In this document: positions 1 through 64,000 of the stretch, one piece after another
Layout of the letters: each line of letters opens with the position of its first letter
How positions within the stretch are numbered: the first letter of the stretch is position 1
Assembly: GCA_016650175.1 (NCBI GenBank)
Contig: JAENWG010000004.1
Location: forward strand, 1 to 64,000
DNA from: Peptostreptococcaceae bacterium
GTDB lineage: Bacteria > Bacillota > Clostridia > Peptostreptococcales > Anaerovoracaceae
Direction: 5' to 3'
DNA length: 64,000 nucleotides
The notes under the pieces: model-generated
What the model saw: only the letters and a program-made list of their open reading frames with translations
Told to the model about the DNA's origin: nothing
The model's database searches: none
Made by a program: the position numbers and the translations under genes

Positions 1-36
1 CAACAAGAAAATCAAAGAAATTTTGAAGAAAAGTAA
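1..36 (+). CDS. 3' end of a truncated CDS (...QQENQRNFEEK*)
   Basis: Frame 1 open from the window edge to TAA at 34-36, followed by a terminator-like hairpin at 72-113. Confidence 0.4.
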   Translation, partial: QQENQRNFEEK

Positions 37-71
37 AATCAACTAAGTTCGCGCAAAATATTATTTAAAAG

Positions 72-113
72 AAAAGCTGCTTCGCCTTATCATTAAAGGC
101 TCTGCAGCTTTTT
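72..113 (+). terminator. Intrinsic terminator candidate
   Basis: AAAGCTGC...GCAGCTTTTT stem with inner GCCTT/AAGGC stem and T-run. Confidence 0.6.
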
Positions 114-280
114 ATCTTTTTTAAGTGTCAAAGATGAGATTTTACACTATTGAGAAGTTTTTTGCAAGCAAATAAGAATTATATTGTTACATAAAAAAGG
201 CTATTTGTTACATAATTTATTTGTAAAAGTTCACATCTTTTTCATAATTGTATTATATAATCCTAATAGGAGGTTGGCTT

Positions 281-1459
281 ATGTATAATAATGATTTTGA
301 TAACAGTGATAACAATTCAGAATATGATAATGTGAATACATTTACATTAAAAAAGACCACTTCATATGTAACTAAAAAAGCTTTTGTGCTACTTCTCATC
401 TTGACATTAATATTAGGTACTGGCATAGGTTATCTTATAAGAGACACTTTAAACTCTCAAAACGGCCTAACCGACTTTTTGCAAATCAGTAATACTAATT
501 ATTCTTTAGATGAAGCTACCGATAGTGAATTATCGATTCAACAAATAATAGCAAAAAACAAGAACTCGGTAGTTGAAATAAGCACCGAAAGTGCATCTAC
601 AGATTCTTGGTTAGGTTCTTACATAATGGAAGGTGCCGGAAGCGGAATTATAGTAAGAAGTAACGGATATATAGTTACAAATAATCATGTAATAGAAGGC
701 AGCAACAAAACTACCGTTACTTTATTGAGCGGTAAAAATTATGAAGCCACTTTAGTTGGTACTGACCCATCAAACGATTTAGCAATACTTAAAATTGATG
801 CTACGAATTTAGATCCTGTCAATTTTGGGAATATAGACGATTTGGTTGTCGGTGATTTAAGCGTTGCCATAGGAAACCCTTTAGGAGAGTTAGGAGGGAC
901 CGCTACAACTGGTATTATAAGTTCACTCGACAGAGCAATAAATATCGATGGCTTAACTTTAGACTTAATCCAAACAGATGCTGCTATAAATCCCGGCAAT
1001 TCCGGCGGAGGCTTATTTAACCAACACGGCGAATTAATCGGAATAGTGATTGCAAAAAGCGGCGGAACCGACACAGAGGGACTGGGTTTTGCAATTCCAA
1101 TAAACACAGCTCAGCCAATAATTGAAGATTTAATAGCTAACGGCAAAATCAGCAACAGACCGATAGCCGGAATAACAATAGTTGATATAGATACTGAAGA
1201 AGCGGCATCACAATTCGGCACAAGCGAACTAGGCGTTTATATCATAGAAATAACTGGAGCTAATGCTAAAAAGTCCGGATTAAAAACAGGTGATCAAGTA
1301 TCTTACTTAAACGAACTGCCGATAGTATCTTCCTACCAACTCATCAAGGAAATACAAAAGTATAAAATTGGTGAGAAAGTTAAGTTTACTATTACAAGAG
1401 ACGGTAAAAAAACAGATGTAACTCTTGCTCTAGAAGATGCATCTGACTACACCAACTAA
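281..1459 (+). CDS. HtrA/DegP-like S1C serine protease with PDZ domain, membrane anchored
   Basis: N-terminal TM, NNHVIEG, NDLAILKI, INPGNSGGGLFN catalytic Ser motif, C-terminal PDZ. AGGAGG RBS before ATG at 281 (ORF track starts upstream at 248). Confidence 0.93.
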   Translation: MYNNDFDNSDNNSEYDNVNTFTLKKTTSYVTKKAFVLLLILTLILGTGIGYLIRDTLNSQNGLTDFLQISNTNYSLDEATDSELSIQQIIAKNKNSVVEISTESASTDSWLGSYIMEGAGSGIIVRSNGYIVTNNHVIEGSNKTTVTLLSGKNYEATLVGTDPSNDLAILKIDATNLDPVNFGNIDDLVVGDLSVAIGNPLGELGGTATTGIISSLDRAINIDGLTLDLIQTDAAINPGNSGGGLFNQHGELIGIVIAKSGGTDTEGLGFAIPINTAQPIIEDLIANGKISNRPIAGITIVDIDTEEAASQFGTSELGVYIIEITGANAKKSGLKTGDQVSYLNELPIVSSYQLIKEIQKYKIGEKVKFTITRDGKKTDVTLALEDASDYTN

Positions 1460-1500
1460 AAAGAGGTTATCTCATTTTATTTTGAGATAACCTTTATTAT
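1459..1500. terminator. Bidirectional terminator between convergent htrA-like and gntR-like genes
   Basis: GGTTATCTCA-N8-TGAGATAACC stem flanked by A/T runs. Confidence 0.75.
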
Positions 1501-2171
1501 TATTTTGTACTAAATTTTCCGTTCATTCCTAACAGAAAGTCCTTAAGTCTTTTGATATGTAAATCCGCTTCATCTCTGGCTTTTTTTTCGTCACCATTAA
1601 TAATTGCTTCCATAATTCCTATATGTTCATCAGGCATATCTTCATATCTCGAATAATCATCATAATATAAGTATCTAAACCTGAGTGCAAGTTCCTGCAC
1701 ACTACCTACCATTTGCATCAATGTTCTATTACCGCTACAAGAAACTACCAGTTTATGAAACATCTCATCATATTTTACTATATCATCAGTGCTTTCGGAT
1801 TCAACTGCTTCTGAATACTTCTCAGTAATTCTTTTCAACTCGTCTGCTTCATCTTCGTTAATCCTTTTAGCAGCAAGAGATGCAGCTAGTCCTTCTAAAT
1901 CTTCTCTAACCTCTAAAATATCAACCATATCCTTAATTGATATATCCGAAACATAAGCTCCTCTTCTAGGTTCAATTGATACTAATCCTTCTTTTTCTAA
2001 TTTTCTAATAGCCTCTCTTATAGGTGTTCTACTAACTCCCATACTTTCCGCAAGTTCAATTTCCATTAATCTTGTTCCGGGGTTAACATTACCGATTAAA
2101 ATCTTGTGCTTTAATTCTTCATATACCAGTTCCCTAAGGGGCCTATGGCTTTGCAATTCAAAATCCAACAT
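1500..2171 (-). CDS. GntR family (FadR/FCD-type) transcriptional regulator
   Basis: N-terminal wHTH (LAESMGVSRTPIREAIRKLEKEGLV) plus FCD-like helical C-terminal domain. Confidence 0.92.
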   Translation of the reverse strand: MLDFELQSHRPLRELVYEELKHKILIGNVNPGTRLMEIELAESMGVSRTPIREAIRKLEKEGLVSIEPRRGAYVSDISIKDMVDILEVREDLEGLAASLAAKRINEDEADELKRITEKYSEAVESESTDDIVKYDEMFHKLVVSCSGNRTLMQMVGSVQELALRFRYLYYDDYSRYEDMPDEHIGIMEAIINGDEKKARDEADLHIKRLKDFLLGMNGKFSTK

Positions 2172-2284
2172 TTAAAATACCTCGTGCTTTCCTTGTGCTC
2201 CACAATTTTAATAGAATTGTTCTTTGTATACATAACATTATATACTAAGAGCACACTCGGTACAAGCTAAATTTTTAAATTGTA

Positions 2285-3220
2285 TCAGTTTTTATACATG
2301 CCTGTTTTGCTTAACCACAATTTGCAATCAAGCTCATTTTCATCATATGCTTTTCTTGCTTTTGCTTCATCCGAAAAATACGCTACTATCGTTGGTCCGC
2401 TACCACTCATAAGTACTTTATCCGCTTTGAATTTATCTGATATTGTTTTCTTTAAACTTAATACTTTTGGATATTCTTTTAACGTATATTCTTCCATAAC
2501 ATTATCCATTAATGAATATATTTTCTCTGTTTTTTTTGATTCTATACTTTTAACTAATTCTTTAGTATCAGGTCTATTCTGCATCTCACAATTGTCGATA
2601 TTTTCATACACTTCTTTTGTAGGTACACTAATTCCGGGATTGGCTAAAATCACATATGACGGAAAACTATCAATCACTTTCAGCTTGTCTCCTATGCCTT
2701 TAGCTAAAGCTGTTATACCGGATTCATCAATTCCCTTCATACCATTAAAATGTTTCTTGTTTTTATAAGCATTCATTATTATTGAGAAAGGAAAATCCGC
2801 TCCAATCTTTGCACCTATATACATTAATTCATTTAACGAGTATCTGTATCCAATAATCTTGTTTATACCTAACATCGTTATTGCTCCGTTACTGCTCCCT
2901 CCGGCAAGACCTGCTGCAACTGGTATTTTTTTTACAATACTTATATCAAAACAATTATAGTCACTTTCATATCCTTCTAACACGGCCAAGGCTCCTTTAA
3001 CTGCCGTATTTGTAGGTCCTTTGGGTAGATTTTTATCAGTAATATCCAGCATAACTCTGTAACCATTGATATCTTTATGACTTGCCTTTATGGCTACATC
3101 ATCAAAGATATCAATATCTTGCATAATGCTTTCAATTTCGTGATACCCGTCAGGTAGTTTACCTACGACATCTAAAGAAAGATTTATTTTACCGTATGCT
3201 TTTAATTTTAATTCTTTCAT
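2285..3220 (-). CDS. ispE: 4-diphosphocytidyl-2-C-methyl-D-erythritol kinase
   Basis: GHMP kinase: AYGKINLSLDVVGKLPDGYHEIESIMQ, PVAAGLAGGSSNGA, MSGSGPTIVAYF. Confidence 0.94.
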   Translation of the reverse strand: MKELKLKAYGKINLSLDVVGKLPDGYHEIESIMQDIDIFDDVAIKASHKDINGYRVMLDITDKNLPKGPTNTAVKGALAVLEGYESDYNCFDISIVKKIPVAAGLAGGSSNGAITMLGINKIIGYRYSLNELMYIGAKIGADFPFSIIMNAYKNKKHFNGMKGIDESGITALAKGIGDKLKVIDSFPSYVILANPGISVPTKEVYENIDNCEMQNRPDTKELVKSIESKKTEKIYSLMDNVMEEYTLKEYPKVLSLKKTISDKFKADKVLMSGSGPTIVAYFSDEAKARKAYDENELDCKLWLSKTGMYKN

Positions 3221-3235
3221 CTTTTACTCCCTAAC

Positions 3236-3271
3236 AAAGAGGATGTCAGTAAATTCTGACATCCTCTTTTT
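3236..3271 (-). terminator. Intrinsic terminator
   Basis: AAAGAGGATGTCAG-N6-CTGACATCCTCTTTTT perfect inverted repeat downstream of the 3280-4122 gene. Confidence 0.75.
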
Positions 3272-3279
3272 CGCTGCTA

Positions 3280-4122
3280 TTATTTCTTTTTATAGTTTTG
3301 TACTTTTTTCTTTGCGGCTTCTTTTTTAGCCTTCTCTTCTGCTTTTTCTATCATACCGGATTTTGTCTTGCCACCTACGGTTGATATAGGCTTACACTTT
3401 TTAACTTTGTAAGTATTTACTGATAGTTCTTCTTCATCTTCTTCATCAGAATCTTCCGTTTTATGTTTAGCCGCCTTCTTTGCAACCTTCGCATCATGCT
3501 TGGCTTTTCTCTTGCTTTCTTCTTCCATTATTTCTTCTACCGATTTACCTGTCCTTTTAGATTCTTTATATGGATTAACAGGTACATATCTTTCTTGGTC
3601 TTTTTCATCATTTTTATTTTTTTTCATTGCCTTTTGAGAAACAAAGAAAATCGCTGCAAACATAACACCCATCATTCCCATGTTAATCATCATATTTCTT
3701 GATTGATTGAGCGTAGTAAAGCTAATCTCTTGATCTTTTCCTAAAACACTTCCACTATTATCCATGAACTCACCACTAATATATAATGTATAAGTTGAAT
3801 TTTCTGCTGCACTTTCATCACCGCTATAATCGGCTAAAACCATAACTATACCTTCTTGTTCTGGGCTAGTTAAAATTCTTATAGGTATCTCTTTACCATC
3901 TTTATCTTTTATTGCAAAACACTCTTTATTAGCTAGTATAGTTTCTTCGTCTGCAACTTCATTGTTAAAATACAACTTAACCCCTAAGTTTTCTATAGAT
4001 GTATTATTCTGTCCATCTGTAGGATATGTACTGTCTAGCTTTAGTCCACTTGCAAAGACAAACATTGACGACATTGCTACTAGTAAAACGGTTAGACTAA
4101 ATATTAGTCCTATTCTCTTCAT
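3280..4122 (-). CDS. Secreted/anchored protein with SbsA/Big_5-like Ig-like domain, TM helix and Lys-rich cytoplasmic tail
   Basis: Signal peptide MKRIGLIFSLTVLLVAMSSMFVFA, LDSTYPTDGQNNTSIENLGVKLYFN...ISFTTLN Ig-like pattern, TM near residue 150, basic C-terminus. Confidence 0.75.
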   Translation of the reverse strand: MKRIGLIFSLTVLLVAMSSMFVFASGLKLDSTYPTDGQNNTSIENLGVKLYFNNEVADEETILANKECFAIKDKDGKEIPIRILTSPEQEGIVMVLADYSGDESAAENSTYTLYISGEFMDNSGSVLGKDQEISFTTLNQSRNMMINMGMMGVMFAAIFFVSQKAMKKNKNDEKDQERYVPVNPYKESKRTGKSVEEIMEEESKRKAKHDAKVAKKAAKHKTEDSDEEDEEELSVNTYKVKKCKPISTVGGKTKSGMIEKAEEKAKKEAAKKKVQNYKKK

Positions 4123-4143
4123 CTGCTTTCCTCCGATAATGTG

Positions 4144-4620
4144 TTATTTATTTCTTAATTCCAAAAAAAAATCTTTAATTAATTTGCTGCATTTCTTTTC
4201 TACTATATGCGTTTCTACATTTACTGTATGATTCAATTTTCCGTCACCAACAATATTGTATACAGAGCCACATGCGCCCGTCTTCTCATCCGTTGCACCG
4301 ATGTAGAGATTGCTTATCCTAGAAAGTACTATTGCGCCTGCACACATAGTACAAGGCTCAAGTGTTACATAAAGCGAACATTCATTAAGTTTCCAAGTAG
4401 ATCCCCTCACGTTTTCTGACGCTTCTTTAATTGCAAGCATTTCCGCATGAGCAGTTGGGTCATTAGTTGTTTGAGTTTGATTGTATCCTCTACCAACTAT
4501 AATGCCATCTTTTACTACTATCGCTCCTACTGGTACTTCACCTCTATTTTTTGCCTTAATCGCAAGCTCAATCGCTTCATTCATAAAGCACTCTTTTTCT
4601 TTTTTGGTTAGTTTTTCCAT
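4144..4620 (-). CDS. tadA: tRNA-specific adenosine deaminase
   Basis: HAEMLAI and PCTMCAGAI zinc-deaminase motifs. Confidence 0.94.
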   Translation of the reverse strand: MEKLTKKEKECFMNEAIELAIKAKNRGEVPVGAIVVKDGIIVGRGYNQTQTTNDPTAHAEMLAIKEASENVRGSTWKLNECSLYVTLEPCTMCAGAIVLSRISNLYIGATDEKTGACGSVYNIVGDGKLNHTVNVETHIVEKKCSKLIKDFFLELRNK

Positions 4621-4708
4621 ACGTTTTGTAATTTTATCATAATTGCTTTTAAATTACAACCATTAGAAGAAATTTACCGTCTTGCATTTTATATATTAAT
4701 AAGTTAAA

Positions 4709-5368
4709 ATGTGCATGGAGGATGATATGATATTAGATATAATAATAATTTTAATAATGCTAATTTCTGCTTTTATCGGAAAGAAAACCGGTATAGCAAC
4801 AACAATAATAAACCTAATTAAGTGGTTAGCCGTAATAATCTTAGGCATACTATTAACAGGGCCTATTAAGATTTTTTTGATAGAACACACTACTATTGAC
4901 GATTGGTTGAACACTAAACTAGGTGAATCGCTAGTGACTACTACAACTTTAGATTTGCCCGGATTCTTGCCTAATGCCATGTCAAACGGAATTGACAATG
5001 TAAACGAATCACTAAGCTATAGTGTTTCTAATTCTATAGTTGGAGTCTTTATGACTTTAATCGCGCTACTTATAGTAATTATTATTATAGGTATAATTAC
5101 AGCAGTTTTAAGCTCTTTGTTTTCAAAGAAACACAACAAAGGTAACTTGATTGGTACTACAGACGGATTTATAGGATTATTTTTCGGACTAGCAAGAGGT
5201 GCTTTAATAGTATTCATTTTCTTGGCTGTTTTAGTTCCCATAGCTGCTATCTTTTTCCAAGAACAAATACCTTCAATTACCGATAGCTTAAATTCCTCTA
5301 TCGTTGCAGGGAAAATCTATGATAACAATCCTTTATTAGTATTACTTGATAGAATATTAGGAGAATAA
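4709..5368 (+). CDS. CvpA family membrane protein
   Basis: Four-TM pattern and overall CvpA-like composition. Confidence 0.75.
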   Translation: MCMEDDMILDIIIILIMLISAFIGKKTGIATTIINLIKWLAVIILGILLTGPIKIFLIEHTTIDDWLNTKLGESLVTTTTLDLPGFLPNAMSNGIDNVNESLSYSVSNSIVGVFMTLIALLIVIIIIGIITAVLSSLFSKKHNKGNLIGTTDGFIGLFFGLARGALIVFIFLAVLVPIAAIFFQEQIPSITDSLNSSIVAGKIYDNNPLLVLLDRILGE

Positions 5369-5369
5369 T

Positions 5370-5915
5370 ATGAACTATAGCGTTGACAACAAAGAAACGG
5401 AAAGATTAATAATTCGGCCAACTATATTGGAAGACTGTCAAATTTTTTCGAAATGGGAAAAGACAAAAGACGTTTCGGACTTTTTCAGCATTCCTAATGA
5501 TCAAGATTACTCTACAGTGGTTAAAGAATTTATAGTCAACAACGAAGATGAGACTATTGAATTATATACTATATTAACTAAGGAAAACCTTAAACCCGTC
5601 GGTAGAATTCACTTAGGTAGTATCTCTCGTAAACTTGACTCCCTTGAGATTTATCGAATTTATATAGGTGATAAGACTCTTAGGAATTTAGGTTACGGAA
5701 GAGAAGCTTTAACATGGACACTTGATAGAGCTTTTAAAAGTGACAATTTTCACAGAGTATATTTAGATTACTATACCGGCAATGATAATGCTGCTCATTT
5801 ATATGGCTCTTTGGGCTTCAAACATGTCGGATTAGCTAGGGGCGCTTGTAAGAAAAACGGTGACTACTATGATGTCAACATTATGGATATTTTAAGAGAC
5901 GACTACCTCAAATAG
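5370..5915 (+). CDS. GNAT family N-acetyltransferase
   Basis: ETERLIIRPTILEDC, LGYGREALTWTLDRAF, NDNAAHLYGSLGFKHVG; starts 2 nt after cvpA-like stop. Confidence 0.9.
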   Translation: MNYSVDNKETERLIIRPTILEDCQIFSKWEKTKDVSDFFSIPNDQDYSTVVKEFIVNNEDETIELYTILTKENLKPVGRIHLGSISRKLDSLEIYRIYIGDKTLRNLGYGREALTWTLDRAFKSDNFHRVYLDYYTGNDNAAHLYGSLGFKHVGLARGACKKNGDYYDVNIMDILRDDYLK

Positions 5916-5921
5916 AATTTT

Positions 5922-5958
5922 AAGCAGTTTGTTTGAACTAAAAACAAGCTGCTTTTTA
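5922..5958 (+). terminator. Intrinsic terminator
   Basis: AAGCAGTTTGTTT-loop-AACAAGCTGCTTTTT. Confidence 0.75.
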
Positions 5959-6297
5959 AATTTATTTGGCAAAATAATAAATTATCTGTAAATTCTTATT
6001 TATCTTCATATAATTATATGGTAAAGTGCGCTATTTGGTATTCAATGCAATAGCAAATACTATAAGTGGTATTTGCCATTTACTATTTATATCAATTACA
6101 GCTTTCCTTTATTTGGTAGTAAACCAATTGCATAATTATTTACTTTTTCTTCTTCACGCGTTGAACACTTTGAAATTGCTAGGTAACAGCCTCTGTATCT
6201 TATTTGTTCTACTCACACTTCTTTAATTCGAAAAACCTATACTCCACTGTTTGCAAGCACTACAGACATGCTCACGTGTGAATGTTTTGATATTTCA

Positions 6298-6326
6298 TTG
6301 AATCATAAATTTTAATATTGTATAAT
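6298..6326 (+). promoter_or_regulatory. Sigma-A-type promoter for the 6357-11052 operon
   Basis: TTGAAT-N17-TATAAT. Confidence 0.7.
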
Positions 6327-6356
6327 TGTTTTATGTTTGAGAAAGGAACCCTGGGC

Positions 6357-6899
6357 ATGTCGTATCTATTGATAATACTAGCTTTCGTTCTATTTGTTCT
6401 ATACGATTACAACCAAATAATGAATAATTATAAATTATTAAGATCTTTCTTCTTTTTAGGCGTATTTGTTATAGCATCAGTAACAACTGGAGTATTAGTT
6501 ACTTCAGAAGCTACTTTTAATTTTGCTTATCCTATACGTGTTATTTGTTATATTTCTTGTGCGCTTTGTTTCTTACTCTTAATTCACACGTTGTTCTTTG
6601 CAATTCCGTTTGAAGCTGCCTATATAAAAGGCTCTAAGCAAAAAATCTGCAACACTGGAGTTTATTCTTTATGCCGACATCCTGGAGTACTTTTTTTATC
6701 AGGAACTTACTTATTTGCCGGCCTTGCAACAGGAAGAATAGAGATTTTATGGCTATGCCTAGTGATAACATTTTGTAATATCTTTTATGTAACTATTCAA
6801 GACAGGTACACTTTTCCTGTTTTGTTTGACAACTATAGCGAATACCAGGAATCTACACCATTTTTAATTCCTGACTTTCAACGACACGAGGAGAAATAA
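6357..6899 (+). CDS. ICMT/PEMT-like (NnrU-like) membrane methyltransferase
   Basis: Multi-TM, C-terminal GVYSLCRHPGVLF...QDRYTFPVLFDNYSEYQESTPFLIP, typical of isoprenylcysteine methyltransferase-like proteins. GAAAGGA RBS before ATG at 6357. Confidence 0.75.
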   Translation: MSYLLIILAFVLFVLYDYNQIMNNYKLLRSFFFLGVFVIASVTTGVLVTSEATFNFAYPIRVICYISCALCFLLLIHTLFFAIPFEAAYIKGSKQKICNTGVYSLCRHPGVLFLSGTYLFAGLATGRIEILWLCLVITFCNIFYVTIQDRYTFPVLFDNYSEYQESTPFLIPDFQRHEEK

Positions 6900-6901
6900 T
6901 C

Positions 6902-8518
6902 ATGAAATACGGAGACAAACTAAAAAACCAATCCGGCGATGCTTTATGGAATGAATATTGTGATTTTTTAAATTTATCAATAAGTGATTTTATGGCTATT
7001 CAAACGCGATTAATTAGAGAACAGCTACCCGCTTGGTTAAACAGCGAACTTGGAAGTTCCATCGCTAACGCAAGAATTCCCAAGGATTTAACAGAATTCA
7101 GGGATATGATACCGTTAACCTCTTACGACGACTATTCAGATATATTATTAAATAAAAACGAATCTGCCCTACCTGAAAAGCCTGTTATTTGGCTTGAAAC
7201 AACTTGGGAAGGCGGGAAACACCCTATAAAAACCGCTCCTTATACACAAGGAATGATAGATGTGTTTCGTAACAACTTATTATCCGTAACAACGCTATCT
7301 TCTACAAACAAAGACAAACGATCCAGGTTGAAAAGTTGTGATAATGTTCTTTTCGGACTTGCTCCGCTTCCTTATGTTACAGGGCTTTTCCCTCTAGTTT
7401 TCGAAGAAGAGTTAAATCTTAATTTCTTGCCACCTGTATCCGATGCACATACTATGAGCTTTGGAGACCGAAACCGTAAAGGGTTCGCTATGGGAGTTGA
7501 ACAAGGAATTGATGCTTTTTTCGGATTAAGCAGTGTAATTCACTATATGACAAAATCTTTTGAAAATGCTAGTGGTTCTAAATCTGGTAGCAAACATAAG
7601 CTAACACCTAAAATGGCTTTGCGTTGCCTTAACGCAAAATTGGTGTGCGAAAAAGAACAAAGGAATATGCTTCCTAAAGATATCTTTAAGCTTAAAGCCT
7701 TGTTATGTGCTGGCACCGATACATCTTCATACAAAGATTATTTAGAAGAAGCTTGGGGAATCGCTCCTCATGAGGTGTTTGCTGGTACTGAACTATCTAT
7801 GATAGCTACCGAAACACATACTCATAACGGTTTAGTACTATTCCCGGATGTTTGTTTGTATGAATTTATACCTGAATCAGAATATCAAAAAAACAGATAC
7901 AACCCTAATTATGTTCCTAAAACTTGTTTAATTGACGAAATTGAAGAAGGCCATAATTACGAACTGGTTATTACCTCCCTAAAGGGCGGTGCGTTTGCCA
8001 GATATCGTATGGGTGATATGTTTAGTTGTTATAGCAAAACTGGAGATACATCTACATCTCTGCCTCTTTTGAAATATGTAGATAGAGCACCAACCGTTAT
8101 TGATATTGCAGGTTTTACTCGTATTACCGAAAAATCTATTACTGATGTTATAGATTTGTCAAGATTACCTATAGAAGGTTGGTTTGCAAAAAAAGAATAT
8201 GATAATAACAAAACACCATATCTACATTTATATATTGAAATCAAAGCTGAAGATTTGGATTCCACGGCTTTAAGTTGTCAACTTTTACAGGACCATTTAA
8301 AAGCTTATTTCAAATTCTTTGATACTGATTATAACGATCTTGAGAAAATGCTAGGTATAAAGCCTCTAGTCATAACTGTTATAAAGTCCGGTTCTATATC
8401 CTTATATAAGGAATATACTGGAAACAGCATTGATAAAATGAATCCTAAAACACACGATATTAGAACTTTCCTTAAATGGATTGAATTGCACGAAAAAGAC
8501 GGGAGGATATTAGTATGA
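6902..8518 (+). CDS. GH3-family (auxin-responsive promoter GH3-like) acyl-adenylating/acyl-amido synthetase
   Basis: LTSYDDYSDILLNKNESALPEKP, GTELSMIATETHTHNGLVLFPDVCLYEFIPESE, YELVITSLKGGAFARYRMGDMFSC resemble GH3 proteins. Confidence 0.8.
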   Translation: MKYGDKLKNQSGDALWNEYCDFLNLSISDFMAIQTRLIREQLPAWLNSELGSSIANARIPKDLTEFRDMIPLTSYDDYSDILLNKNESALPEKPVIWLETTWEGGKHPIKTAPYTQGMIDVFRNNLLSVTTLSSTNKDKRSRLKSCDNVLFGLAPLPYVTGLFPLVFEEELNLNFLPPVSDAHTMSFGDRNRKGFAMGVEQGIDAFFGLSSVIHYMTKSFENASGSKSGSKHKLTPKMALRCLNAKLVCEKEQRNMLPKDIFKLKALLCAGTDTSSYKDYLEEAWGIAPHEVFAGTELSMIATETHTHNGLVLFPDVCLYEFIPESEYQKNRYNPNYVPKTCLIDEIEEGHNYELVITSLKGGAFARYRMGDMFSCYSKTGDTSTSLPLLKYVDRAPTVIDIAGFTRITEKSITDVIDLSRLPIEGWFAKKEYDNNKTPYLHLYIEIKAEDLDSTALSCQLLQDHLKAYFKFFDTDYNDLEKMLGIKPLVITVIKSGSISLYKEYTGNSIDKMNPKTHDIRTFLKWIELHEKDGRILV

Positions 8519-11052
8519 CACACGAAGTCCCTTATATTCTAATACCTACCTTAGCTTTATTATGTTATGCAGTACTTGTACTCGCTATGCTATCTGCAAA
8601 AAAAAACAGAATAATTTATGCTTTCATATTATACTTAACCGTATTCATACTATGGACTGGTGGTTCTGTCTTAATGAGACTTCAACTATATCCGGGATAT
8701 GAATTCTGGTATCAAGTATCAATACTAAGTGTATTTGCTCTTGCCTTTTTCCTATATCACTTCTTGTATTGTTATTTAGATTATAAAAATCATATAATTC
8801 ACCTCCTTTGGGGTGTTTTAACACTGTTATTATTAGTATTTACTTATTTTGAGTGTTTTTTACCTATACCAGAACTTGAATTTGTAGATGGTAATAACGT
8901 CTTTGTATATACTTCTGACTGGAAATTAATATTCCCCACAATACTTGTAGTCGCAATAATTGTAAGTATTGTTAAAATGCTATATTATGGTTATAAGAAA
9001 AATGATTATGCTGTACTCACACTTAAACCTTTTCTTATAGGTAGCTTGTTGCTAGTAGTAGGAAACATTTTGTCTGTATTGCCTGGAAATATTTTCCCTT
9101 GGGATACTCTTTCCGGTATTATAAATGCTGGATTGGCATTTTATGTTTTAGCAAAAAGAAGAATTTTTAAGCTAACTTTATTGATATCAAAATCCGTTTT
9201 GGTTTTTATAAGTCTTATAATAACTAGCATACTAAATGTTTCCTTAATCGACTTTACCAGTAATCTTATTGATGGGTTTTTCCCCTTCTTAACTGAAGAT
9301 AAAGTGGCAGTTCAATGTATAATCTTCGGATTATGTTTGATACTTATTTATAAAGTATGTCTAACAGGCACCAACTTACTTTTCATGAAAAAAGAACAAC
9401 TAAACAAAGATATATTAAAAACTTTCAGTTCAGAAGTATCAAAAAGCCTTGAGTCTAAAACTATACTAAAATTAACCGAGAAAGTTCTTTTAGAAGGATT
9501 GCCTGTAAACCGCGTTTACTTTTTGATTTATGATGCACTGAAAGATCAGTATACTACTACTCATTCTTCTAATCCTCTTACAGAAAAAACTCTCGCTTTT
9601 GCAGCTGATGCTCCATTAATTCAGAGCTTAAAAGCGCACGATCAGTGTATGTTCATTAAAGATATCAAGAAAACCACTATCTACAGAGCTATGTGGGAAA
9701 CAGAAAAACGAATTATACACCAATATTCTTTAGCAGCAATTGTTCCATTAAGTGATGATAATAACGCGCTTTTTGGTTTCATTGCTTTAGGCGAACAAGA
9801 TTCAAAATCAAACTTTGATTATGATGCAGTCAACTTCATGGAATCTATAAGAGCTATTTCAACTATAGGACTACGAAATGCTACCAAATATGAAAAAGCT
9901 GAAATCGAAGCTGTAACAGACTCGTTAACAGGTCTATATAACAGAAGATACTTTATCAATTCACTAGAAAACATTATGCATTCTAATACGTATGAATCAG
10001 TAGCTCTTCTTTTAATCAGCATTGATGATTTTAGATTATACAACGAACTTTATGGTTCATTAGAAGGTGACATAGCCTTAGAAAACTTATCTTTAAGAAT
10101 TAAGAATACTATAGGAGATTCTGGCATTGCTGGAAGATTTAGCGGCAAAGAATTTGCAATATATTTACCCAATAAATCTCATATACAGGCTCTACAACTA
10201 GCACAAAGTTTGCAGACTCAAATGACTGAACTTAATAATAAAAATGTTAATGTTAAATTAAAAAATCTTACATTTAGCGCTGGTATTTGTGTGTATCCGT
10301 ACAGTGCGGTGACATTTAATGAGTTAGTAACTAACACAAATATGGCCGTTTATCAAGCTAAGCATTCAGGTAAAAACAGAATAATTACTTACCAAAAGGA
10401 ATCTAAGACTTCTACATACTTAGGAAATTCTACTACTGCTAATAAACGCTCTGGAGCTTACGAAGAATATGCTTCAACTATATATGCTCTTACTGCTGCC
10501 ATTGATGCTAAAGACCATTATACGTTTAATCACAGTCAAACCGTTGCTACTTATGCATCGGTATTAGCTAAGCACATAGGATTAAATTCGGCACACGTGG
10601 ACTTGATTTACGAAGCAGGTCTCCTTCATGACATAGGAAAGATTGCTATACCTGAAAACATTTTATCCAAACCAGGCAAGCTTAATGATGAAGAATACGT
10701 CGTTATGCAATCTCATGTAGTTAATTCTATAGAAATTATTAGGCATTTACCTAATCTGGATTATTTGATACCAGCAGTAACTGGTCATCACGAAAGATGG
10801 GACGGTAAAGGTTATCCTAGAGGCATTTCTGGTAAAGAAATTCCTATAGGTGCTAGATGTCTTGCATTGTCCGATTCATTTGATGCCATGCTATCAGAAC
10901 GCGCCTATAAAGAGCCTTACAGTTTGGAATTCGCTTGCAATGAGATAGTCAAAAAGGCAGGACTTCAATTTGATCCAGAATTAGCTTTCACCTTTGTGGA
11001 TTTAATTAAAAAAGGCGTCATATATGTAAATATGCCGCGAACAATAGAATAA
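8515..11052 (+). CDS. 7TM (histidine-kinase 7TM type)-GAF-GGDEF(degenerate)-HD-GYP protein, probable c-di-GMP phosphodiesterase
   Basis: Seven N-terminal TMs, GAF-like region, DSLTGLYNRRYF...GRFSGKEFAIYLP, then HDIGKIAIP...HHERWDGKGYPRG. 4-nt ATGA overlap with upstream gene. Confidence 0.92.
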   Translation: MTHEVPYILIPTLALLCYAVLVLAMLSAKKNRIIYAFILYLTVFILWTGGSVLMRLQLYPGYEFWYQVSILSVFALAFFLYHFLYCYLDYKNHIIHLLWGVLTLLLLVFTYFECFLPIPELEFVDGNNVFVYTSDWKLIFPTILVVAIIVSIVKMLYYGYKKNDYAVLTLKPFLIGSLLLVVGNILSVLPGNIFPWDTLSGIINAGLAFYVLAKRRIFKLTLLISKSVLVFISLIITSILNVSLIDFTSNLIDGFFPFLTEDKVAVQCIIFGLCLILIYKVCLTGTNLLFMKKEQLNKDILKTFSSEVSKSLESKTILKLTEKVLLEGLPVNRVYFLIYDALKDQYTTTHSSNPLTEKTLAFAADAPLIQSLKAHDQCMFIKDIKKTTIYRAMWETEKRIIHQYSLAAIVPLSDDNNALFGFIALGEQDSKSNFDYDAVNFMESIRAISTIGLRNATKYEKAEIEAVTDSLTGLYNRRYFINSLENIMHSNTYESVALLLISIDDFRLYNELYGSLEGDIALENLSLRIKNTIGDSGIAGRFSGKEFAIYLPNKSHIQALQLAQSLQTQMTELNNKNVNVKLKNLTFSAGICVYPYSAVTFNELVTNTNMAVYQAKHSGKNRIITYQKESKTSTYLGNSTTANKRSGAYEEYASTIYALTAAIDAKDHYTFNHSQTVATYASVLAKHIGLNSAHVDLIYEAGLLHDIGKIAIPENILSKPGKLNDEEYVVMQSHVVNSIEIIRHLPNLDYLIPAVTGHHERWDGKGYPRGISGKEIPIGARCLALSDSFDAMLSERAYKEPYSLEFACNEIVKKAGLQFDPELAFTFVDLIKKGVIYVNMPRTIE

Positions 11053-11056
11053 CTTT

Positions 11057-11091
11057 AAGGACCTAATAACTAATTATTAGGTCCTTTTTTT
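11057..11091 (+). terminator. Intrinsic terminator
   Basis: AAGGACCTAATA-N6-TATTAGGTCCTTTTTTT. Confidence 0.75.
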
Positions 11092-12442
11092 AATTCAACG
11101 CATCTCCAATTCCTTCGCTAAACGTAGGATGAGGATGTATAACTTTTTTAAGGTCTTCTAACGTAAGTTCGTTGGCAATAGCTACTGTAAGTTCGCTAAT
11201 CAAATCAGTTGCTCTACCGCACATCATCTGTGCTCCTAATATTTTATGTGACTTTTCATCGGCTATAATCTTAATATACCCTCTGTCCATTCCGCTAAGT
11301 ATAGTTTTACCATTTGCAAGCATAGGGAATTTATTCGCAATGATCTTTATGTTTTCTCTTTTTGCGTCATCTGCAGTTATACCTACTGATGCTATTTCAG
11401 GGTTAGTATAAATACAGCTAGGTATTACATTAACATCTATTCTGTCTTCCTTACCTAGCATATGATAAACTGCATTTTTACCTTCGGCAGATGCTACATG
11501 TGCTAATTGAATGCCTCCGATTACGTCACCTACTGCATATATATTTGGGTAATTAGTTTGATAATTGTCATTTACTTTGATACATCCTTTTTCAATTTCC
11601 AATTCTACATCGGCTGCATATAAGTTATTTATGTTAGGCTTTCTGCCTACAGCAATAAGTACGGCATCAGAAGTTACTACAGCTTCTTTTCCTTTTTCCT
11701 TGTACTTACAGCTCAAACCCTCATTACTTTTGATAATTTCCTCTACAAACGAAGATGTATGTATATCAACTCCTCGTTTTTTTAATATCATTTTTAGGCT
11801 TTGACCGAGTTCCTTATCCATGTTAGGAAGTATCCTGTCTAATGCTTCTATTACAGTTATACTAGTGCCTACGTCACTGAACATATTTGCAAACTCCATT
11901 CCTATAACTCCACCGCCAATTATAGTCAATGCTCCAAATGGTTTTTTATTATATTCCAACAATTCATCACTTGTAATAACTCCATCTAAATCACAACCTT
12001 TAATCGGAGGTAACAATGTACCTGTCCCCGTAGCAATTAATATAAATTTGGTTTCTATAGTTTCATCGCCTACTCTAACCAGATTGTTTGATACGATTTT
12101 GCCTTCTCCTAAAACAACTTCTATATCGCTTTTTCTAATTCTAGATAAGATCCCATTTCTAAGTTTTTCTAGGATTTCTTCTTTTCGATTTTGGATAACT
12201 TCAAAATTAATGCTTTTCTTTTCCAGCGCTATACCAAATTCATCAATTGTTTCAAGCTTTTTATATAGTTCGGTAGAATGCATTATAGTTTTAGTCGGTA
12301 TACAACCATGGTTTAAACACGTACCGCCTATTGCTTCTTTTTCAATTATAATGGCTTTCATTCCTCCATCAGCTGCTTTAAAGGCCGCTTCATATCCTGC
12401 AGGCCCTCCCCCAATTATTACTAAGTCCACTTTTTTAAACAT
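11090..12442 (-). CDS. lpdA: Dihydrolipoyl dehydrogenase
   Basis: IIGGGPAGYEAAFKAA, GGTCLNHGCIPTK, HPHPTFSEG. Confidence 0.93.
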   Translation of the reverse strand: MFKKVDLVIIGGGPAGYEAAFKAADGGMKAIIIEKEAIGGTCLNHGCIPTKTIMHSTELYKKLETIDEFGIALEKKSINFEVIQNRKEEILEKLRNGILSRIRKSDIEVVLGEGKIVSNNLVRVGDETIETKFILIATGTGTLLPPIKGCDLDGVITSDELLEYNKKPFGALTIIGGGVIGMEFANMFSDVGTSITVIEALDRILPNMDKELGQSLKMILKKRGVDIHTSSFVEEIIKSNEGLSCKYKEKGKEAVVTSDAVLIAVGRKPNINNLYAADVELEIEKGCIKVNDNYQTNYPNIYAVGDVIGGIQLAHVASAEGKNAVYHMLGKEDRIDVNVIPSCIYTNPEIASVGITADDAKRENIKIIANKFPMLANGKTILSGMDRGYIKIIADEKSHKILGAQMMCGRATDLISELTVAIANELTLEDLKKVIHPHPTFSEGIGDALN

Positions 12443-12451
12443 CCGTCTCTC

Positions 12452-13417
12452 CTATATTTTTTCTGACACAAGTCTTATAACCTCATTTACCATAGGTTCA
12501 TACTCATCCTTTTGACAGTTGTAAATATCCTTTATTTTATATCTCTCTCCTATTAAACTCTCTGAAACCAAATGTGCAAGTTCAACGTCTAGCGCATCTG
12601 TATAACATTTACATCCTTTTATAAAACCTTCATTAACATTAACCCTAACAGTAATTTCCCCCCAATTAAATCTATTTGATATTTCATGGGTAAAGGGTAA
12701 GTCTTTGCCATAAATCCATTCGTAGGATTTATATTTATCAACTAATTCCTTACTCGTTTCATTTGTTTTACATCGCGTGGCAACACCTTTGTATTCTTTC
12801 TCAAAAGCCTCTAACAATGCCACTTTAAGAGATCTTAAAGTTATTTTATCATTAATTTCTTTAATGTTAATTACTCTGGATTTTACTGAATTTACACCTT
12901 TGGAATCAAGTTTTTCCTTAGATACATTTAAGTATTTTGCAATGTCTTCTTTGTTAACATCAAACATAATAGTTCCATGGTGATAACAAAAATCTTTATG
13001 CCTAAAATATGCATGTCCTGAAAATTTCTTGCCTTCTATCAGTAAATCATTTCTACCGCTTCTTAGTGCTTCTACACCTAAAAGCTTCATTGCCTTTAAT
13101 ATAACTTTTGTTTGTCTTTCTTTATCAAAGTTTTTCTTTTTAGCACAGAAGGTGAAGTTAAGATTTCCAAGATCATGGTAAACAGCTCCTCCTCCTGACA
13201 TTCTTCGTGCAACCTTTCCTGAAGCTTCTTCTAAAAGCGAAACATTACATTCCTTCCAGGCATTTTGGTTTTTACCTATTACAACTGTATTTGCGTTTTG
13301 CCATAAAAACAAAACACATTCATCTTCTCTAACATTAAACGTGAGGTATTCCTCGGTAGCTAAATTTTCATACGCATCTGTAGTATCACTCACTACATAT
13401 CTAAGATTTAAACTCAT
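12452..13417 (-). CDS. lplA: Lipoate--protein ligase
   Basis: VVIGKNQNAWKECN, VARRMSGGGAVYHDLGNLNFTF, RNDLLIEGKKFSGHA. Start proposed at the internal Met (13417); overlaps gcvPB by 17 nt. Confidence 0.9.
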   Translation of the reverse strand: MSLNLRYVVSDTTDAYENLATEEYLTFNVREDECVLFLWQNANTVVIGKNQNAWKECNVSLLEEASGKVARRMSGGGAVYHDLGNLNFTFCAKKKNFDKERQTKVILKAMKLLGVEALRSGRNDLLIEGKKFSGHAYFRHKDFCYHHGTIMFDVNKEDIAKYLNVSKEKLDSKGVNSVKSRVINIKEINDKITLRSLKVALLEAFEKEYKGVATRCKTNETSKELVDKYKSYEWIYGKDLPFTHEISNRFNWGEITVRVNVNEGFIKGCKCYTDALDVELAHLVSESLIGERYKIKDIYNCQKDEYEPMVNEVIRLVSEKI

Positions 13418-14822
13418 ACCTAAGCACCGGCTTTCTTGCTGCCTGCACCTCATCTAGCCTACCTACTGGCGTCGAATTTGGCGCTTCATGGGTTTTATCA
13501 GGATTTGCTACTGCATCCTCATATATTTTTCTAAATATTAAAATTGCATCATCTAATACTTCTTTACTTTCTGTCTCCGTAGGTTCTATCATAAGAGCCT
13601 CATGTACAATGTTAGGGAAATACATTGTAGGCGGATGCATACCATAATCCAATAGCATTTTTGACATATCAAGCGCTGATACTCCTGTTTCTTCCTTTAG
13701 CTTTTCTAAAGTCAAAACAAACTCATGCATACAGGTTCTGTCGTATGCTACATCATATATATCCTTAAGTTTATACATCATATAATTAGCATTTAAAACC
13801 GCATTTTTAGCTGCCATTGGAACACCTTCTGAGCCTATGGTAAGCAAATATGCTAATGCTTTTACTACTACCAGAAAATTCCCATAATAACCAGTTACAT
13901 TTCCTATCGTATCTATCTCCGTTGTATAACCATGATCTGTTTCTCTTATACCAGGCAGGAACGGTTTTAAGAATTCCTTGCATCCGCAAGGCCCACTACC
14001 AGGTCCACCGCCTCCATGTGGCGTAGAAAACGTTTTATGAATGTTTAAATGTGTAACATCAAAACCCACATCACCCGGTCTTACTACTCCCATAACAGCA
14101 TTTAAATTAGCTCCGTCATAGTAGCACAAACCGCCTACATCATGAACCATTTCGGTTATTTTTAATATGTTATTATCAAACAGTCCCACAGTGTTAGGAT
14201 TTGTTAACATAAGCCCTGCTGTTTTTTCGCTCAGGTGCTCTTTTAGTTCTTTTAAATCTACCATTCCATTTTCGTCCGATTTGATATTCACAATTTCAAA
14301 GCCTGCCATTACTGAACTTGCAGGATTAGTGCCATGAGCTGAATCAGGTACTATGATTTCTGTTCTATTATGGTGTCCTTTTTTTTCATGATATGCTTTT
14401 ATTAACAGCATTCCTGTAAATTCACCATGTGCTCCTGCGGCAGGCTGAAATGTCATTGCATCCATGCCTGTTATCTCACATAGGTATTCTTCAGTTCTCT
14501 TCAACACTTCCCTGCATCCTTCTGTGGTTTCTATCGGTTGCAACGGGTGTATGTTTACAAATTTAGGATTACTAGCCACCTTTTCAGATACCTTAGGGTT
14601 ATGTTTCATCGTACAAGAACCTAATGGATAAAATCCAGAACTAACTCCGTAAGCTCTTTTAGCTAGCGCAGTGTAATGTCTGCCAATTTCGTTTTCTGAA
14701 ATTTCAGGCAGATGACTTTTCTTGGCTCTTAAAGGAGATTCCGGTAAAACTACTTCTACATCAGATTCAGGAAATATCTGATTACCTCTACCTTCGTAGC
14801 TTTTCTCAAATATTAATTTCAC
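13401..14822 (-). CDS. gcvPB: Glycine dehydrogenase (decarboxylating) subunit 2
   Basis: YPLGSCTMKHNPK, PAAGAHGEFTGMLLI, HLNIHKTFSTPHGGGGPGSGPCG (PLP Lys). Confidence 0.96.
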   Translation of the reverse strand: MKLIFEKSYEGRGNQIFPESDVEVVLPESPLRAKKSHLPEISENEIGRHYTALAKRAYGVSSGFYPLGSCTMKHNPKVSEKVASNPKFVNIHPLQPIETTEGCREVLKRTEEYLCEITGMDAMTFQPAAGAHGEFTGMLLIKAYHEKKGHHNRTEIIVPDSAHGTNPASSVMAGFEIVNIKSDENGMVDLKELKEHLSEKTAGLMLTNPNTVGLFDNNILKITEMVHDVGGLCYYDGANLNAVMGVVRPGDVGFDVTHLNIHKTFSTPHGGGGPGSGPCGCKEFLKPFLPGIRETDHGYTTEIDTIGNVTGYYGNFLVVVKALAYLLTIGSEGVPMAAKNAVLNANYMMYKLKDIYDVAYDRTCMHEFVLTLEKLKEETGVSALDMSKMLLDYGMHPPTMYFPNIVHEALMIEPTETESKEVLDDAILIFRKIYEDAVANPDKTHEAPNSTPVGRLDEVQAARKPVLRYEFKS

Positions 14823-14823
14823 T

Positions 14824-16134
14824 TTAGTTCACCTCCTTAGCAACTGCTATTAGTTCGTCCATATCTTCTTTAGTCGCCATTTCAGTTGTACACCAAAGAA
14901 TCCTATTGTCCTCTAAAGGCAAGCCACCTAGTATTCCCTTTTTATCAAGCGCCTTTAATAGCTTATTTGAATCAGAAGATGTAGTTACAAATTCATGGAA
15001 AAACGGTTTATCATATTCTAACTTCAAACCCACTTCTCCTAATCCCTTCTGCAAATAATGTGCTTTAGAAGTGCACTGTACAGCAACTTCATTTATTCCC
15101 TTTTGACCAACTGCCGCAAGGTAAACCGCCACTTTCAAAGCACACAGCGCTTGATTTGAGCAAATATTGCTACTAGCCTTTTCTCTTCTTATGTGCTGCT
15201 CTCTAGCTTGAAGTGTTAATACAAAACCTCTTTCTCCTTTTTTATCAAACGTCTCGCCTACTATTCTTCCTGGCAATTTCCTGAACATTTTTTTAGTGGT
15301 TGTCATAAAGCCTAAGTATGGCCCTCCGTATGCTAACCCTAGTCCTAACGGTTGTCCATCGCCTACTGCTATATCCACACCATATTCTTCCGGCGTTTTA
15401 AGTAGTCCTAAAGAAATCGGATTACAACTCATTATTAATTTTGCACCAGCTTCATGAACTATAGTCGATATTTTATCTACATCTTCTAATACTCCAAAAT
15501 AGTTGGGTTGTTGAATAACAAGGCATGCACTTTCGTCGTCTAACATTTCCTTTAGTTTATTTATGTCTGTTTCTCCGTTTACTTTAGGAATCATTATAGT
15601 TTCTGCGCCACTACCAAAATTATATGTGCAAATTGTTTTTACAGTTCTTGGATCTACCGTTTCTGATATGTAAATTTTAGCACGCTTTCTTTCTCTACAC
15701 ATCGTGCAAGCTTCTGCCGCTGCCGAGCAACCGTCATATACGCTCGCATTTGAGGTTTCCATGCCCGTAAGCTCGCACATCATAGTTTGATACTCAAATA
15801 TAGATTGTAATATCCCTTGGCTTATTTCAGCCTGATATGGCGTATATGAAGTTAGGAATTCTTCTTTATTTGACACAGTATCAACTATAGCAGGAATATA
15901 GTGGTAGTAAGCACCCGCTCCTCTAAATATCTTTTTATATAATTTGTTTTTATCAGCTATTTTTTCAATTTCTCTAACAACTTCAAGTTCTGATTTTCCT
16001 TTTGGTATATTTAATTCTCCTTTAAATATACATTCCGAAGGAATGTCTTTAAACAGTTCCTCCAAGTTACTATAACCTATTTCAGCAAGCATGGATTTTT
16101 GTTCTTCTCTCGTATTAGGTATAAAGGTCCCCAT
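14824..16134 (-). CDS. gcvPA: Glycine dehydrogenase (decarboxylating) subunit 1
   Basis: FRGAGAYYHYIPAIVD, YTPYQAEISQGILQSIFEYQTMMCELTGM. Confidence 0.96.
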   Translation of the reverse strand: MGTFIPNTREEQKSMLAEIGYSNLEELFKDIPSECIFKGELNIPKGKSELEVVREIEKIADKNKLYKKIFRGAGAYYHYIPAIVDTVSNKEEFLTSYTPYQAEISQGILQSIFEYQTMMCELTGMETSNASVYDGCSAAAEACTMCRERKRAKIYISETVDPRTVKTICTYNFGSGAETIMIPKVNGETDINKLKEMLDDESACLVIQQPNYFGVLEDVDKISTIVHEAGAKLIMSCNPISLGLLKTPEEYGVDIAVGDGQPLGLGLAYGGPYLGFMTTTKKMFRKLPGRIVGETFDKKGERGFVLTLQAREQHIRREKASSNICSNQALCALKVAVYLAAVGQKGINEVAVQCTSKAHYLQKGLGEVGLKLEYDKPFFHEFVTTSSDSNKLLKALDKKGILGGLPLEDNRILWCTTEMATKEDMDELIAVAKEVN

Positions 16135-16147
16135 TTATTTCACCTCT

Positions 16148-16525
16148 CTACTGTTCTTTTATAAAAGCTTCATACTCATCAGCGGTTAATAGTTCCTCGT
16201 GGTCTTTTATATCTGCCACTTTAATAAGCCATGCTTCGTATGGTGCTTTATTTATTTTTTCAGGTTCATCCATTATTTCTTCATTAATTTCAGCTACTGT
16301 GCCAGTGACAGGTGAATTTACATCAGATACTGCTTTTACCGATTCTACATCAGCAAATGATTCTCCCATATTAACTTCATCTTCAACCTCAGGTAGATTA
16401 ACAAAAACTAAATCTCCAAGGCTATCCTGTGCATAATCGGTTATACCTACTTTAGCTGTACCATTTTCCTCGTATTTAAGCCACTCGTGTGATTTCGTAT
16501 AAAACAGTTCTTTTGGATAATTCAT
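16148..16525 (-). CDS. gcvH: Glycine cleavage system H protein
   Basis: [42 protein letters not shown] lipoyl-Lys site. Confidence 0.97.
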
Positions 16526-16540
16526 TTTCTCTACCTCTCT

Positions 16541-17623
16541 TTATCTCTTATAAAACGGGGAATTAACTACTTCCGCAGATATTCTGCGTCCTCTTACATC
16601 TACTTCTAGCTCTGTACCAATGTCAGATAGCCCTACCTCAACTAATGCCAAAGCATATGCACCCTCCATATATGGAAGATATGTGCCCGAAGTGGTTATT
16701 CCAATCTTTTCATCACCTTTGTATACATCACAATGTTCTCTGGCAATACCTCTTCCTGTTATTTTAAGACCTACGATCTTTTCTTTTAAATCACCTTGCT
16801 TCAGCATTGCTTCTTTACCAATAAAATCTTCCTTATTCATCTTTATTGCAAATCCAAGTCCTACTGTTCTAACCGGACGTTCTTCATTCATTTCGTGTCC
16901 ATAAAGCGGCATCCCAGCCTCTAATCTTAAAGTGTCTCTCGCTCCTAGTCCGCAAGGAATCAAGCCTTCATCTTTTCCTGCTTCTATAATCATTTCCCAT
17001 ACCTTCGGAGCTAATGGCGCACTCATATATATTTCAAATCCATCTTCTCCCGTATACCCGGTTCTTGATATCATGCACACTACATCTTCAAGTTTGCATC
17101 CAAACTCAGCTGTATAATATTTATTTGGAAGCTGGTCTTTAGCTATTAGCTTAGTAAGAATTTTTTCTGCGTTAGGTCCTTGTAATGCAAGTTGCCCATA
17201 TTGGGCTGATACATCTTTGATTTCAACTTCTCCTCTTTTATGGCTTACTATCCAGTCAAAATCTTTATCTTTATTAGACGCATTTGGCACAAGTAAATAA
17301 TCATCGTTAGCCTTTTTATATACTAAAAGATCATCTACTGCTCCGCCATTTTCATTGCAAATTATTCCGTATCTAACTTGTCCGTCTTTCATGTTTGTAT
17401 AATCATTGCTAAGAACATAATTTAAAAATTCAAGAGAATCTTTTCCTCTTATAATAATTTCTCCCATATGAGAAACATCGAACAACCCACATGTGGTGCG
17501 AACGGCTATATGCTCTTTCTTAACTCCAGTTTCATATTGAACCGGCAGTATATAACCTCCGAACGGAACCATTTTCCCTCCATATTTTATGTGTGTTTCA
17601 TAAAGTGGTGTTTTTTTATCCAT
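16541..17623 (-). CDS. gcvT: Glycine cleavage system T protein (aminomethyltransferase)
   Basis: TPLYETHIKYGGKMVPFGGYILPVQY, SRTGYTGEDGFEIY, GLGARDTLRLEAGMPLYG. Start at 17623; the ORF-track start at 17665 lies inside the riboswitch terminator hairpin. Confidence 0.96.
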   Translation of the reverse strand: MDKKTPLYETHIKYGGKMVPFGGYILPVQYETGVKKEHIAVRTTCGLFDVSHMGEIIIRGKDSLEFLNYVLSNDYTNMKDGQVRYGIICNENGGAVDDLLVYKKANDDYLLVPNASNKDKDFDWIVSHKRGEVEIKDVSAQYGQLALQGPNAEKILTKLIAKDQLPNKYYTAEFGCKLEDVVCMISRTGYTGEDGFEIYMSAPLAPKVWEMIIEAGKDEGLIPCGLGARDTLRLEAGMPLYGHEMNEERPVRTVGLGFAIKMNKEDFIGKEAMLKQGDLKEKIVGLKITGRGIAREHCDVYKGDEKIGITTSGTYLPYMEGAYALALVEVGLSDIGTELEVDVRGRRISAEVVNSPFYKR

Positions 17624-17640
17624 AATGTTTTCCTCCAAAA

Positions 17641-17678
17641 AACCAAAAAAGACACAGTAAGTCAAACTTACTTGTGTC
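17641..17678 (-). terminator. Expression-platform terminator of the glycine riboswitch
   Basis: Minus strand GACACAAGTAAG-TTTGA-CTTACTGTGTC-TTTTTT. Confidence 0.8.
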
Positions 17679-17820
17679 TCTGTCCTTTAACCTGAAAGAT
17701 TTACTTCTTCGGTGGTTTTACTCTCTCCAGAGGTTCGTCCAAATATGGTCCTTTTGCCTGAGAGTTTACTACAACTTCCCCTTCGGCGTCATTTTCTGAT
17801 CTCTCCCATATCCATCATCC
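17678..17820 (-). promoter_or_regulatory. Tandem glycine riboswitch (two aptamers)
   Basis: Minus strand: GGGAGAGATC...CGCCGAAGGGG...AAACTCTCAGGCAAAAGGACCATATTTGGACG, then CTCTGGAGAGAG...CACCGAAGAAG...ATCTTTCAGGTTAAAGGACAGAG, directly upstream of gcvT. Confidence 0.93.
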
Positions 17821-17881
17821 GATTATTAAATTATATGATATATTTTAGCACACTAAAGCTATATGGTCAATCTGAAAATAT

Positions 17882-17913
17882 AAAAAGGGATGTTATTTAA
17901 ATCACATCCCTTT
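17882..17913 (-). terminator. Intrinsic terminator after rubrerythrin-like gene
   Basis: Minus strand AAAGGGATGT-N10-ACATCCCTTTTT. Confidence 0.7.
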
Positions 17914-17964
17914 AGCGTTTATTTTCTTTTTTCTTTCAGCAGCTCTATGTCTGTTAAATAGCCA

Positions 17965-18660
17965 TCAACATTTATATTTATCTTCTTTAACTTCAAAATA
18001 ACTTTTTGAATAGTTGCAAACAGGACATATTTCTGGTACAGCTTTCCCTATTATTAAATGTCCACATATTCGGCATTTCCACATAGAATCTCCTGCTTTT
18101 TTAGGTTTTTTCTTTATTTCCATTTCAGCAATCAATTTTCTAAAGCTGTCTCCATATGCTTTATCTATTTCTGCAATTTTTCTAAAACTTTCGGCCATTT
18201 CTGGAAAACCTTCAGCATCTGCTTCTTTTGCACATCTTCCATAGGTATCATTAGCCTCATACATCTCAATTTCAGCTGCTGTAATCAAATTGTGTGCCGT
18301 ATTTCTAATTCCACCTAATTCACCTAGGCATAGCCTAGCCTGTTCTTTCTCGTTTTTTGCAGTTTGCAAAAACACATCTGCTATCTGTTCATACCCTTCT
18401 TTTTCGGCAACTTCCGCAAAGTATGCGTATTTATTTCTTGCTTTCGAACCTTCAGCAAACGCTTCTAATAGGTTTTTTGCCGTTTTAGTACCTGCATATT
18501 TATTGGATCCTTCTATTTTATTAATTGGATCTTTATATACTAAGGTAGGTTCTTCACATATTGGACATGCTAACTCATCATTCGGTTTACCTTTTTGTAG
18601 TATATCGCTAACACCTTCACAGTGCCCATTTTCATTAATTGTCATTTTATCTTCCTCCAT
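17965..18660 (-). CDS. Rubrerythrin family protein with C-terminal rubredoxin-like domain
   Basis: Ferritin-like four-helix segment plus WKCRICGHLIIGKAVPEICPVCNYSKSYFEV. Confidence 0.88.
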   Translation of the reverse strand: MEEDKMTINENGHCEGVSDILQKGKPNDELACPICEEPTLVYKDPINKIEGSNKYAGTKTAKNLLEAFAEGSKARNKYAYFAEVAEKEGYEQIADVFLQTAKNEKEQARLCLGELGGIRNTAHNLITAAEIEMYEANDTYGRCAKEADAEGFPEMAESFRKIAEIDKAYGDSFRKLIAEMEIKKKPKKAGDSMWKCRICGHLIIGKAVPEICPVCNYSKSYFEVKEDKYKC

Positions 18661-18677
18661 TAAGCCTTTCCGCTATT

Positions 18678-19343
18678 CTAAATTCGCATTAGTCTGTTAA
18701 TATCTAATATTTTAATTCTACCTCTAGAAAGTTCTACCAATTCATCATTTTGAAATTGTTTTAACAATCTTGTTACCACTTCTCTAGCAGTTCCTAAGTC
18801 TCTTGCTAGTGTATCGTGGGTTATCTCTATATCATCTGATTCACCCAAAGCTCTATGTTCAATTAAGGCACTTGCTAATCTATGGGCCATTTTAGTAAAT
18901 ATATACTGATTTAAAACCCATATTACAGAAGAAAACTTATCAGAAATTTCTTCCAATAGATAATTTTTTACCATAATATTATTATTGCTAATTTCTAGAA
19001 AAAGTCCTTTTGGCAGAATAAAAAACTCTGTGTCTTCTTCAAGTTCCATACTCACACTAATATCAAGGCTCTTCATCATGCAAGCCGCACTTAATATGCA
19101 AACATCCCCGTCTAATAAGCGATAAAGTGTGATTTCTCCACCGTTTGAACCGTTATCAGAATTAATATAAATCCTTGCTCTTCCTTTATTTACTATCATT
19201 AAACCTTTGCATTCATCTTTGCCGTGTACGAAGATTTTTTTACTTTCATAATTCACTTTAAATGTTTGTGCCACTATTTCCTGCTTTTCTACTTCGCTTA
19301 GATAAGGCCAAAAATTCAAGATCTTTTCAAGTGTTTCCTTCAT
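18678..19343 (-). CDS. Crp/Fnr family transcriptional regulator
   Basis: Cyclic-nucleotide-binding-like N-terminus, Crp-type HTH (THDTLARDLGTAREVVTRLLKQFQNDELVELSRGRIKILD). Confidence 0.92.
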   Translation of the reverse strand: MKETLEKILNFWPYLSEVEKQEIVAQTFKVNYESKKIFVHGKDECKGLMIVNKGRARIYINSDNGSNGGEITLYRLLDGDVCILSAACMMKSLDISVSMELEEDTEFFILPKGLFLEISNNNIMVKNYLLEEISDKFSSVIWVLNQYIFTKMAHRLASALIEHRALGESDDIEITHDTLARDLGTAREVVTRLLKQFQNDELVELSRGRIKILDINRLMRI

Positions 19344-19409
19344 ATTAAGTCCTCCATGTTCATTCTAATTCTAAAAGTACTAATTGTAAAGGATATTATC
19401 AATAATTAT

Positions 19410-19422
19410 GTGACATTGTCAC
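19410..19422. promoter_or_regulatory. Inverted repeat GTGACA-T-TGTCAC, candidate operator
   Basis: Perfect 6-bp arms in the divergent crp/fnr - oxidoreductase intergenic region. Confidence 0.45.
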
Positions 19423-19437
19423 TGTTATTTGTTGTTA

Positions 19438-19461
19438 GTTTTGTTAATATAATAACAAAAC
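19438..19461. promoter_or_regulatory. Inverted repeat GTTTTGTTA-N6-TAACAAAAC, candidate Crp/Fnr-family operator
   Basis: Perfect 9-bp arms with 6-bp spacer just upstream of the RBS of the 19480 gene. Confidence 0.5.
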
Positions 19462-19479
19462 ATAAATGGAGGTAAAATT

Positions 19480-21906
19480 ATGAATAAAATAATAATCATA
19501 GGAGGCGTTGCAGGCGGCGCTACTACAGCTACACGTTTAAGACGATTAGATGATACGGCTGAAATAGTGTTGTTAGAAAGAGGAAGTTATGTCTCATTTG
19601 CAAATTGCGGCCTACCTTACTATATAGGAGAAGTTATTAAAGAAAGAGATAATCTTTTAGTACTAACTCCGGAAGCTATGAAAAAAAAGTTTAATCTCGA
19701 TGTTAGGATAAACAGCGAGGTTACATCTATTGATTTAGAAAACAAGAAAGTCATAATAAACGGTACCGAAGAGGAAACTTACGATGATCTAGTAATAGCT
19801 ACAGGTTCATCTCCTCTTAAACCACCAATACCTGGGATTGACTCTGAAGGAATTCATACCTTGTGGACTATTCCAGACACTGACGCTATTAAAAAACTCA
19901 CTGATAACGAAAGCGTAAAAACCGCCGCAGTTATTGGTGGAGGATTTATTGGTTTAGAAACTGCAGAGAATCTTCACAAGAGAGGCTTGTCTGTAACGTT
20001 AATTGAAGCTCAGAACCAAGTGCTTCCTCCTATAGATTTTGATATGGCTCAACTTTTACATCAAAACATAAACATGAATAACGTAGATCTTGTTTTAAAT
20101 GATGCCGTTAAATCTTTTGAAAAAACAGAAAAAGGAATAAACATCATTTTGAATAGTGGTAAATCTGTTTTAGTAGATATGGTAGTTTTGTCGATAGGTG
20201 TAAGACCCAACAGTGAACTAGCAAACGTTGCAGGTATTGAACTGAACGCCAAAGGTGGTATAAAAGTCAATTCAAAAATGCAAACTTCAGAACCTAATGT
20301 TTGGGCAGTAGGTGATGTAATAGAAATAACGAATTATGTGACTAAAGAAAGTGGTATGATTCCACTAGCAGGTCCAGCAAACAAACAAGCTCGAATATTA
20401 GCAAACAACTTAGTCGGAATGGAAGATTCTTACGACGGTACTTTAGGCACATCGGTTGCTAAAGTTTTCGACCTTACGGTTGCCTCAGTGGGTATTAATG
20501 AAAAAGCACTACTAAATAATGGAATGAAAAGAAATGAAGATTATTTCATTGCGCTGATTAACCAAAAGTCTCATGCTGGTTACTATCCGGGTTCTACTCC
20601 TCTTACCATAAAAATGTTGTTTGGAAAAGACGGAAAGATCTTTGGAGCACAAATAGTTGGACAAGACGGTGTTGACAAGAGAATTGATACCATAGCCACT
20701 ACTATGAGGCTTAATGGTAACACTACTGATTTGAGTCGCCTAGAGTTAGCTTATGCTCCACCATTCTCTTCTGCTAAGGATCCTGTAAACATGCTTGGAT
20801 TTGTAGCTGAGAATATGCTTAAAGGTTTAGTTCACTTTACACAATGGGATGAACTAAAAGATGACGACTATATCTTAGACATCACAGAAGATGAAGAACG
20901 CACAGCATGGGAATTCCCTGGCTCTACACATATTGCCTGGGCAACCGTACGAGAAAACTTAAACCAATTACCTAAAGATAAAAAAATTGTTGTTTATTGT
21001 GCTATAGGCGTACGTTCGTATAATGTATTGCGCATATTAGTTCAAAATGGTTTTGAAAATACTAGTGTATTAGCAGGTGGTTCAACTTTTTATAAGTCAG
21101 TAACCTATACTCCTATCACTATCAAAAGAACTGTCAAAGGAGAAAATATGAATTTAGAAATACCTTCAGAGGATAAAATAATTATACTTGACTGTTGTGG
21201 TATGCAGTGCCCTGGCCCTATAATGAAAATAAGCGAAATTCTTAAAACTTTAGATGAAGGTAAAGTTATTAAAGTTTCAGCTACGGATATGGGTTTTGCC
21301 AGTGACATTGAAAGTTGGTGTGGGAAAACAGGAAACACCTTTATTAAAAAGATTAGAGAAGGAAATTTAAATACAGTATATCTTTCTAAAGGAACTGCAG
21401 AACCTATATTAGAAGCAGCTGTAGCAACTTCTTCTTCTCACAGTAAAAGTATGGTAGTATTTGACGGAGATTTAGATAAAGCGATTGCCGCATTTATTAT
21501 TGCTAACGGAGCAGCTTCTATGGGAAGACCCGTTACAATGTTCTTCACTTTCTGGGGACTTAATATTCTTAGAAAACCAGAAAAACAAAATGTTAAAAAA
21601 TCTTTTATCGAAGGAATGTTTAGTGCAATGATGCCTCGTGGCACAAACAAACTAAAGCTATCCAACATGAATATGATGGGTATGGGATCTAAGATGATGA
21701 AGTCTATCATGAAACAAAAAAATGTATTTTCATTGGATGAGCTAATTAACTCAGCTCTAGCTAGCGGTGTTAAAATAATCGCATGCACCATGTCAATGGA
21801 TGTAATGGGTATTCACGAAGAAGAGCTAATTGATGGAATCGAATATGCTGGCGTAGCTTCATATTTAGATGCAGCAGAAGATTCAGATGTGAATTTATTT
21901 ATATAA
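19480..21906 (+). CDS. CoA-disulfide reductase-like FAD/NAD(P) oxidoreductase fused to rhodanese, TusA and DsrE-like domains
   Basis: GGVAGGATTATRLRR, SFANCGLPYYIGE (CoADR Cys), VVYCAIGVRSYNV rhodanese loop, LDCCGMQCPGPIMKISE TusA, C-terminal DsrE-like region. Confidence 0.93.
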   Translation: MNKIIIIGGVAGGATTATRLRRLDDTAEIVLLERGSYVSFANCGLPYYIGEVIKERDNLLVLTPEAMKKKFNLDVRINSEVTSIDLENKKVIINGTEEETYDDLVIATGSSPLKPPIPGIDSEGIHTLWTIPDTDAIKKLTDNESVKTAAVIGGGFIGLETAENLHKRGLSVTLIEAQNQVLPPIDFDMAQLLHQNINMNNVDLVLNDAVKSFEKTEKGINIILNSGKSVLVDMVVLSIGVRPNSELANVAGIELNAKGGIKVNSKMQTSEPNVWAVGDVIEITNYVTKESGMIPLAGPANKQARILANNLVGMEDSYDGTLGTSVAKVFDLTVASVGINEKALLNNGMKRNEDYFIALINQKSHAGYYPGSTPLTIKMLFGKDGKIFGAQIVGQDGVDKRIDTIATTMRLNGNTTDLSRLELAYAPPFSSAKDPVNMLGFVAENMLKGLVHFTQWDELKDDDYILDITEDEERTAWEFPGSTHIAWATVRENLNQLPKDKKIVVYCAIGVRSYNVLRILVQNGFENTSVLAGGSTFYKSVTYTPITIKRTVKGENMNLEIPSEDKIIILDCCGMQCPGPIMKISEILKTLDEGKVIKVSATDMGFASDIESWCGKTGNTFIKKIREGNLNTVYLSKGTAEPILEAAVATSSSHSKSMVVFDGDLDKAIAAFIIANGAASMGRPVTMFFTFWGLNILRKPEKQNVKKSFIEGMFSAMMPRGTNKLKLSNMNMMGMGSKMMKSIMKQKNVFSLDELINSALASGVKIIACTMSMDVMGIHEEELIDGIEYAGVASYLDAAEDSDVNLFI

Positions 21907-21935
21907 GAAACATAAACGAAACAAACCAAAAAACT

Positions 21936-21972
21936 AGGACTGAATTCTGTATTGAACAGGATTCAGTCCTTT
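21936..21972 (+). terminator. Intrinsic terminator
   Basis: AGGACTGAATTCTGT-loop-ACAGGATTCAGTCCTTT. Confidence 0.65.
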
Positions 21973-22133
21973 AATTTACTATTACAATTATAAAAGTAGT
22001 CATTGAGTTTTTTTATCTTTTTTGTTTAAATTCGGGATACTCTTCACAACTAGCGTTTATATATTATTTTTCTTACTGCCTATCAATTATTTTGATATTT
22101 TGATATAATATAATTATTAATTGGAGGTTTATT

Positions 22134-22937
22134 ATGAAATACGGATTTTTAGGAACCGGTAAAATGGCAAGTGCTATCATAGCCGGCATGACCTTAAGTG
22201 GCTACAATTCAAATGATATTTTAGGTTTTAATAAAAGCAATGAAAAAATCGATAAGTTGGTTGCTGATTATGGCATCGGAAAATGCAATTCTCAGAAAGA
22301 ATTGATTGCAACTTCAGATGTACTTTTTTTAGCAGTTAAACCCTCGGTTTTGGATGAAATAATTGAAGATGTTAAATCTAATCTATCCAATAAAAACATT
22401 TTAATTATATCTATTGCAGTAGGTAAAACCCTTTCATATTTTGAAGAACATTTAGATAAAAACAATAAAATAGTCAGAGTTATGCCTAACATTAACAGCA
22501 CCGCCTTAGCATCTACCAGCGGATATTGTTTTAACAGCAATGTTTCTATTGGTGATATAAAAGTAATTGAAGATGTGTTTGGTTCGATTGGTACAATAGA
22601 ACAAGTCAAGGAAGACCTTTTTAGTATCTTTGCCGCTATTGCAGGAAGCTCTCCTGCATTTACATATATGTACATAGATGCGTTAGCTGCTGCTGCTGTA
22701 AAAGCAGGAATGCCTAAGAAACAAGCGCTTAAAATCGCTGCTAACACTGTAAAAGGAAGCTCAATAGCTTTATTGAATAGCGATAAGCATCCATGTGATT
22801 TAATCGACGATGTTTGCTCTCCAAACGGTACTACTATTGAAGGCGTAAGTTCTCTTAAAATTAATTGTTTTGAAGGAGTTATTTCAGAAGGAATAGACGC
22901 TATACTAAAGAAAGATAAAGCAATAAAAGAAGGATAG
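22134..22937 (+). CDS. proC: Pyrroline-5-carboxylate reductase
   Basis: YGFLGTGKMASAIIAGM, RVMPNINSTALAS, AAIAGSSPAFTYMYIDALAAAAVKAGMP, CSPNGTTIEGV. Confidence 0.95.
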   Translation: MKYGFLGTGKMASAIIAGMTLSGYNSNDILGFNKSNEKIDKLVADYGIGKCNSQKELIATSDVLFLAVKPSVLDEIIEDVKSNLSNKNILIISIAVGKTLSYFEEHLDKNNKIVRVMPNINSTALASTSGYCFNSNVSIGDIKVIEDVFGSIGTIEQVKEDLFSIFAAIAGSSPAFTYMYIDALAAAAVKAGMPKKQALKIAANTVKGSSIALLNSDKHPCDLIDDVCSPNGTTIEGVSSLKINCFEGVISEGIDAILKKDKAIKEG

Positions 22938-22977
22938 TACAACTTCTCTAAATTTATAAACAGATAAAGTTAAAAAA

Positions 22978-23110
22978 TTCCCTCTAAAGTAGTCATGGTA
23001 AATAACCAAAACTACGTTGGAGGGATTATTTATGTCTACATGTCGCTATGAATAAATGATCAAAGCATGTGAAGACTATTTTAGTGGAAAACAGTATGCA
23101 TGAGCAAGAA
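22978..23110 (+). mobile_element. Degenerate 5' end of an IS (transposase OrfA N-terminus with stop codon), copy 1
   Basis: CCCTCTAAAGTAGT...ACTACGTTGGAGGG inverted repeat then ATGTCTACATGTCGCTATGAATAAATGATCAAAGCATGTGAAGACTATTTTAG; homologous to copy 2 at 24171. Confidence 0.65.
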
Positions 23111-23244
23111 CACTGTTATAGTTGTATAAGAAGATGGAACACAAACTGAAATATAAGTGAATCAGATTGTTGTATCAATTGGTTTTGCACTGCGTTGATT
23201 ATCATTATCAAAAGGTATATACTAAATTGTACGGAGGTATTTTT

Positions 23245-24132
23245 ATGAACACGAGACAATTAGAACGAATGAGAAACGATAACGGCTTTATAGCTGCTCT
23301 TGATCAAAGTGGTGGAAGTACACCTAATGCATTAGCAAAATATGGAATATTACAAGACTCTTACTCAAATGAAGATGAAATGTTTCAATTAGTACATGCG
23401 ATGCGATCAAGGATAATGGAAAGTACTTTTTTTACAAAAGAAAGAATTCTTGCAGCTATTCTATTTGAAAAAACAATGGATTCAAAAGTTCAGGGGAAAT
23501 ATACCCCGGATTATTTGTGGGAAGAAAAAGGGATCTTACCAATTTTAAAAGTGGACAAAGGTTTAGATCACATAGAAAATGGTGTTCATTTAATGAAACC
23601 AATGGTAAGTCTAGATGATCTTTTAATACGTGCTAACAATCGTCATATATTTGGTACTAAAATGCGTTCAGTTATAAAAGAAGCTAATAAAGAAGGCATT
23701 GAAGCTATTGTTAAACAGCAATTTGAAGTTGGTAAAAAAATAGCATCTTATGGACTTGTACCTATATTAGAACCTGAAGTAGATATTCATACACCAAACA
23801 AGCAAAGTGCAGAAAAACTCCTTAAAAAAGAAATAATAAACCATATGAGTGAACTCGAATCTGATGAATTCATTATGTTTAAGCTTACGCTCCCCGAAGT
23901 TGATGATTTTTATTCGGATATTATAAAACATCCAAATGTTGTGCGTACTGTGGCACTTTCTGGTGGTTATAGTCAGGAAGAAGCCAATCAACGGTTAATA
24001 AGAAACCATCATATGATTGCTAGTTTTTCAAGAGCATTAGCAGAAGGACTTAATGCGAATCAAAGTGATGAAGCGTTTGATAAGATGTTAGACAAATCGA
24101 TAGAATCAATTTATAAAGCTTCTTTAACATAA
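23245..24132 (+). CDS. Class I fructose-bisphosphate aldolase
   Basis: MNTRQLERMRNDNGFIAALDQSGGSTPNALAKYGI, FEKTMDSKVQGK, ILKVDKGLD, MFKLTLPE. GGAGG RBS before ATG at 23245. Confidence 0.9.
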   Translation: MNTRQLERMRNDNGFIAALDQSGGSTPNALAKYGILQDSYSNEDEMFQLVHAMRSRIMESTFFTKERILAAILFEKTMDSKVQGKYTPDYLWEEKGILPILKVDKGLDHIENGVHLMKPMVSLDDLLIRANNRHIFGTKMRSVIKEANKEGIEAIVKQQFEVGKKIASYGLVPILEPEVDIHTPNKQSAEKLLKKEIINHMSELESDEFIMFKLTLPEVDDFYSDIIKHPNVVRTVALSGGYSQEEANQRLIRNHHMIASFSRALAEGLNANQSDEAFDKMLDKSIESIYKASLT

Positions 24133-24170
24133 TATATTTAAAAAATATCGAATTGTTTAAAAATGATATA

Positions 24171-24278
24171 ATCCCCCTAAAGTAGACATGTAACTACCTA
24201 ACACTACTTTTGAGGGATTATTTATGTCTAAATATAGCTATGAAGAAAAATCAAAAGCATGTGCAGACTATTTTAGCT
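24171..24278 (+). mobile_element. Truncated 5' end of an IS (MSKYSYEEKSKACADYFS*), copy 2
   Basis: CCCCCTAAAGTAG...CTACTTTTGAGGG then an OrfA-like N-terminus cut off after 18 codons. Confidence 0.65.
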
Positions 24279-24302
24279 AAAAAGCGACCATAATATGGTC
24301 GC
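24279..24302 (-). terminator. Intrinsic terminator
   Basis: Minus strand GCGACCA-TATTA-TGGTCGC-TTTTT downstream of diguanylate cyclase gene. Confidence 0.75.
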
Positions 24303-24318
24303 ATCATCTTATACATAT

Positions 24319-25989
24319 TTATTTGTCTCTTTCGCTCTTGTTTTCGTACATTTTTTGGTCGGCTAGTTTCATAATATCCATAACACCAAGATTACGGTTT
24401 TCTTCATTTTTAGCATACCCTATGGCAACTGAAATTTCAAACTTGTATTCTCCACTATTATTAATATCTTCTAGTTTAGCATTAAACGAATCTATATACG
24501 CATCTACATTTTTACACTTTTCGTCCTCTAATATAACTATAAATTCATCTCCGCCTAGTCTACCACAAAATCCTACATCATAGAATACTGATTTTACTCC
24601 TGAAGCAAAATTGGCAATATACTCATCTCCGGCTTCGTGACCATAAGTATCGTTAACACATTTCAATTTATTTAAATCCATAAACACAATTGCGTAATTT
24701 TTGTTTTTTATTATATCTAATTTCGTTAACTTTACATCGCAACCCGCCCTATTAGCTAGCCCTGTCATAGGATCTTCGTATGCCATTGTAAGTAATGTTT
24801 TTCTCTCAGTATCATATTCAAGATATTCAAGAAGCATTATAAGAGAAAATACAATGGTTGTAAACACAAACACTACTAGACCTATCGGCATAATAGCAAT
24901 ATTCATATTTACATTGATTATTTCATATTTTTCTAGATTTATTCTTAAAACATCAGCAACCCCTGAAAATATCATAAATAAGAAACCATAATTAAATATT
25001 TTTGTTCTGTAATTTGAATTCTTCAACTCCTTAATAATTGAATAAACTAAAGGTATCCCGCCTAAAACAATTAGTACATACAATATAGGAAGCAACTGTA
25101 CAAAGTGTATATCAGTATTAAAATTAAGTATTGTAGCTACAATTGCGAAACCTGTAATACATGTACATATTATAATATAAAAACGTTTCATAAACCCGCT
25201 ATTCCACTTAAAAACTGCATACAACGATAGAAATGACGATGCATAAAAAAGTGACATATATTCTGCTTGAGCCCAAGCCCAGTTGTTTCTAAATATTAGG
25301 TTGTAATAACCAAAATATGTAAGCCCCCAAACGGAAATCGCAAGACAAAACATAGAAATTAAAGCTACTTGTTTCATTACTATATTTCTCTTATAGTTTA
25401 ATATTGTTAATATAGCTATTACAAATGAAACAAACAGTATTACTATATAGTGGTAAACCCCCAAAAAGAAACTTCCATTAAAATAAAGCTTATTATCTAT
25501 TAATTTGTATAGTTTAATATTATTGTTCATATTAAGCGTTATCGGTTCTTGCAGTTCTAACCTAATTATAATGTTTTTACCCCACGCATCGTCAGGTACC
25601 TCTATACACGGATAAGTCCCACCAATCATTTTGTCTTCCACAACATAATTATGACCTGCTGAATAAATTAATGCATTTTCATAATACGCATCTATCGTGC
25701 AATTATAAGTAGTCAGTTCTATACAGTGAGCGTCAGTACGCTTAGCTTCAGGTAACTTTATGTTTATTATTGCTACATCACCTTTATTCTTTAAAGTGTA
25801 CTTATTTATATCCGCAGTTACTCTGCTAGCATCTGTAGATATTACTTCCACAGTAGAATATCTATTTAAATCAATAGGCTCTTCATGACTATTTGTATAA
25901 ATAAAATTTAATAATAAATTCGATATGATAAAGGAAGCCACTATTATAATAAATATTAAAATGATTTTCTTATTATCTATTTTATTCAT
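24319..25989 (-). CDS. Membrane diguanylate cyclase (extracytoplasmic N-terminal region, multiple TMs, GGDEF)
   Basis: DPMTGLANRAG...NDTYGHEAGDEYI...CGRLGGDEFIVILED; N-terminal TM, extracytoplasmic region, then about 7 TMs. Confidence 0.9.
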   Translation of the reverse strand: MNKIDNKKIILIFIIIVASFIISNLLLNFIYTNSHEEPIDLNRYSTVEVISTDASRVTADINKYTLKNKGDVAIINIKLPEAKRTDAHCIELTTYNCTIDAYYENALIYSAGHNYVVEDKMIGGTYPCIEVPDDAWGKNIIIRLELQEPITLNMNNNIKLYKLIDNKLYFNGSFFLGVYHYIVILFVSFVIAILTILNYKRNIVMKQVALISMFCLAISVWGLTYFGYYNLIFRNNWAWAQAEYMSLFYASSFLSLYAVFKWNSGFMKRFYIIICTCITGFAIVATILNFNTDIHFVQLLPILYVLIVLGGIPLVYSIIKELKNSNYRTKIFNYGFLFMIFSGVADVLRINLEKYEIINVNMNIAIMPIGLVVFVFTTIVFSLIMLLEYLEYDTERKTLLTMAYEDPMTGLANRAGCDVKLTKLDIIKNKNYAIVFMDLNKLKCVNDTYGHEAGDEYIANFASGVKSVFYDVGFCGRLGGDEFIVILEDEKCKNVDAYIDSFNAKLEDINNSGEYKFEISVAIGYAKNEENRNLGVMDIMKLADQKMYENKSERDK

Positions 25990-26052
25990 ACAGTTTTCCC
26001 CTTTACTATCATAAATTATATTTAAATTTTTATATCACAGTGCTTTAGCATA

Positions 26053-26084
26053 GTAAAATAGCACGTCTAAAAACGTGCTATCTC
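26053..26084 (-). terminator. Intrinsic terminator after tyrS
   Basis: Minus strand GATAGCACGT-loop-ACGTGCTATTTTACT. Confidence 0.7.
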
Positions 26085-26086
26085 TT

Positions 26087-27391
26087 TTATACTATTTCTA
26101 CTATATGATATTTCTTTTTACCTTTTTGTATTAGGAGTTTTCCATCCTCAAACATGTCTTCAGTTATCATTAGGTGCGTTGATTCAACTTTTTCACCCTT
26201 TATTTTAAGCCCACCTTGTTCGATTGTTCTAAATCCATCTCCGTTACTTGTAACCATCCCCAATTCTTTAATCAGGCCAACAAGTCCTAAGCCTTCACCT
26301 TTGAACTTATTTTTATCCATCTTGGTGGTTGGTATATTTTCCATGCTGTTTCCACTTCCAAAAGCTGCTTTAGCACCTTCTTGTGCTTTTTTAGCTTCTT
26401 CTTCTCCATGAACCAGCTTCGTTACTTCATATGCCAATATCTCTTTGGCTTTATTTATCTCTTCGTCTTTAAAAGACGATAATCTGTTTACTTCGTCCAT
26501 TGGTAAGAATGTCAGCATTCTCAGGCATTTATTTACATCAGCATCGGCAACATTTCTCCAATACTGAAAGAATTCATATGGAGATGTTTTTTCTGGACTA
26601 AGCCATAAAGCTCCTTTTTGAGTTTTACCCATCTTTATACCTTCGCTGGTAGTAAGAAGAGAAAACGTCATTCCATATACTTCTTTGCTTATCATCTTAC
26701 GAGTTAAGTCAATGCCACCTAAGATATTAGACCATTGATCATTTCCCCCGAATTGCATTTTAACATTCATATCTCTCGCCATTACCATAAAATCGAACGA
26801 CTGCATGAGCATATAGTTGAATTCTAGAAACGATAATCCTTTTTCTAATCTTTGTTTAAAGCAATCAGCTCGTAGCATGTTATTAACGCTAAAGTGCCTG
26901 CCTACATCTCTAACAAAATCAACATATTTAGGTTCTAAAAGCCATGATGCATTATTTACCGCTACCGCTTTACCTTTTTCAGGTGTTTTACTTTCCTTTT
27001 TACCATCGAAAGAATATTCATCATCAAAATCAATAAATCTATCAAAGAGCAATTTGAAGCTGTCCGAGTTATACTGAATTGTTTCAGGTGTCATCATCTG
27101 TCTCATGTCAGTTCTTCCGGAAGGATCTCCTACCATGGAAGTTCCTCCTCCAATTAAGACTACAGGTGTATGACCGTACTTTTGCATATACATCATAATT
27201 ATTACCTGCATAAAATGTCCTATATGAAGGCAATCTGCAGTGGGATCAAACCCAATATAAAATTTAATCTTCTCGTCTTTTAATAATTTGCGAATAGCTT
27301 CTTCATCTGTTGTTTGTTCGATGAAGCCCCTTTCCTTAAGAACATCAAATACGTTTTCGTGTGTACTTACGCCATCTGGAATCATGTTCAT
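26087..27391 (-). CDS. tyrS: Tyrosyl-tRNA synthetase
   Basis: YIGFDPTADCLHIGHFM, GGDQWSNILGGIDL, EGIKMGKTQKGALWL, C-terminal S4-like domain. Confidence 0.95.
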   Translation of the reverse strand: MNMIPDGVSTHENVFDVLKERGFIEQTTDEEAIRKLLKDEKIKFYIGFDPTADCLHIGHFMQVIIMMYMQKYGHTPVVLIGGGTSMVGDPSGRTDMRQMMTPETIQYNSDSFKLLFDRFIDFDDEYSFDGKKESKTPEKGKAVAVNNASWLLEPKYVDFVRDVGRHFSVNNMLRADCFKQRLEKGLSFLEFNYMLMQSFDFMVMARDMNVKMQFGGNDQWSNILGGIDLTRKMISKEVYGMTFSLLTTSEGIKMGKTQKGALWLSPEKTSPYEFFQYWRNVADADVNKCLRMLTFLPMDEVNRLSSFKDEEINKAKEILAYEVTKLVHGEEEAKKAQEGAKAAFGSGNSMENIPTTKMDKNKFKGEGLGLVGLIKELGMVTSNGDGFRTIEQGGLKIKGEKVESTHLMITEDMFEDGKLLIQKGKKKYHIVEIV

Positions 27392-27410
27392 ATTCCCAAT
27401 CTCCTTTTAC

Positions 27411-28040
27411 CTATTTAGTACCGTATAATCTGTCTCCTGCATCTCCAAGTCCAGGTAATATATACGCATTTTCATTTAATTTTTCGTCTTTCGCTGCGAT
27501 GAAAATATCTACATCAGGATGGGCTTTTTGCAATGCCTCAATTCCCTCCGGAGCTGCAATAAAGCACATAAAGGTTATATTCTTTCCACCTCTTTGTTTG
27601 ATAAATTCTATAGCAGCTATTGCACTGCCACCTGTAGCTAGCATTGGATCTACTACAAATATCTGTCTCTTTTCTATATCAACTGGTAGTTTGCAATAAT
27701 ATTCCACTGGTTGATGTGTCGTTGGATCTCTATATAGCCCTATATGACCAACTTTTGCATTTGGAACTAAAGCTAACATTCCATCTACAAAACCAAGTCC
27801 CGCTCTTAAAATCGGAATTATTGCTATATCCTCTCCTTTAAGCATTTGCATTTTTGTTTTACACATAGGCGTTTCAATTTCTACAGTCTCTAAAGGTAAA
27901 TTCCGAGTTGCCTCAAAACCCATAAGCATAGCCACTTCTCTAGCTAGCTCTCTAAAGTCCTTAACACTTGTATCCTTTTGTCTCATTAGCGCTGTTTTGT
28001 GTTGAATTAACGGATGATCAAATACATATACTTTTCCCAT
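27411..28040 (-). CDS. upp: Uracil phosphoribosyltransferase
   Basis: [54 protein letters not shown]. Confidence 0.97.
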
Positions 28041-28056
28041 CTTTTCCTCCTCGTTA

Positions 28057-28485
28057 TTACATACAATCTAATAATTTAACTCTTCTTTCATGTCTTCCAC
28101 CTTCAAATTCAGTGTTAAGCCATTTATCAACTATTTTAAAAGCCAGATCTTTTTCTGTAAGTCTGCCACCAAGTGCAAGCATGTTAGCATTATTATGCTT
28201 AGCTGCAAGTTCTGCCATCTCAACTGATGTACATAGCGCACATCTAATACCTTTTACTTTATTTGCTGCAATGGAAATTCCTATCCCCGAACCACAAATA
28301 ACGATACCTTTTTCTGCCTTTTTCGCTGCAACTTCTTCAGCACATTTTTTTCCGTAAACAGGATAATCTACCGATTCCTCAGTATACGCACCTAAATCTA
28401 CTACTTCGTATCCTTCTTTTTCTAGTTTATTTTTGATTTCTACCTTCAGTTCAAAACCACCGTGATCACTAGCTAATGCTATCAT
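28057..28485 (-). CDS. rpiB: Ribose 5-phosphate isomerase B
   Basis: [39 protein letters not shown]. Start at 28485; overlaps upstream gene end. Confidence 0.95.
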
Positions 28486-29488
28486 CCTTCTCCTCCTCAA
28501 CATATATAATATCGTAACCGGCAGATTTCATCATTCTGTTCATTACAGAAAATCCTAATCCTTCTGGTTTTAATGATGCGGCTATTATTAAGTCCACACC
28601 GTCTCTATCAAGTCTTCTAAGATCTGCAAAAAATGTCTTTGCGGCTTTTTCACTGTCTTCACCATAATAAAGGACTTCCACTTTATTTCCTTCATTTTCA
28701 GCTTTTTCTTTTAATTCTTCTATGGCTTTACTAATCCCCTTAATGTTGCCTGTTATTATTTTAAATTCGGCTTTTGGCGCATAGTGTTTATATTTCATGC
28801 CCGGAGATTTAGGTTTAAACTCCTCATTTGAAGGCTTCATAAATAAAGAACCGTCAAATTCTGTTTTAACTTCGATGACTTTATCTATATCTTCTTTAGT
28901 AATGTATCCCGGTCTTAATATTACAGGAATATCAGATGTTAAATCCAGCACTGTAGATTCAATTCCTACTAAGCACGGCTCACCCATAATGACTGCGTCT
29001 ATTCTTCCGTCCATATCTTCTAACACATCCATTGCCGTAGTAGGGCTAGGTTTCCCTGATAAATTAGCACTTGGTGCTGCTATTGGGGTTTTAGACTTCT
29101 TAATAAGCTCTCTTGCTATTTCATCACTAGGCATTCTTACAGCTACAGTATTTAGTCCTCCAGTTGTTATGCTTGGCACATTCTCTTTTTTCTTAAGAAC
29201 AAAAGTTATAGGTCCAGGCCAAAAGGCTTCCATAAGTGTCTTTGCAGTTGAAGATACTTCCTCCGCTAATAGCTCAAGTTCCTTAATATCAGAAATATGT
29301 ACTATCATCGGATTATCGCTCGGTCTTCCCTTAGCCGCATATATCTTGCCAGTCGCCGTTTCATTTAAAGCATCAGCTCCCAGCCCATATACTGTTTCGG
29401 TCGGAAACGCTACAAGGCCTCCACTTCTAATGATTTGAGCCGCAATCTCTATATTCTCTTTTGTAGTATCTAATTTTTTAGTTATCAT
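28469..29488 (-). CDS. L-threonylcarbamoyladenylate synthase (Sua5/YwlC type)
   Basis: GGLVAFPTETVYGLGADA, AAKGRPSDNPMIVHI, SPGMKYKHYAPKAEF. Confidence 0.95.
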   Translation of the reverse strand: MITKKLDTTKENIEIAAQIIRSGGLVAFPTETVYGLGADALNETATGKIYAAKGRPSDNPMIVHISDIKELELLAEEVSSTAKTLMEAFWPGPITFVLKKKENVPSITTGGLNTVAVRMPSDEIARELIKKSKTPIAAPSANLSGKPSPTTAMDVLEDMDGRIDAVIMGEPCLVGIESTVLDLTSDIPVILRPGYITKEDIDKVIEVKTEFDGSLFMKPSNEEFKPKSPGMKYKHYAPKAEFKIITGNIKGISKAIEELKEKAENEGNKVEVLYYGEDSEKAAKTFFADLRRLDRDGVDLIIAASLKPEGLGFSVMNRMMKSAGYDIIYVEEEKDDSIS

Positions 29489-29492
29489 TTCA

Positions 29493-30557
29493 TTAATATT
29501 TCTTCATTTTTTCAGCTTGATCATGAGTTATTAGACCATCTATTATATCTTCAATATCTCCGTCTAAGAAGCTATCTAATTTATAAATTGTCATACCTAT
29601 TCTATGATCGGAAACTCTTCCTTGAGGAAAATTATAGGTCCTAATTCTTCCAGATCTATCACCTGTTCCAACCTGACTTTTCCTTTGTTCAGATATTTCA
29701 TCATGTTGTTTTTTTTGCATTAAATCATACAATCTCGATTTTAAAACTTTAAACGCTTTATCTTTATTTTTTGTCTGTGATTTTTCATCTTGACATGTGA
29801 CTACGAGTCCTGTAGGAACGTGAGTTAACCTAACAGCTGAATCCGTTGTATTTACACTCTGACCACCATTTCCTGATGCTCTGTATACATCTACTCTTAC
29901 TTCATTTGGATCTAAGTTTACTTCTACGTCGTCTACTTCTGGCAATACAGCTATAGTTGCGGCTGATGTATGAACTCTTCCACTTGATTCTGTTTCCGGA
30001 ACTCTTTGTACTCTATGAGTACCGCTTTCGAATTTAAGCCTTGAATATGCACCTTTACCTTTAATCAATACTACTGCTTCTTTGATACCACCAATTTCGG
30101 TTTCGTTCGTATCTAAAATTTCAGCTTTCCATCTTTTTCTTTCTGCATATCTCAAATACATTCTTAGAAGGTCTTGACCAAATAGCGCCGCTTCATCCCC
30201 GCCGGTACCTGCTCTTACTTCTAGAATTACGTTCTTATCATCATTAGGATCCGTTGGAACTAAAAGAATTTTCAAAGCTTCTTCATGCTCTGCTATCAAT
30301 CCTTCTAATCTTGAGATTTCTTCCTTATAAAAGTCTTTCATCTCTTCATCTGTCTCTGTATCAACAAGTTCTTTTGCTTCTAAAATATCACTTTTAGCAA
30401 CTTTGTATTCCTTGTATTTACTAACGATAGGTTCCATTTCGCCCATCTCTTTTATATATTTTTGCCACACTGGTTGATTGCTGATAATATCGGGGTCAGA
30501 AACCTTTCCCGATAGTTCTACATATTTATCCAACGTAAAATCTAATTTATCAAACAT
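29493..30557 (-). CDS. prfA: Peptide chain release factor 1
   Basis: [42 protein letters not shown] (GGQ), [17 protein letters not shown]. Confidence 0.97.
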
Positions 30558-30629
30558 AATTATTTTCCTCTCATTTTACTAACTTAATATTATATCATAA
30601 AACAATATTGAAATTGTGTTAACGTCGTA

Positions 30630-30660
30630 AAAAAACCGGAATTACAAATTCCGGTTTGTT
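30630..30660 (-). terminator. Intrinsic terminator after rpmE
   Basis: Minus strand AAACCGGAATT-TGT-AATTCCGGTTTTTTT. Confidence 0.75.
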
Positions 30661-30671
30661 TCTTCTGATTA

Positions 30672-30872
30672 TTAATCGATGTTGTACTTGTTTTTGAATT
30701 TATCAACACGGCCACCGCGGTTGATGAATTTTTGCTGTCCGGTAAAGAACGGATGACATTCCGAACAAATGTCCACTCTCATTTCTTCTTTTGTTGACTT
30801 AGTCGTAAAAGAATTACCGCATGCGCAAGTTACTTTACATTCCTTATAATCAGGATGGATTCCTTCCTTCAT
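30672..30872 (-). CDS. rpmE: 50S ribosomal protein L31 (Cys-containing, zinc-type)
   Basis: [50 protein letters not shown]. Confidence 0.96.
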
Positions 30873-30931
30873 GCTTCACCTCTTTCTCGTGCCTTGGCAC
30901 ATAATTTGCTTTACTTCTGTATAGCCTACAT

Positions 30932-30960
30932 ATCTTACCATATAAGACCTTAATTTACAA
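30932..30960 (-). promoter_or_regulatory. Sigma-A-type promoter for rpmE
   Basis: Minus strand TTGTAA-N17-TAAGAT. Confidence 0.55.
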
Positions 30961-31065
30961 GGGTTATTTGTCATTTTTATAATGTTGTCGATCAACTAAT
31001 TTCGAGCTTGTTTATGTACGGCCACAACGTTGCGTTCTTTTATTTGTTTAATTTCACAAAATTCC

Positions 31066-31094
31066 TTGACTCATTGTACTTTTTCTGATACAAT
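31066..31094 (+). promoter_or_regulatory. Sigma-A-type promoter of ketoacid:ferredoxin oxidoreductase operon
   Basis: TTGACT-N17-TACAAT. Confidence 0.7.
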
Positions 31095-31112
31095 CTTGTT
31101 TGTATACCAATA

Positions 31113-31208
31113 CAAAGTTTATACTTTGCCTTGATATATTCGTTATCGTTAGTTGTATTAAGTTTTAGGCTTTCGTCTAAACAAAGATGAAAGTTTTTTT
31201 AATACAAC
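31113..31208 (+). promoter_or_regulatory. Structured 5' leader with terminator-like hairpin (putative attenuator)
   Basis: CAAAGT-N4-ACTTTG; CTTTCGTC-N8-GATGAAAG-T7; enclosing GTTGTATTAA...TTAATACAAC. Confidence 0.5.
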
Positions 31209-31234
31209 GAGAGCTTAAATTAAAGGAGAATATA

Positions 31235-31819
31235 ATGGAGAATATTAATTTAACAGAAATCAGATGGCATGGTAGAGGCGGACAAGGCGCAAAAACCGCT
31301 TGTATGTTACTCGCCGATGCCGCTTTCAATTCAGGTAAACACGTTCAGGGATTTCCTGAATACGGTCCAGAGAGAATGGGCGCACCTATAACTGCATATA
31401 ATAGAATTTCAGACGCTCATTGTGACGTGCATTCGAACATCTATTATCCCAATTACGTAGTTGTAGTAGATGAAACATTGTTAAATTCTGTAGATGTAAC
31501 TAGTGGCCTTCATGAAGCAGGTGCTTTAATAGTAAATAGCAAAAAGACACCAGAAGAAATAAGACAAAAGGTAAATGGTTATCCCGGTAAAATATGCGTA
31601 GTCGATGCTACCGCTATTTCACTTGAGACAATTGGAAAAAACTTCCCCAATACCCCGATGCTAGCTGCAACAGTTAAAATAACTAATTTGATTGAAACTA
31701 ATAAATTTTTACAGGATATGGAAGAATCTCTTAAACATAAGTTTAGTAAAAAACCACATTTGATTGCAGGTAATATAGCTGCTTTTAAAAAATCTATGGA
31801 GGAGGTTTTGGTGGGATGA
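31235..31819 (+). CDS. 2-ketoacid (pyruvate-type):ferredoxin oxidoreductase gamma subunit
   Basis: IRWHGRGGQGAKTACMLLADAAF, YGPERMGAPITAYNRIS. AAAGGAG RBS before ATG 31235. Confidence 0.92.
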   Translation: MENINLTEIRWHGRGGQGAKTACMLLADAAFNSGKHVQGFPEYGPERMGAPITAYNRISDAHCDVHSNIYYPNYVVVVDETLLNSVDVTSGLHEAGALIVNSKKTPEEIRQKVNGYPGKICVVDATAISLETIGKNFPNTPMLAATVKITNLIETNKFLQDMEESLKHKFSKKPHLIAGNIAAFKKSMEEVLVG

Positions 31820-32121
31820 GTTTAAAGAAAGCTAGTTTAATAAACACAAATTCAACATGGCAAGAAGTAACGTTGGCCGGCGAAATCTACGAGCCATCTA
31901 CTTCCTTACTTTTTAATACGGGGGAATGGCGAGTTAATAAACCTGTTATCGACTGGGACAAATGTACCCACTGTCTTTTATGTGCACCGTATTGCCCTGA
32001 TTCAAGCATTCCTGTAAAAAGTGGACTACGCTTGGAATATGACTATATGCATTGCAAAGGTTGCGGAATATGCGCAAACGTTTGCCCCGTTAACGCTATA
32101 ACTATGATTAAGGAGGGTTAA
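31816..32121 (+). CDS. 2-ketoacid:ferredoxin oxidoreductase delta subunit (2x[4Fe-4S] ferredoxin)
   Basis: WDKCTHCLLCAPYCPD and MHCKGCGICANVCPV clusters. Confidence 0.93.
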   Translation: MSLKKASLINTNSTWQEVTLAGEIYEPSTSLLFNTGEWRVNKPVIDWDKCTHCLLCAPYCPDSSIPVKSGLRLEYDYMHCKGCGICANVCPVNAITMIKEG

Positions 32122-32123
32122 CG

Positions 32124-33311
32124 ATGGCTAGAAAAGATAAGATGTCAGGAAACGAAGCCGTAGCAACCGCTATGAGACAGATTGAGCCAGATGTTATGGC
32201 AGCTTTCCCTATAACACCCTCAACCGAAATACCACAGTATTATTCAAAATTTATTGCAGATGGTAAAGTTGATACGGAATTTATAGCAGTTGAATCGGAA
32301 CATAGCGCTATGTCGGCATGTATGGGTGCTTCTGCGGCAGGTGCAAGAGCAGTAACTGCAACATCATCAGCTGGTCTCGCTTACATGTGGGAAGTACTAT
32401 ACATAGTAGCGTCTTCAAGTCTTCCTGTAGTTATGGCTGTGGTAAACAGAGCATTGTCAGCTCCAATAAATATTAACAACGATCATTCCGATTCAATGGG
32501 TGCAAGAGATACTGGGTGGATTCAACTATATGCAGAATCCAATCAGGAAGTTTATGATAACTATATACAGGCTTTTTCTATAGCTGAAGCTTGCAGATTG
32601 CCAGTCATGGTCTGCCAAGACGGATTCATCACAAGTCACGGTGTTTCTAATATTGAGCTTTTAGAAGATAGCGAGGTTAAGGATTTTGTCGGCGAATATA
32701 TGCCAGCGGATTACCTTTTAAAAAGTGAAAACCCTTTAGCAATCGGACCTTTTGGTGTATCCTCATATTATATGGAAATCAAAAGAAAGCAAGCGGAGTC
32801 CATGAAAGCTTCAATGCCAATAATTACAGAAGTTGCTGACAAATATGCCAAGCTATCTGGAAGGCAATATTCATTTTTCGAGGAATATATGATGGATGAT
32901 GCAGACATTGCACTATTAATAATCGGTTCAAGCGCAGGAACAGCAAAGGCTACTGTCAATCTGCTTAGAAGTGAAGGTAAAAAAGTGGGCCTAATTAAGC
33001 TTAGAGTTTTCAGACCCTTTCCTAGAGAATCGCTGGCTAAAGCTATGTGCAAGGTAAAGGCTGTTGCTATAATGGATAAGGCCGAAAGCTTTTCTAATAG
33101 CGGTGGACCTCTATTTAGTGAGGCACGAAGCTCATTATATGATCTCCCCAATAAACCTTATGCTATTAACTACATTTATGGCTTAGGCGGAAGAGATATT
33201 ACAGTAGAACACTTTTGCGAAATTTATAACGACTTATTTGCTATTATAGATAGCAATGATCCCGGTGATGTATATAGATACATAGGTGTTAGAGATTCGA
33301 GGTTTAAATAA
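32124..33311 (+). CDS. 2-ketoacid:ferredoxin oxidoreductase alpha subunit
   Basis: MSGNEAVATAMRQIEPDVMAAFPITPSTEIPQ, ATSSAGLAYMWEVLY. Confidence 0.93.
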   Translation: MARKDKMSGNEAVATAMRQIEPDVMAAFPITPSTEIPQYYSKFIADGKVDTEFIAVESEHSAMSACMGASAAGARAVTATSSAGLAYMWEVLYIVASSSLPVVMAVVNRALSAPININNDHSDSMGARDTGWIQLYAESNQEVYDNYIQAFSIAEACRLPVMVCQDGFITSHGVSNIELLEDSEVKDFVGEYMPADYLLKSENPLAIGPFGVSSYYMEIKRKQAESMKASMPIITEVADKYAKLSGRQYSFFEEYMMDDADIALLIIGSSAGTAKATVNLLRSEGKKVGLIKLRVFRPFPRESLAKAMCKVKAVAIMDKAESFSNSGGPLFSEARSSLYDLPNKPYAINYIYGLGGRDITVEHFCEIYNDLFAIIDSNDPGDVYRYIGVRDSRFK

Positions 33312-34246
33312 TGGTATATAAATTAAAAAATGAATTAGAAAAAAAAGAAAGATTTTCAGGCGGTCATAGATTATGTTCAGGCTGTGGGGCAGGTATTGCT
33401 GTAAGAGGTGTACTTAGGGCGCTTGAAGAAAAAGATAAAGCAGTTATAACTAATGCAACAAGCTGTCTTGAGGTTTCATCTTTTCTTTATCCTTATACAG
33501 CTTATGCCGATAGCTATATCCATAGTGCTTTTGCTAACGCTGCAGCTACTTGCTCAGGTACTTCAGCCGCATATGCCTCACTTAAACGAAAAGGTAAAGT
33601 CAAAGATAACTTTAAATTTATAGCTTTTGGAGGCGATGGCGGTACCTATGATATTGGTCTTCAATCATTATCTGGTGCTATGGAAAGAAACAGTGATATG
33701 GTTTACGTTTGCTATGACAATGAAGCTTATATGAACACTGGTATACAACGTTCGTCAGCTACACCTAGATTTGCAGATGCAACTACTTCCCCTACTGGCG
33801 CAGTTTCGTATGGTAAAGTTCAAAACAAAAAGAATTTGACCGAAATCATCGCTGCTCATAATGTCCCTTATGTAGCTCAAACTACATTTACAGGTAATAT
33901 GAAAGATTTTCACGAAAAATCTAAAATAGCTCTTTATACTGAGGGCGCTTGTTTCCTAAATGTATTATCGCCTTGTCCTAGAGGTTGGGGTTATGAAGCT
34001 TCTTTATTGCCAGAACTTTGCAGGCTCGCTGTTGAAACTTGCGTTTGGCCACTTTATGAAATTTTAAATGGTGAATGGAAAGTAAATTACATTCCAAAGA
34101 AAAAATTACCTATTGAAGAATTTTTAAGCATGCAAACTAGATTTGCACATATGTTTAAACCCGGTAATGAATGGATGATAGAATCTGCTCAAACGTACGT
34201 AGATGAACAATGGGATAAATTACTCAAAAGAGCTAAAGTTAACTAA
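33311..34246 (+). CDS. 2-ketoacid:ferredoxin oxidoreductase beta subunit (TPP-binding)
   Basis: HRLCSGCGAGIAVRGVLRAL, GGDGGTYDIGLQSLSGAMERNSDMVYVCYDNEAYMNTGIQRSSATP. Confidence 0.94.
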   Translation: MVYKLKNELEKKERFSGGHRLCSGCGAGIAVRGVLRALEEKDKAVITNATSCLEVSSFLYPYTAYADSYIHSAFANAAATCSGTSAAYASLKRKGKVKDNFKFIAFGGDGGTYDIGLQSLSGAMERNSDMVYVCYDNEAYMNTGIQRSSATPRFADATTSPTGAVSYGKVQNKKNLTEIIAAHNVPYVAQTTFTGNMKDFHEKSKIALYTEGACFLNVLSPCPRGWGYEASLLPELCRLAVETCVWPLYEILNGEWKVNYIPKKKLPIEEFLSMQTRFAHMFKPGNEWMIESAQTYVDEQWDKLLKRAKVN

Positions 34247-34260
34247 ACTTAGCTCTTACA

Positions 34261-34302
34261 AAAACAAAGCCAGCAATTAACTATAACTGCTGGTTTTGTT
34301 TT
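34261..34302 (+). terminator. Intrinsic terminator
   Basis: AAACAAAGCCAGCA-loop-TGCTGGTTTTGTTTT. Confidence 0.7.
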
Positions 34303-34325
34303 AAAATGAATTACAGATTTTTATT

Positions 34326-35684
34326 TTAACTCTTTACTGCTAATCTTACTTCTAAATCTTCTTCCGCTTTTTTTATTAATACATCCTCATCATTTTCTAG
34401 TTTATTTTCTATGACCAGCTCCAATAACCGCTCTAATTCTTCGCCTAATGCTGGTCCTTTTTCGTAGCCTATCTCAAAAAGAATATTTCCATTTATATTT
34501 AGATCCTTTAAAGAAAAGCACGAATTCTCTTCTATGACTTTATCTACCTTTTTTTCAAAATTTTCAATATTAGCTAATCTTTCATCAACAATTTCGGGGT
34601 TTTGAGATTTTACATCAGCTTTTTCAAGCTCAATCAACATTCTAAGTCTCTTTTCACCAAAGTGATTAAGCTTATGCTTCGCATATTTTTCGGTCGGTGA
34701 AAAAACCGTTCCGTGTGCTTTAATAACAAAACTTATGTCTGCCAAACTTTCATTATCATATTTTAGTCTCTTCAATATTTCTTCTGCAACTTCTGACCCT
34801 TTTGTTTCATGATGATAAAAGTGTCCCCATCCTTTATCCATAACAAAACATTGCGGTTTTGCCAAATCATGTAAGAACGCTGCCATTCTATATTTTTTGT
34901 TGTTATCAATAAGTGAAACTGCATTTATTATATGTTCATATACATCATATATATGATAAGGATTGCACTGATCAAAGTCGAAGCTTTCTCTTATTTCTGG
35001 TATGAAAACAGCTATAACTTCTTTATAAGCCATTAATACTCTTCTGGCATCCTTACCTATTAATATTTTCTCGAACTCGTTACGAACACGCTCTATTGAA
35101 ATTTTCAACAATAAATCTTTCAATTTGATAATTGCTTTTTCTGTTTCTTTATTAGCATGAAAGCCAAGTTCCGATTGGAATCTTATGGCCCTAAGTATTC
35201 TTAGTGCATCCTCATTGAACCTGTCTTCAGGTTCTCCAACACAACGAATAATCTTATTCTTTATATCTTTTTGTCCGCCATTTTCATCAATAATATTACC
35301 GTAAGCATCCATTGCAATAGCGTTAACAGTAAAATCGCGTCTTTTAAGATCTTCTGCTAACGAAACAGTGAATTTTACAGAATCCGGCCTTCTCTTGTCA
35401 GTGTACTTACCATCTATTCTAAAGGTGGTCACCTCATAAGATTCTCCTTTGTCCAAGACCGTAATCGTGCCATGCTTAATTCCAGTTTCCACAATTTTAT
35501 ATTCACTTAGAATTAGATTTAATTCTTTTGGAGTTGCCGATGTCGTTATATCCCAATCTTTAGGATTTCTCCCCATTAAAATATCCCTAACGCATCCTCC
35601 TACAAGATACGCTTCGTAACCTTTGCTATTTATTATTTTAAGAATCCTTATAGCCCCTACAGGTGCTTTATTTATCTTTTCCAT
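34326..35684 (-). CDS. cca: CCA tRNA nucleotidyltransferase with HD domain
   Basis: AYLVGGCVRDILMGRNPKDWDITTSATP, RRDFTVNAIAMD, AAFLHDLAKP. Confidence 0.93.
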   Translation of the reverse strand: MEKINKAPVGAIRILKIINSKGYEAYLVGGCVRDILMGRNPKDWDITTSATPKELNLILSEYKIVETGIKHGTITVLDKGESYEVTTFRIDGKYTDKRRPDSVKFTVSLAEDLKRRDFTVNAIAMDAYGNIIDENGGQKDIKNKIIRCVGEPEDRFNEDALRILRAIRFQSELGFHANKETEKAIIKLKDLLLKISIERVRNEFEKILIGKDARRVLMAYKEVIAVFIPEIRESFDFDQCNPYHIYDVYEHIINAVSLIDNNKKYRMAAFLHDLAKPQCFVMDKGWGHFYHHETKGSEVAEEILKRLKYDNESLADISFVIKAHGTVFSPTEKYAKHKLNHFGEKRLRMLIELEKADVKSQNPEIVDERLANIENFEKKVDKVIEENSCFSLKDLNINGNILFEIGYEKGPALGEELERLLELVIENKLENDEDVLIKKAEEDLEVRLAVKS

Positions 35685-36738
35685 TTTCCATCGCCAATTC
35701 AATCAATCTGTCTACAAGCTCTGGACCTTTAATTCCTTCATTTTCCCAAAGCTTAGGATACATACTGATGTCAGTAAATCCTGGTATTGTATTTATTTCG
35801 TTAAATATAATTTCATTATCCTTATTTAAAAAGAAGTCAACTCTAGCCATTCCCGCGCAGTCAAGAGCTTTGTATAACTTTATAGCCGCCTCTTTAAATT
35901 CTTCAATTTTTTCTTTAGTCAAGCCGCCAGCTAAAAGCGTCTTAGAATTCGGATTGTTGTATTTAGAATCATAATCATAAAATTCTCCGGCCGTAATTAT
36001 CTCTCCAGGTACCGTAGCAACTGGATTTAAATTTCCTAAAACAGCTACTTCTATTTCCCTGCCTTCTATCATTTCTTCTACTAAAGCTTTCTTATCGTAA
36101 TTAAACGATACTTCTAGAGATGTTATCAAACCCTTCAATTCACTAGCTTTAGTTACTCCTACCGACGAGCCAGTTGAGCAAGATTTTACAAATAGCGGAA
36201 ATTTTCCTTCATGCTTTTCCATTATATAGTTCGCCATTTTTTCCTTGTCATTTTCAAAGTCATGCTTATATACTACTACGTGTTTAGCCATCATAATTCC
36301 TGTAGGCAACGCCATCTGTTTTGTAAATGATTTGTCCATGCAACAAGCAGATGATAAAACACCCGGCCCTACATATGGAATCCCAGCAAGTTCTAAAAGC
36401 CCTTGAATATCTCCATCTTCTCCGTGTTCTCCGTGAAGAACTGGAAATACGCAATCTATTCTTTCTGTAATCAATTCATTTTTTTCGTAAAACGCAATTT
36501 CTTTTTTATCGGGATTAGGATTTATAAAAACTTCTTTATTGTCAGCTAATTCTCCCCATGTCATGTTTTTTATATCGTTTAAACTAGCTTCTGTCTTAAG
36601 CCATTTCCCTGTTTTTGTAATACCTATTTTAATTATTTCGTATTTTTTTTCATCTATCCATCCTAAAATCGTAACCGCTGATTTACAAGCAACTTCATGT
36701 TCTGCTGATTTACCTCCAAATATTACCGCAATTTTCAT
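35668..36738 (-). CDS. ddl: D-alanine--D-alanine ligase
   Basis: MKIAVIFGGKSAEHEVACKSA, VLHGEHGEDGDIQGLLELAGIPYVG, FNEINTIPGFTDISMYPKLWE. Confidence 0.96.
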   Translation of the reverse strand: MKIAVIFGGKSAEHEVACKSAVTILGWIDEKKYEIIKIGITKTGKWLKTEASLNDIKNMTWGELADNKEVFINPNPDKKEIAFYEKNELITERIDCVFPVLHGEHGEDGDIQGLLELAGIPYVGPGVLSSACCMDKSFTKQMALPTGIMMAKHVVVYKHDFENDKEKMANYIMEKHEGKFPLFVKSCSTGSSVGVTKASELKGLITSLEVSFNYDKKALVEEMIEGREIEVAVLGNLNPVATVPGEIITAGEFYDYDSKYNNPNSKTLLAGGLTKEKIEEFKEAAIKLYKALDCAGMARVDFFLNKDNEIIFNEINTIPGFTDISMYPKLWENEGIKGPELVDRLIELAMENGKDK

Positions 36739-36741
36739 TGT

Positions 36742-37593
36742 CTATACCTCCCTTTTCTCAGCCACTACCATTCTATCATTTTTCGAAAGATCCTTTAAGA
36801 CCTTAACATTTATATATCTACCATCTTCATTTAACATCTTTATTAATTCCTCGCCTTGATTATATCCTATTTCTAAAAGCATAAATCCTTTGTCGTTTAA
36901 GTGGTCATATGCTTCATTTACAATTCTTCTGTAAAAACAAAGCCCATCTTCTCCACCATCTAAAGCCATTAAAGGTTCATAGTCTTTAACCTCTTGTTGA
37001 AGTTTAGGTATTTCGGTACTTTCTATGTATGGCGGATTTGAAATTATCATATCAAAGGATTGATTTATTGATCTAAACAAATCACTATTTATAACGGTGA
37101 TTTTGCCATTAACACCGTTTAACTCACTGTTATATTTTGCCACATCTAAAGCTTCTTTGCTTAAGTCTGCTAGGCTTACAAATACATTAGTAAGCTTTGC
37201 TACGGAAACGCCTATCGCACCGCTCCCTGTACAAATATCTAATACATCTTTAATTCTATCATTCTTTTTTATTAAATCAATTGCAATTTCTACAAGCTCT
37301 TCTGTTTCTCTTCTTGGTATTAAAACATGTTCATTAACCCTAAAAGTTAATCCCATAAATTCCTGGGTTTCTAATATATGCTGAATGGGTTTCCTCTTAC
37401 TTCTTTCGTCAATAAGACTAAAGAATTCCGCTTCTTTGTCTTTGTGTGCTTCTTCATCTCCCGACAAAAATAGCTCACTATTTGTAATATTTTCAACATA
37501 ACATAAAAGCATCTTCGCTTCATTTTTAGCATTGCTTATGCCTGCATTATTCAGACTCTTTGTTCCCACTTTTATCAGTTCGTTTAAATTCAT
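36742..37593 (-). CDS. prmC: Release factor glutamine methyltransferase
   Basis: VLIPRRETEELVE, DICTGSGAIGVSVAKL, IISNPPYIES. Confidence 0.95.
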   Translation of the reverse strand: MNLNELIKVGTKSLNNAGISNAKNEAKMLLCYVENITNSELFLSGDEEAHKDKEAEFFSLIDERSKRKPIQHILETQEFMGLTFRVNEHVLIPRRETEELVEIAIDLIKKNDRIKDVLDICTGSGAIGVSVAKLTNVFVSLADLSKEALDVAKYNSELNGVNGKITVINSDLFRSINQSFDMIISNPPYIESTEIPKLQQEVKDYEPLMALDGGEDGLCFYRRIVNEAYDHLNDKGFMLLEIGYNQGEELIKMLNEDGRYINVKVLKDLSKNDRMVVAEKREV

Positions 37594-38596
37594 CTAAATC
37601 TTCCTTATTCGTTATTATATTCCCCTCTAAATCAGAAATACCTTCAACTAGCGGTGCGTCGTCATCTACTAATACTGCTTTTACAGCCACTATAGCCACT
37701 TCAAGCATCTTGTCATCTGGTTCTTTAGTAGTAATCTTCTGTAAATATAGCCCGGGCATACTAAGTATTTCTACTAGTAAGTTATTGCTTCTGCCTGCCC
37801 ACCTTAACAATTCATAGCTCAAACCCGCTACAACTGGAATTAGTAGTATTCTTGATAAAAGCCTAATTAGAAGGTTTGGCCATCCCATTAATGAAAATAC
37901 TATTAAGCTTATAACCATTACAAAGACAAGAAAGCTAGTTCCACATCTAGGATGAAGTGTATAAAATTGCTGAGCATTTTCCGGTGTTAGCTCTAGCGAT
38001 TTCTCTAGGCAGTGTATCGTCTTATGCTCTGCTCCATGGTATTGGAACACTCTTTTTATGTCTTCCATTTTTGATATTAACAGTACATAGGCTACAAATA
38101 GTACTATTCTGAAAACACCTTCAACTAAGTTAAGAAGTATAACGGAGTCTGTAAATCTTCCTAGCCAATTCACTGCTGCTGTAGGGAACAAAACAAATAC
38201 GACTACAGTAAACAGCAAGGACAATATTACTGTAAGAACCAATAATATGTTCCATGCTTTTTCCATACTGAAATTATCAGAAACCCATTTTTCAAATTTA
38301 CTGTTTTCTGCTGGATCTTCTTCTGTAAATCTTTCGAGTATCTCAGCAGATTTCATCAAGGTTCCAGTACCCGTAACTAAAGAATTAATAAAGACTACTA
38401 CTCCTCTAACAATAGGTATTTTTGACAATTTGCCACGTTTTTTATTTTTTTCAGTACGCAAATATATTCTATCATCTGGAAGTCTCATGGCGATGGCGGT
38501 TCTATTTTCGCCCTTCATCATTATGCCTTCCATTATAGCTTGGCCACCTATTTGGGTTGGGCAAGCATCTTTTAAAAAGATTTTTTTTAAATCCAT
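37547..38596 (-). CDS. DUF1385 (YqhQ-like) membrane protein
   Basis: IGGQAIMEGIMMKGENRTAIAMR, YHGAEHKTIHCLE, LHPRCGTSFLVFVM. Confidence 0.93.
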   Translation of the reverse strand: MDLKKIFLKDACPTQIGGQAIMEGIMMKGENRTAIAMRLPDDRIYLRTEKNKKRGKLSKIPIVRGVVVFINSLVTGTGTLMKSAEILERFTEEDPAENSKFEKWVSDNFSMEKAWNILLVLTVILSLLFTVVVFVLFPTAAVNWLGRFTDSVILLNLVEGVFRIVLFVAYVLLISKMEDIKRVFQYHGAEHKTIHCLEKSLELTPENAQQFYTLHPRCGTSFLVFVMVISLIVFSLMGWPNLLIRLLSRILLIPVVAGLSYELLRWAGRSNNLLVEILSMPGLYLQKITTKEPDDKMLEVAIVAVKAVLVDDDAPLVEGISDLEGNIITNKEDLDEFKRTDKSGNKESE

Positions 38597-38608
38597 TATT
38601 TTTCTCCG

Positions 38609-39802
38609 CTAATCATTTAGTTTCGTCTTTTGCATTATCTTAATAAAGTCTTTATTGTTCTTGGTGTGTGAAATATTATCAATTATTTTTTCTGATATTT
38701 CCTGAGGGCTCCCACTAGACATGGCTTTTCTTATATTCCACATTACAGCAAACTCATCTGCTGTAAGCAGTAGGTCTTCACGTCTAGTCCCTGATCTATT
38801 AAGCTCAATCGCAGGGAATATTCTTCGTTCACTAAGTTTTCTATCTAAGTGAAGTTCCATATTGCCTGTACCCTTGAATTCTTCGTAAATAACATCATCC
38901 ATTCTGCTTCCTGTATCTACTAAGGCTGTAGCTAATATAGTTATACTTCCACCTTCTTCTATGTTTCTGGCTGCACCAAAAAATTTCTTTGGTGGATGAA
39001 GCGCGCCTGGGTCAAGTCCACCAGACAACGTTCTCCCTGACGAAGGAACCTCCAAGTTATATGCTCTAGCCAGTCTAGTTATGCTATCTAGAAGTATTAC
39101 AACATCTTTCCCATGTTCTGCAAGCCTCTTTGCTCTACTTAGAACCATTTCTGCCACCTTTACATGGTGTGCAGGCACTTCATCAAAGGTAGAATATATG
39201 ACTTCACCGTTTTTAAGCGACCTTTTCATGTCCGTTACTTCTTCAGGTCTTTCATCTACAAGAAGTACTATTAGCTCAATCTCAGGATAGTTCTTTTCTA
39301 GACTATGTGCTATTTTTTTTAACAAAACAGTTTTACCCGCTTTAGGCGGAGCTACTATTAATCCTCTTTGTCCTTTTCCTATTGGTGCAACTAGATCTAT
39401 AATTCTTGTAGAAAGTTCTATACTAGAATCTTCCAATACAAATTTTTCAGTAGGAAAAATTGGAGTTAGATTGTCAAAATTAGGCCTGTTTCTTGCTGTT
39501 TCTGGGTCTTCTCCGTTTACCGCTAAAACATAAAGTAGTGCTCCAAATTTTTCTGTGTCTTTAGGTTTTCTTGATATTCCTTTAATCTTGTCACCTTTTT
39601 TTAATCTGAATCTTCTGATTTGTGTAGGCGATACATAAATATCTTTTGATGATGTTAAGAAATTATTAAATCTAAGAAAGCCAAATCCCCCATCTGCAAT
39701 GTCTATAATCCCTTCTACTTCTGGGCGATCTTCTTGTTTTACTTCTTCTTGAATATTTTCATTTTCTGTTTTTATCACTTCTGTGTTGTTTTTTTCTGTC
39801 AT
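38609..39802 (-). CDS. rho: Transcription termination factor Rho
   Basis: [75 protein letters not shown]. Confidence 0.97.
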
Positions 39803-40959
39803 AGTTGTTCTGGCAATACCCCTCCTTTTTTGTCAATGCGTATATTTACCCACTCTTTGAAAAGTTGATACATTACTGATACTATCGGTATAAACAAGAT
39901 CATTCCTGTGACTCCAAACAAGCTTCCGCCTGTAGTTACCGCAACTAATACCCAAATAGATGGAAGTCCTAAACTTGTTCCTACTACATGAGGATAAATC
40001 ACGTTGCCTTCAATTTGCTGAAGTATTAATGAAATGATTAAATATGAAATAACTCTTATAGGACTAACTGTAAGTATAAATACAGCTCCAATTATTGTTC
40101 CTATAATAGCACCAAATATCGGTATAAGGGTTGAAAACCCAATAACTACCGCTATAACAGCTGCATATGGAAAACTAAATATCGATAGCACTATGAAAAA
40201 CAGCGTTCCTGTTATTAGTCCTTCAATGCATTGTCCGCTTAAAAATTTATGGAAAGCATCGTAAGTCATAATACTTACTTTTTCGACTTTTTTATAATGA
40301 TTTTTATTAAATATTGCATTTAACACTTTTTTTGCTTGTCTTTTTAAGTTTCCCTTTTGAGCCAAAATATAGCAAGCAAATACCAATCCAATTACTGTGC
40401 TAAATACAGCGCTTGCTATCGTAGTCACTATAGTAACTCCTGAAGACAATATTTCTCCTGCACTATCTTTTAAGTATGTAATGAAATTCGTTGTTATTTC
40501 ACTGAAGTTTATTGATAAGTCGCCTACAAATTCATTTAACGTTTCATTGCTTGACGTAATTCCGTTAAGCCAACTTATAAAATCAGGTATTACGTATTGC
40601 AGCGAATTAGCAAACACGATTAAAGATTTTCCCAGTTCAGGAACTACCCAAAGAGCTAATATCGCTAGTAAAAGTAATATGAAAATTGTGGATAATATTA
40701 TACTTACAAAACGACCTATTCCTTTTAGTCTTGGTTTCCCCTCAGTTTTATTAAGTGGAAAAAGTTTGCGCTCTATTGCTGACATAGGTACGTTTATGAT
40801 AAAAGCTATTACTCCTCCGATAAAAAACGGCTCAAGTATTCCAATGACTTTTGTAAAACCTACCGCTACAACATCAATTCTCATAGCAATTAATACCAAC
40901 GCTACTGAAAAAGCTATTAACATGGCAAGCCTTTTCATATTATTTTTTGTTAAGTCCAT
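39799..40959 (-). CDS. AI-2E family transporter (YdbI/PerM-like)
   Basis: Multi-[62 protein letters not shown]. Confidence 0.92.
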
Positions 40960-40972
40960 TATGTGTCCTTCC

Positions 40973-43900
40973 TTAGACTATTATATCACTAATGTCTAAA
41001 TCTTCATCTGAAACAAATTTATATTCTTCTTTATTAAAGAAGTCGTAAATACATGGAACAATATATAGCGTCATTAGCGTTGCATATGTTAGTCCTCCTA
41101 TGCATACAATAGCTACTGGCTGCATCATTTCAGTACCCATCTCTCTGCCTAGTGCCATAACTATAAGGCCACAAATAGTAGTTAAACTAGTCATAAGTAT
41201 AGGTCTCATCCTGGTTACACCTGCTTCAATTAGTGCGTCTCTTTTCTTATAACCTTTGGCCCTTAATTGATTTACATAATCAACAAGCACTATACCATTA
41301 TTAACGATTATTCCCACCAGCATTACTAATCCTATCATTGCGATTACGCTTAATAGGTTACCCGTAATAAGCAGTCCTAAGAATCCGCCTGTCATAGCAA
41401 GCGGAATAGTAAACATTATTATAAATGGTGACTTTAGCGACTGGAACTGCGCAACCATTATTAGATATATAAACAATACACCTAGAGCTAACATCATTGT
41501 CAGTTTTTTAATACCGTCCATTACAGTTTCGTTTTCACCATGGAATTCAACGCTCATACCTTCGGGAAGTTCTATTTTCTCTACGGCATTCATTGCTTTA
41601 GATGTTGTTAGTGTAATATTATATCCTTCTTCTAATGTTGCGCTAACTGTAATTATTCTGTTTTGATTTTTTCTTTTAATTACATTCAGCGTTTCTTTTT
41701 CTTCTACATCTGTTACATCTTTTAATAGAACATTGGTTTTTTCACCGGTTATAGAGGTTGCTTCTATTTCCATGTTCTCTATTTCGTCTCTAGTCATCTC
41801 AGAGTTTTTTGCATTCATAACCACAACTTCATAACTATTCTTATCTGTGTCAATCTCTGTCGCTATTATTGAGTTATTAATCTTTTGAGTAATAGCGGCG
41901 TAAACTGTCGCAACCATAAGACCTTTTTCCATTGCTTTCTTTTTATTTACTACGAAATGTAATTCCGGTTCAGAATCTTCTAGCCCATTATCAATTTCGT
42001 CAATTCCTTCTACATTTTTTAATTCTTTAGCTATTTCCTTTGCACTGTCTTGAAGTTCGGTTAAATCATTACCTTTAATTTCTATGGTAATACCGTCTCC
42101 TCCCATAGCCGTTGTAAAATCAGATATATCAGAACCGCTTGCTTCTACCTTTGCATTTTTCGGATAATCCAATTTATTAATTTCTTTTTCTATATCTAAG
42201 CTACTCTTACCATTGCTTTGATCAATCATCGCATACATAGTAACTTTGGAATAATCTGCTTTACCACCTGACATGTCCATCATGCTACCACCCATCATAG
42301 TTCCTACATCATTAACACCTTCGATGTTAGAAATTTGCTCAACTATGCCATCCGTCATTTCCTTCATTTCATTGTAATTTGTTTCGTCTGGATAAGTAAT
42401 TTCCACGCCTACTTGAGGAGAGTTCATTTCAGGCATAAATATGAAACCCTTTGATAATACTGAAACCGTACTAAATATAAGTAGCAGCGTTGCCACTATC
42501 AGTATTATAGCTTTGTGATTTAATACCCAGTCTAACGAGCTTCTATATTTAAGCATTACCTTGCCTTCTTCTTTTTTCTTAGGCATAGTATTTTTCAACA
42601 TTTTAGAAGACATAGCAGGAACTAACGTAAGTCCAATTATCAAACTTGCTATAAGCGCTACCGTAACGGTAATTGCCATATCCGAAAACAGTTGTTTCGT
42701 TAGTCCTTCAATAAATATAATTGGTACAAACACAGAGACAGTAGTTAGTGTTGATGCAATTATAGCTCCTGAAACTTGTTTTGCCCCAGCATACGAAGCT
42801 TTTGCAAGTGGTACTCCTTCGCTTCTAAGTCTGAATATATTTTCTATTACTACTACAGAATTATCGACGATCATACCTACCGCGACAGCTAACCCTGATA
42901 TTGATACTATGTTAATACTTACGTCAAACAAATACATGAGGAATATAGCGAACATCAAACTGGTCGGAATACTAATAATCGTAATTATCGTAGGTTTTAT
43001 GTCTTTTAAAAATAACAGCAATATTAAAAATGCAAATATTGCTCCAAACAGCAAGCTCTTAAGAATAGAAGATATCATAAGCCTAATATAATCGCCTTGG
43101 TCCATGAGACTTATTAGGTTTAGTCCTTCATGTTCAGCTGTTAATTCTTTTACTTTATCATTTATATTAGTAGATACTTCTGCCGTAGCATAATTAGATT
43201 GCTTCGACAACATTAATAAGACACTTGGATTTCCATTTAAATTAGCATAAGATGTATTGGAATTATCTTCTATATACACATCTGCAACATCGCTTAAGGT
43301 AATATCGCCTACACTTTCTGTGTCGATGCTCATTAGTAATAAATTTTTCATAGAATCAACAGATTCCACCTTATCACCAACACTTACTAAATATCGACCT
43401 TCTTCTTCGCCTATATATCCTGCAGGCATATCAAAATTCTGCGCCTTTAGCATATTGGCTACCATTTCTACGGTAATCATATCCCCAATATTAGCTTGTT
43501 CTCTAGCTGCTTCAGCTTCTGAATCTACCGTACTTAATGCCTTGCCTAATTCTGATTGCGCAGCACTTAGTGCTGTTTCAGTTTCTTCTAATTTGCTCTT
43601 GGAATCTTCTAAAAAAGATTTAGTTTGCAATAATTCTTGTTCAGTACCATCTAAATCGTTATTATACGAAGTGTACTGTGAAACAATCACATTTGGGTCA
43701 AGGGAAAGTCCATTGTCTGTAATAACTCCCGTGACGCCCTGGCCGAATTCGTCGCTGTCTAAGTCGCCTCCTAAAGTAAGTAAAGATTTACTTACTTGCA
43801 CACCTATTAACCCAACATTGACCTGGTCTAGTCCACTTTGAAGTTCTTCTTTACCTTCTATTATTTTAGTTAGACCATCGTCAACTTTTGCTTTTTGAGT

Positions 43901-44542
43901 AGTTATTTCATTTTTAGCTGTAGCAATTTTACTATTAATATCATTTAATACTTTATTATTTAGTTCGTCAATTTTATCTTGATTAATTGATACCATCAGA
44001 GTTTCTTCTAACATTCCATTTGTATCAACAGATGCCACACCGGTAGTTCCTTCTAATGCATCTAAAAGCTCTTCATCTAAAAACGCTGAAAGCTCTGCTT
44101 GGCTTTTCCCTTCGTATTCAACGGCCATTATGCTAATTGGAATCATACTAGGATTTAGTTTAAGGATAGTAGATGTTCCTACCCTATCATCCCATTCACC
44201 GCTAGCCATATTAATATCTTCTAAAATATCGACTACAACATTATCTATATCAGCTTGTTCATTAAATTCAATTGTTATAATTGAATAATTAGAGTTTGCT
44301 GTTGATTCAACATTTTCTACATTTTCAAGCATCATAAAAGATCGTTCAAGAGGCTTGTTTATGTCGTCTTCAACTTTTTCAGGAGTAGAACCCGGATAAG
44401 GCGTAATTACCACAACATAAGGAAGGTCCATTTTGGGGAAAAGGTCCGGAACCATACGAACATAAGCAACTATTCCTAATATTATTATCAATATTACCGC
44501 TACAAATATAGTAAACGGTTTTTTTACGCTCAATTTAATCAT
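40973..44542 (-). CDS. RND-family efflux permease (HAE1/AcrB-like)
   Basis: IKLSVKKPFTIFVAVILIIILGIVAYVRMVPDLFPKMDLPYVVVITPYPGSTPEKVE, 12-TM pattern, GMIVDNSVVVIENIFRLR, GIIVNNGIVLVDYVNQLRAKG. Confidence 0.93.
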   Translation of the reverse strand: MIKLSVKKPFTIFVAVILIIILGIVAYVRMVPDLFPKMDLPYVVVITPYPGSTPEKVEDDINKPLERSFMMLENVENVESTANSNYSIITIEFNEQADIDNVVVDILEDINMASGEWDDRVGTSTILKLNPSMIPISIMAVEYEGKSQAELSAFLDEELLDALEGTTGVASVDTNGMLEETLMVSINQDKIDELNNKVLNDINSKIATAKNEITTQKAKVDDGLTKIIEGKEELQSGLDQVNVGLIGVQVSKSLLTLGGDLDSDEFGQGVTGVITDNGLSLDPNVIVSQYTSYNNDLDGTEQELLQTKSFLEDSKSKLEETETALSAAQSELGKALSTVDSEAEAAREQANIGDMITVEMVANMLKAQNFDMPAGYIGEEEGRYLVSVGDKVESVDSMKNLLLMSIDTESVGDITLSDVADVYIEDNSNTSYANLNGNPSVLLMLSKQSNYATAEVSTNINDKVKELTAEHEGLNLISLMDQGDYIRLMISSILKSLLFGAIFAFLILLLFLKDIKPTIITIISIPTSLMFAIFLMYLFDVSINIVSISGLAVAVGMIVDNSVVVIENIFRLRSEGVPLAKASYAGAKQVSGAIIASTLTTVSVFVPIIFIEGLTKQLFSDMAITVTVALIASLIIGLTLVPAMSSKMLKNTMPKKKEEGKVMLKYRSSLDWVLNHKAIILIVATLLLIFSTVSVLSKGFIFMPEMNSPQVGVEITYPDETNYNEMKEMTDGIVEQISNIEGVNDVGTMMGGSMMDMSGGKADYSKVTMYAMIDQSNGKSSLDIEKEINKLDYPKNAKVEASGSDISDFTTAMGGDGITIEIKGNDLTELQDSAKEIAKELKNVEGIDEIDNGLEDSEPELHFVVNKKKAMEKGLMVATVYAAITQKINNSIIATEIDTDKNSYEVVVMNAKNSEMTRDEIENMEIEATSITGEKTNVLLKDVTDVEEKETLNVIKRKNQNRIITVSATLEEGYNITLTTSKAMNAVEKIELPEGMSVEFHGENETVMDGIKKLTMMLALGVLFIYLIMVAQFQSLKSPFIIMFTIPLAMTGGFLGLLITGNLLSVIAMIGLVMLVGIIVNNGIVLVDYVNQLRAKGYKKRDALIEAGVTRMRPILMTSLTTICGLIVMALGREMGTEMMQPVAIVCIGGLTYATLMTLYIVPCIYDFFNKEEYKFVSDEDLDISDIIV

Positions 44543-44606
44543 TTATTGTCCTCGTTTTATTGTTATTCTATCAAAATTATGGTAATATTCCGATAGGAGA
44601 GTGGAT

Positions 44607-45650
44607 ATGAAAAAGATAACTATTAATACTTCGCCATCTTATGATGTGATAATTGATGATAATATTCTTAATACTGTAAACGAAACGATATTAGAGTATA
44701 TTGAACCATGCAAAATTTGTATAATTACGGATAGTACCGTTAGTTCTCTTTATGCGAACAAAGTGAAAACGAGCTTGAAATCTTCAGGTTTTTTGGTTAT
44801 TAAGATTGTTTTCCCGCCGGGTGAACACTCTAAAAGTCTTTCTACTTATTCTAATATTTTAGAAGCAGTCGCAGACGAAGGTCTCACAAAAACTGATTGT
44901 ATTATAGCTTTAGGTGGCGGTGTAGTTGGCGATTTGGCAGGTTTTGTTGCTTCCTCATATATGAGAGGAATACAGTATATCCAAATACCTACAACTTACC
45001 TTGCTGCTTTAGATTCTTCTATTGGTGGGAAAACGGGCATCAATTTACTAAGAGGTAAGAACCTCGTTGGTACATTTTGGAACCCTAAACTCGTTTTATG
45101 CGATCCTACGGTTTTTAACACTTTACCTACCATTAGACGAATGGACGGAATCGCTGAGGCTATAAAATGCGCTGTCGTTACAGATAAATCGCTTCTTGGT
45201 CCTATAAAAAATAATTCCTATACTTATGTTATTGAACGATGTGTATCTATTAAAAAATCAATTGTTGAAGCTGACCAGTATGAAGAAAGCCTAAGGCAAC
45301 TTTTAAGTTTCGGGCATCTCATCGGACATGCCATAGAAAAACTTAGCGGTTACAGTGTATCTCATGGTCATGCAATAGCAGCAGGTATGATTTACGAAGC
45401 CAGAGCTGCTTACAAAATGGGTTTTACAGATACTGATATTTCTAAGGATCTAGAAACTATATTACGTACATTGGGCTTTACCCCGGAAGTTTCTTATACT
45501 GTGGAAGAACTAATGAAATATGTAATTATGTCCAAAAGAATTCACAAGGATACTATAGACATAGTTGTTCCTATTGAAATCGGAAAATGCAAACTTGCTA
45601 AATTGAACATGTATCAATTAGAAGAATATATCCGTGTAGGCAAAGAGTAG
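44607..45650 (+). CDS. aroB: 3-dehydroquinate synthase
   Basis: PPGEHSKSLSTYSNILEAVADEGLTKTDCIIALGGGVVGDLAGFVASSYMRGI, SSIGGKTGINL, LSFGHLIGHAIE. AGGAGA RBS favours ATG at 44607 over GTG at 44601. Confidence 0.95.
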   Translation: MKKITINTSPSYDVIIDDNILNTVNETILEYIEPCKICIITDSTVSSLYANKVKTSLKSSGFLVIKIVFPPGEHSKSLSTYSNILEAVADEGLTKTDCIIALGGGVVGDLAGFVASSYMRGIQYIQIPTTYLAALDSSIGGKTGINLLRGKNLVGTFWNPKLVLCDPTVFNTLPTIRRMDGIAEAIKCAVVTDKSLLGPIKNNSYTYVIERCVSIKKSIVEADQYEESLRQLLSFGHLIGHAIEKLSGYSVSHGHAIAAGMIYEARAAYKMGFTDTDISKDLETILRTLGFTPEVSYTVEELMKYVIMSKRIHKDTIDIVVPIEIGKCKLAKLNMYQLEEYIRVGKE

Positions 45651-45670
45651 TAACACTGCTCTTTGTTTTT
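45641..45670. terminator. Terminator hairpin overlapping aroB stop
   Basis: CAAAGAGTAG-TAACAC-TGCTCTTTG-TTTTTT. Confidence 0.6.
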
Positions 45671-46200
45671 TATTTTTCCCACTCTTCAGCAAGCAAAGAA
45701 AAAACATATGAGTTTCTCTTTTCTCCCGTAAATATTCTGCATGAGTTTCTTAATAAGCCTTCATACTTAAATCCACATTTTTCAATAACACGTTGAGATC
45801 TTTTATTAACCTCAGACGTATGTATAGCAATCACTTCTAGCTTTAAGTCCTCAAAGCCATAACGTATAACTTCTTTTGAAGCTTCGGTAATTATTCCTTT
45901 GCCCCACCATTCATGTTTTAAACCATATCCTAATTCTTTGCTTAATAAATCAGGTCTTATTCTATCATTTTCTAGGGCTATGTTCCCTATTATTTCTCCT
46001 GTTTCTTTATAGATTACTGCCCATGCTTCTACAGGTAGTAAAATATCTCGTAAAACTTCTTTTGACTCTTCTATATCTGCGTGAGGTTTCCAACCCGCAT
46101 GAGGACCAACGTCAGGGTGTTTCGCATACTCATAAAGCGACTTAGCATCTTCCATAGACCAAGCTCTCATAATTAGTCGTTTAGTTTCTAATGTTCTCAT
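45670..46200 (-). CDS. GNAT family (RimJ/RimL-like) N-acetyltransferase
   Basis: LETKRLIMRAWSMEDAKSLYEYAK, ELGYGLKHEWWGKGIITEASKEVIRYGF, NKRSQRVIEKCGFKYEGLLR. Confidence 0.92.
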   Translation of the reverse strand: MRTLETKRLIMRAWSMEDAKSLYEYAKHPDVGPHAGWKPHADIEESKEVLRDILLPVEAWAVIYKETGEIIGNIALENDRIRPDLLSKELGYGLKHEWWGKGIITEASKEVIRYGFEDLKLEVIAIHTSEVNKRSQRVIEKCGFKYEGLLRNSCRIFTGEKRNSYVFSLLAEEWEK

Positions 46201-46217
46201 ATACTTTTCTCTCTCCC

Positions 46218-48236
46218 CTAATCTTCGCAGGTTGTAAGTATTTCAAGACTTTTTGTATCTATTTGACTGACTGTCATATATTTTGCGTCCTTTGGATCAA
46301 CCTTTTCTTCAAGTCCTATTAGTGTTGGACTTAGGTATATCGTGTCTAAAACTTCGCCATCTAAAGTAATTCTACTATGTTCAGTAAAGTTTTCACCTTT
46401 TATATAATATTTATTCCCTATTTTACTTACTTCTTTTATTTTAATTTCTTTTGTTCCAAACTGTATATCCGTCGGTTCATAAGGGTTAACTCCACCATAA
46501 CAATAACCATTTCCATAAAGCATATCATAACCTAACGCTTTAAGATTTGGAAGAAAATCTACGTCACTATGATCAGTGTTTTGTTGGTAATTAAATATTA
46601 CTCCTTTATTCATACCTATTCTATCAAATATCTCCGCAGCTATTTCATATGAGTGAAGGTCTTTATCTTCTTCTTTTAGTCCCATGTTATCCCAAATCAC
46701 ATACTGTGTTTTGTACAAATTTCCATCTCCGTATTGCTCTTCTAAAACATCAAGTGCAGGTATATGATCTCCGTATAACAATAGCACTGTATCTTCTTCA
46801 TTTTCGCTTAAAGCGCTAACGAGATCTTTAACAAACAAATCCATTTCGTGCAGTTCATTTACATAGTATTCATAACGCCATTTAGTATATTCATCCTCTG
46901 CAGTAACCGTAGTATATGGTTCTTCAAATACCTGTTCGCTCGGATAACTACCATGTCCTTCTACCGAAATAGTAAATACAAAATCCTTTTCTTCTGTATC
47001 TTGTACTATGTTCATTATCTCCTTAGTTAAAACCGTGTCTTTCGGCCAATTGTTAGGTGTTTTGGTAATTCCGTTCATGTACTCTAATGGCGTAAAAGTG
47101 TCAAATCCCAAATTTGCATAAACTTCATTTCTATTATAAAAAACTGCTCTGTAATCATGAATTGCATGCGCACCATATCCTTCACTTTTAAATACATACG
47201 CCATAGATTCCAAAGTCTTAGTTCTTAATTCCCCTTTATACGGATACTCTCCGGGTCCAAAAAATTTAGTGCTTATACCTGTTAATACTTCGAATTCTGT
47301 ATTCGCTGTTCCCGCTCCACATGCAGGTACGGTAAATTCTCCTGAAGAGTAGTTATCACATAAGTCCGTAAATGTAGGTATTGGATTGTTTGACAGTTCT
47401 ATATGATTAAAAAGTTCTGGATTGGTAAAAGATTCTAGTTGCACAATAATTATATTCGGATAATCATCATCTGCATCCTCATATTTCAATATCTGTGCGT
47501 CTCCGCTTTCAGAATATTCATTTATTATGTCATCTATCGTGTCTTCCGAATATCCAAGCGGCTTTGAGATTCCCTTATTTAGCGAAGTATTAATAAAACA
47601 ATAAGGCACTCCATAATCATTATATGCGTAGTTAAGGTTACCAAAGAAAGTACTTAATACTCCGACTCTTATTAGCAAAACAGTTGCACCAAAAGTTATT
47701 CCTACTATAACGGCTATAACGGCTATCGCATGCTTGTAATTAATATTTTCCCAAACACTTCCTCTTACAAAGAGTAGTACCGCAACTAATACTAGAATTG
47801 CAATTGCTGCTATAAGAAGAATTATTTGATTTCGTGACATATAGCTTCCCATGAGGGAAAAACCGTCCTGTAAATTTTGCATGTCATACAGTGTAAACGG
47901 CGTCATTCTCTTTAATAAAATTACTCCGTTTACGGCACCAAGTCCTATCCATATTATTGAAATGAACAACAACAGGAAATTTCTCCTATGAATTAGAAAC
48001 ACAAACGACAATGTTGCAAGTATTATTAATGAATTGTATACAAAAACTATAGGACTTGTAAACATATATACTAATCCCTGTCCTATACCGCTTGATTGCC
48101 TAGCGAATGTTTCTATAAACAGATTAATTACCACAGCAAAAATTGCTAACTTTGCTAAATATTTAAAATAATTTTCACTGGCTTCAAATCTTTTTATTTC
48201 ATTTTTAAATATTTTAAGTTTTTTAAATTCTCTCAA
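46218..48236 (-). CDS. LTA synthase family (sulfatase-fold) membrane protein
   Basis: Five N-terminal TMs; NIIIVQLESFTNPELF, CGAGTANTEFEVLTGIS (catalytic Thr), LLLYGDHIP. Confidence 0.9.
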   Translation of the reverse strand: MREFKKLKIFKNEIKRFEASENYFKYLAKLAIFAVVINLFIETFARQSSGIGQGLVYMFTSPIVFVYNSLIILATLSFVFLIHRRNFLLLFISIIWIGLGAVNGVILLKRMTPFTLYDMQNLQDGFSLMGSYMSRNQIILLIAAIAILVLVAVLLFVRGSVWENINYKHAIAVIAVIVGITFGATVLLIRVGVLSTFFGNLNYAYNDYGVPYCFINTSLNKGISKPLGYSEDTIDDIINEYSESGDAQILKYEDADDDYPNIIIVQLESFTNPELFNHIELSNNPIPTFTDLCDNYSSGEFTVPACGAGTANTEFEVLTGISTKFFGPGEYPYKGELRTKTLESMAYVFKSEGYGAHAIHDYRAVFYNRNEVYANLGFDTFTPLEYMNGITKTPNNWPKDTVLTKEIMNIVQDTEEKDFVFTISVEGHGSYPSEQVFEEPYTTVTAEDEYTKWRYEYYVNELHEMDLFVKDLVSALSENEEDTVLLLYGDHIPALDVLEEQYGDGNLYKTQYVIWDNMGLKEEDKDLHSYEIAAEIFDRIGMNKGVIFNYQQNTDHSDVDFLPNLKALGYDMLYGNGYCYGGVNPYEPTDIQFGTKEIKIKEVSKIGNKYYIKGENFTEHSRITLDGEVLDTIYLSPTLIGLEEKVDPKDAKYMTVSQIDTKSLEILTTCED

Positions 48237-48240
48237 TACT

Positions 48241-49125
48241 TTAGAATCCTTTCTTACTTAAACATTCTGAAACAGAGGCAAATTCTTCTACGCTTAACGT
48301 TTCTGCCCTTCGCTTTTCATCAATTTTAAGTTTGTTCAATGCATTTTTTATATCTTCTTTGCTGAAATTTTCTAAATTGCTCAAAGAATTTAGTAGTGTT
48401 TTTCTCCTTTGTCCAAAGCCTGCTTTTATACAATTAAAAAAAAGTCGTTCATCTTCTAATTTGATTCTATCAGCACCTTTTATATCCATCCTAATAACTG
48501 TTGAATCTACTTTTGGTGCTGGATAAAATACGTTTTTTGAAACATCGCAAATTTTAATTGCTTCGCTATAATAATTAACTGCATATGTAATAGCGCCACA
48601 TTTTTTTGTACCAGGTTTAGCACTCATTCTTTCAGCAACTTCTTTTTGCATCATTACTGTAATACTATCCACTTCAATCCTATCCTCTAAAAGTTTCATT
48701 ACGATAGGTGTTGTTATATAGTATGGTAAATTACCTATTACTCTTACATTTTTTATTTTATCGTTTTTTGCTTTTTCTTCTGCTATTATTTTACTAATAT
48801 CCGTTTTTAAAACATCGCTATTGATTATTTCTATATTGTTGTAATCTATCAAGTTATCTTTAAGTATTGGTATAAGCTTACGGTCTAGTTCAATAGCAAC
48901 AACTTTGTTTGCTATTTCTGCGGCTTCTTTAGTAAGAACCCCTATTCCTGGCCCTATTTCGATAACTAACGTTTCATTATCTATTTTGCTACCGTAAATA
49001 ATTTCATCTACGATGTTCTTATCAATTAAAAAATTCTGTCCTAGGCCTTTTGAAAGGTTAAATCCATATGCCTTTTTTATTCGATTTATAGTATTTGGTG
49101 AATAAAGATTATTTTCTTTTATCAT
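48241..49125 (-). CDS. rsmA: 16S rRNA (adenine1518/1519-N6)-dimethyltransferase
   Basis: KGLGQNFLIDKNIVDEII, IEIGPGIGVLTKEAAE, VIGNLPYYITTPIVMKLL. Confidence 0.95.
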   Translation of the reverse strand: MIKENNLYSPNTINRIKKAYGFNLSKGLGQNFLIDKNIVDEIIYGSKIDNETLVIEIGPGIGVLTKEAAEIANKVVAIELDRKLIPILKDNLIDYNNIEIINSDVLKTDISKIIAEEKAKNDKIKNVRVIGNLPYYITTPIVMKLLEDRIEVDSITVMMQKEVAERMSAKPGTKKCGAITYAVNYYSEAIKICDVSKNVFYPAPKVDSTVIRMDIKGADRIKLEDERLFFNCIKAGFGQRRKTLLNSLSNLENFSKEDIKNALNKLKIDEKRRAETLSVEEFASVSECLSKKGF

Positions 49126-49669
49126 TATTTATTTCCTTAATAGCGTTATTAATATCGCTTTTGTTTATGTTAAATGCAACTAGTTTTTTTAATAGCGTTT
49201 TGCCATTTGAATATCCTATTCCAAGAATATCACAAAGTTCTTCTCTTAATTTTGATGAATTTTCTTTTCCAAGAAGCCCATTTTTATATAAAAATTCAGT
49301 ATCAACATCCGAAAAACTACTTTCTGACTTACAATGGCATTTGCTTAAAGCTTCGATTATCGATTCACCAGACGCATTTTCTATTCCTATATTGCCATTC
49401 TTAAGTGCTTTTTCTAGTGGTAGGTATGCTTGTTTCGCATTAGGAAATCTTTCCGTTAGTTTTCTTCGAATTTCTTCTCCTGAAAAATCGGGATCTGTAA
49501 AAATTATTATTCCCTTTTCTTTATATGCTTTTTCAATTAACGTCCATGTCTCTTTTTTTATTCCAAATCCATGGGTTTCAATTGTTATACCTTCAACCGC
49601 CTTGCTGACAGCTGTAGTATCATCGCGGCCTTCTACTACTATGGCCTCGCTTACGTTTATTTTATTCAT
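49109..49669 (-). CDS. rnmV: Ribonuclease M5
   Basis: Toprim: EAIVVEGRDDTTAVSKAV, IIIFTDPDFSGEEIRRKL. Start at internal Met 49669. Confidence 0.92.
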   Translation of the reverse strand: MNKINVSEAIVVEGRDDTTAVSKAVEGITIETHGFGIKKETWTLIEKAYKEKGIIIFTDPDFSGEEIRRKLTERFPNAKQAYLPLEKALKNGNIGIENASGESIIEALSKCHCKSESSFSDVDTEFLYKNGLLGKENSSKLREELCDILGIGYSNGKTLLKKLVAFNINKSDINNAIKEINNDKRK

Positions 49670-49964
49670 CTGTTTCTTCACTTTTTTCTTCCGGTAAAAT
49701 AAACAATATTTCATCCGGGTTTGCTAGTTTAAGTTGTCGCCTGGCTTCCTCTTCAATAAACTCCATAGTATCAACATTCTCAAGTTCTAGTTCTAAATTA
49801 TCTCTTTCATCTTCTAATTCTTGGTTTTGCTCTTTTAATTGGCTGTTTTCGTTATGTAATGTTATTATATTCTTAACTGAAAAAATTATAGTAACACATA
49901 AAGCTACAGAAATGATTACTGCTGCAATTTTATATCCATTGAATTTTAATTTGTTACCTTTCAT
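49662..49964 (-). CDS. Septum formation initiator (DivIC/FtsL-like)
   Basis: Single TM followed by coiled coil; EEEARRQLKLANPDEILFILPEE. Start at 49964. Confidence 0.82.
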   Translation of the reverse strand: MKGNKLKFNGYKIAAVIISVALCVTIIFSVKNIITLHNENSQLKEQNQELEDERDNLELELENVDTMEFIEEEARRQLKLANPDEILFILPEEKSEETDE

Positions 49965-49985
49965 TTCTGTACCTCTCAAGAACAC

Positions 49986-50025
49986 TTAAGAGCCCGAAGC
50001 ACATTGCTATGCTTCTGGCTCTTTA
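49986..50025 (-). terminator. Intrinsic terminator
   Basis: Minus strand AAAGAGCCAGAAGC-loop-GCTTCGGGCTCTTAA. Confidence 0.65.
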
Positions 50026-50029
50026 AATT

Positions 50030-51829
50030 TTATAAATAAAGTTGTGGATTTACAGTTGAACCGTTAGTATGAACTTCAAAGTGACAATGCGACCCTGTAC
50101 TTCTTCCCGTGTTTCCTACAGCTCCTATTATCTGATCTTTAAATACCTTATCGCCTACACTTACAGCCAAAGTACTACAGTGCCCATATAATGTTTCATT
50201 ATTATCTCCGTGGTCTATTTTAATGCAATAACCATAAGCTCCATTATAACCTGCCATTGTTACCGTACCACCATCTGCTGCGTGTATTGGTGTACCTGTT
50301 GGTGCAGCTAAATCTATTCCATAATGCATCCTGCCCCATCTCATTCCATACGTTGCTGAAATTATAGCACCGTTTACAGGCATAAGGTAAGTGCCCGTAC
50401 CTTGTGATGGCGGAGTTTCTTTAGTACCTATTAATACTATTTCCGTTACAGGTTCTTCCAAAATCTCTTGCACAAGTATTTTTTCGTCAGTTTCTTTTCC
50501 ATTTTCTCTAGTAATTTCTGCTTCTGTTATGGCTTTACCGTTAACACCCTTAGTGCTAACATATTCTTCACCTTCATATAGATTAGAAGAATCTTTCTCT
50601 TCTACTTCATATTCAAGTTTCTCAGAAGATTTTCTGTTTTCTATCGTTATCAATGTTAATTTATGAGCCTCTACTACTATAAATAAAACTTCATCCTCTT
50701 GTGGAGTATCTTTGTCCACTCCAGAATTTTGTTCCAATAATTCATCTACTGATATTCCATAGAGTTCGGCAATACTTTCATATGTTTCATCAACTTTAAT
50801 AGTATGGTTAATTACTGTTTGATCTTCTTTAATTAGCTTGCTTGCTGCAATATCTGGAGTATTTATATTAGCTAATACAGTATCTATTTCTTTAAATTCT
50901 ATATTCTCTTTAAATTCAGCACTTAAATATTCAACGCCATCTTCTTCCGGCATAAAATAATTTTTGATCTTAGACAATGTTTTTAAAGCCTTATCCTGAT
51001 CTTCGACTATAGTTAAGAGTTTTCCATCTGCATATATCCCGTAAGCTTTTACTTCTAAATCAGTCATATAAGTTAATCTCTTAAGCACCGTGTCTATATC
51101 GTCAACATCTTTGTTTGCTGCTGACACTGTACTAAATGTTATGTTTTCATATGGTATGATTTTGATATCAGCATTTGTTTGTTCTGATAAAGCTTCTCCA
51201 GCTAAATCTAATATCTTAATTACATCATCTTCTTTTTCTACATAACCAAGCTCTCTACCGTTATATGAATAACTATAAACCATGTTTTGATTAAACACAG
51301 CAAATGTAACAAACATTACAAAAAAGAACCCTATTCCTGTGATTATAATTTCTCTACGGTGGCTTTTTAACGCGTTTACGTTATTGTGATGTATTTTGAC
51401 TATATTAATAATCAAGAGTCTAATTAAATCCGTCACTACATCTTGTGCTTTATCGTGGAAAAATATGCTGTTAGCTGTGACATTTAGCAATTTATCGTAA
51501 GCTTTTACTTTAGGTTTCTTTTGTTTATCCTTTTTACCAACTTTAATTTTATGTTTTTCTTTCTTTCCTATATTGTCATTCTCATCTACTATGTCTTTTG
51601 TCTTTTTAGTAAATTTATGTTTTTCTGTCTTACCTATATTGTCAGCCTCATCTACTATGTCTTTTGTCTTTTTTTCTTTTATTTTCTTTTCTTTTTTATC
51701 TTTTTCTATTTTGTTTTTCTTCTTAGCCTTTTTTTCTGCTTTTTTATTAGTTTCTGATTTTATAGCGGCTTCTTCATTTTCTGTATCCAGGCTTTCGCCT
51801 CTTCTCTTCTTGTTCCAATACAACTGCAC
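50030..51829 (-). CDS. M23 metallopeptidase with Lys-rich cytoplasmic N-terminus, TM, LysM and G5 domains
   Basis: HYGIDLAAPTGTPIHAADGGTV...ETLYGHCSTLAV...GSHCHFEVHTNG (M23), LysM-like TIKVDETYESIAELYGISVDELLEQN, G5-like region. Start codon uncertain because the N-terminus overlaps the DnaD-like gene. Confidence 0.88.
   Translation of the reverse strand: MQLYWNKKRRGESLDTENEEAAIKSETNKKAEKKAKKKNKIEKDKKEKKIKEKKTKDIVDEADNIGKTEKHKFTKKTKDIVDENDNIGKKEKHKIKVGKKDKQKKPKVKAYDKLLNVTANSIFFHDKAQDVVTDLIRLLIINIVKIHHNNVNALKSHRREIIITGIGFFFVMFVTFAVFNQNMVYSYSYNGRELGYVEKEDDVIKILDLAGEALSEQTNADIKIIPYENITFSTVSAANKDVDDIDTVLKRLTYMTDLEVKAYGIYADGKLLTIVEDQDKALKTLSKIKNYFMPEEDGVEYLSAEFKENIEFKEIDTVLANINTPDIAASKLIKEDQTVINHTIKVDETYESIAELYGISVDELLEQNSGVDKDTPQEDEVLFIVVEAHKLTLITIENRKSSEKLEYEVEEKDSSNLYEGEEYVSTKGVNGKAITEAEITRENGKETDEKILVQEILEEPVTEIVLIGTKETPPSQGTGTYLMPVNGAIISATYGMRWGRMHYGIDLAAPTGTPIHAADGGTVTMAGYNGAYGYCIKIDHGDNNETLYGHCSTLAVSVGDKVFKDQIIGAVGNTGRSTGSHCHFEVHTNGSTVNPQLYL
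51542..51680 (-). repeat. Two-copy tandem repeat of about 66 nt encoding KTKDIVDE(A/N)DNIGK(T/K)EKHK
   Basis: Protein shows TKDIVDEADNIGKTEKHKFTK then KTKDIVDENDNIGKKEKHKIK, 22-residue period, matched in DNA. Confidence 0.7.
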
Positions 51830-53040
51830 TTACCTCCATTTTTAGATATTCCTGTATCATTACACTCTACACAAAGATATTTTATATCTGTATAGTTTCC
51901 AGGATATCCATAATTTTTAATAATATCCGCTCTTTCCAAATCAATTTCACTAATTTCGCTTTTTAGTTCTTCTCTTTTGGTTTTTCCTTTTGCTCCCATT
52001 AAGACAGTCCTAGGAAATTCTTGTTCTATACTTTTCTTTTTCTCGTCGAGTTCTTCTACCTTAGGAATCTCGCTGTAAATTCCTCTTAATCTTTGTTCTT
52101 GTTCTTTTTTTTCTCTTGATTTTATATACTTTAAGTAGCTTTTTAGGCCATCATCGCTAACTGTATCACTTTCTTTTAAGTTTATACTTACACCTTTATC
52201 ATTTGCTGTGATTTTCCAGTTTTCTAAAACTTTGTTTACATAATTTAAATTAGGATTCCTAATTCCACCTGTTTTGTCACATGCTTCTAAAATTCTTTCA
52301 AGCGTATATCCTAACTCATTAAACCATTTGTCCATAATAACTATGTCTGCAGGACTTGGTGTTCTGTTAAATCCAAGTTGGCTAAATACTCTCTTGTATC
52401 TATATCTATCTTTACTTTCCTTATTTAATAGTTCCTTTACTTGAAGAACATCGTTGCAATCCTTTTCATTCCAGCTTTTCGCTACTTTAATAATGTAATT
52501 TAGATTTAATTTGTCTTGTTCTACGCAGTATTTAAAGCTATATGATAATATATCTGGACTTATTCTATAAGTTACTATAGAATCCTTAATGTCTTCCATT
52601 TCTTTAGGACTTATAGGTCTGCCTAAGGAGTCTTCTGCTAATATAAACAAACCTTTTATTTCTTTATCTTCTAATTGTAATAATTCGTTATCAGTAAGAT
52701 CAACCTCTTTGTCGTTCTTTTTAAACCCGTATAACTTATCCTTTTGGTTGATAAAAATTGTTGTGCCTTCTTTTTCTTCATCTTTAGAAGGATGTCTTCT
52801 GATTAAACCTTTTTCTTCCCAGAACGCAATAGCTTCAGTCACTACTTTTACATCGAGTTTTAATTCTCTTGAAATCAGGCTTTTGGTAAGAGGCATCTCG
52901 TGTTCTGCATACATTAATGCATATAAATAAACTTTAACAAAGTCACCTGAGGCCACAGGAAGATATTCACTAATAAATATATTTTCCACCTTAGTATCGA
53001 GTAGGTGTAATTCCTTGATTTTTTCCTTTTGAAATTTCAT
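51760..53040 (-). CDS. DnaD-domain replication protein with C-terminal Cys-rich zinc-finger-like segment
   Basis: N-terminal DnaD/DnaB wHTH-like region, DnaD-like ERILEACDKTGGIRNPNLNYVNKVLENW, C-terminal YLCVECNDTGISKNGGKCSCIG. Confidence 0.82.
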   Translation of the reverse strand: MKFQKEKIKELHLLDTKVENIFISEYLPVASGDFVKVYLYALMYAEHEMPLTKSLISRELKLDVKVVTEAIAFWEEKGLIRRHPSKDEEKEGTTIFINQKDKLYGFKKNDKEVDLTDNELLQLEDKEIKGLFILAEDSLGRPISPKEMEDIKDSIVTYRISPDILSYSFKYCVEQDKLNLNYIIKVAKSWNEKDCNDVLQVKELLNKESKDRYRYKRVFSQLGFNRTPSPADIVIMDKWFNELGYTLERILEACDKTGGIRNPNLNYVNKVLENWKITANDKGVSINLKESDTVSDDGLKSYLKYIKSREKKEQEQRLRGIYSEIPKVEELDEKKKSIEQEFPRTVLMGAKGKTKREELKSEISEIDLERADIIKNYGYPGNYTDIKYLCVECNDTGISKNGGKCSCIGTRREEAKAWIQKMKKPL

Positions 53041-53049
53041 AGTCTCCCT

Positions 53050-54396
53050 CTAATAGGTGTTGATTTCCTTGTCGCTGAATCTAGTGTATTTGTCCATCCA
53101 AACTAGTTCAACTTTACCAGTCGGACCATTTCTGTGCTTCGCTACTATTACATTGCATAAACCTGTTTTAACAATCTGTTCACCGCTCTCTCTGCCCGCT
53201 AATTCTGCATAGTAATCATCCCTATACAAGAATATAACTATATCGGCATCTTGCTCAATAGAGCCCGATTCTCTTAAATCAGATAACATAGGCGTATGAT
53301 TTGGTCTTTGCTCAGGTGCTCTTGAAAGCTGTGATAGCAACATAACCGTACAATCTAGTTCCTTTGCTAGAAGTTTAATATTTCTAGAAAGTGCACTTAT
53401 TTCCTGTTGTCTATTTTCTACGCGCCCTTTAGAACTCATAAGCTGTAAATAGTCTATGATTACAAGGTCTAATCCTTTTTCTGCTTTCATTCTACGGCAT
53501 TTGTTTTTAATTTCTAGTATACTTATTCCCGGCGAATCGTCTATTGATATTTTCATTGAAGCAAAAGCATCATTTGATTCTCCGATTCTGTCCCAATCAT
53601 CATCTTCAATAAGACCTTTTTTAATTTTTTCCATATCTACTCTAGAATGCATAGCTAGCATTCTTTGACCGAGTTGCTCATTAGACATTTCTAGGCTAAA
53701 TATCAAAACCGAACTACCTTTAAGTGCTGTTTGTTCAGCTACGTTTAATGCAAACGCTGTTTTTCCCATACCTGGTCTCGCAGCTACTATTACAAGGTCG
53801 GAAGGTTGAAGTCCCGATAACAAGTTGTCGAGATCAGCAAATCCTGTAGGTGTACCTGTAACTTCGCCTTCCATTTTTTGAGCTTCTTCTATTTTTGCTA
53901 CATTTCTTTCTATAACTGTGCTTATACTCTCATAATTCTTATTCTGCCCATCTTGCGCTATTGAAAATATTCCTTTTTCTGCAAAATCTAGAATTTCATC
54001 TGTTTTTTCAGATGCATCATAAGCTTTTACTTCAATCGCATTAGCGGCTTCTATTAATCTTCTAAGACCTGCTTTTTCTGCAACTATTCTTGCATAATCC
54101 CTTGCATTTGAAACAACTGGAACGCCTTCTGTAAGCATTGCTATATATGCTCGTCCACCTACTAATTCAAGCACTTTCCTTTGTTTTAATTCATCGCAAA
54201 CGGTTAATATATCAACTTTGCTGTTTTTATTGAAAAGAGATATTACAGATGTAAATATTTCTTGATGTTCCTTTTTATAAAATTGTGTAGGGTTTATTAT
54301 TTCAATAACTTCGCTAAGAGCTTCGTTACTTATTAGTAGTGCCCCTAATACAGATTTTTCCGCCTCTATATCATGTGGAGGTATTCTCTCTGCCAT
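53050..54396 (-). CDS. dnaB: Replicative DNA helicase
   Basis: PPHDIEAEKSVLGALLIS, PSDLVIVAARPGMGKTAFALN, IDYLQLMSS. Confidence 0.97.
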   Translation of the reverse strand: MAERIPPHDIEAEKSVLGALLISNEALSEVIEIINPTQFYKKEHQEIFTSVISLFNKNSKVDILTVCDELKQRKVLELVGGRAYIAMLTEGVPVVSNARDYARIVAEKAGLRRLIEAANAIEVKAYDASEKTDEILDFAEKGIFSIAQDGQNKNYESISTVIERNVAKIEEAQKMEGEVTGTPTGFADLDNLLSGLQPSDLVIVAARPGMGKTAFALNVAEQTALKGSSVLIFSLEMSNEQLGQRMLAMHSRVDMEKIKKGLIEDDDWDRIGESNDAFASMKISIDDSPGISILEIKNKCRRMKAEKGLDLVIIDYLQLMSSKGRVENRQQEISALSRNIKLLAKELDCTVMLLSQLSRAPEQRPNHTPMLSDLRESGSIEQDADIVIFLYRDDYYAELAGRESGEQIVKTGLCNVIVAKHRNGPTGKVELVWMDKYTRFSDKEINTY

Positions 54397-54412
54397 TATT
54401 TTTCCTCCCAGC

Positions 54413-54859
54413 TTAATCAGCGATTACTTCAACCTTAACTGTAGCAACAACTTCAGGATATATTTTAATATCTACTTCAAACACTCCTATTTGCTTTATT
54501 GGCGTTTTTAATAAAATTTTCTTTTTATCTACGTCGACTGATTCCTGTTCTTTTAAAGCCTTTGCAATGTCCATAGTAGTTATTGAGCCAAACAATTTAC
54601 CGTTATCTCCGGTCTTTGTTTTAATAATTACTGATTTTTCTTTTAATTCTATAGCTTTATTAACAGCTTTTTCCTTTTCCTTATCTTGCTTCTCTTTTAA
54701 TACTTTTTTTTGTTTTTCTACTGATCTTACGTTTTTATCAGTAGCCATAATCGCAAGTCCTTTAGGAATTAACATATTTCTTGCATAACCGTCGCTTACC
54801 TTCATTACATCGCCAGCTTTACCGGTACCTTTAACATCCTGTTTTAATATTACTAACAT
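54413..54859 (-). CDS. rplI: 50S ribosomal protein L9
   Basis: MLVILKQDVKGTGKAGDVMKVSDGYARNMLIPKGLA. Confidence 0.97.
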   Translation of the reverse strand: MLVILKQDVKGTGKAGDVMKVSDGYARNMLIPKGLAIMATDKNVRSVEKQKKVLKEKQDKEKEKAVNKAIELKEKSVIIKTKTGDNGKLFGSITTMDIAKALKEQESVDVDKKKILLKTPIKQIGVFEVDIKIYPEVVATVKVEVIAD

Positions 54860-54863
54860 ATTA

Positions 54864-56633
54864 TTACTCCTTGTTGTACGTTTTATCTAAATATTTAGGT
54901 AACATTTCCTTTAGTTTTTCGCTCACTTCTAGTGGTGTTAAATCCACCTGAGCTCCTGCTGCTGTCAAATGTCCCCCGCCGTTAAATTCTTCCATTATTA
55001 TTTGAACATTTATTTCTCCTAGTGATCTCGCGCTAATTACTGTTACGTTCCTATCGTTTTTACCCATTACAAACGAGGCTTTTATTCCTTTAACTGTAAG
55101 GAGCTGATCCGCCACTTGTGAATTTATTATTTGTGCTTCTGTAGAATATCCTTCGGATATAGCAAGTGCTATTCCTTGTTCTAAATATTCTGCATTTGCT
55201 ATCGCTTCTGCTCGAGCTTGAAAAGTCGTGGCTTCTATTTGGAAAAACCTCTTTACTTCTGCAGTATCTGCTCCTGCTCTTCTAAGCCAAGCTGCTGCCT
55301 CAAAGGTTCTAACGCCTGTTTTCGTGGCAAAGCTATTAGTATCAACTGTAATTCCAGCTAATAAAGCTTCCGCTTCAAATTTACTTACATTTTTTTTATC
55401 AATTGAATACTGTATCATTTCAGTAACTAGTTCGCTTGCTGATGATGCATAAGACTCAATATATGCTAACGTAGTATCTTCTATTGCGTCTTCCGCCATT
55501 CTATGATGATCAATAATTGCAATTTTATTAGTACACTTAAGCAATTCTTCACACTCGACCAAGTTTGGCCTGTGAGTGTCTACAATTATTACAAGTGTAT
55601 CTTCGTCGCACAGCTCTATCGCTCTAGCTCTGCTTATTATTGCATATTTACCTATTTCTTTAGCTTGATTATATATACGCTGTAGTGCTTCGTTAAATTC
55701 TTCTATTACAATATATGCATCCTTTTCGCACGATTCACACATCATAGTTGCTCCGATGGATGCTCCAAAACAATCCAAGTCTGGCCATTTATGGCCCATA
55801 ATAAGAACTTTAGAAGACTCTTTTATCAGTTGTTTTAACACGTGCCCTATTATTCTAGACTTACCTTTATTACTTTTTTCTACGGTTTGAAGTTTTCCTC
55901 CGTAGTAATGCATACGGTTACCGTTTTTTACTACAGCTTGGTCTCCGCCTCTACCCAAGGCAAGATCTACTGCTGCCTGCGCATATTCTTCTGTTTGTGC
56001 AGGAGAATCTCCAGATATACCCATGCCAATACTCAGGCTTACCGGAAAATCAACCATAGACTCAATTTTTCTAACTTCATCTAATATTTCGAATTTGCTT
56101 TCAATAATGTTATCAGCATTTTCTCTATAGATGAACATTATATATTCATCTTCAGTAACTCTACTAACTGATGCTTTATAATTTGATGCCCAATTTCTTA
56201 TTACTTTATCTACTTGTGTAGGAACCATCATTTTGTTCTCACCTTTAGTACTGGCAATTAACTCATCATAATTATCAATATGTATTAGTAGCATTGCTAG
56301 CTTTTTATTTTTATAACTTGCTTTATATTTTTCTCTCTTTGTTACATCTAAAAAATATACGAAAAGTAAGCTGTTCTCATCAATTTTTGAGAGCATACTA
56401 AAAGTTTTGCCATTTCTTTCTATTGTTTTTTCTTTTTCCTCTTTGCTACTATTTATAAGTTCTGAAGGTTTTACTCCAGTTAGCGCAAATAAATTTGCGC
56501 CTATGATTCCATCGTATGCAAACACGATATTCATCTTCTGGTTGGCGTCTTTTACGTTTCCTTCTTCATCTATAACACAACATGGCAAAGGTATATTTAT
56601 TAACAAGTTTTTGATATTGCAATTTTCGTCCAT
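54864..56633 (-). CDS. GdpP/YybT-like c-di-AMP phosphodiesterase (PAS, degenerate GGDEF, DHH-DHHA1), no N-terminal TM
   Basis: PAS-like N-terminus, degenerate GGDEF (VTEDEYIMFIYR), VLIMGHKWPDLDCFGASIG, IIDHHRMAED, NGGGHLTAAGAQV. Confidence 0.88.
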   Translation of the reverse strand: MDENCNIKNLLINIPLPCCVIDEEGNVKDANQKMNIVFAYDGIIGANLFALTGVKPSELINSSKEEKEKTIERNGKTFSMLSKIDENSLLFVYFLDVTKREKYKASYKNKKLAMLLIHIDNYDELIASTKGENKMMVPTQVDKVIRNWASNYKASVSRVTEDEYIMFIYRENADNIIESKFEILDEVRKIESMVDFPVSLSIGMGISGDSPAQTEEYAQAAVDLALGRGGDQAVVKNGNRMHYYGGKLQTVEKSNKGKSRIIGHVLKQLIKESSKVLIMGHKWPDLDCFGASIGATMMCESCEKDAYIVIEEFNEALQRIYNQAKEIGKYAIISRARAIELCDEDTLVIIVDTHRPNLVECEELLKCTNKIAIIDHHRMAEDAIEDTTLAYIESYASSASELVTEMIQYSIDKKNVSKFEAEALLAGITVDTNSFATKTGVRTFEAAAWLRRAGADTAEVKRFFQIEATTFQARAEAIANAEYLEQGIALAISEGYSTEAQIINSQVADQLLTVKGIKASFVMGKNDRNVTVISARSLGEINVQIIMEEFNGGGHLTAAGAQVDLTPLEVSEKLKEMLPKYLDKTYNKE

Positions 56634-56651
56634 TATATTCCTCAGTTCTGT

Positions 56652-57533
56652 TTAGTCTCTAATGCTTCTCAATAAGTCTATTAATCTATTCAATTCCTCT
56701 ATACTATAATATTGCAATTCTATCTTTCCTGATTTCCCATTATCGTTTATAAGAACCTTTGTTCCTAATTTAACTTTTAATTCGTCTTCGACAGATAGAA
56801 TTTCGCTTGACTTTACTTTATCCTTTTTTACGTTCGTTATATTTTTTTTATTAGCTAGTATTTTTTCGGTTTCTCTAACAGAAAGACCTTTTTTTATAAT
56901 CCTATCGCAAAGTTCTAATTGCAAATCCTCGTCTGTAAGTCCTGCTATTGATCTGCCGTGGGCTGCTGAAATCTCATTAGATGCAATATGGTTTTGAATT
57001 TTATCAGGAAGTTTAAGTAAACGAAGCGAATTTGCTATATATGGTCTACTTTTTCCTACACTATCAGATACTTGTTCTTGAGTAAGATTGTACTTCTTGA
57101 GCATCTTTTTCAAACCTAGCGCTTCTTCTATAGGATTTAAATCTTCTCGTTGCATGTTTTCTATTATAGCTACTAGCATGTTTTGTTTATCATCAAAATC
57201 CCTTACTATGCAAGGTACTTTCTTAAGGCCAGCTTTTCTAGAGGCTCTCCATCTTCTTTCACCGGCTACTATTTCATAACCTTTTTGTGTATTTCTTAAT
57301 ACAAGAGGTTGAATTACTCCATTATCTTTAATTGATGATGCAAGCTCATCTAACTTTTTTTCATCAAAATGCAATCTAGGTTGTGTAGCATTAGCTCTAA
57401 TGTCATTAATATCTATATAAAGAACTCTGTCTTCATAGTCTTCTTTGTCATTGGTTTCGTTGTCAACAATAGAAGCCGTATCTGCAAATAGGGCATCAAG
57501 GCCTCTTCCTAATCCACTTTTTTTAGCAGCCAT
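56652..57533 (-). CDS. parB: Chromosome partitioning protein ParB/Spo0J
   Basis: GLGRGLDALFAD, GERRWRASRKAGLKKVPCIVRDFDD, ENMQREDLNPIEEA, VGKSRPYIANSLRLLKLP. Confidence 0.96.
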   Translation of the reverse strand: MAAKKSGLGRGLDALFADTASIVDNETNDKEDYEDRVLYIDINDIRANATQPRLHFDEKKLDELASSIKDNGVIQPLVLRNTQKGYEIVAGERRWRASRKAGLKKVPCIVRDFDDKQNMLVAIIENMQREDLNPIEEALGLKKMLKKYNLTQEQVSDSVGKSRPYIANSLRLLKLPDKIQNHIASNEISAAHGRSIAGLTDEDLQLELCDRIIKKGLSVRETEKILANKKNITNVKKDKVKSSEILSVEDELKVKLGTKVLINDNGKSGKIELQYYSIEELNRLIDLLRSIRD

Positions 57534-58309
57534 TATATTTTATTATCCTCCGATTCAAGAAATTCATTAGCAAACTCCATATATGCTTGTGCGCCTTTCG
57601 ATTTAGGATCATACTCAGTAATTGGCATACCATAACTTGGTGCTTCTGCCAATCTAACATTTCTTGGTATTACTCTTGTATATACCTTATTTCCGAAATG
57701 TTTTTTAACTTCTTGTACTACCTGTATTGAAAGATTTGTTCTTCCGTCAAACATACTTAAAATTACACCCTCTATTTCAAGATCTTTGTTTAATTTCTTT
57801 TTCACAATGTCTATAGTGCTTAATAACTGACTAACACCTTCAAGAGCATAGAATTCACACTGTATTGGTATTAATACGCTATCTACTGCAGCAAGAGAGT
57901 TAATTGTAAGCAATCCTAACGAAGGCGGACAGTCTATGAAAATATAGTCATAGTTGTCTCTGACTTTTTCTAACGCTTTCTTCAGTCTCTTTTCCCTGCC
58001 TTCTATATTTACAAGCTCTATTTCTGCTCCAGCCAAGTCAACGCTAGCAGGTATTATGTCTAAATTCTTTACCGAAGTCTTCATAATCGTTTTGTTAGTA
58101 TCATATTCATCTCGTATTAAGAGTTCATAGGTCGTGTTTTCTAAGTTCTTCTTTGCTATACCTAATCCACTTGTAGTGTTTCCTTGTGGGTCGATGTCAA
58201 CTACAAGTATCTTCTTGCCTTTTAATGCTAAACAAGCGCTCAAGTTTATGTTTGTAGTAGTTTTTCCTACTCCACCCTTTTGATTGAATATTGCTATTAT
58301 TTTGCCCAT
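57533..58309 (-). CDS. parA: Chromosome partitioning ATPase ParA/Soj
   Basis: MGKIIAIFNQKGGVGKTTTNINLSACLA, VDIDPQGNTTSGLG, IDCPPSLGLLTINSL. Confidence 0.97.
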   Translation of the reverse strand: MGKIIAIFNQKGGVGKTTTNINLSACLALKGKKILVVDIDPQGNTTSGLGIAKKNLENTTYELLIRDEYDTNKTIMKTSVKNLDIIPASVDLAGAEIELVNIEGREKRLKKALEKVRDNYDYIFIDCPPSLGLLTINSLAAVDSVLIPIQCEFYALEGVSQLLSTIDIVKKKLNKDLEIEGVILSMFDGRTNLSIQVVQEVKKHFGNKVYTRVIPRNVRLAEAPSYGMPITEYDPKSKGAQAYMEFANEFLESEDNKI

Positions 58310-58384
58310 CAGACTGCAATTCCTCCCTATTTATAATACGTATTATTATATACTATTCTACTATATTATTCTATCTGTTTTTTG

Positions 58385-58400
58385 TGTTTCACGTGAAACA
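58385..58400. promoter_or_regulatory. parS: parS site TGTTTCACGTGAAACA
   Basis: Exact 16-bp consensus palindrome. Confidence 0.95.
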
Positions 58401-58423
58401 TATGGTAAAACGCGCTCACACGA

Positions 58424-58439
58424 TGTTTCACGTGAAACA
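58424..58439. promoter_or_regulatory. parS: parS site TGTTTCACGTGAAACA
   Basis: Exact 16-bp consensus palindrome. Confidence 0.95.
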
Positions 58440-58444
58440 TCTGC

Positions 58445-59170
58445 CTATTTAATCGGTTCTTTTGCTGGTTTTCCTTCTCTTCTAGGATATTCTATTGGAG
58501 TTTTTTTTATCTTTTTTGTTATAACTAGCTTATGATTATCTATGTTTTTATACTTGCTATAACCTTCATTAACCACTTCAACTACTTCTCCACCCAGTGT
58601 TCTAACTGATTTTTCCGCTTCTACCATTTCATCTTCTATGTTTTTTCCTTTATAGGCAATAAAGTTTCCTCCGACTTTCACTAACGGTAAACAGTATTCC
58701 ATCAGTACATTCATGGTTGCTACAGCTTTAGCAACGCAAAGATCATATTTTTCTCTATGGGTTTTGCTCTTCCCAAGCGTTTCGGCTCTTCCATGTATCG
58801 TTCTCACGTTTTTGATTGAAAGTTTATCGCAAAGTTCATCAATTATTTTTAGTTTTTTATTTAGAGAGTCTACTAGTACAAACTCCTTTTCAGGAAAAGC
58901 AATAGCTAACGGCACTCCCGGAAAACCTGCACCCGTTCCTATGTCTACAATTTTCTTACTATTGATAAATTCTTTTCTTTTTATTAGCAAAAGGGCATCA
59001 ATTAACTGTTTTTCAATAAATTCTTCTTCTTCTCTTATCGCCGTTAAATTAATGCTTTGGTTTTTCAACAGAATTTCTTCCATATATAAAATCATTTTTC
59101 CCGCAGCTTCATCTTTTATTTCTATATCATTCTTTTTTAATTCTTCCAATAGTTTTTCTTTATTTCCCAT
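58445..59170 (-). CDS. rsmG: 16S rRNA (guanine527-N7)-methyltransferase
   Basis: [43 protein letters not shown]. Confidence 0.96.
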
Positions 59171-61064
59171 TTCTTTTTTCCTTTTCCAGATATACCATAA
59201 GAACGCTTATATCCGCTGGTGAAACCCCTGATATTCTAGTGGCCTGTCCAATGGTTATTGGCTTTACTTTATTTAGTTTCTGAGTTGCTTCTATTCTAAG
59301 ACCACTGATATTGCTATAGTCTAAGGTTTCATCCAGCTTTCTCTTTTCCATTTTCTTTTGCTTCGTTACTTGCTGTAACTGCTTATTAATATATCCTTCA
59401 TACTTTATTTGGACTATTATTTGAGTAATTTCATGATAAGCCAAATTTGGTCTTTCCTCTTGATCTATTTCTTTTATGCTTTCATATGTCATCTCCGGCC
59501 TTCTCAGAAGTTCGCTCAAACTTATTTTATTATTAAGTGCTGTGCTTCCTCTTTCAATTAGAAATTCATTGACTTTAGAAGGCATTATATATGTATTATC
59601 AAGTCTTTCTCTTTCTTTTCTTATTCTTTCTTTCTTTTCTAAGAACTTATTATATCTTTCTTCTGATACGCTACCATATTGATAACCTATTTCTGTAAGC
59701 CTTGTATCAGCATTGTCCTGTCTTAAAAGCAACCTGTATTCTGCTCTTGACGTCATAATTCTATACGGTTCATTAGTCCCTTTAGTTACTAAGTCATCTA
59801 TAAGTACACCTATATATGCATCACTTCTTCCAAGCACTAGTGGTTCTTTGTCTCTTATCTTTCTTACTGCATTTATTCCAGCTATTAATCCTTGTGCTGC
59901 AGCTTCTTCGTACCCAGAACTACCGTTAAATTGTCCTGCGCAGAAAAGGTTTTTTATAGCTTTGCTCTCTAAGCTAACCTTAAGTTCCAACGGATCAATA
60001 CAATCATATTCTATTGCATATGCTGGTCTTACGATTTCTATATCTTCTAGTCCAGGGATTGTCTTATAAAAGCTTTCCTGTACGTCTTCTGGCAAACTCG
60101 AAGACATTCCTTGAATATATACTTCATCAGTGTCTAATCCTTCAGGTTCTACAAACAGTTGATGTCTGTCCTTATCCTTGAATCTGTCTATCTTATCTTC
60201 TATTGAAGGACAGTATCTAGGACCTACTCCTTCTATGTTCCCTGAAAACAGTGCAGATTTGTTGATGTTTTTTCTTATTACGTTATGTGTATTCTCGTTA
60301 GTGTATGATAACCAGCAAGGTACCTGCTCCTTTTCAAGCGTTTCATTTTGAAAAGAAAACGGAACAATTTTTTCATCCCCATCTTGCCTTAACATTTTAT
60401 CGTAATTTAATGACTTAGAAAGAGCTCTACAAGGAGTACCTGTTTTAAATCTTCTAAGTGGTAATCCACATTTCTTGAGGCTATCTGCTAGCTTTATACT
60501 AGGAGTAAGACCGTTAGGTCCGCCATCATAAAAACTATTGCCAATAAATATTCTTCCGCCTAAAAATGTTCCCGTGGATAATATTACAGCCTTTGCTGTA
60601 AAATATGTATCTGTTCTAGTTACTACTCCTACTACAGCATCTTCTTCAATTATTAAATCCACTACTTCTGCTTGCTTTAAGGATACAAGTGACTCATTTT
60701 CTATAACTTTTTTCATCTCAATGTGATACTGTTGTTTATCAGATTGGACACGTAGAGAATGTACCGCTGGTCCTTTCGAAAGGTTAAGCATTTTGCTTTG
60801 AATAAACGTTTTATCTGTGTTTATTGCCATTTCTCCGCCTAAAGCATCTATTTCTCTTACCAAATGTCCTTTACCTGTTCCTCCAATTGAAGGATTACAG
60901 GGCATCATAGCAACAGCTTCTAAATTAATAGAAAAAAGTAATGTCTTCATTCCCATTCTTCCTGCTATTAATCCGGCTTCACATCCGGCATGGCCGGCTC
61001 CGACTACAATTATGTCATAGTCTCCCATATGTATTTTTGTTTTTTTACATTCTTCTATTCTCAT
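59160..61064 (-). CDS. mnmG: tRNA uridine-5-carboxymethylaminomethyl modification enzyme MnmG
   Basis: [43 protein letters not shown]. Start 61064 or internal Met 61028. Confidence 0.96.
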
Positions 61065-61065
61065 A

Positions 61066-62439
61066 TTATTTACCCAGGCAAAATGTCGAAAAAACTCTAT
61101 CTATGATATCGTCTTCTATTGTTTCGCCAAGTATCTCTCCTAACAATTTATATGCGTTATTTATATCTATTTCTACTATCTCCAGTGCCTCATTTTTCTT
61201 TATCAATTCTGTTCCATCGTCAATAGACAATTTGGCTTTAATTAGAAGGTCTTTGTGCCTGGAATTGTTAACTGTATGGCTTTCTTGCTGCTTTATTTTA
61301 CCACCTAAAAACATCTCTTCTATCGCTTTTTTTACATCTTTAAGCCCTGACATATCTTTCATAGATGTTCTAATTATTTTAGCCTCTGGTATCATATTTT
61401 TTACATGTTTTTCTTCTAATTTTAACTCGAGATCTATTTTATTAATTACTATTAAAACTTTTCTGTCATTAATTTTTTCTATAATATTAACATCTTCTTC
61501 ATCCAACATTCTACTGCTATCTAGAACCAAAATGCCCAAGTCCGCATTATTGAATTTTTCTTTTGATCTCTCAATGCCGTGCTTTTCAATTTCATTTTCA
61601 GATTTTCTTATTCCTGCTGTATCTGTCAGTATTATAGGTATTCCGCCTATATTTACGCTTTCTTCTATCGTATCTCTCGTTGTTCCTGGTACTGATGTAA
61701 CAATTACTCTATTTTCTCCAAGTATAGAATTCATTAATGATGATTTTCCTACGTTAGGTTTCCCTACTATAGCAACTCTTATACCCTCATTAAAGATTCT
61801 TCCTATTTCTGCCGAATCAATCAATTCCTTAATTTCTATATTAACTTCTTTTAACTTTTTTTCGATTTCCTTATACAATACTTGTTCTATATCCTCGTCT
61901 GGATAATCAATGTTTACCGTTATTTGAGCTAAAACATTTAGAAGTTCTTCTCTTATTTCTGCAACTACAGAACTAAAACCTCCTTGTAAATGGTTAATTG
62001 CCACATTAAAACCCTTATCAGTTTTCGCTTTAATTAAATCTATTACAGCTTCAGCCTGTGACAAATCTAACCTTCCATTTAAAAAGGCCCTCTTTGTGAA
62101 TTCACCGGGTTCTGCTAATCTAGCTCCACTATTTAACACTAAATCAAGTATTCTTTTCTGAGATATGATGCTACCATGACAGTTTATTTCAACCACATCT
62201 TCACATGTATACGTATTGGGGGCTTTCATATATACAGATAAAACTTCATCAATAGTTTCCATATTTTCAGGATTTACTATATTCCCGTAATACATATGTC
62301 TATCAATAAATTCATTTTTACTGTTTTCTCTAACGAATATTTTATTTAATATATCAAAAGATTCTTGCCCGCTTATTCTTACTATACCTATTCCACCTTC
62401 GCCTAATGCGGTTGAAATAGCCGCTATAGTATCTTCCAT
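61066..62439 (-). CDS. mnmE: tRNA modification GTPase MnmE
   Basis: [50 protein letters not shown]-terminal CLGK. Confidence 0.97.
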
Positions 62440-62459
62440 GTTTTTCTCCTAAATTAAAT

Positions 62460-62487
62460 TAAAAAGACCCTTATTAGGGTCTTTTTA
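62460..62487 (-). terminator. Intrinsic terminator between jag and mnmE
   Basis: AAAAAGACCC-TTATTA-GGGTCTTTTT. Confidence 0.7.
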
Positions 62488-63237
62488 TTATTTCAATTCG
62501 ATAACAACTCTTCTGTAAGGATCTTGTCCTTCACTTCGTGTAATTACATTTGAATTACTTTGAAGTGTTGAATGGATAATTTTCCTCTCATATGGGTTCA
62601 TAGGCTCCAGCTTAACGCTTTTTTTCGTTCTTACTACTTTATCAGCTAGTCTGTTAGCTAAACCAATTAAAGTTTTTTCTCTTTTAGAACGATAGTTTTC
62701 AGCATCTAATATTACCCTTGTGTATTCATCCTTGTTTTTATTTATTGCCAAACTAGTTAAGTACTGTATAGAATCTAATGTTTGACCTCTTTTGCCAATA
62801 ATTGTTCCTGTGTCTTTACCATCTATATCTATGTGAACTAAATTTTCTCCGACCCTAACAGCAAAAGTAAACTCTAATCCCATATTCTCTGTTACATTCT
62901 TTAAAAATTCTTTAGCTGGATGTTCTTCAACAACTTCTAAACATAAATATTCTTCAGAAATGCTTTCTATATGTTCCGGTACAACTTCAGGTTCTTCTTT
63001 CTTTGTTACCTTTTCAATTACTTTTTCAGTAATTGTTTCTTTTTTTATGGTGCTTTCTTTTTCTTCTTTTTTCTTCATCACTCTTACTTTGGCTAGCTTA
63101 GAACCTATACCAAAGAAGCCTTTACTTGGTTCTTCTAATATTGTAATATCTACTTCGTCAATGGTTAAGGCTAAGTCTTTTATCGCTAACTCAACTGCGG
63201 TATCAACATCGCTTCCCCATTTTTCTGAATATTCCAT
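62488..63237 (-). CDS. jag: Jag/KhpB RNA-binding protein (Jag-N, KH, R3H)
   Basis: GFFGIGSKLAKVRV, GTIIGKRGQTLDSIQYLTSLAINK, MNPYERKIIHSTLQ. Confidence 0.93.
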   Translation of the reverse strand: MEYSEKWGSDVDTAVELAIKDLALTIDEVDITILEEPSKGFFGIGSKLAKVRVMKKKEEKESTIKKETITEKVIEKVTKKEEPEVVPEHIESISEEYLCLEVVEEHPAKEFLKNVTENMGLEFTFAVRVGENLVHIDIDGKDTGTIIGKRGQTLDSIQYLTSLAINKNKDEYTRVILDAENYRSKREKTLIGLANRLADKVVRTKKSVKLEPMNPYERKIIHSTLQSNSNVITRSEGQDPYRRVVIELK

Positions 63238-63274
63238 ACTTCTTTTCCTCCATTAGTAAATAATGAAAAAGAAA

Positions 63275-63994
63275 TTACTTTTTACTCTTTTTCTTATTAT
63301 TTTTCCCTTGATCCTTCTGCATATCTTTCCTTAATTTGTTCATTCTAATATTAAAGAATATTTGAATAAATTGACCGAAAAACCAATATAATGCTAATCC
63401 TGCGGGGTATGATCTTGCCAGCCACAATATTGAAACAGGAAAAACATATTTCATTACTGCTTGCATTGCTTGACCCTGTCCTGCTGCGCCACCGCTATCG
63501 GTCATCGCTTTGTTCATAGAAAAAGAAACAAAAGTTGCTATTCCGGCTAAGATAGGTAATATCCATAAATCCGGTTGACTCATATCCTTAATCCATAAAA
63601 AAGATTCATGAATTGCAAACAACATATTGTCATCAGCAATATATAACATAGGGTTTCTAAGCAAGGCAAATAGACCCATTATTATAGGCATCTGAATTAA
63701 CATAGGAAGACAACCACCCGCCGGGTTAAATCCTTCTTCCTTATACAATTCCGATATCTTTTGATTCATTGTTTCTTTATCATCTGCATATCGATTTTGT
63801 ATTTCTTTCATTTTTGGTTGTATACTAGACATTGCTGCTGTAGATTTGATTTGCCTAGCATATAGAGGATAAAGTAATCCTTTTACAATTAAGGTAAGAA
63901 TTACTAAAGCAAGCCCATAACTACCTACAAAATTGTAAATATAGGTTAATAAATACCCTAATGGTTTTGCTACTAATCCAAATATACTGTTCAT
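63275..63994 (-). CDS. yidC: YidC/Oxa1 membrane protein insertase
   Basis: YNFVGSYGLALVILTLIVKGLLYPLYARQIKSTAAMSSIQPKMKEIQ, GCLPMLIQMPI. Open frame continues to the window edge, so the start is not certain. Confidence 0.93.
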   Translation of the reverse strand: MNSIFGLVAKPLGYLLTYIYNFVGSYGLALVILTLIVKGLLYPLYARQIKSTAAMSSIQPKMKEIQNRYADDKETMNQKISELYKEEGFNPAGGCLPMLIQMPIIMGLFALLRNPMLYIADDNMLFAIHESFLWIKDMSQPDLWILPILAGIATFVSFSMNKAMTDSGGAAGQGQAMQAVMKYVFPVSILWLARSYPAGLALYWFFGQFIQIFFNIRMNKLRKDMQKDQGKNNKKKSKK

Positions 63995-64000
63995 TAACTT

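Follow-up and report, generated by a model that had tools for sequence, protein, structure and literature searches.

In the DSF systems, the synthase RpfF, which makes a fatty acid signal, is paired either with RpfR or with RpfC/RpfG (PMC4698668, PMC5391125). A separate line of work has described OlsH, a GH3-like enzyme of Singulisphaera that converts free fatty acid, ornithine, and ATP to N-acyl ornithine, and homologues of which have been reported mostly in Bacteroidota, Pseudomonadota, and Planctomycetota (PMC12493201). N-acyl amino acid methyl esters are known as AHL analogues from Roseobacter, for which no candidate synthase genes were found (PMC11580390).

The locus described here lies in a 64,000-nucleotide stretch of DNA from a Peptostreptococcaceae bacterium (the window), and consists of three genes (the triad) followed by a terminator. 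To our knowledge, few small-molecule lipid signals have been described from Gram-positive gut bacteria, and the ligands of 7TM c-di-GMP receptors are mostly unknown. The features of the locus are as follows:

6298-6326, + strand: promoter-like site TTGAAT-17-TATAAT, agreeing with the consensus at 10 of 12 positions, the joint top score in the region
6357-6899, + strand: gene 1, an open reading frame (ORF) for an ICMT/PEMT-superfamily membrane methyltransferase-like protein of 180 aa
6902-8518, + strand: gene 2, an ORF for a divergent GH3-family adenylating enzyme of 538 aa
8515-11052, + strand: gene 3, an ORF for a receptor with HisKA_7TM-like, GAF, GGDEF, and HD-GYP regions
11057-11086, + strand: Rho-independent terminator with a 13-pair stem and a T run, 3' of gene 3

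The original prediction had proposed that these genes form one tightly coupled operon running from a single promoter to a terminator. On re-checking, the coordinates of the three ORFs, the 2-nt gap between genes 1 and 2, and the 4-nt overlap (ATGA) between genes 2 and 3 were exact, and the terminator stem with its T tail was convincing by eye. The promoter part of the proposal fared less well: the site is present, but the region contained 12 promoter-like sites compared to 23.6 in shuffled sequences, which is fewer than expected by chance. Because the scan of the region did not exceed the shuffles, the site at 6298-6326 is not significant alone, and its assignment as a promoter rests on position and not on statistics. 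The flanks of the operon are unrelated to it, with a GNAT acetyltransferase gene upstream and, on the other side, the convergent lipoamide dehydrogenase and lipoate ligase genes of a glycine-cleavage operon. A tandem glycine riboswitch is located 5' of a glycine-cleavage operon (17678-17818 of the window, - strand). The idea that the module is plasmid-borne was rejected because there was no plasmid match.

The recurrence of the triad was evaluated by seeking homologues of gene 2 in samples of the window's family, order, class, and phylum and in named GTDB contigs, and by scanning the neighbourhoods of the homologues with models of all three proteins; many of the source genomes are probably MAGs. 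A close homologue of gene 2 was found in 39 of 351 genomes of the window's family, and the named GTDB carriers were Aminicella lysinilytica, Mobilibacterium timonense, Baileyella intestinalis, Christensenella sp. UBA1685, Intestinibacillus massiliensis, and two MAGs. The triad is thus carried by named isolates that have strain numbers, among them Aminicella lysinilytica DSM 28287, Baileyella intestinalis, and Mobilibacterium timonense. It was found that 64 of 68 distinct loci have the order methyltransferase, GH3, receptor on a single strand, with median gaps of 2 and -4 nt, in hosts that fall under 16 numbered family labels across Bacillota and come from gut and environmental sources. Therefore, the predicted recurrent linkage of GH3, ICMT-like, and HD-GYP genes was borne out, and the neighbourhood survey, which could have refuted it by showing homologues of gene 2 apart from both partners, did not do so. 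The four exceptions were three loci that reach a contig edge and one second copy (L138) that lacks the methyltransferase gene, in a genome that also holds a full triad (L137). At this second copy (L138:7236-9790), a 309-aa protein without a Pfam match stands in place of the methyltransferase.

The possibility that every GH3 gene resides in such an operon was rejected, because seven canonical GH3 loci (L078-L082, L147-L148) have other neighbours. In related Clostridia, canonical GH3 genes, singly or in pairs, occur with RimK-like ATP-grasp ligases in a recurrent operon (L148:1495-9407 and L081:1-8004). The L148 operon includes two ABC exporters by domain content, and L081 has matching genes; the arrangement resembles a cluster for making and exporting an amidated product. 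A third canonical locus (L082:4716-11107) has two GH3 genes, an AMP-binding enzyme, and a protein with an NRPS-type condensation domain in one operon.

The converse test gave the same picture. The membrane domain of the receptor, used alone, matched 25 of 199 family genomes with no weaker matches, and the methyltransferase profile matched the same 25 genomes at E values of 7e-40 or better, the next matches being 6e-12 or worse. All 25 were GH3-positive, as judged within the gene 2 list. The hypergeometric probability of such an overlap of 25-genome sets by chance is 2.5e-32, with relatedness ignored. Chance adjacency of the three genes was therefore rejected, as the clustering in the loci and the shared genomes is far beyond chance. 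Correlation of the gene trees over 55 loci (Mantel test, no phylogeny correction) gave r values of 0.96 for GH3 and receptor, 0.73 for GH3 and methyltransferase, and 0.74 for receptor and methyltransferase, compared to a permuted maximum of about 0.27. The linkage of the triad is near-obligatory, and the simplest reading of these comparisons would be that the triad is acquired, lost, and passed on as a single unit.

The ICMT-like identity predicted for gene 1 was upheld by comparison of its profile with solved structures, in which 4A2N (ICMT) was matched at an E value of 1.7e-5 over 149 positions and nothing else was significant. The Pfam PEMT match of gene 1 itself (E value of 4e-4) was under the cut-off, as single sequences of this family often are: among the homologues, Pfam ICMT was matched in 3 of 27 and PEMT in 9 of 27. 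Gene 1 has an RHPG motif at residues 107-110 (6675-6686), of which R107, H108, and P109 are invariant among homologues, and residues D149, F153, Y160, and Y163 are conserved. The AlphaFold model had a pLDDT of 83 and its top Foldseek match was the eukaryotic ICMT 5V7P (E value of 0.15, probability 0.99); the Foldseek list, with E values of 0.15 and worse (none below 0.001) at probabilities of at least 0.9, also holds a 5-alpha-reductase. Judged by profile similarity and the RHP motif, gene 1 is a member of the ICMT/PEMT/DUF1295 membrane-methyltransferase superfamily. It shares the RHP motif and a C-terminal Y..Y...P pattern with 4A2N, the ICMT of Methanosarcina acetivorans, but differs from it in that QD replaces the conserved EE region and RHPG is present instead of RHPxY. 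ICMT methylates the carboxyl group of a lipid-modified cysteine, and other members of the superfamily methylate amines, phospholipids, and thiols; the fold is shared with reductases.

The assignment of gene 2 to GH3, for which the original prediction had named a non-GH3 Pfam result as grounds for withdrawal, was confirmed: gene 2 has a Pfam GH3_M match over the cut-off (E value of 2.7e-11), and homologues matched GH3 and GH3_M in 30 of 30 cases and GH3_C in 17 of 30. When the homologue profile was compared with all solved structures, ten sequences were matched, all of them plant GH3 amido synthetases (best E value of 1.2e-12), and the view that gene 2 is not GH3 was rejected on these grounds. 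The AlphaFold model of gene 2 was of low confidence (mean pLDDT of 59.7), and the active-site geometry was therefore left uninterpreted; the best Foldseek match was GH3.12 (1.2e-12), and PaaK CoA ligases were also found. The nucleotide-binding motif I is altered, with TTWEGG at residues 100-105 in place of the canonical SSGT[ST]xG, and a search of the window's own genome with the GH3 N-terminal model alone misses gene 2 at an E value of 0.001. Most homologues have TTWExG at this position, and early-branching ones have TSGKxG or TSGRSG, closer to canonical. Motif II (canonical YGxSE/TE; GTE at residues 295-297) and motif III (canonical YRxGD; RYRMGD at residues 367-372) are present, and GTE and RYRxGD are invariant in 30 sequences. 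Because canonical motif I is not found, gene 2 is placed, on sequence grounds, as a divergent clade of the GH3 superfamily and not as a canonical GH3 enzyme, and adenylation by gene 2 cannot be taken for granted despite the invariance of motifs II and III.

The altered motif I, the PaaK matches, and the weak NCBIfam matches of gene 2 to acyl-CoA ligase models would also fit a different chemistry. In that case, the GH3-like protein would be a ligase of the acyl- or aryl-CoA type, or else a regulator without activity, the methyltransferase would have a thiol or amine as its target, and something other than an acyl amide ester would be formed. We think this improbable, as the solved-structure profile matches GH3 only, GH3_C is found in over half of the homologues, and the many invariant columns of the family, among them the ATP-binding motifs II and III, argue against an inactive protein.

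Gene 3 was predicted to encode a 7TM/HD-GYP receptor, and both parts were found; the GAF and GGDEF domains between them had been overlooked. The domains are as follows:

8515-9402, + strand: N-terminal membrane region, HisKA_7TM-like, with about 7-8 hydrophobic segments by hydropathy
9412-9864, + strand: GAF-like linker domain, approximate limits, from homologue matches
9910-10380, + strand: GGDEF domain (PF00990, E value of 1e-34) with the degenerate signature SGKEF
10498-10983, + strand: HD-GYP c-di-GMP phosphodiesterase domain (PF13487, E value of 3.7e-37) with intact HDIGK and HHERWDGKGYP

HisKA_7TM (PF16927) was matched in 19 of 27 receptor homologues (best E value of 1.9e-15) and GAF in 17 of 27, with the window protein itself unmatched by HisKA_7TM at an E value of 0.1 and by GAF. 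The HD-GYP motifs, HD(I/V)GK and HHExxDGxGYP, are intact in the window receptor and, among homologues whose C-terminus is complete, in nearly all; L170, in which they are absent, and L172, which has HDIGL, are exceptions. The window receptor departs from the GGDEF signature [GSA]G[DE][DE]F, and a survey of 55 loci showed that position 3 is lysine (once arginine) across one large clade that includes the window, whereas GG[DE]EF or SGEEF is intact in 14 of the 55 loci, all of them outside this clade. Lysine or arginine at this position should abolish cyclase activity, and throughout the same clade the HD-GYP motifs are intact where the C-terminus is complete. An early-branching receptor in a single-contig genome (L170:8488-10467) has an intact GGDEF and lacks HD-GYP in an otherwise standard triad. 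Therefore, the original suggestion that the receptor lowers c-di-GMP is consistent with the window lineage, with its degenerate GGDEF and intact HD-GYP, but not with the early-branching GG[DE]EF loci or the one GGDEF-only receptor. The common denominator of the receptors would be c-di-GMP, apparently shifted towards hydrolysis in the lineage of the window. About a dozen GGDEF domains exceed the cut-off in the window genome, which makes it probable that this organism uses c-di-GMP. No PilZ effector was found in this genome (78% complete), and a search of it for the c-di-GMP-I riboswitch gave no match, with the control likewise matching nowhere.

A clue to the substrate came from the flanking genes. 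FakB, the protein that binds fatty acids on behalf of the kinase FakA, belongs to the DegV proteins (PMC9136124, PMC10138225). The sole recurrent fourth gene is of the DegV family (PF02645, with E values no worse than 4e-58 for the four proteins checked) and lies directly upstream of the triad in ten loci, one of them a fragment (L007); in nine of the ten, it overlaps or abuts the methyltransferase gene. A FakA-like gene is next to the DegV gene, in divergent orientation, in seven of the ten loci (L060, L063, L064, L065, L069, L071, and L075), and encodes a short protein of 301-398 aa. The 302-aa protein of L063 matched Pfam Dak2 and FakA-like_M but had no match to the C-terminal FakA domain; by BLAST, the remaining six proteins group with it. 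In one genome (G210), the FakA-like gene was the only Dak2 gene found, and its role may therefore be in fatty acid uptake at large and not in the operon alone. The DegV-bearing loci present in the GH3 tree form one clade; DegV and FakA-like genes are confined to one subclade and are not beside the window operon. In the comparison of flanking genes, no further neighbour was shared among distant loci. The DegV/FakB-type and FakA-like neighbours point to a fatty acid as the acid used by the module, at least in the DegV clade.

The same neighbours bear on a reading in which the receptor senses an exogenous carboxylic acid, such as a host or dietary fatty acid or an aryl acid, and the GH3 and ICMT-like enzymes switch the response off by conjugating and methylating this acid. 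FakA/FakB-type genes handle exogenous fatty acids, and the best-known role of plant GH3 enzymes is hormone homeostasis by conjugation, as in the inactivation of auxin. The operon order and the near-obligatory pairing are, however, equally compatible with synthesis, and no uptake or hydrolase gene recurs beside the triad; we regard such ligand inactivation as rather unlikely. It is also unlikely, in our estimate, that genes 1 and 2 make a bulk structural aminolipid and that the 7TM receptor gauges membrane composition and adjusts c-di-GMP accordingly. That reading draws on the service of the GH3-like OlsH in bulk ornithine lipid synthesis (PMC12493201) and on the action of some methyltransferase-superfamily members on phospholipids (Pfam PEMT), but no OlsI-like acyltransferase family recurs in the flanks of the triad, and lipid-synthesis genes are, as general knowledge has it, seldom tied one-to-one to a dedicated c-di-GMP receptor.

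With the gene identities, the operon, the linkage and co-inheritance of its members, and the c-di-GMP output domains established, we propose instead that the triad is an undescribed signalling module of Bacillota, which probably makes a fatty-acid-derived molecule and senses it via a membrane protein that controls c-di-GMP. In its specific form, as a self-contained lipid-like module with a GH3 conjugate, an ICMT-like methyl cap, and a 7TM receptor that sets c-di-GMP, the proposal has in our judgement an even chance of being correct. In the inferred order of reactions, the GH3-like enzyme would activate a fatty acid with ATP, the acid probably being presented to it by a DegV/FakB-type carrier in one subclade, and would couple the activated acid to an amine, for which an amino acid is the likeliest candidate. 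With SAM as methyl donor, the ICMT-like membrane enzyme would next convert the exposed carboxyl to a methyl ester. From OlsH-type GH3 chemistry and ICMT carboxyl methylation, the predicted product is an N-acyl amino acid methyl ester, neutral and soluble in the membrane, or a closely related compound. As the inferred ligand of the receptor, this product would bind to the 7TM bundle within the membrane, and the GAF and degenerate GGDEF domains would relay binding to the HD-GYP phosphodiesterase activity and hence to the local c-di-GMP level. The product might act between cells or in cis; as no exporter is linked to the triad, cell-to-cell signalling is without direct support. Because candidate enzymes are encoded beside the receptor, its ligand could be sought by expression of the two genes and detection of the product. 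If true, the module would tie GH3 chemistry, known from plant-hormone conjugation and recently from bacterial ornithine-lipid synthesis, to the control of c-di-GMP.

In comparison with known systems, the plant GH3 acyl acid amido synthetases (JAR1, GH3.12, and GH3.1) belong to the sole solved-structure family matched by gene 2, but they are longer (575-620 aa), differ in motif I, and do not share its bacterial signalling context. OlsH, likewise bacterial and GH3-like, is close to gene 2 in length (526 aa) and uses ATP to link a fatty acid to an amino acid, whereas it keeps motif I as TSGTTQG, has the acyltransferase OlsI alongside, and makes a membrane lipid. A search of titles and abstracts in the open-access literature found no description of the triad or of GH3 and HD-GYP or ICMT and GGDEF linkage; the kind of system, a fatty-acid-derived signal controlling c-di-GMP, is already known. 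By analogy, the nearest functional analogue of the triad is the DSF family, in which the signal synthase gene is likewise linked to a c-di-GMP-turnover receptor (the HD-GYP protein RpfG or the GGDEF/EAL protein RpfR). The triad differs in having GH3 and methyltransferase genes in place of the crotonase-like RpfF, and a single 7TM-GAF-GGDEF-HD-GYP protein without a histidine kinase; beyond the c-di-GMP domains, neither synthase nor receptor is homologous. No crotonase was matched in the three genes of the triad, and flanking families do not recur across distant loci. The Roseobacter N-acyl amino acid methyl esters are the compound class predicted here, from a different phylum and with no gene link. 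It is conceivable, and we suggest it tentatively, that the GH3-ICMT pair and its dedicated 7TM-GAF-GGDEF-HD-GYP receptor represent a new class of Bacillota signalling, cell-to-cell or cell-autonomous, carried as a unit-inherited cassette, in which the N-acyl amino acid methyl ester would be a neutral cousin of the AHLs.
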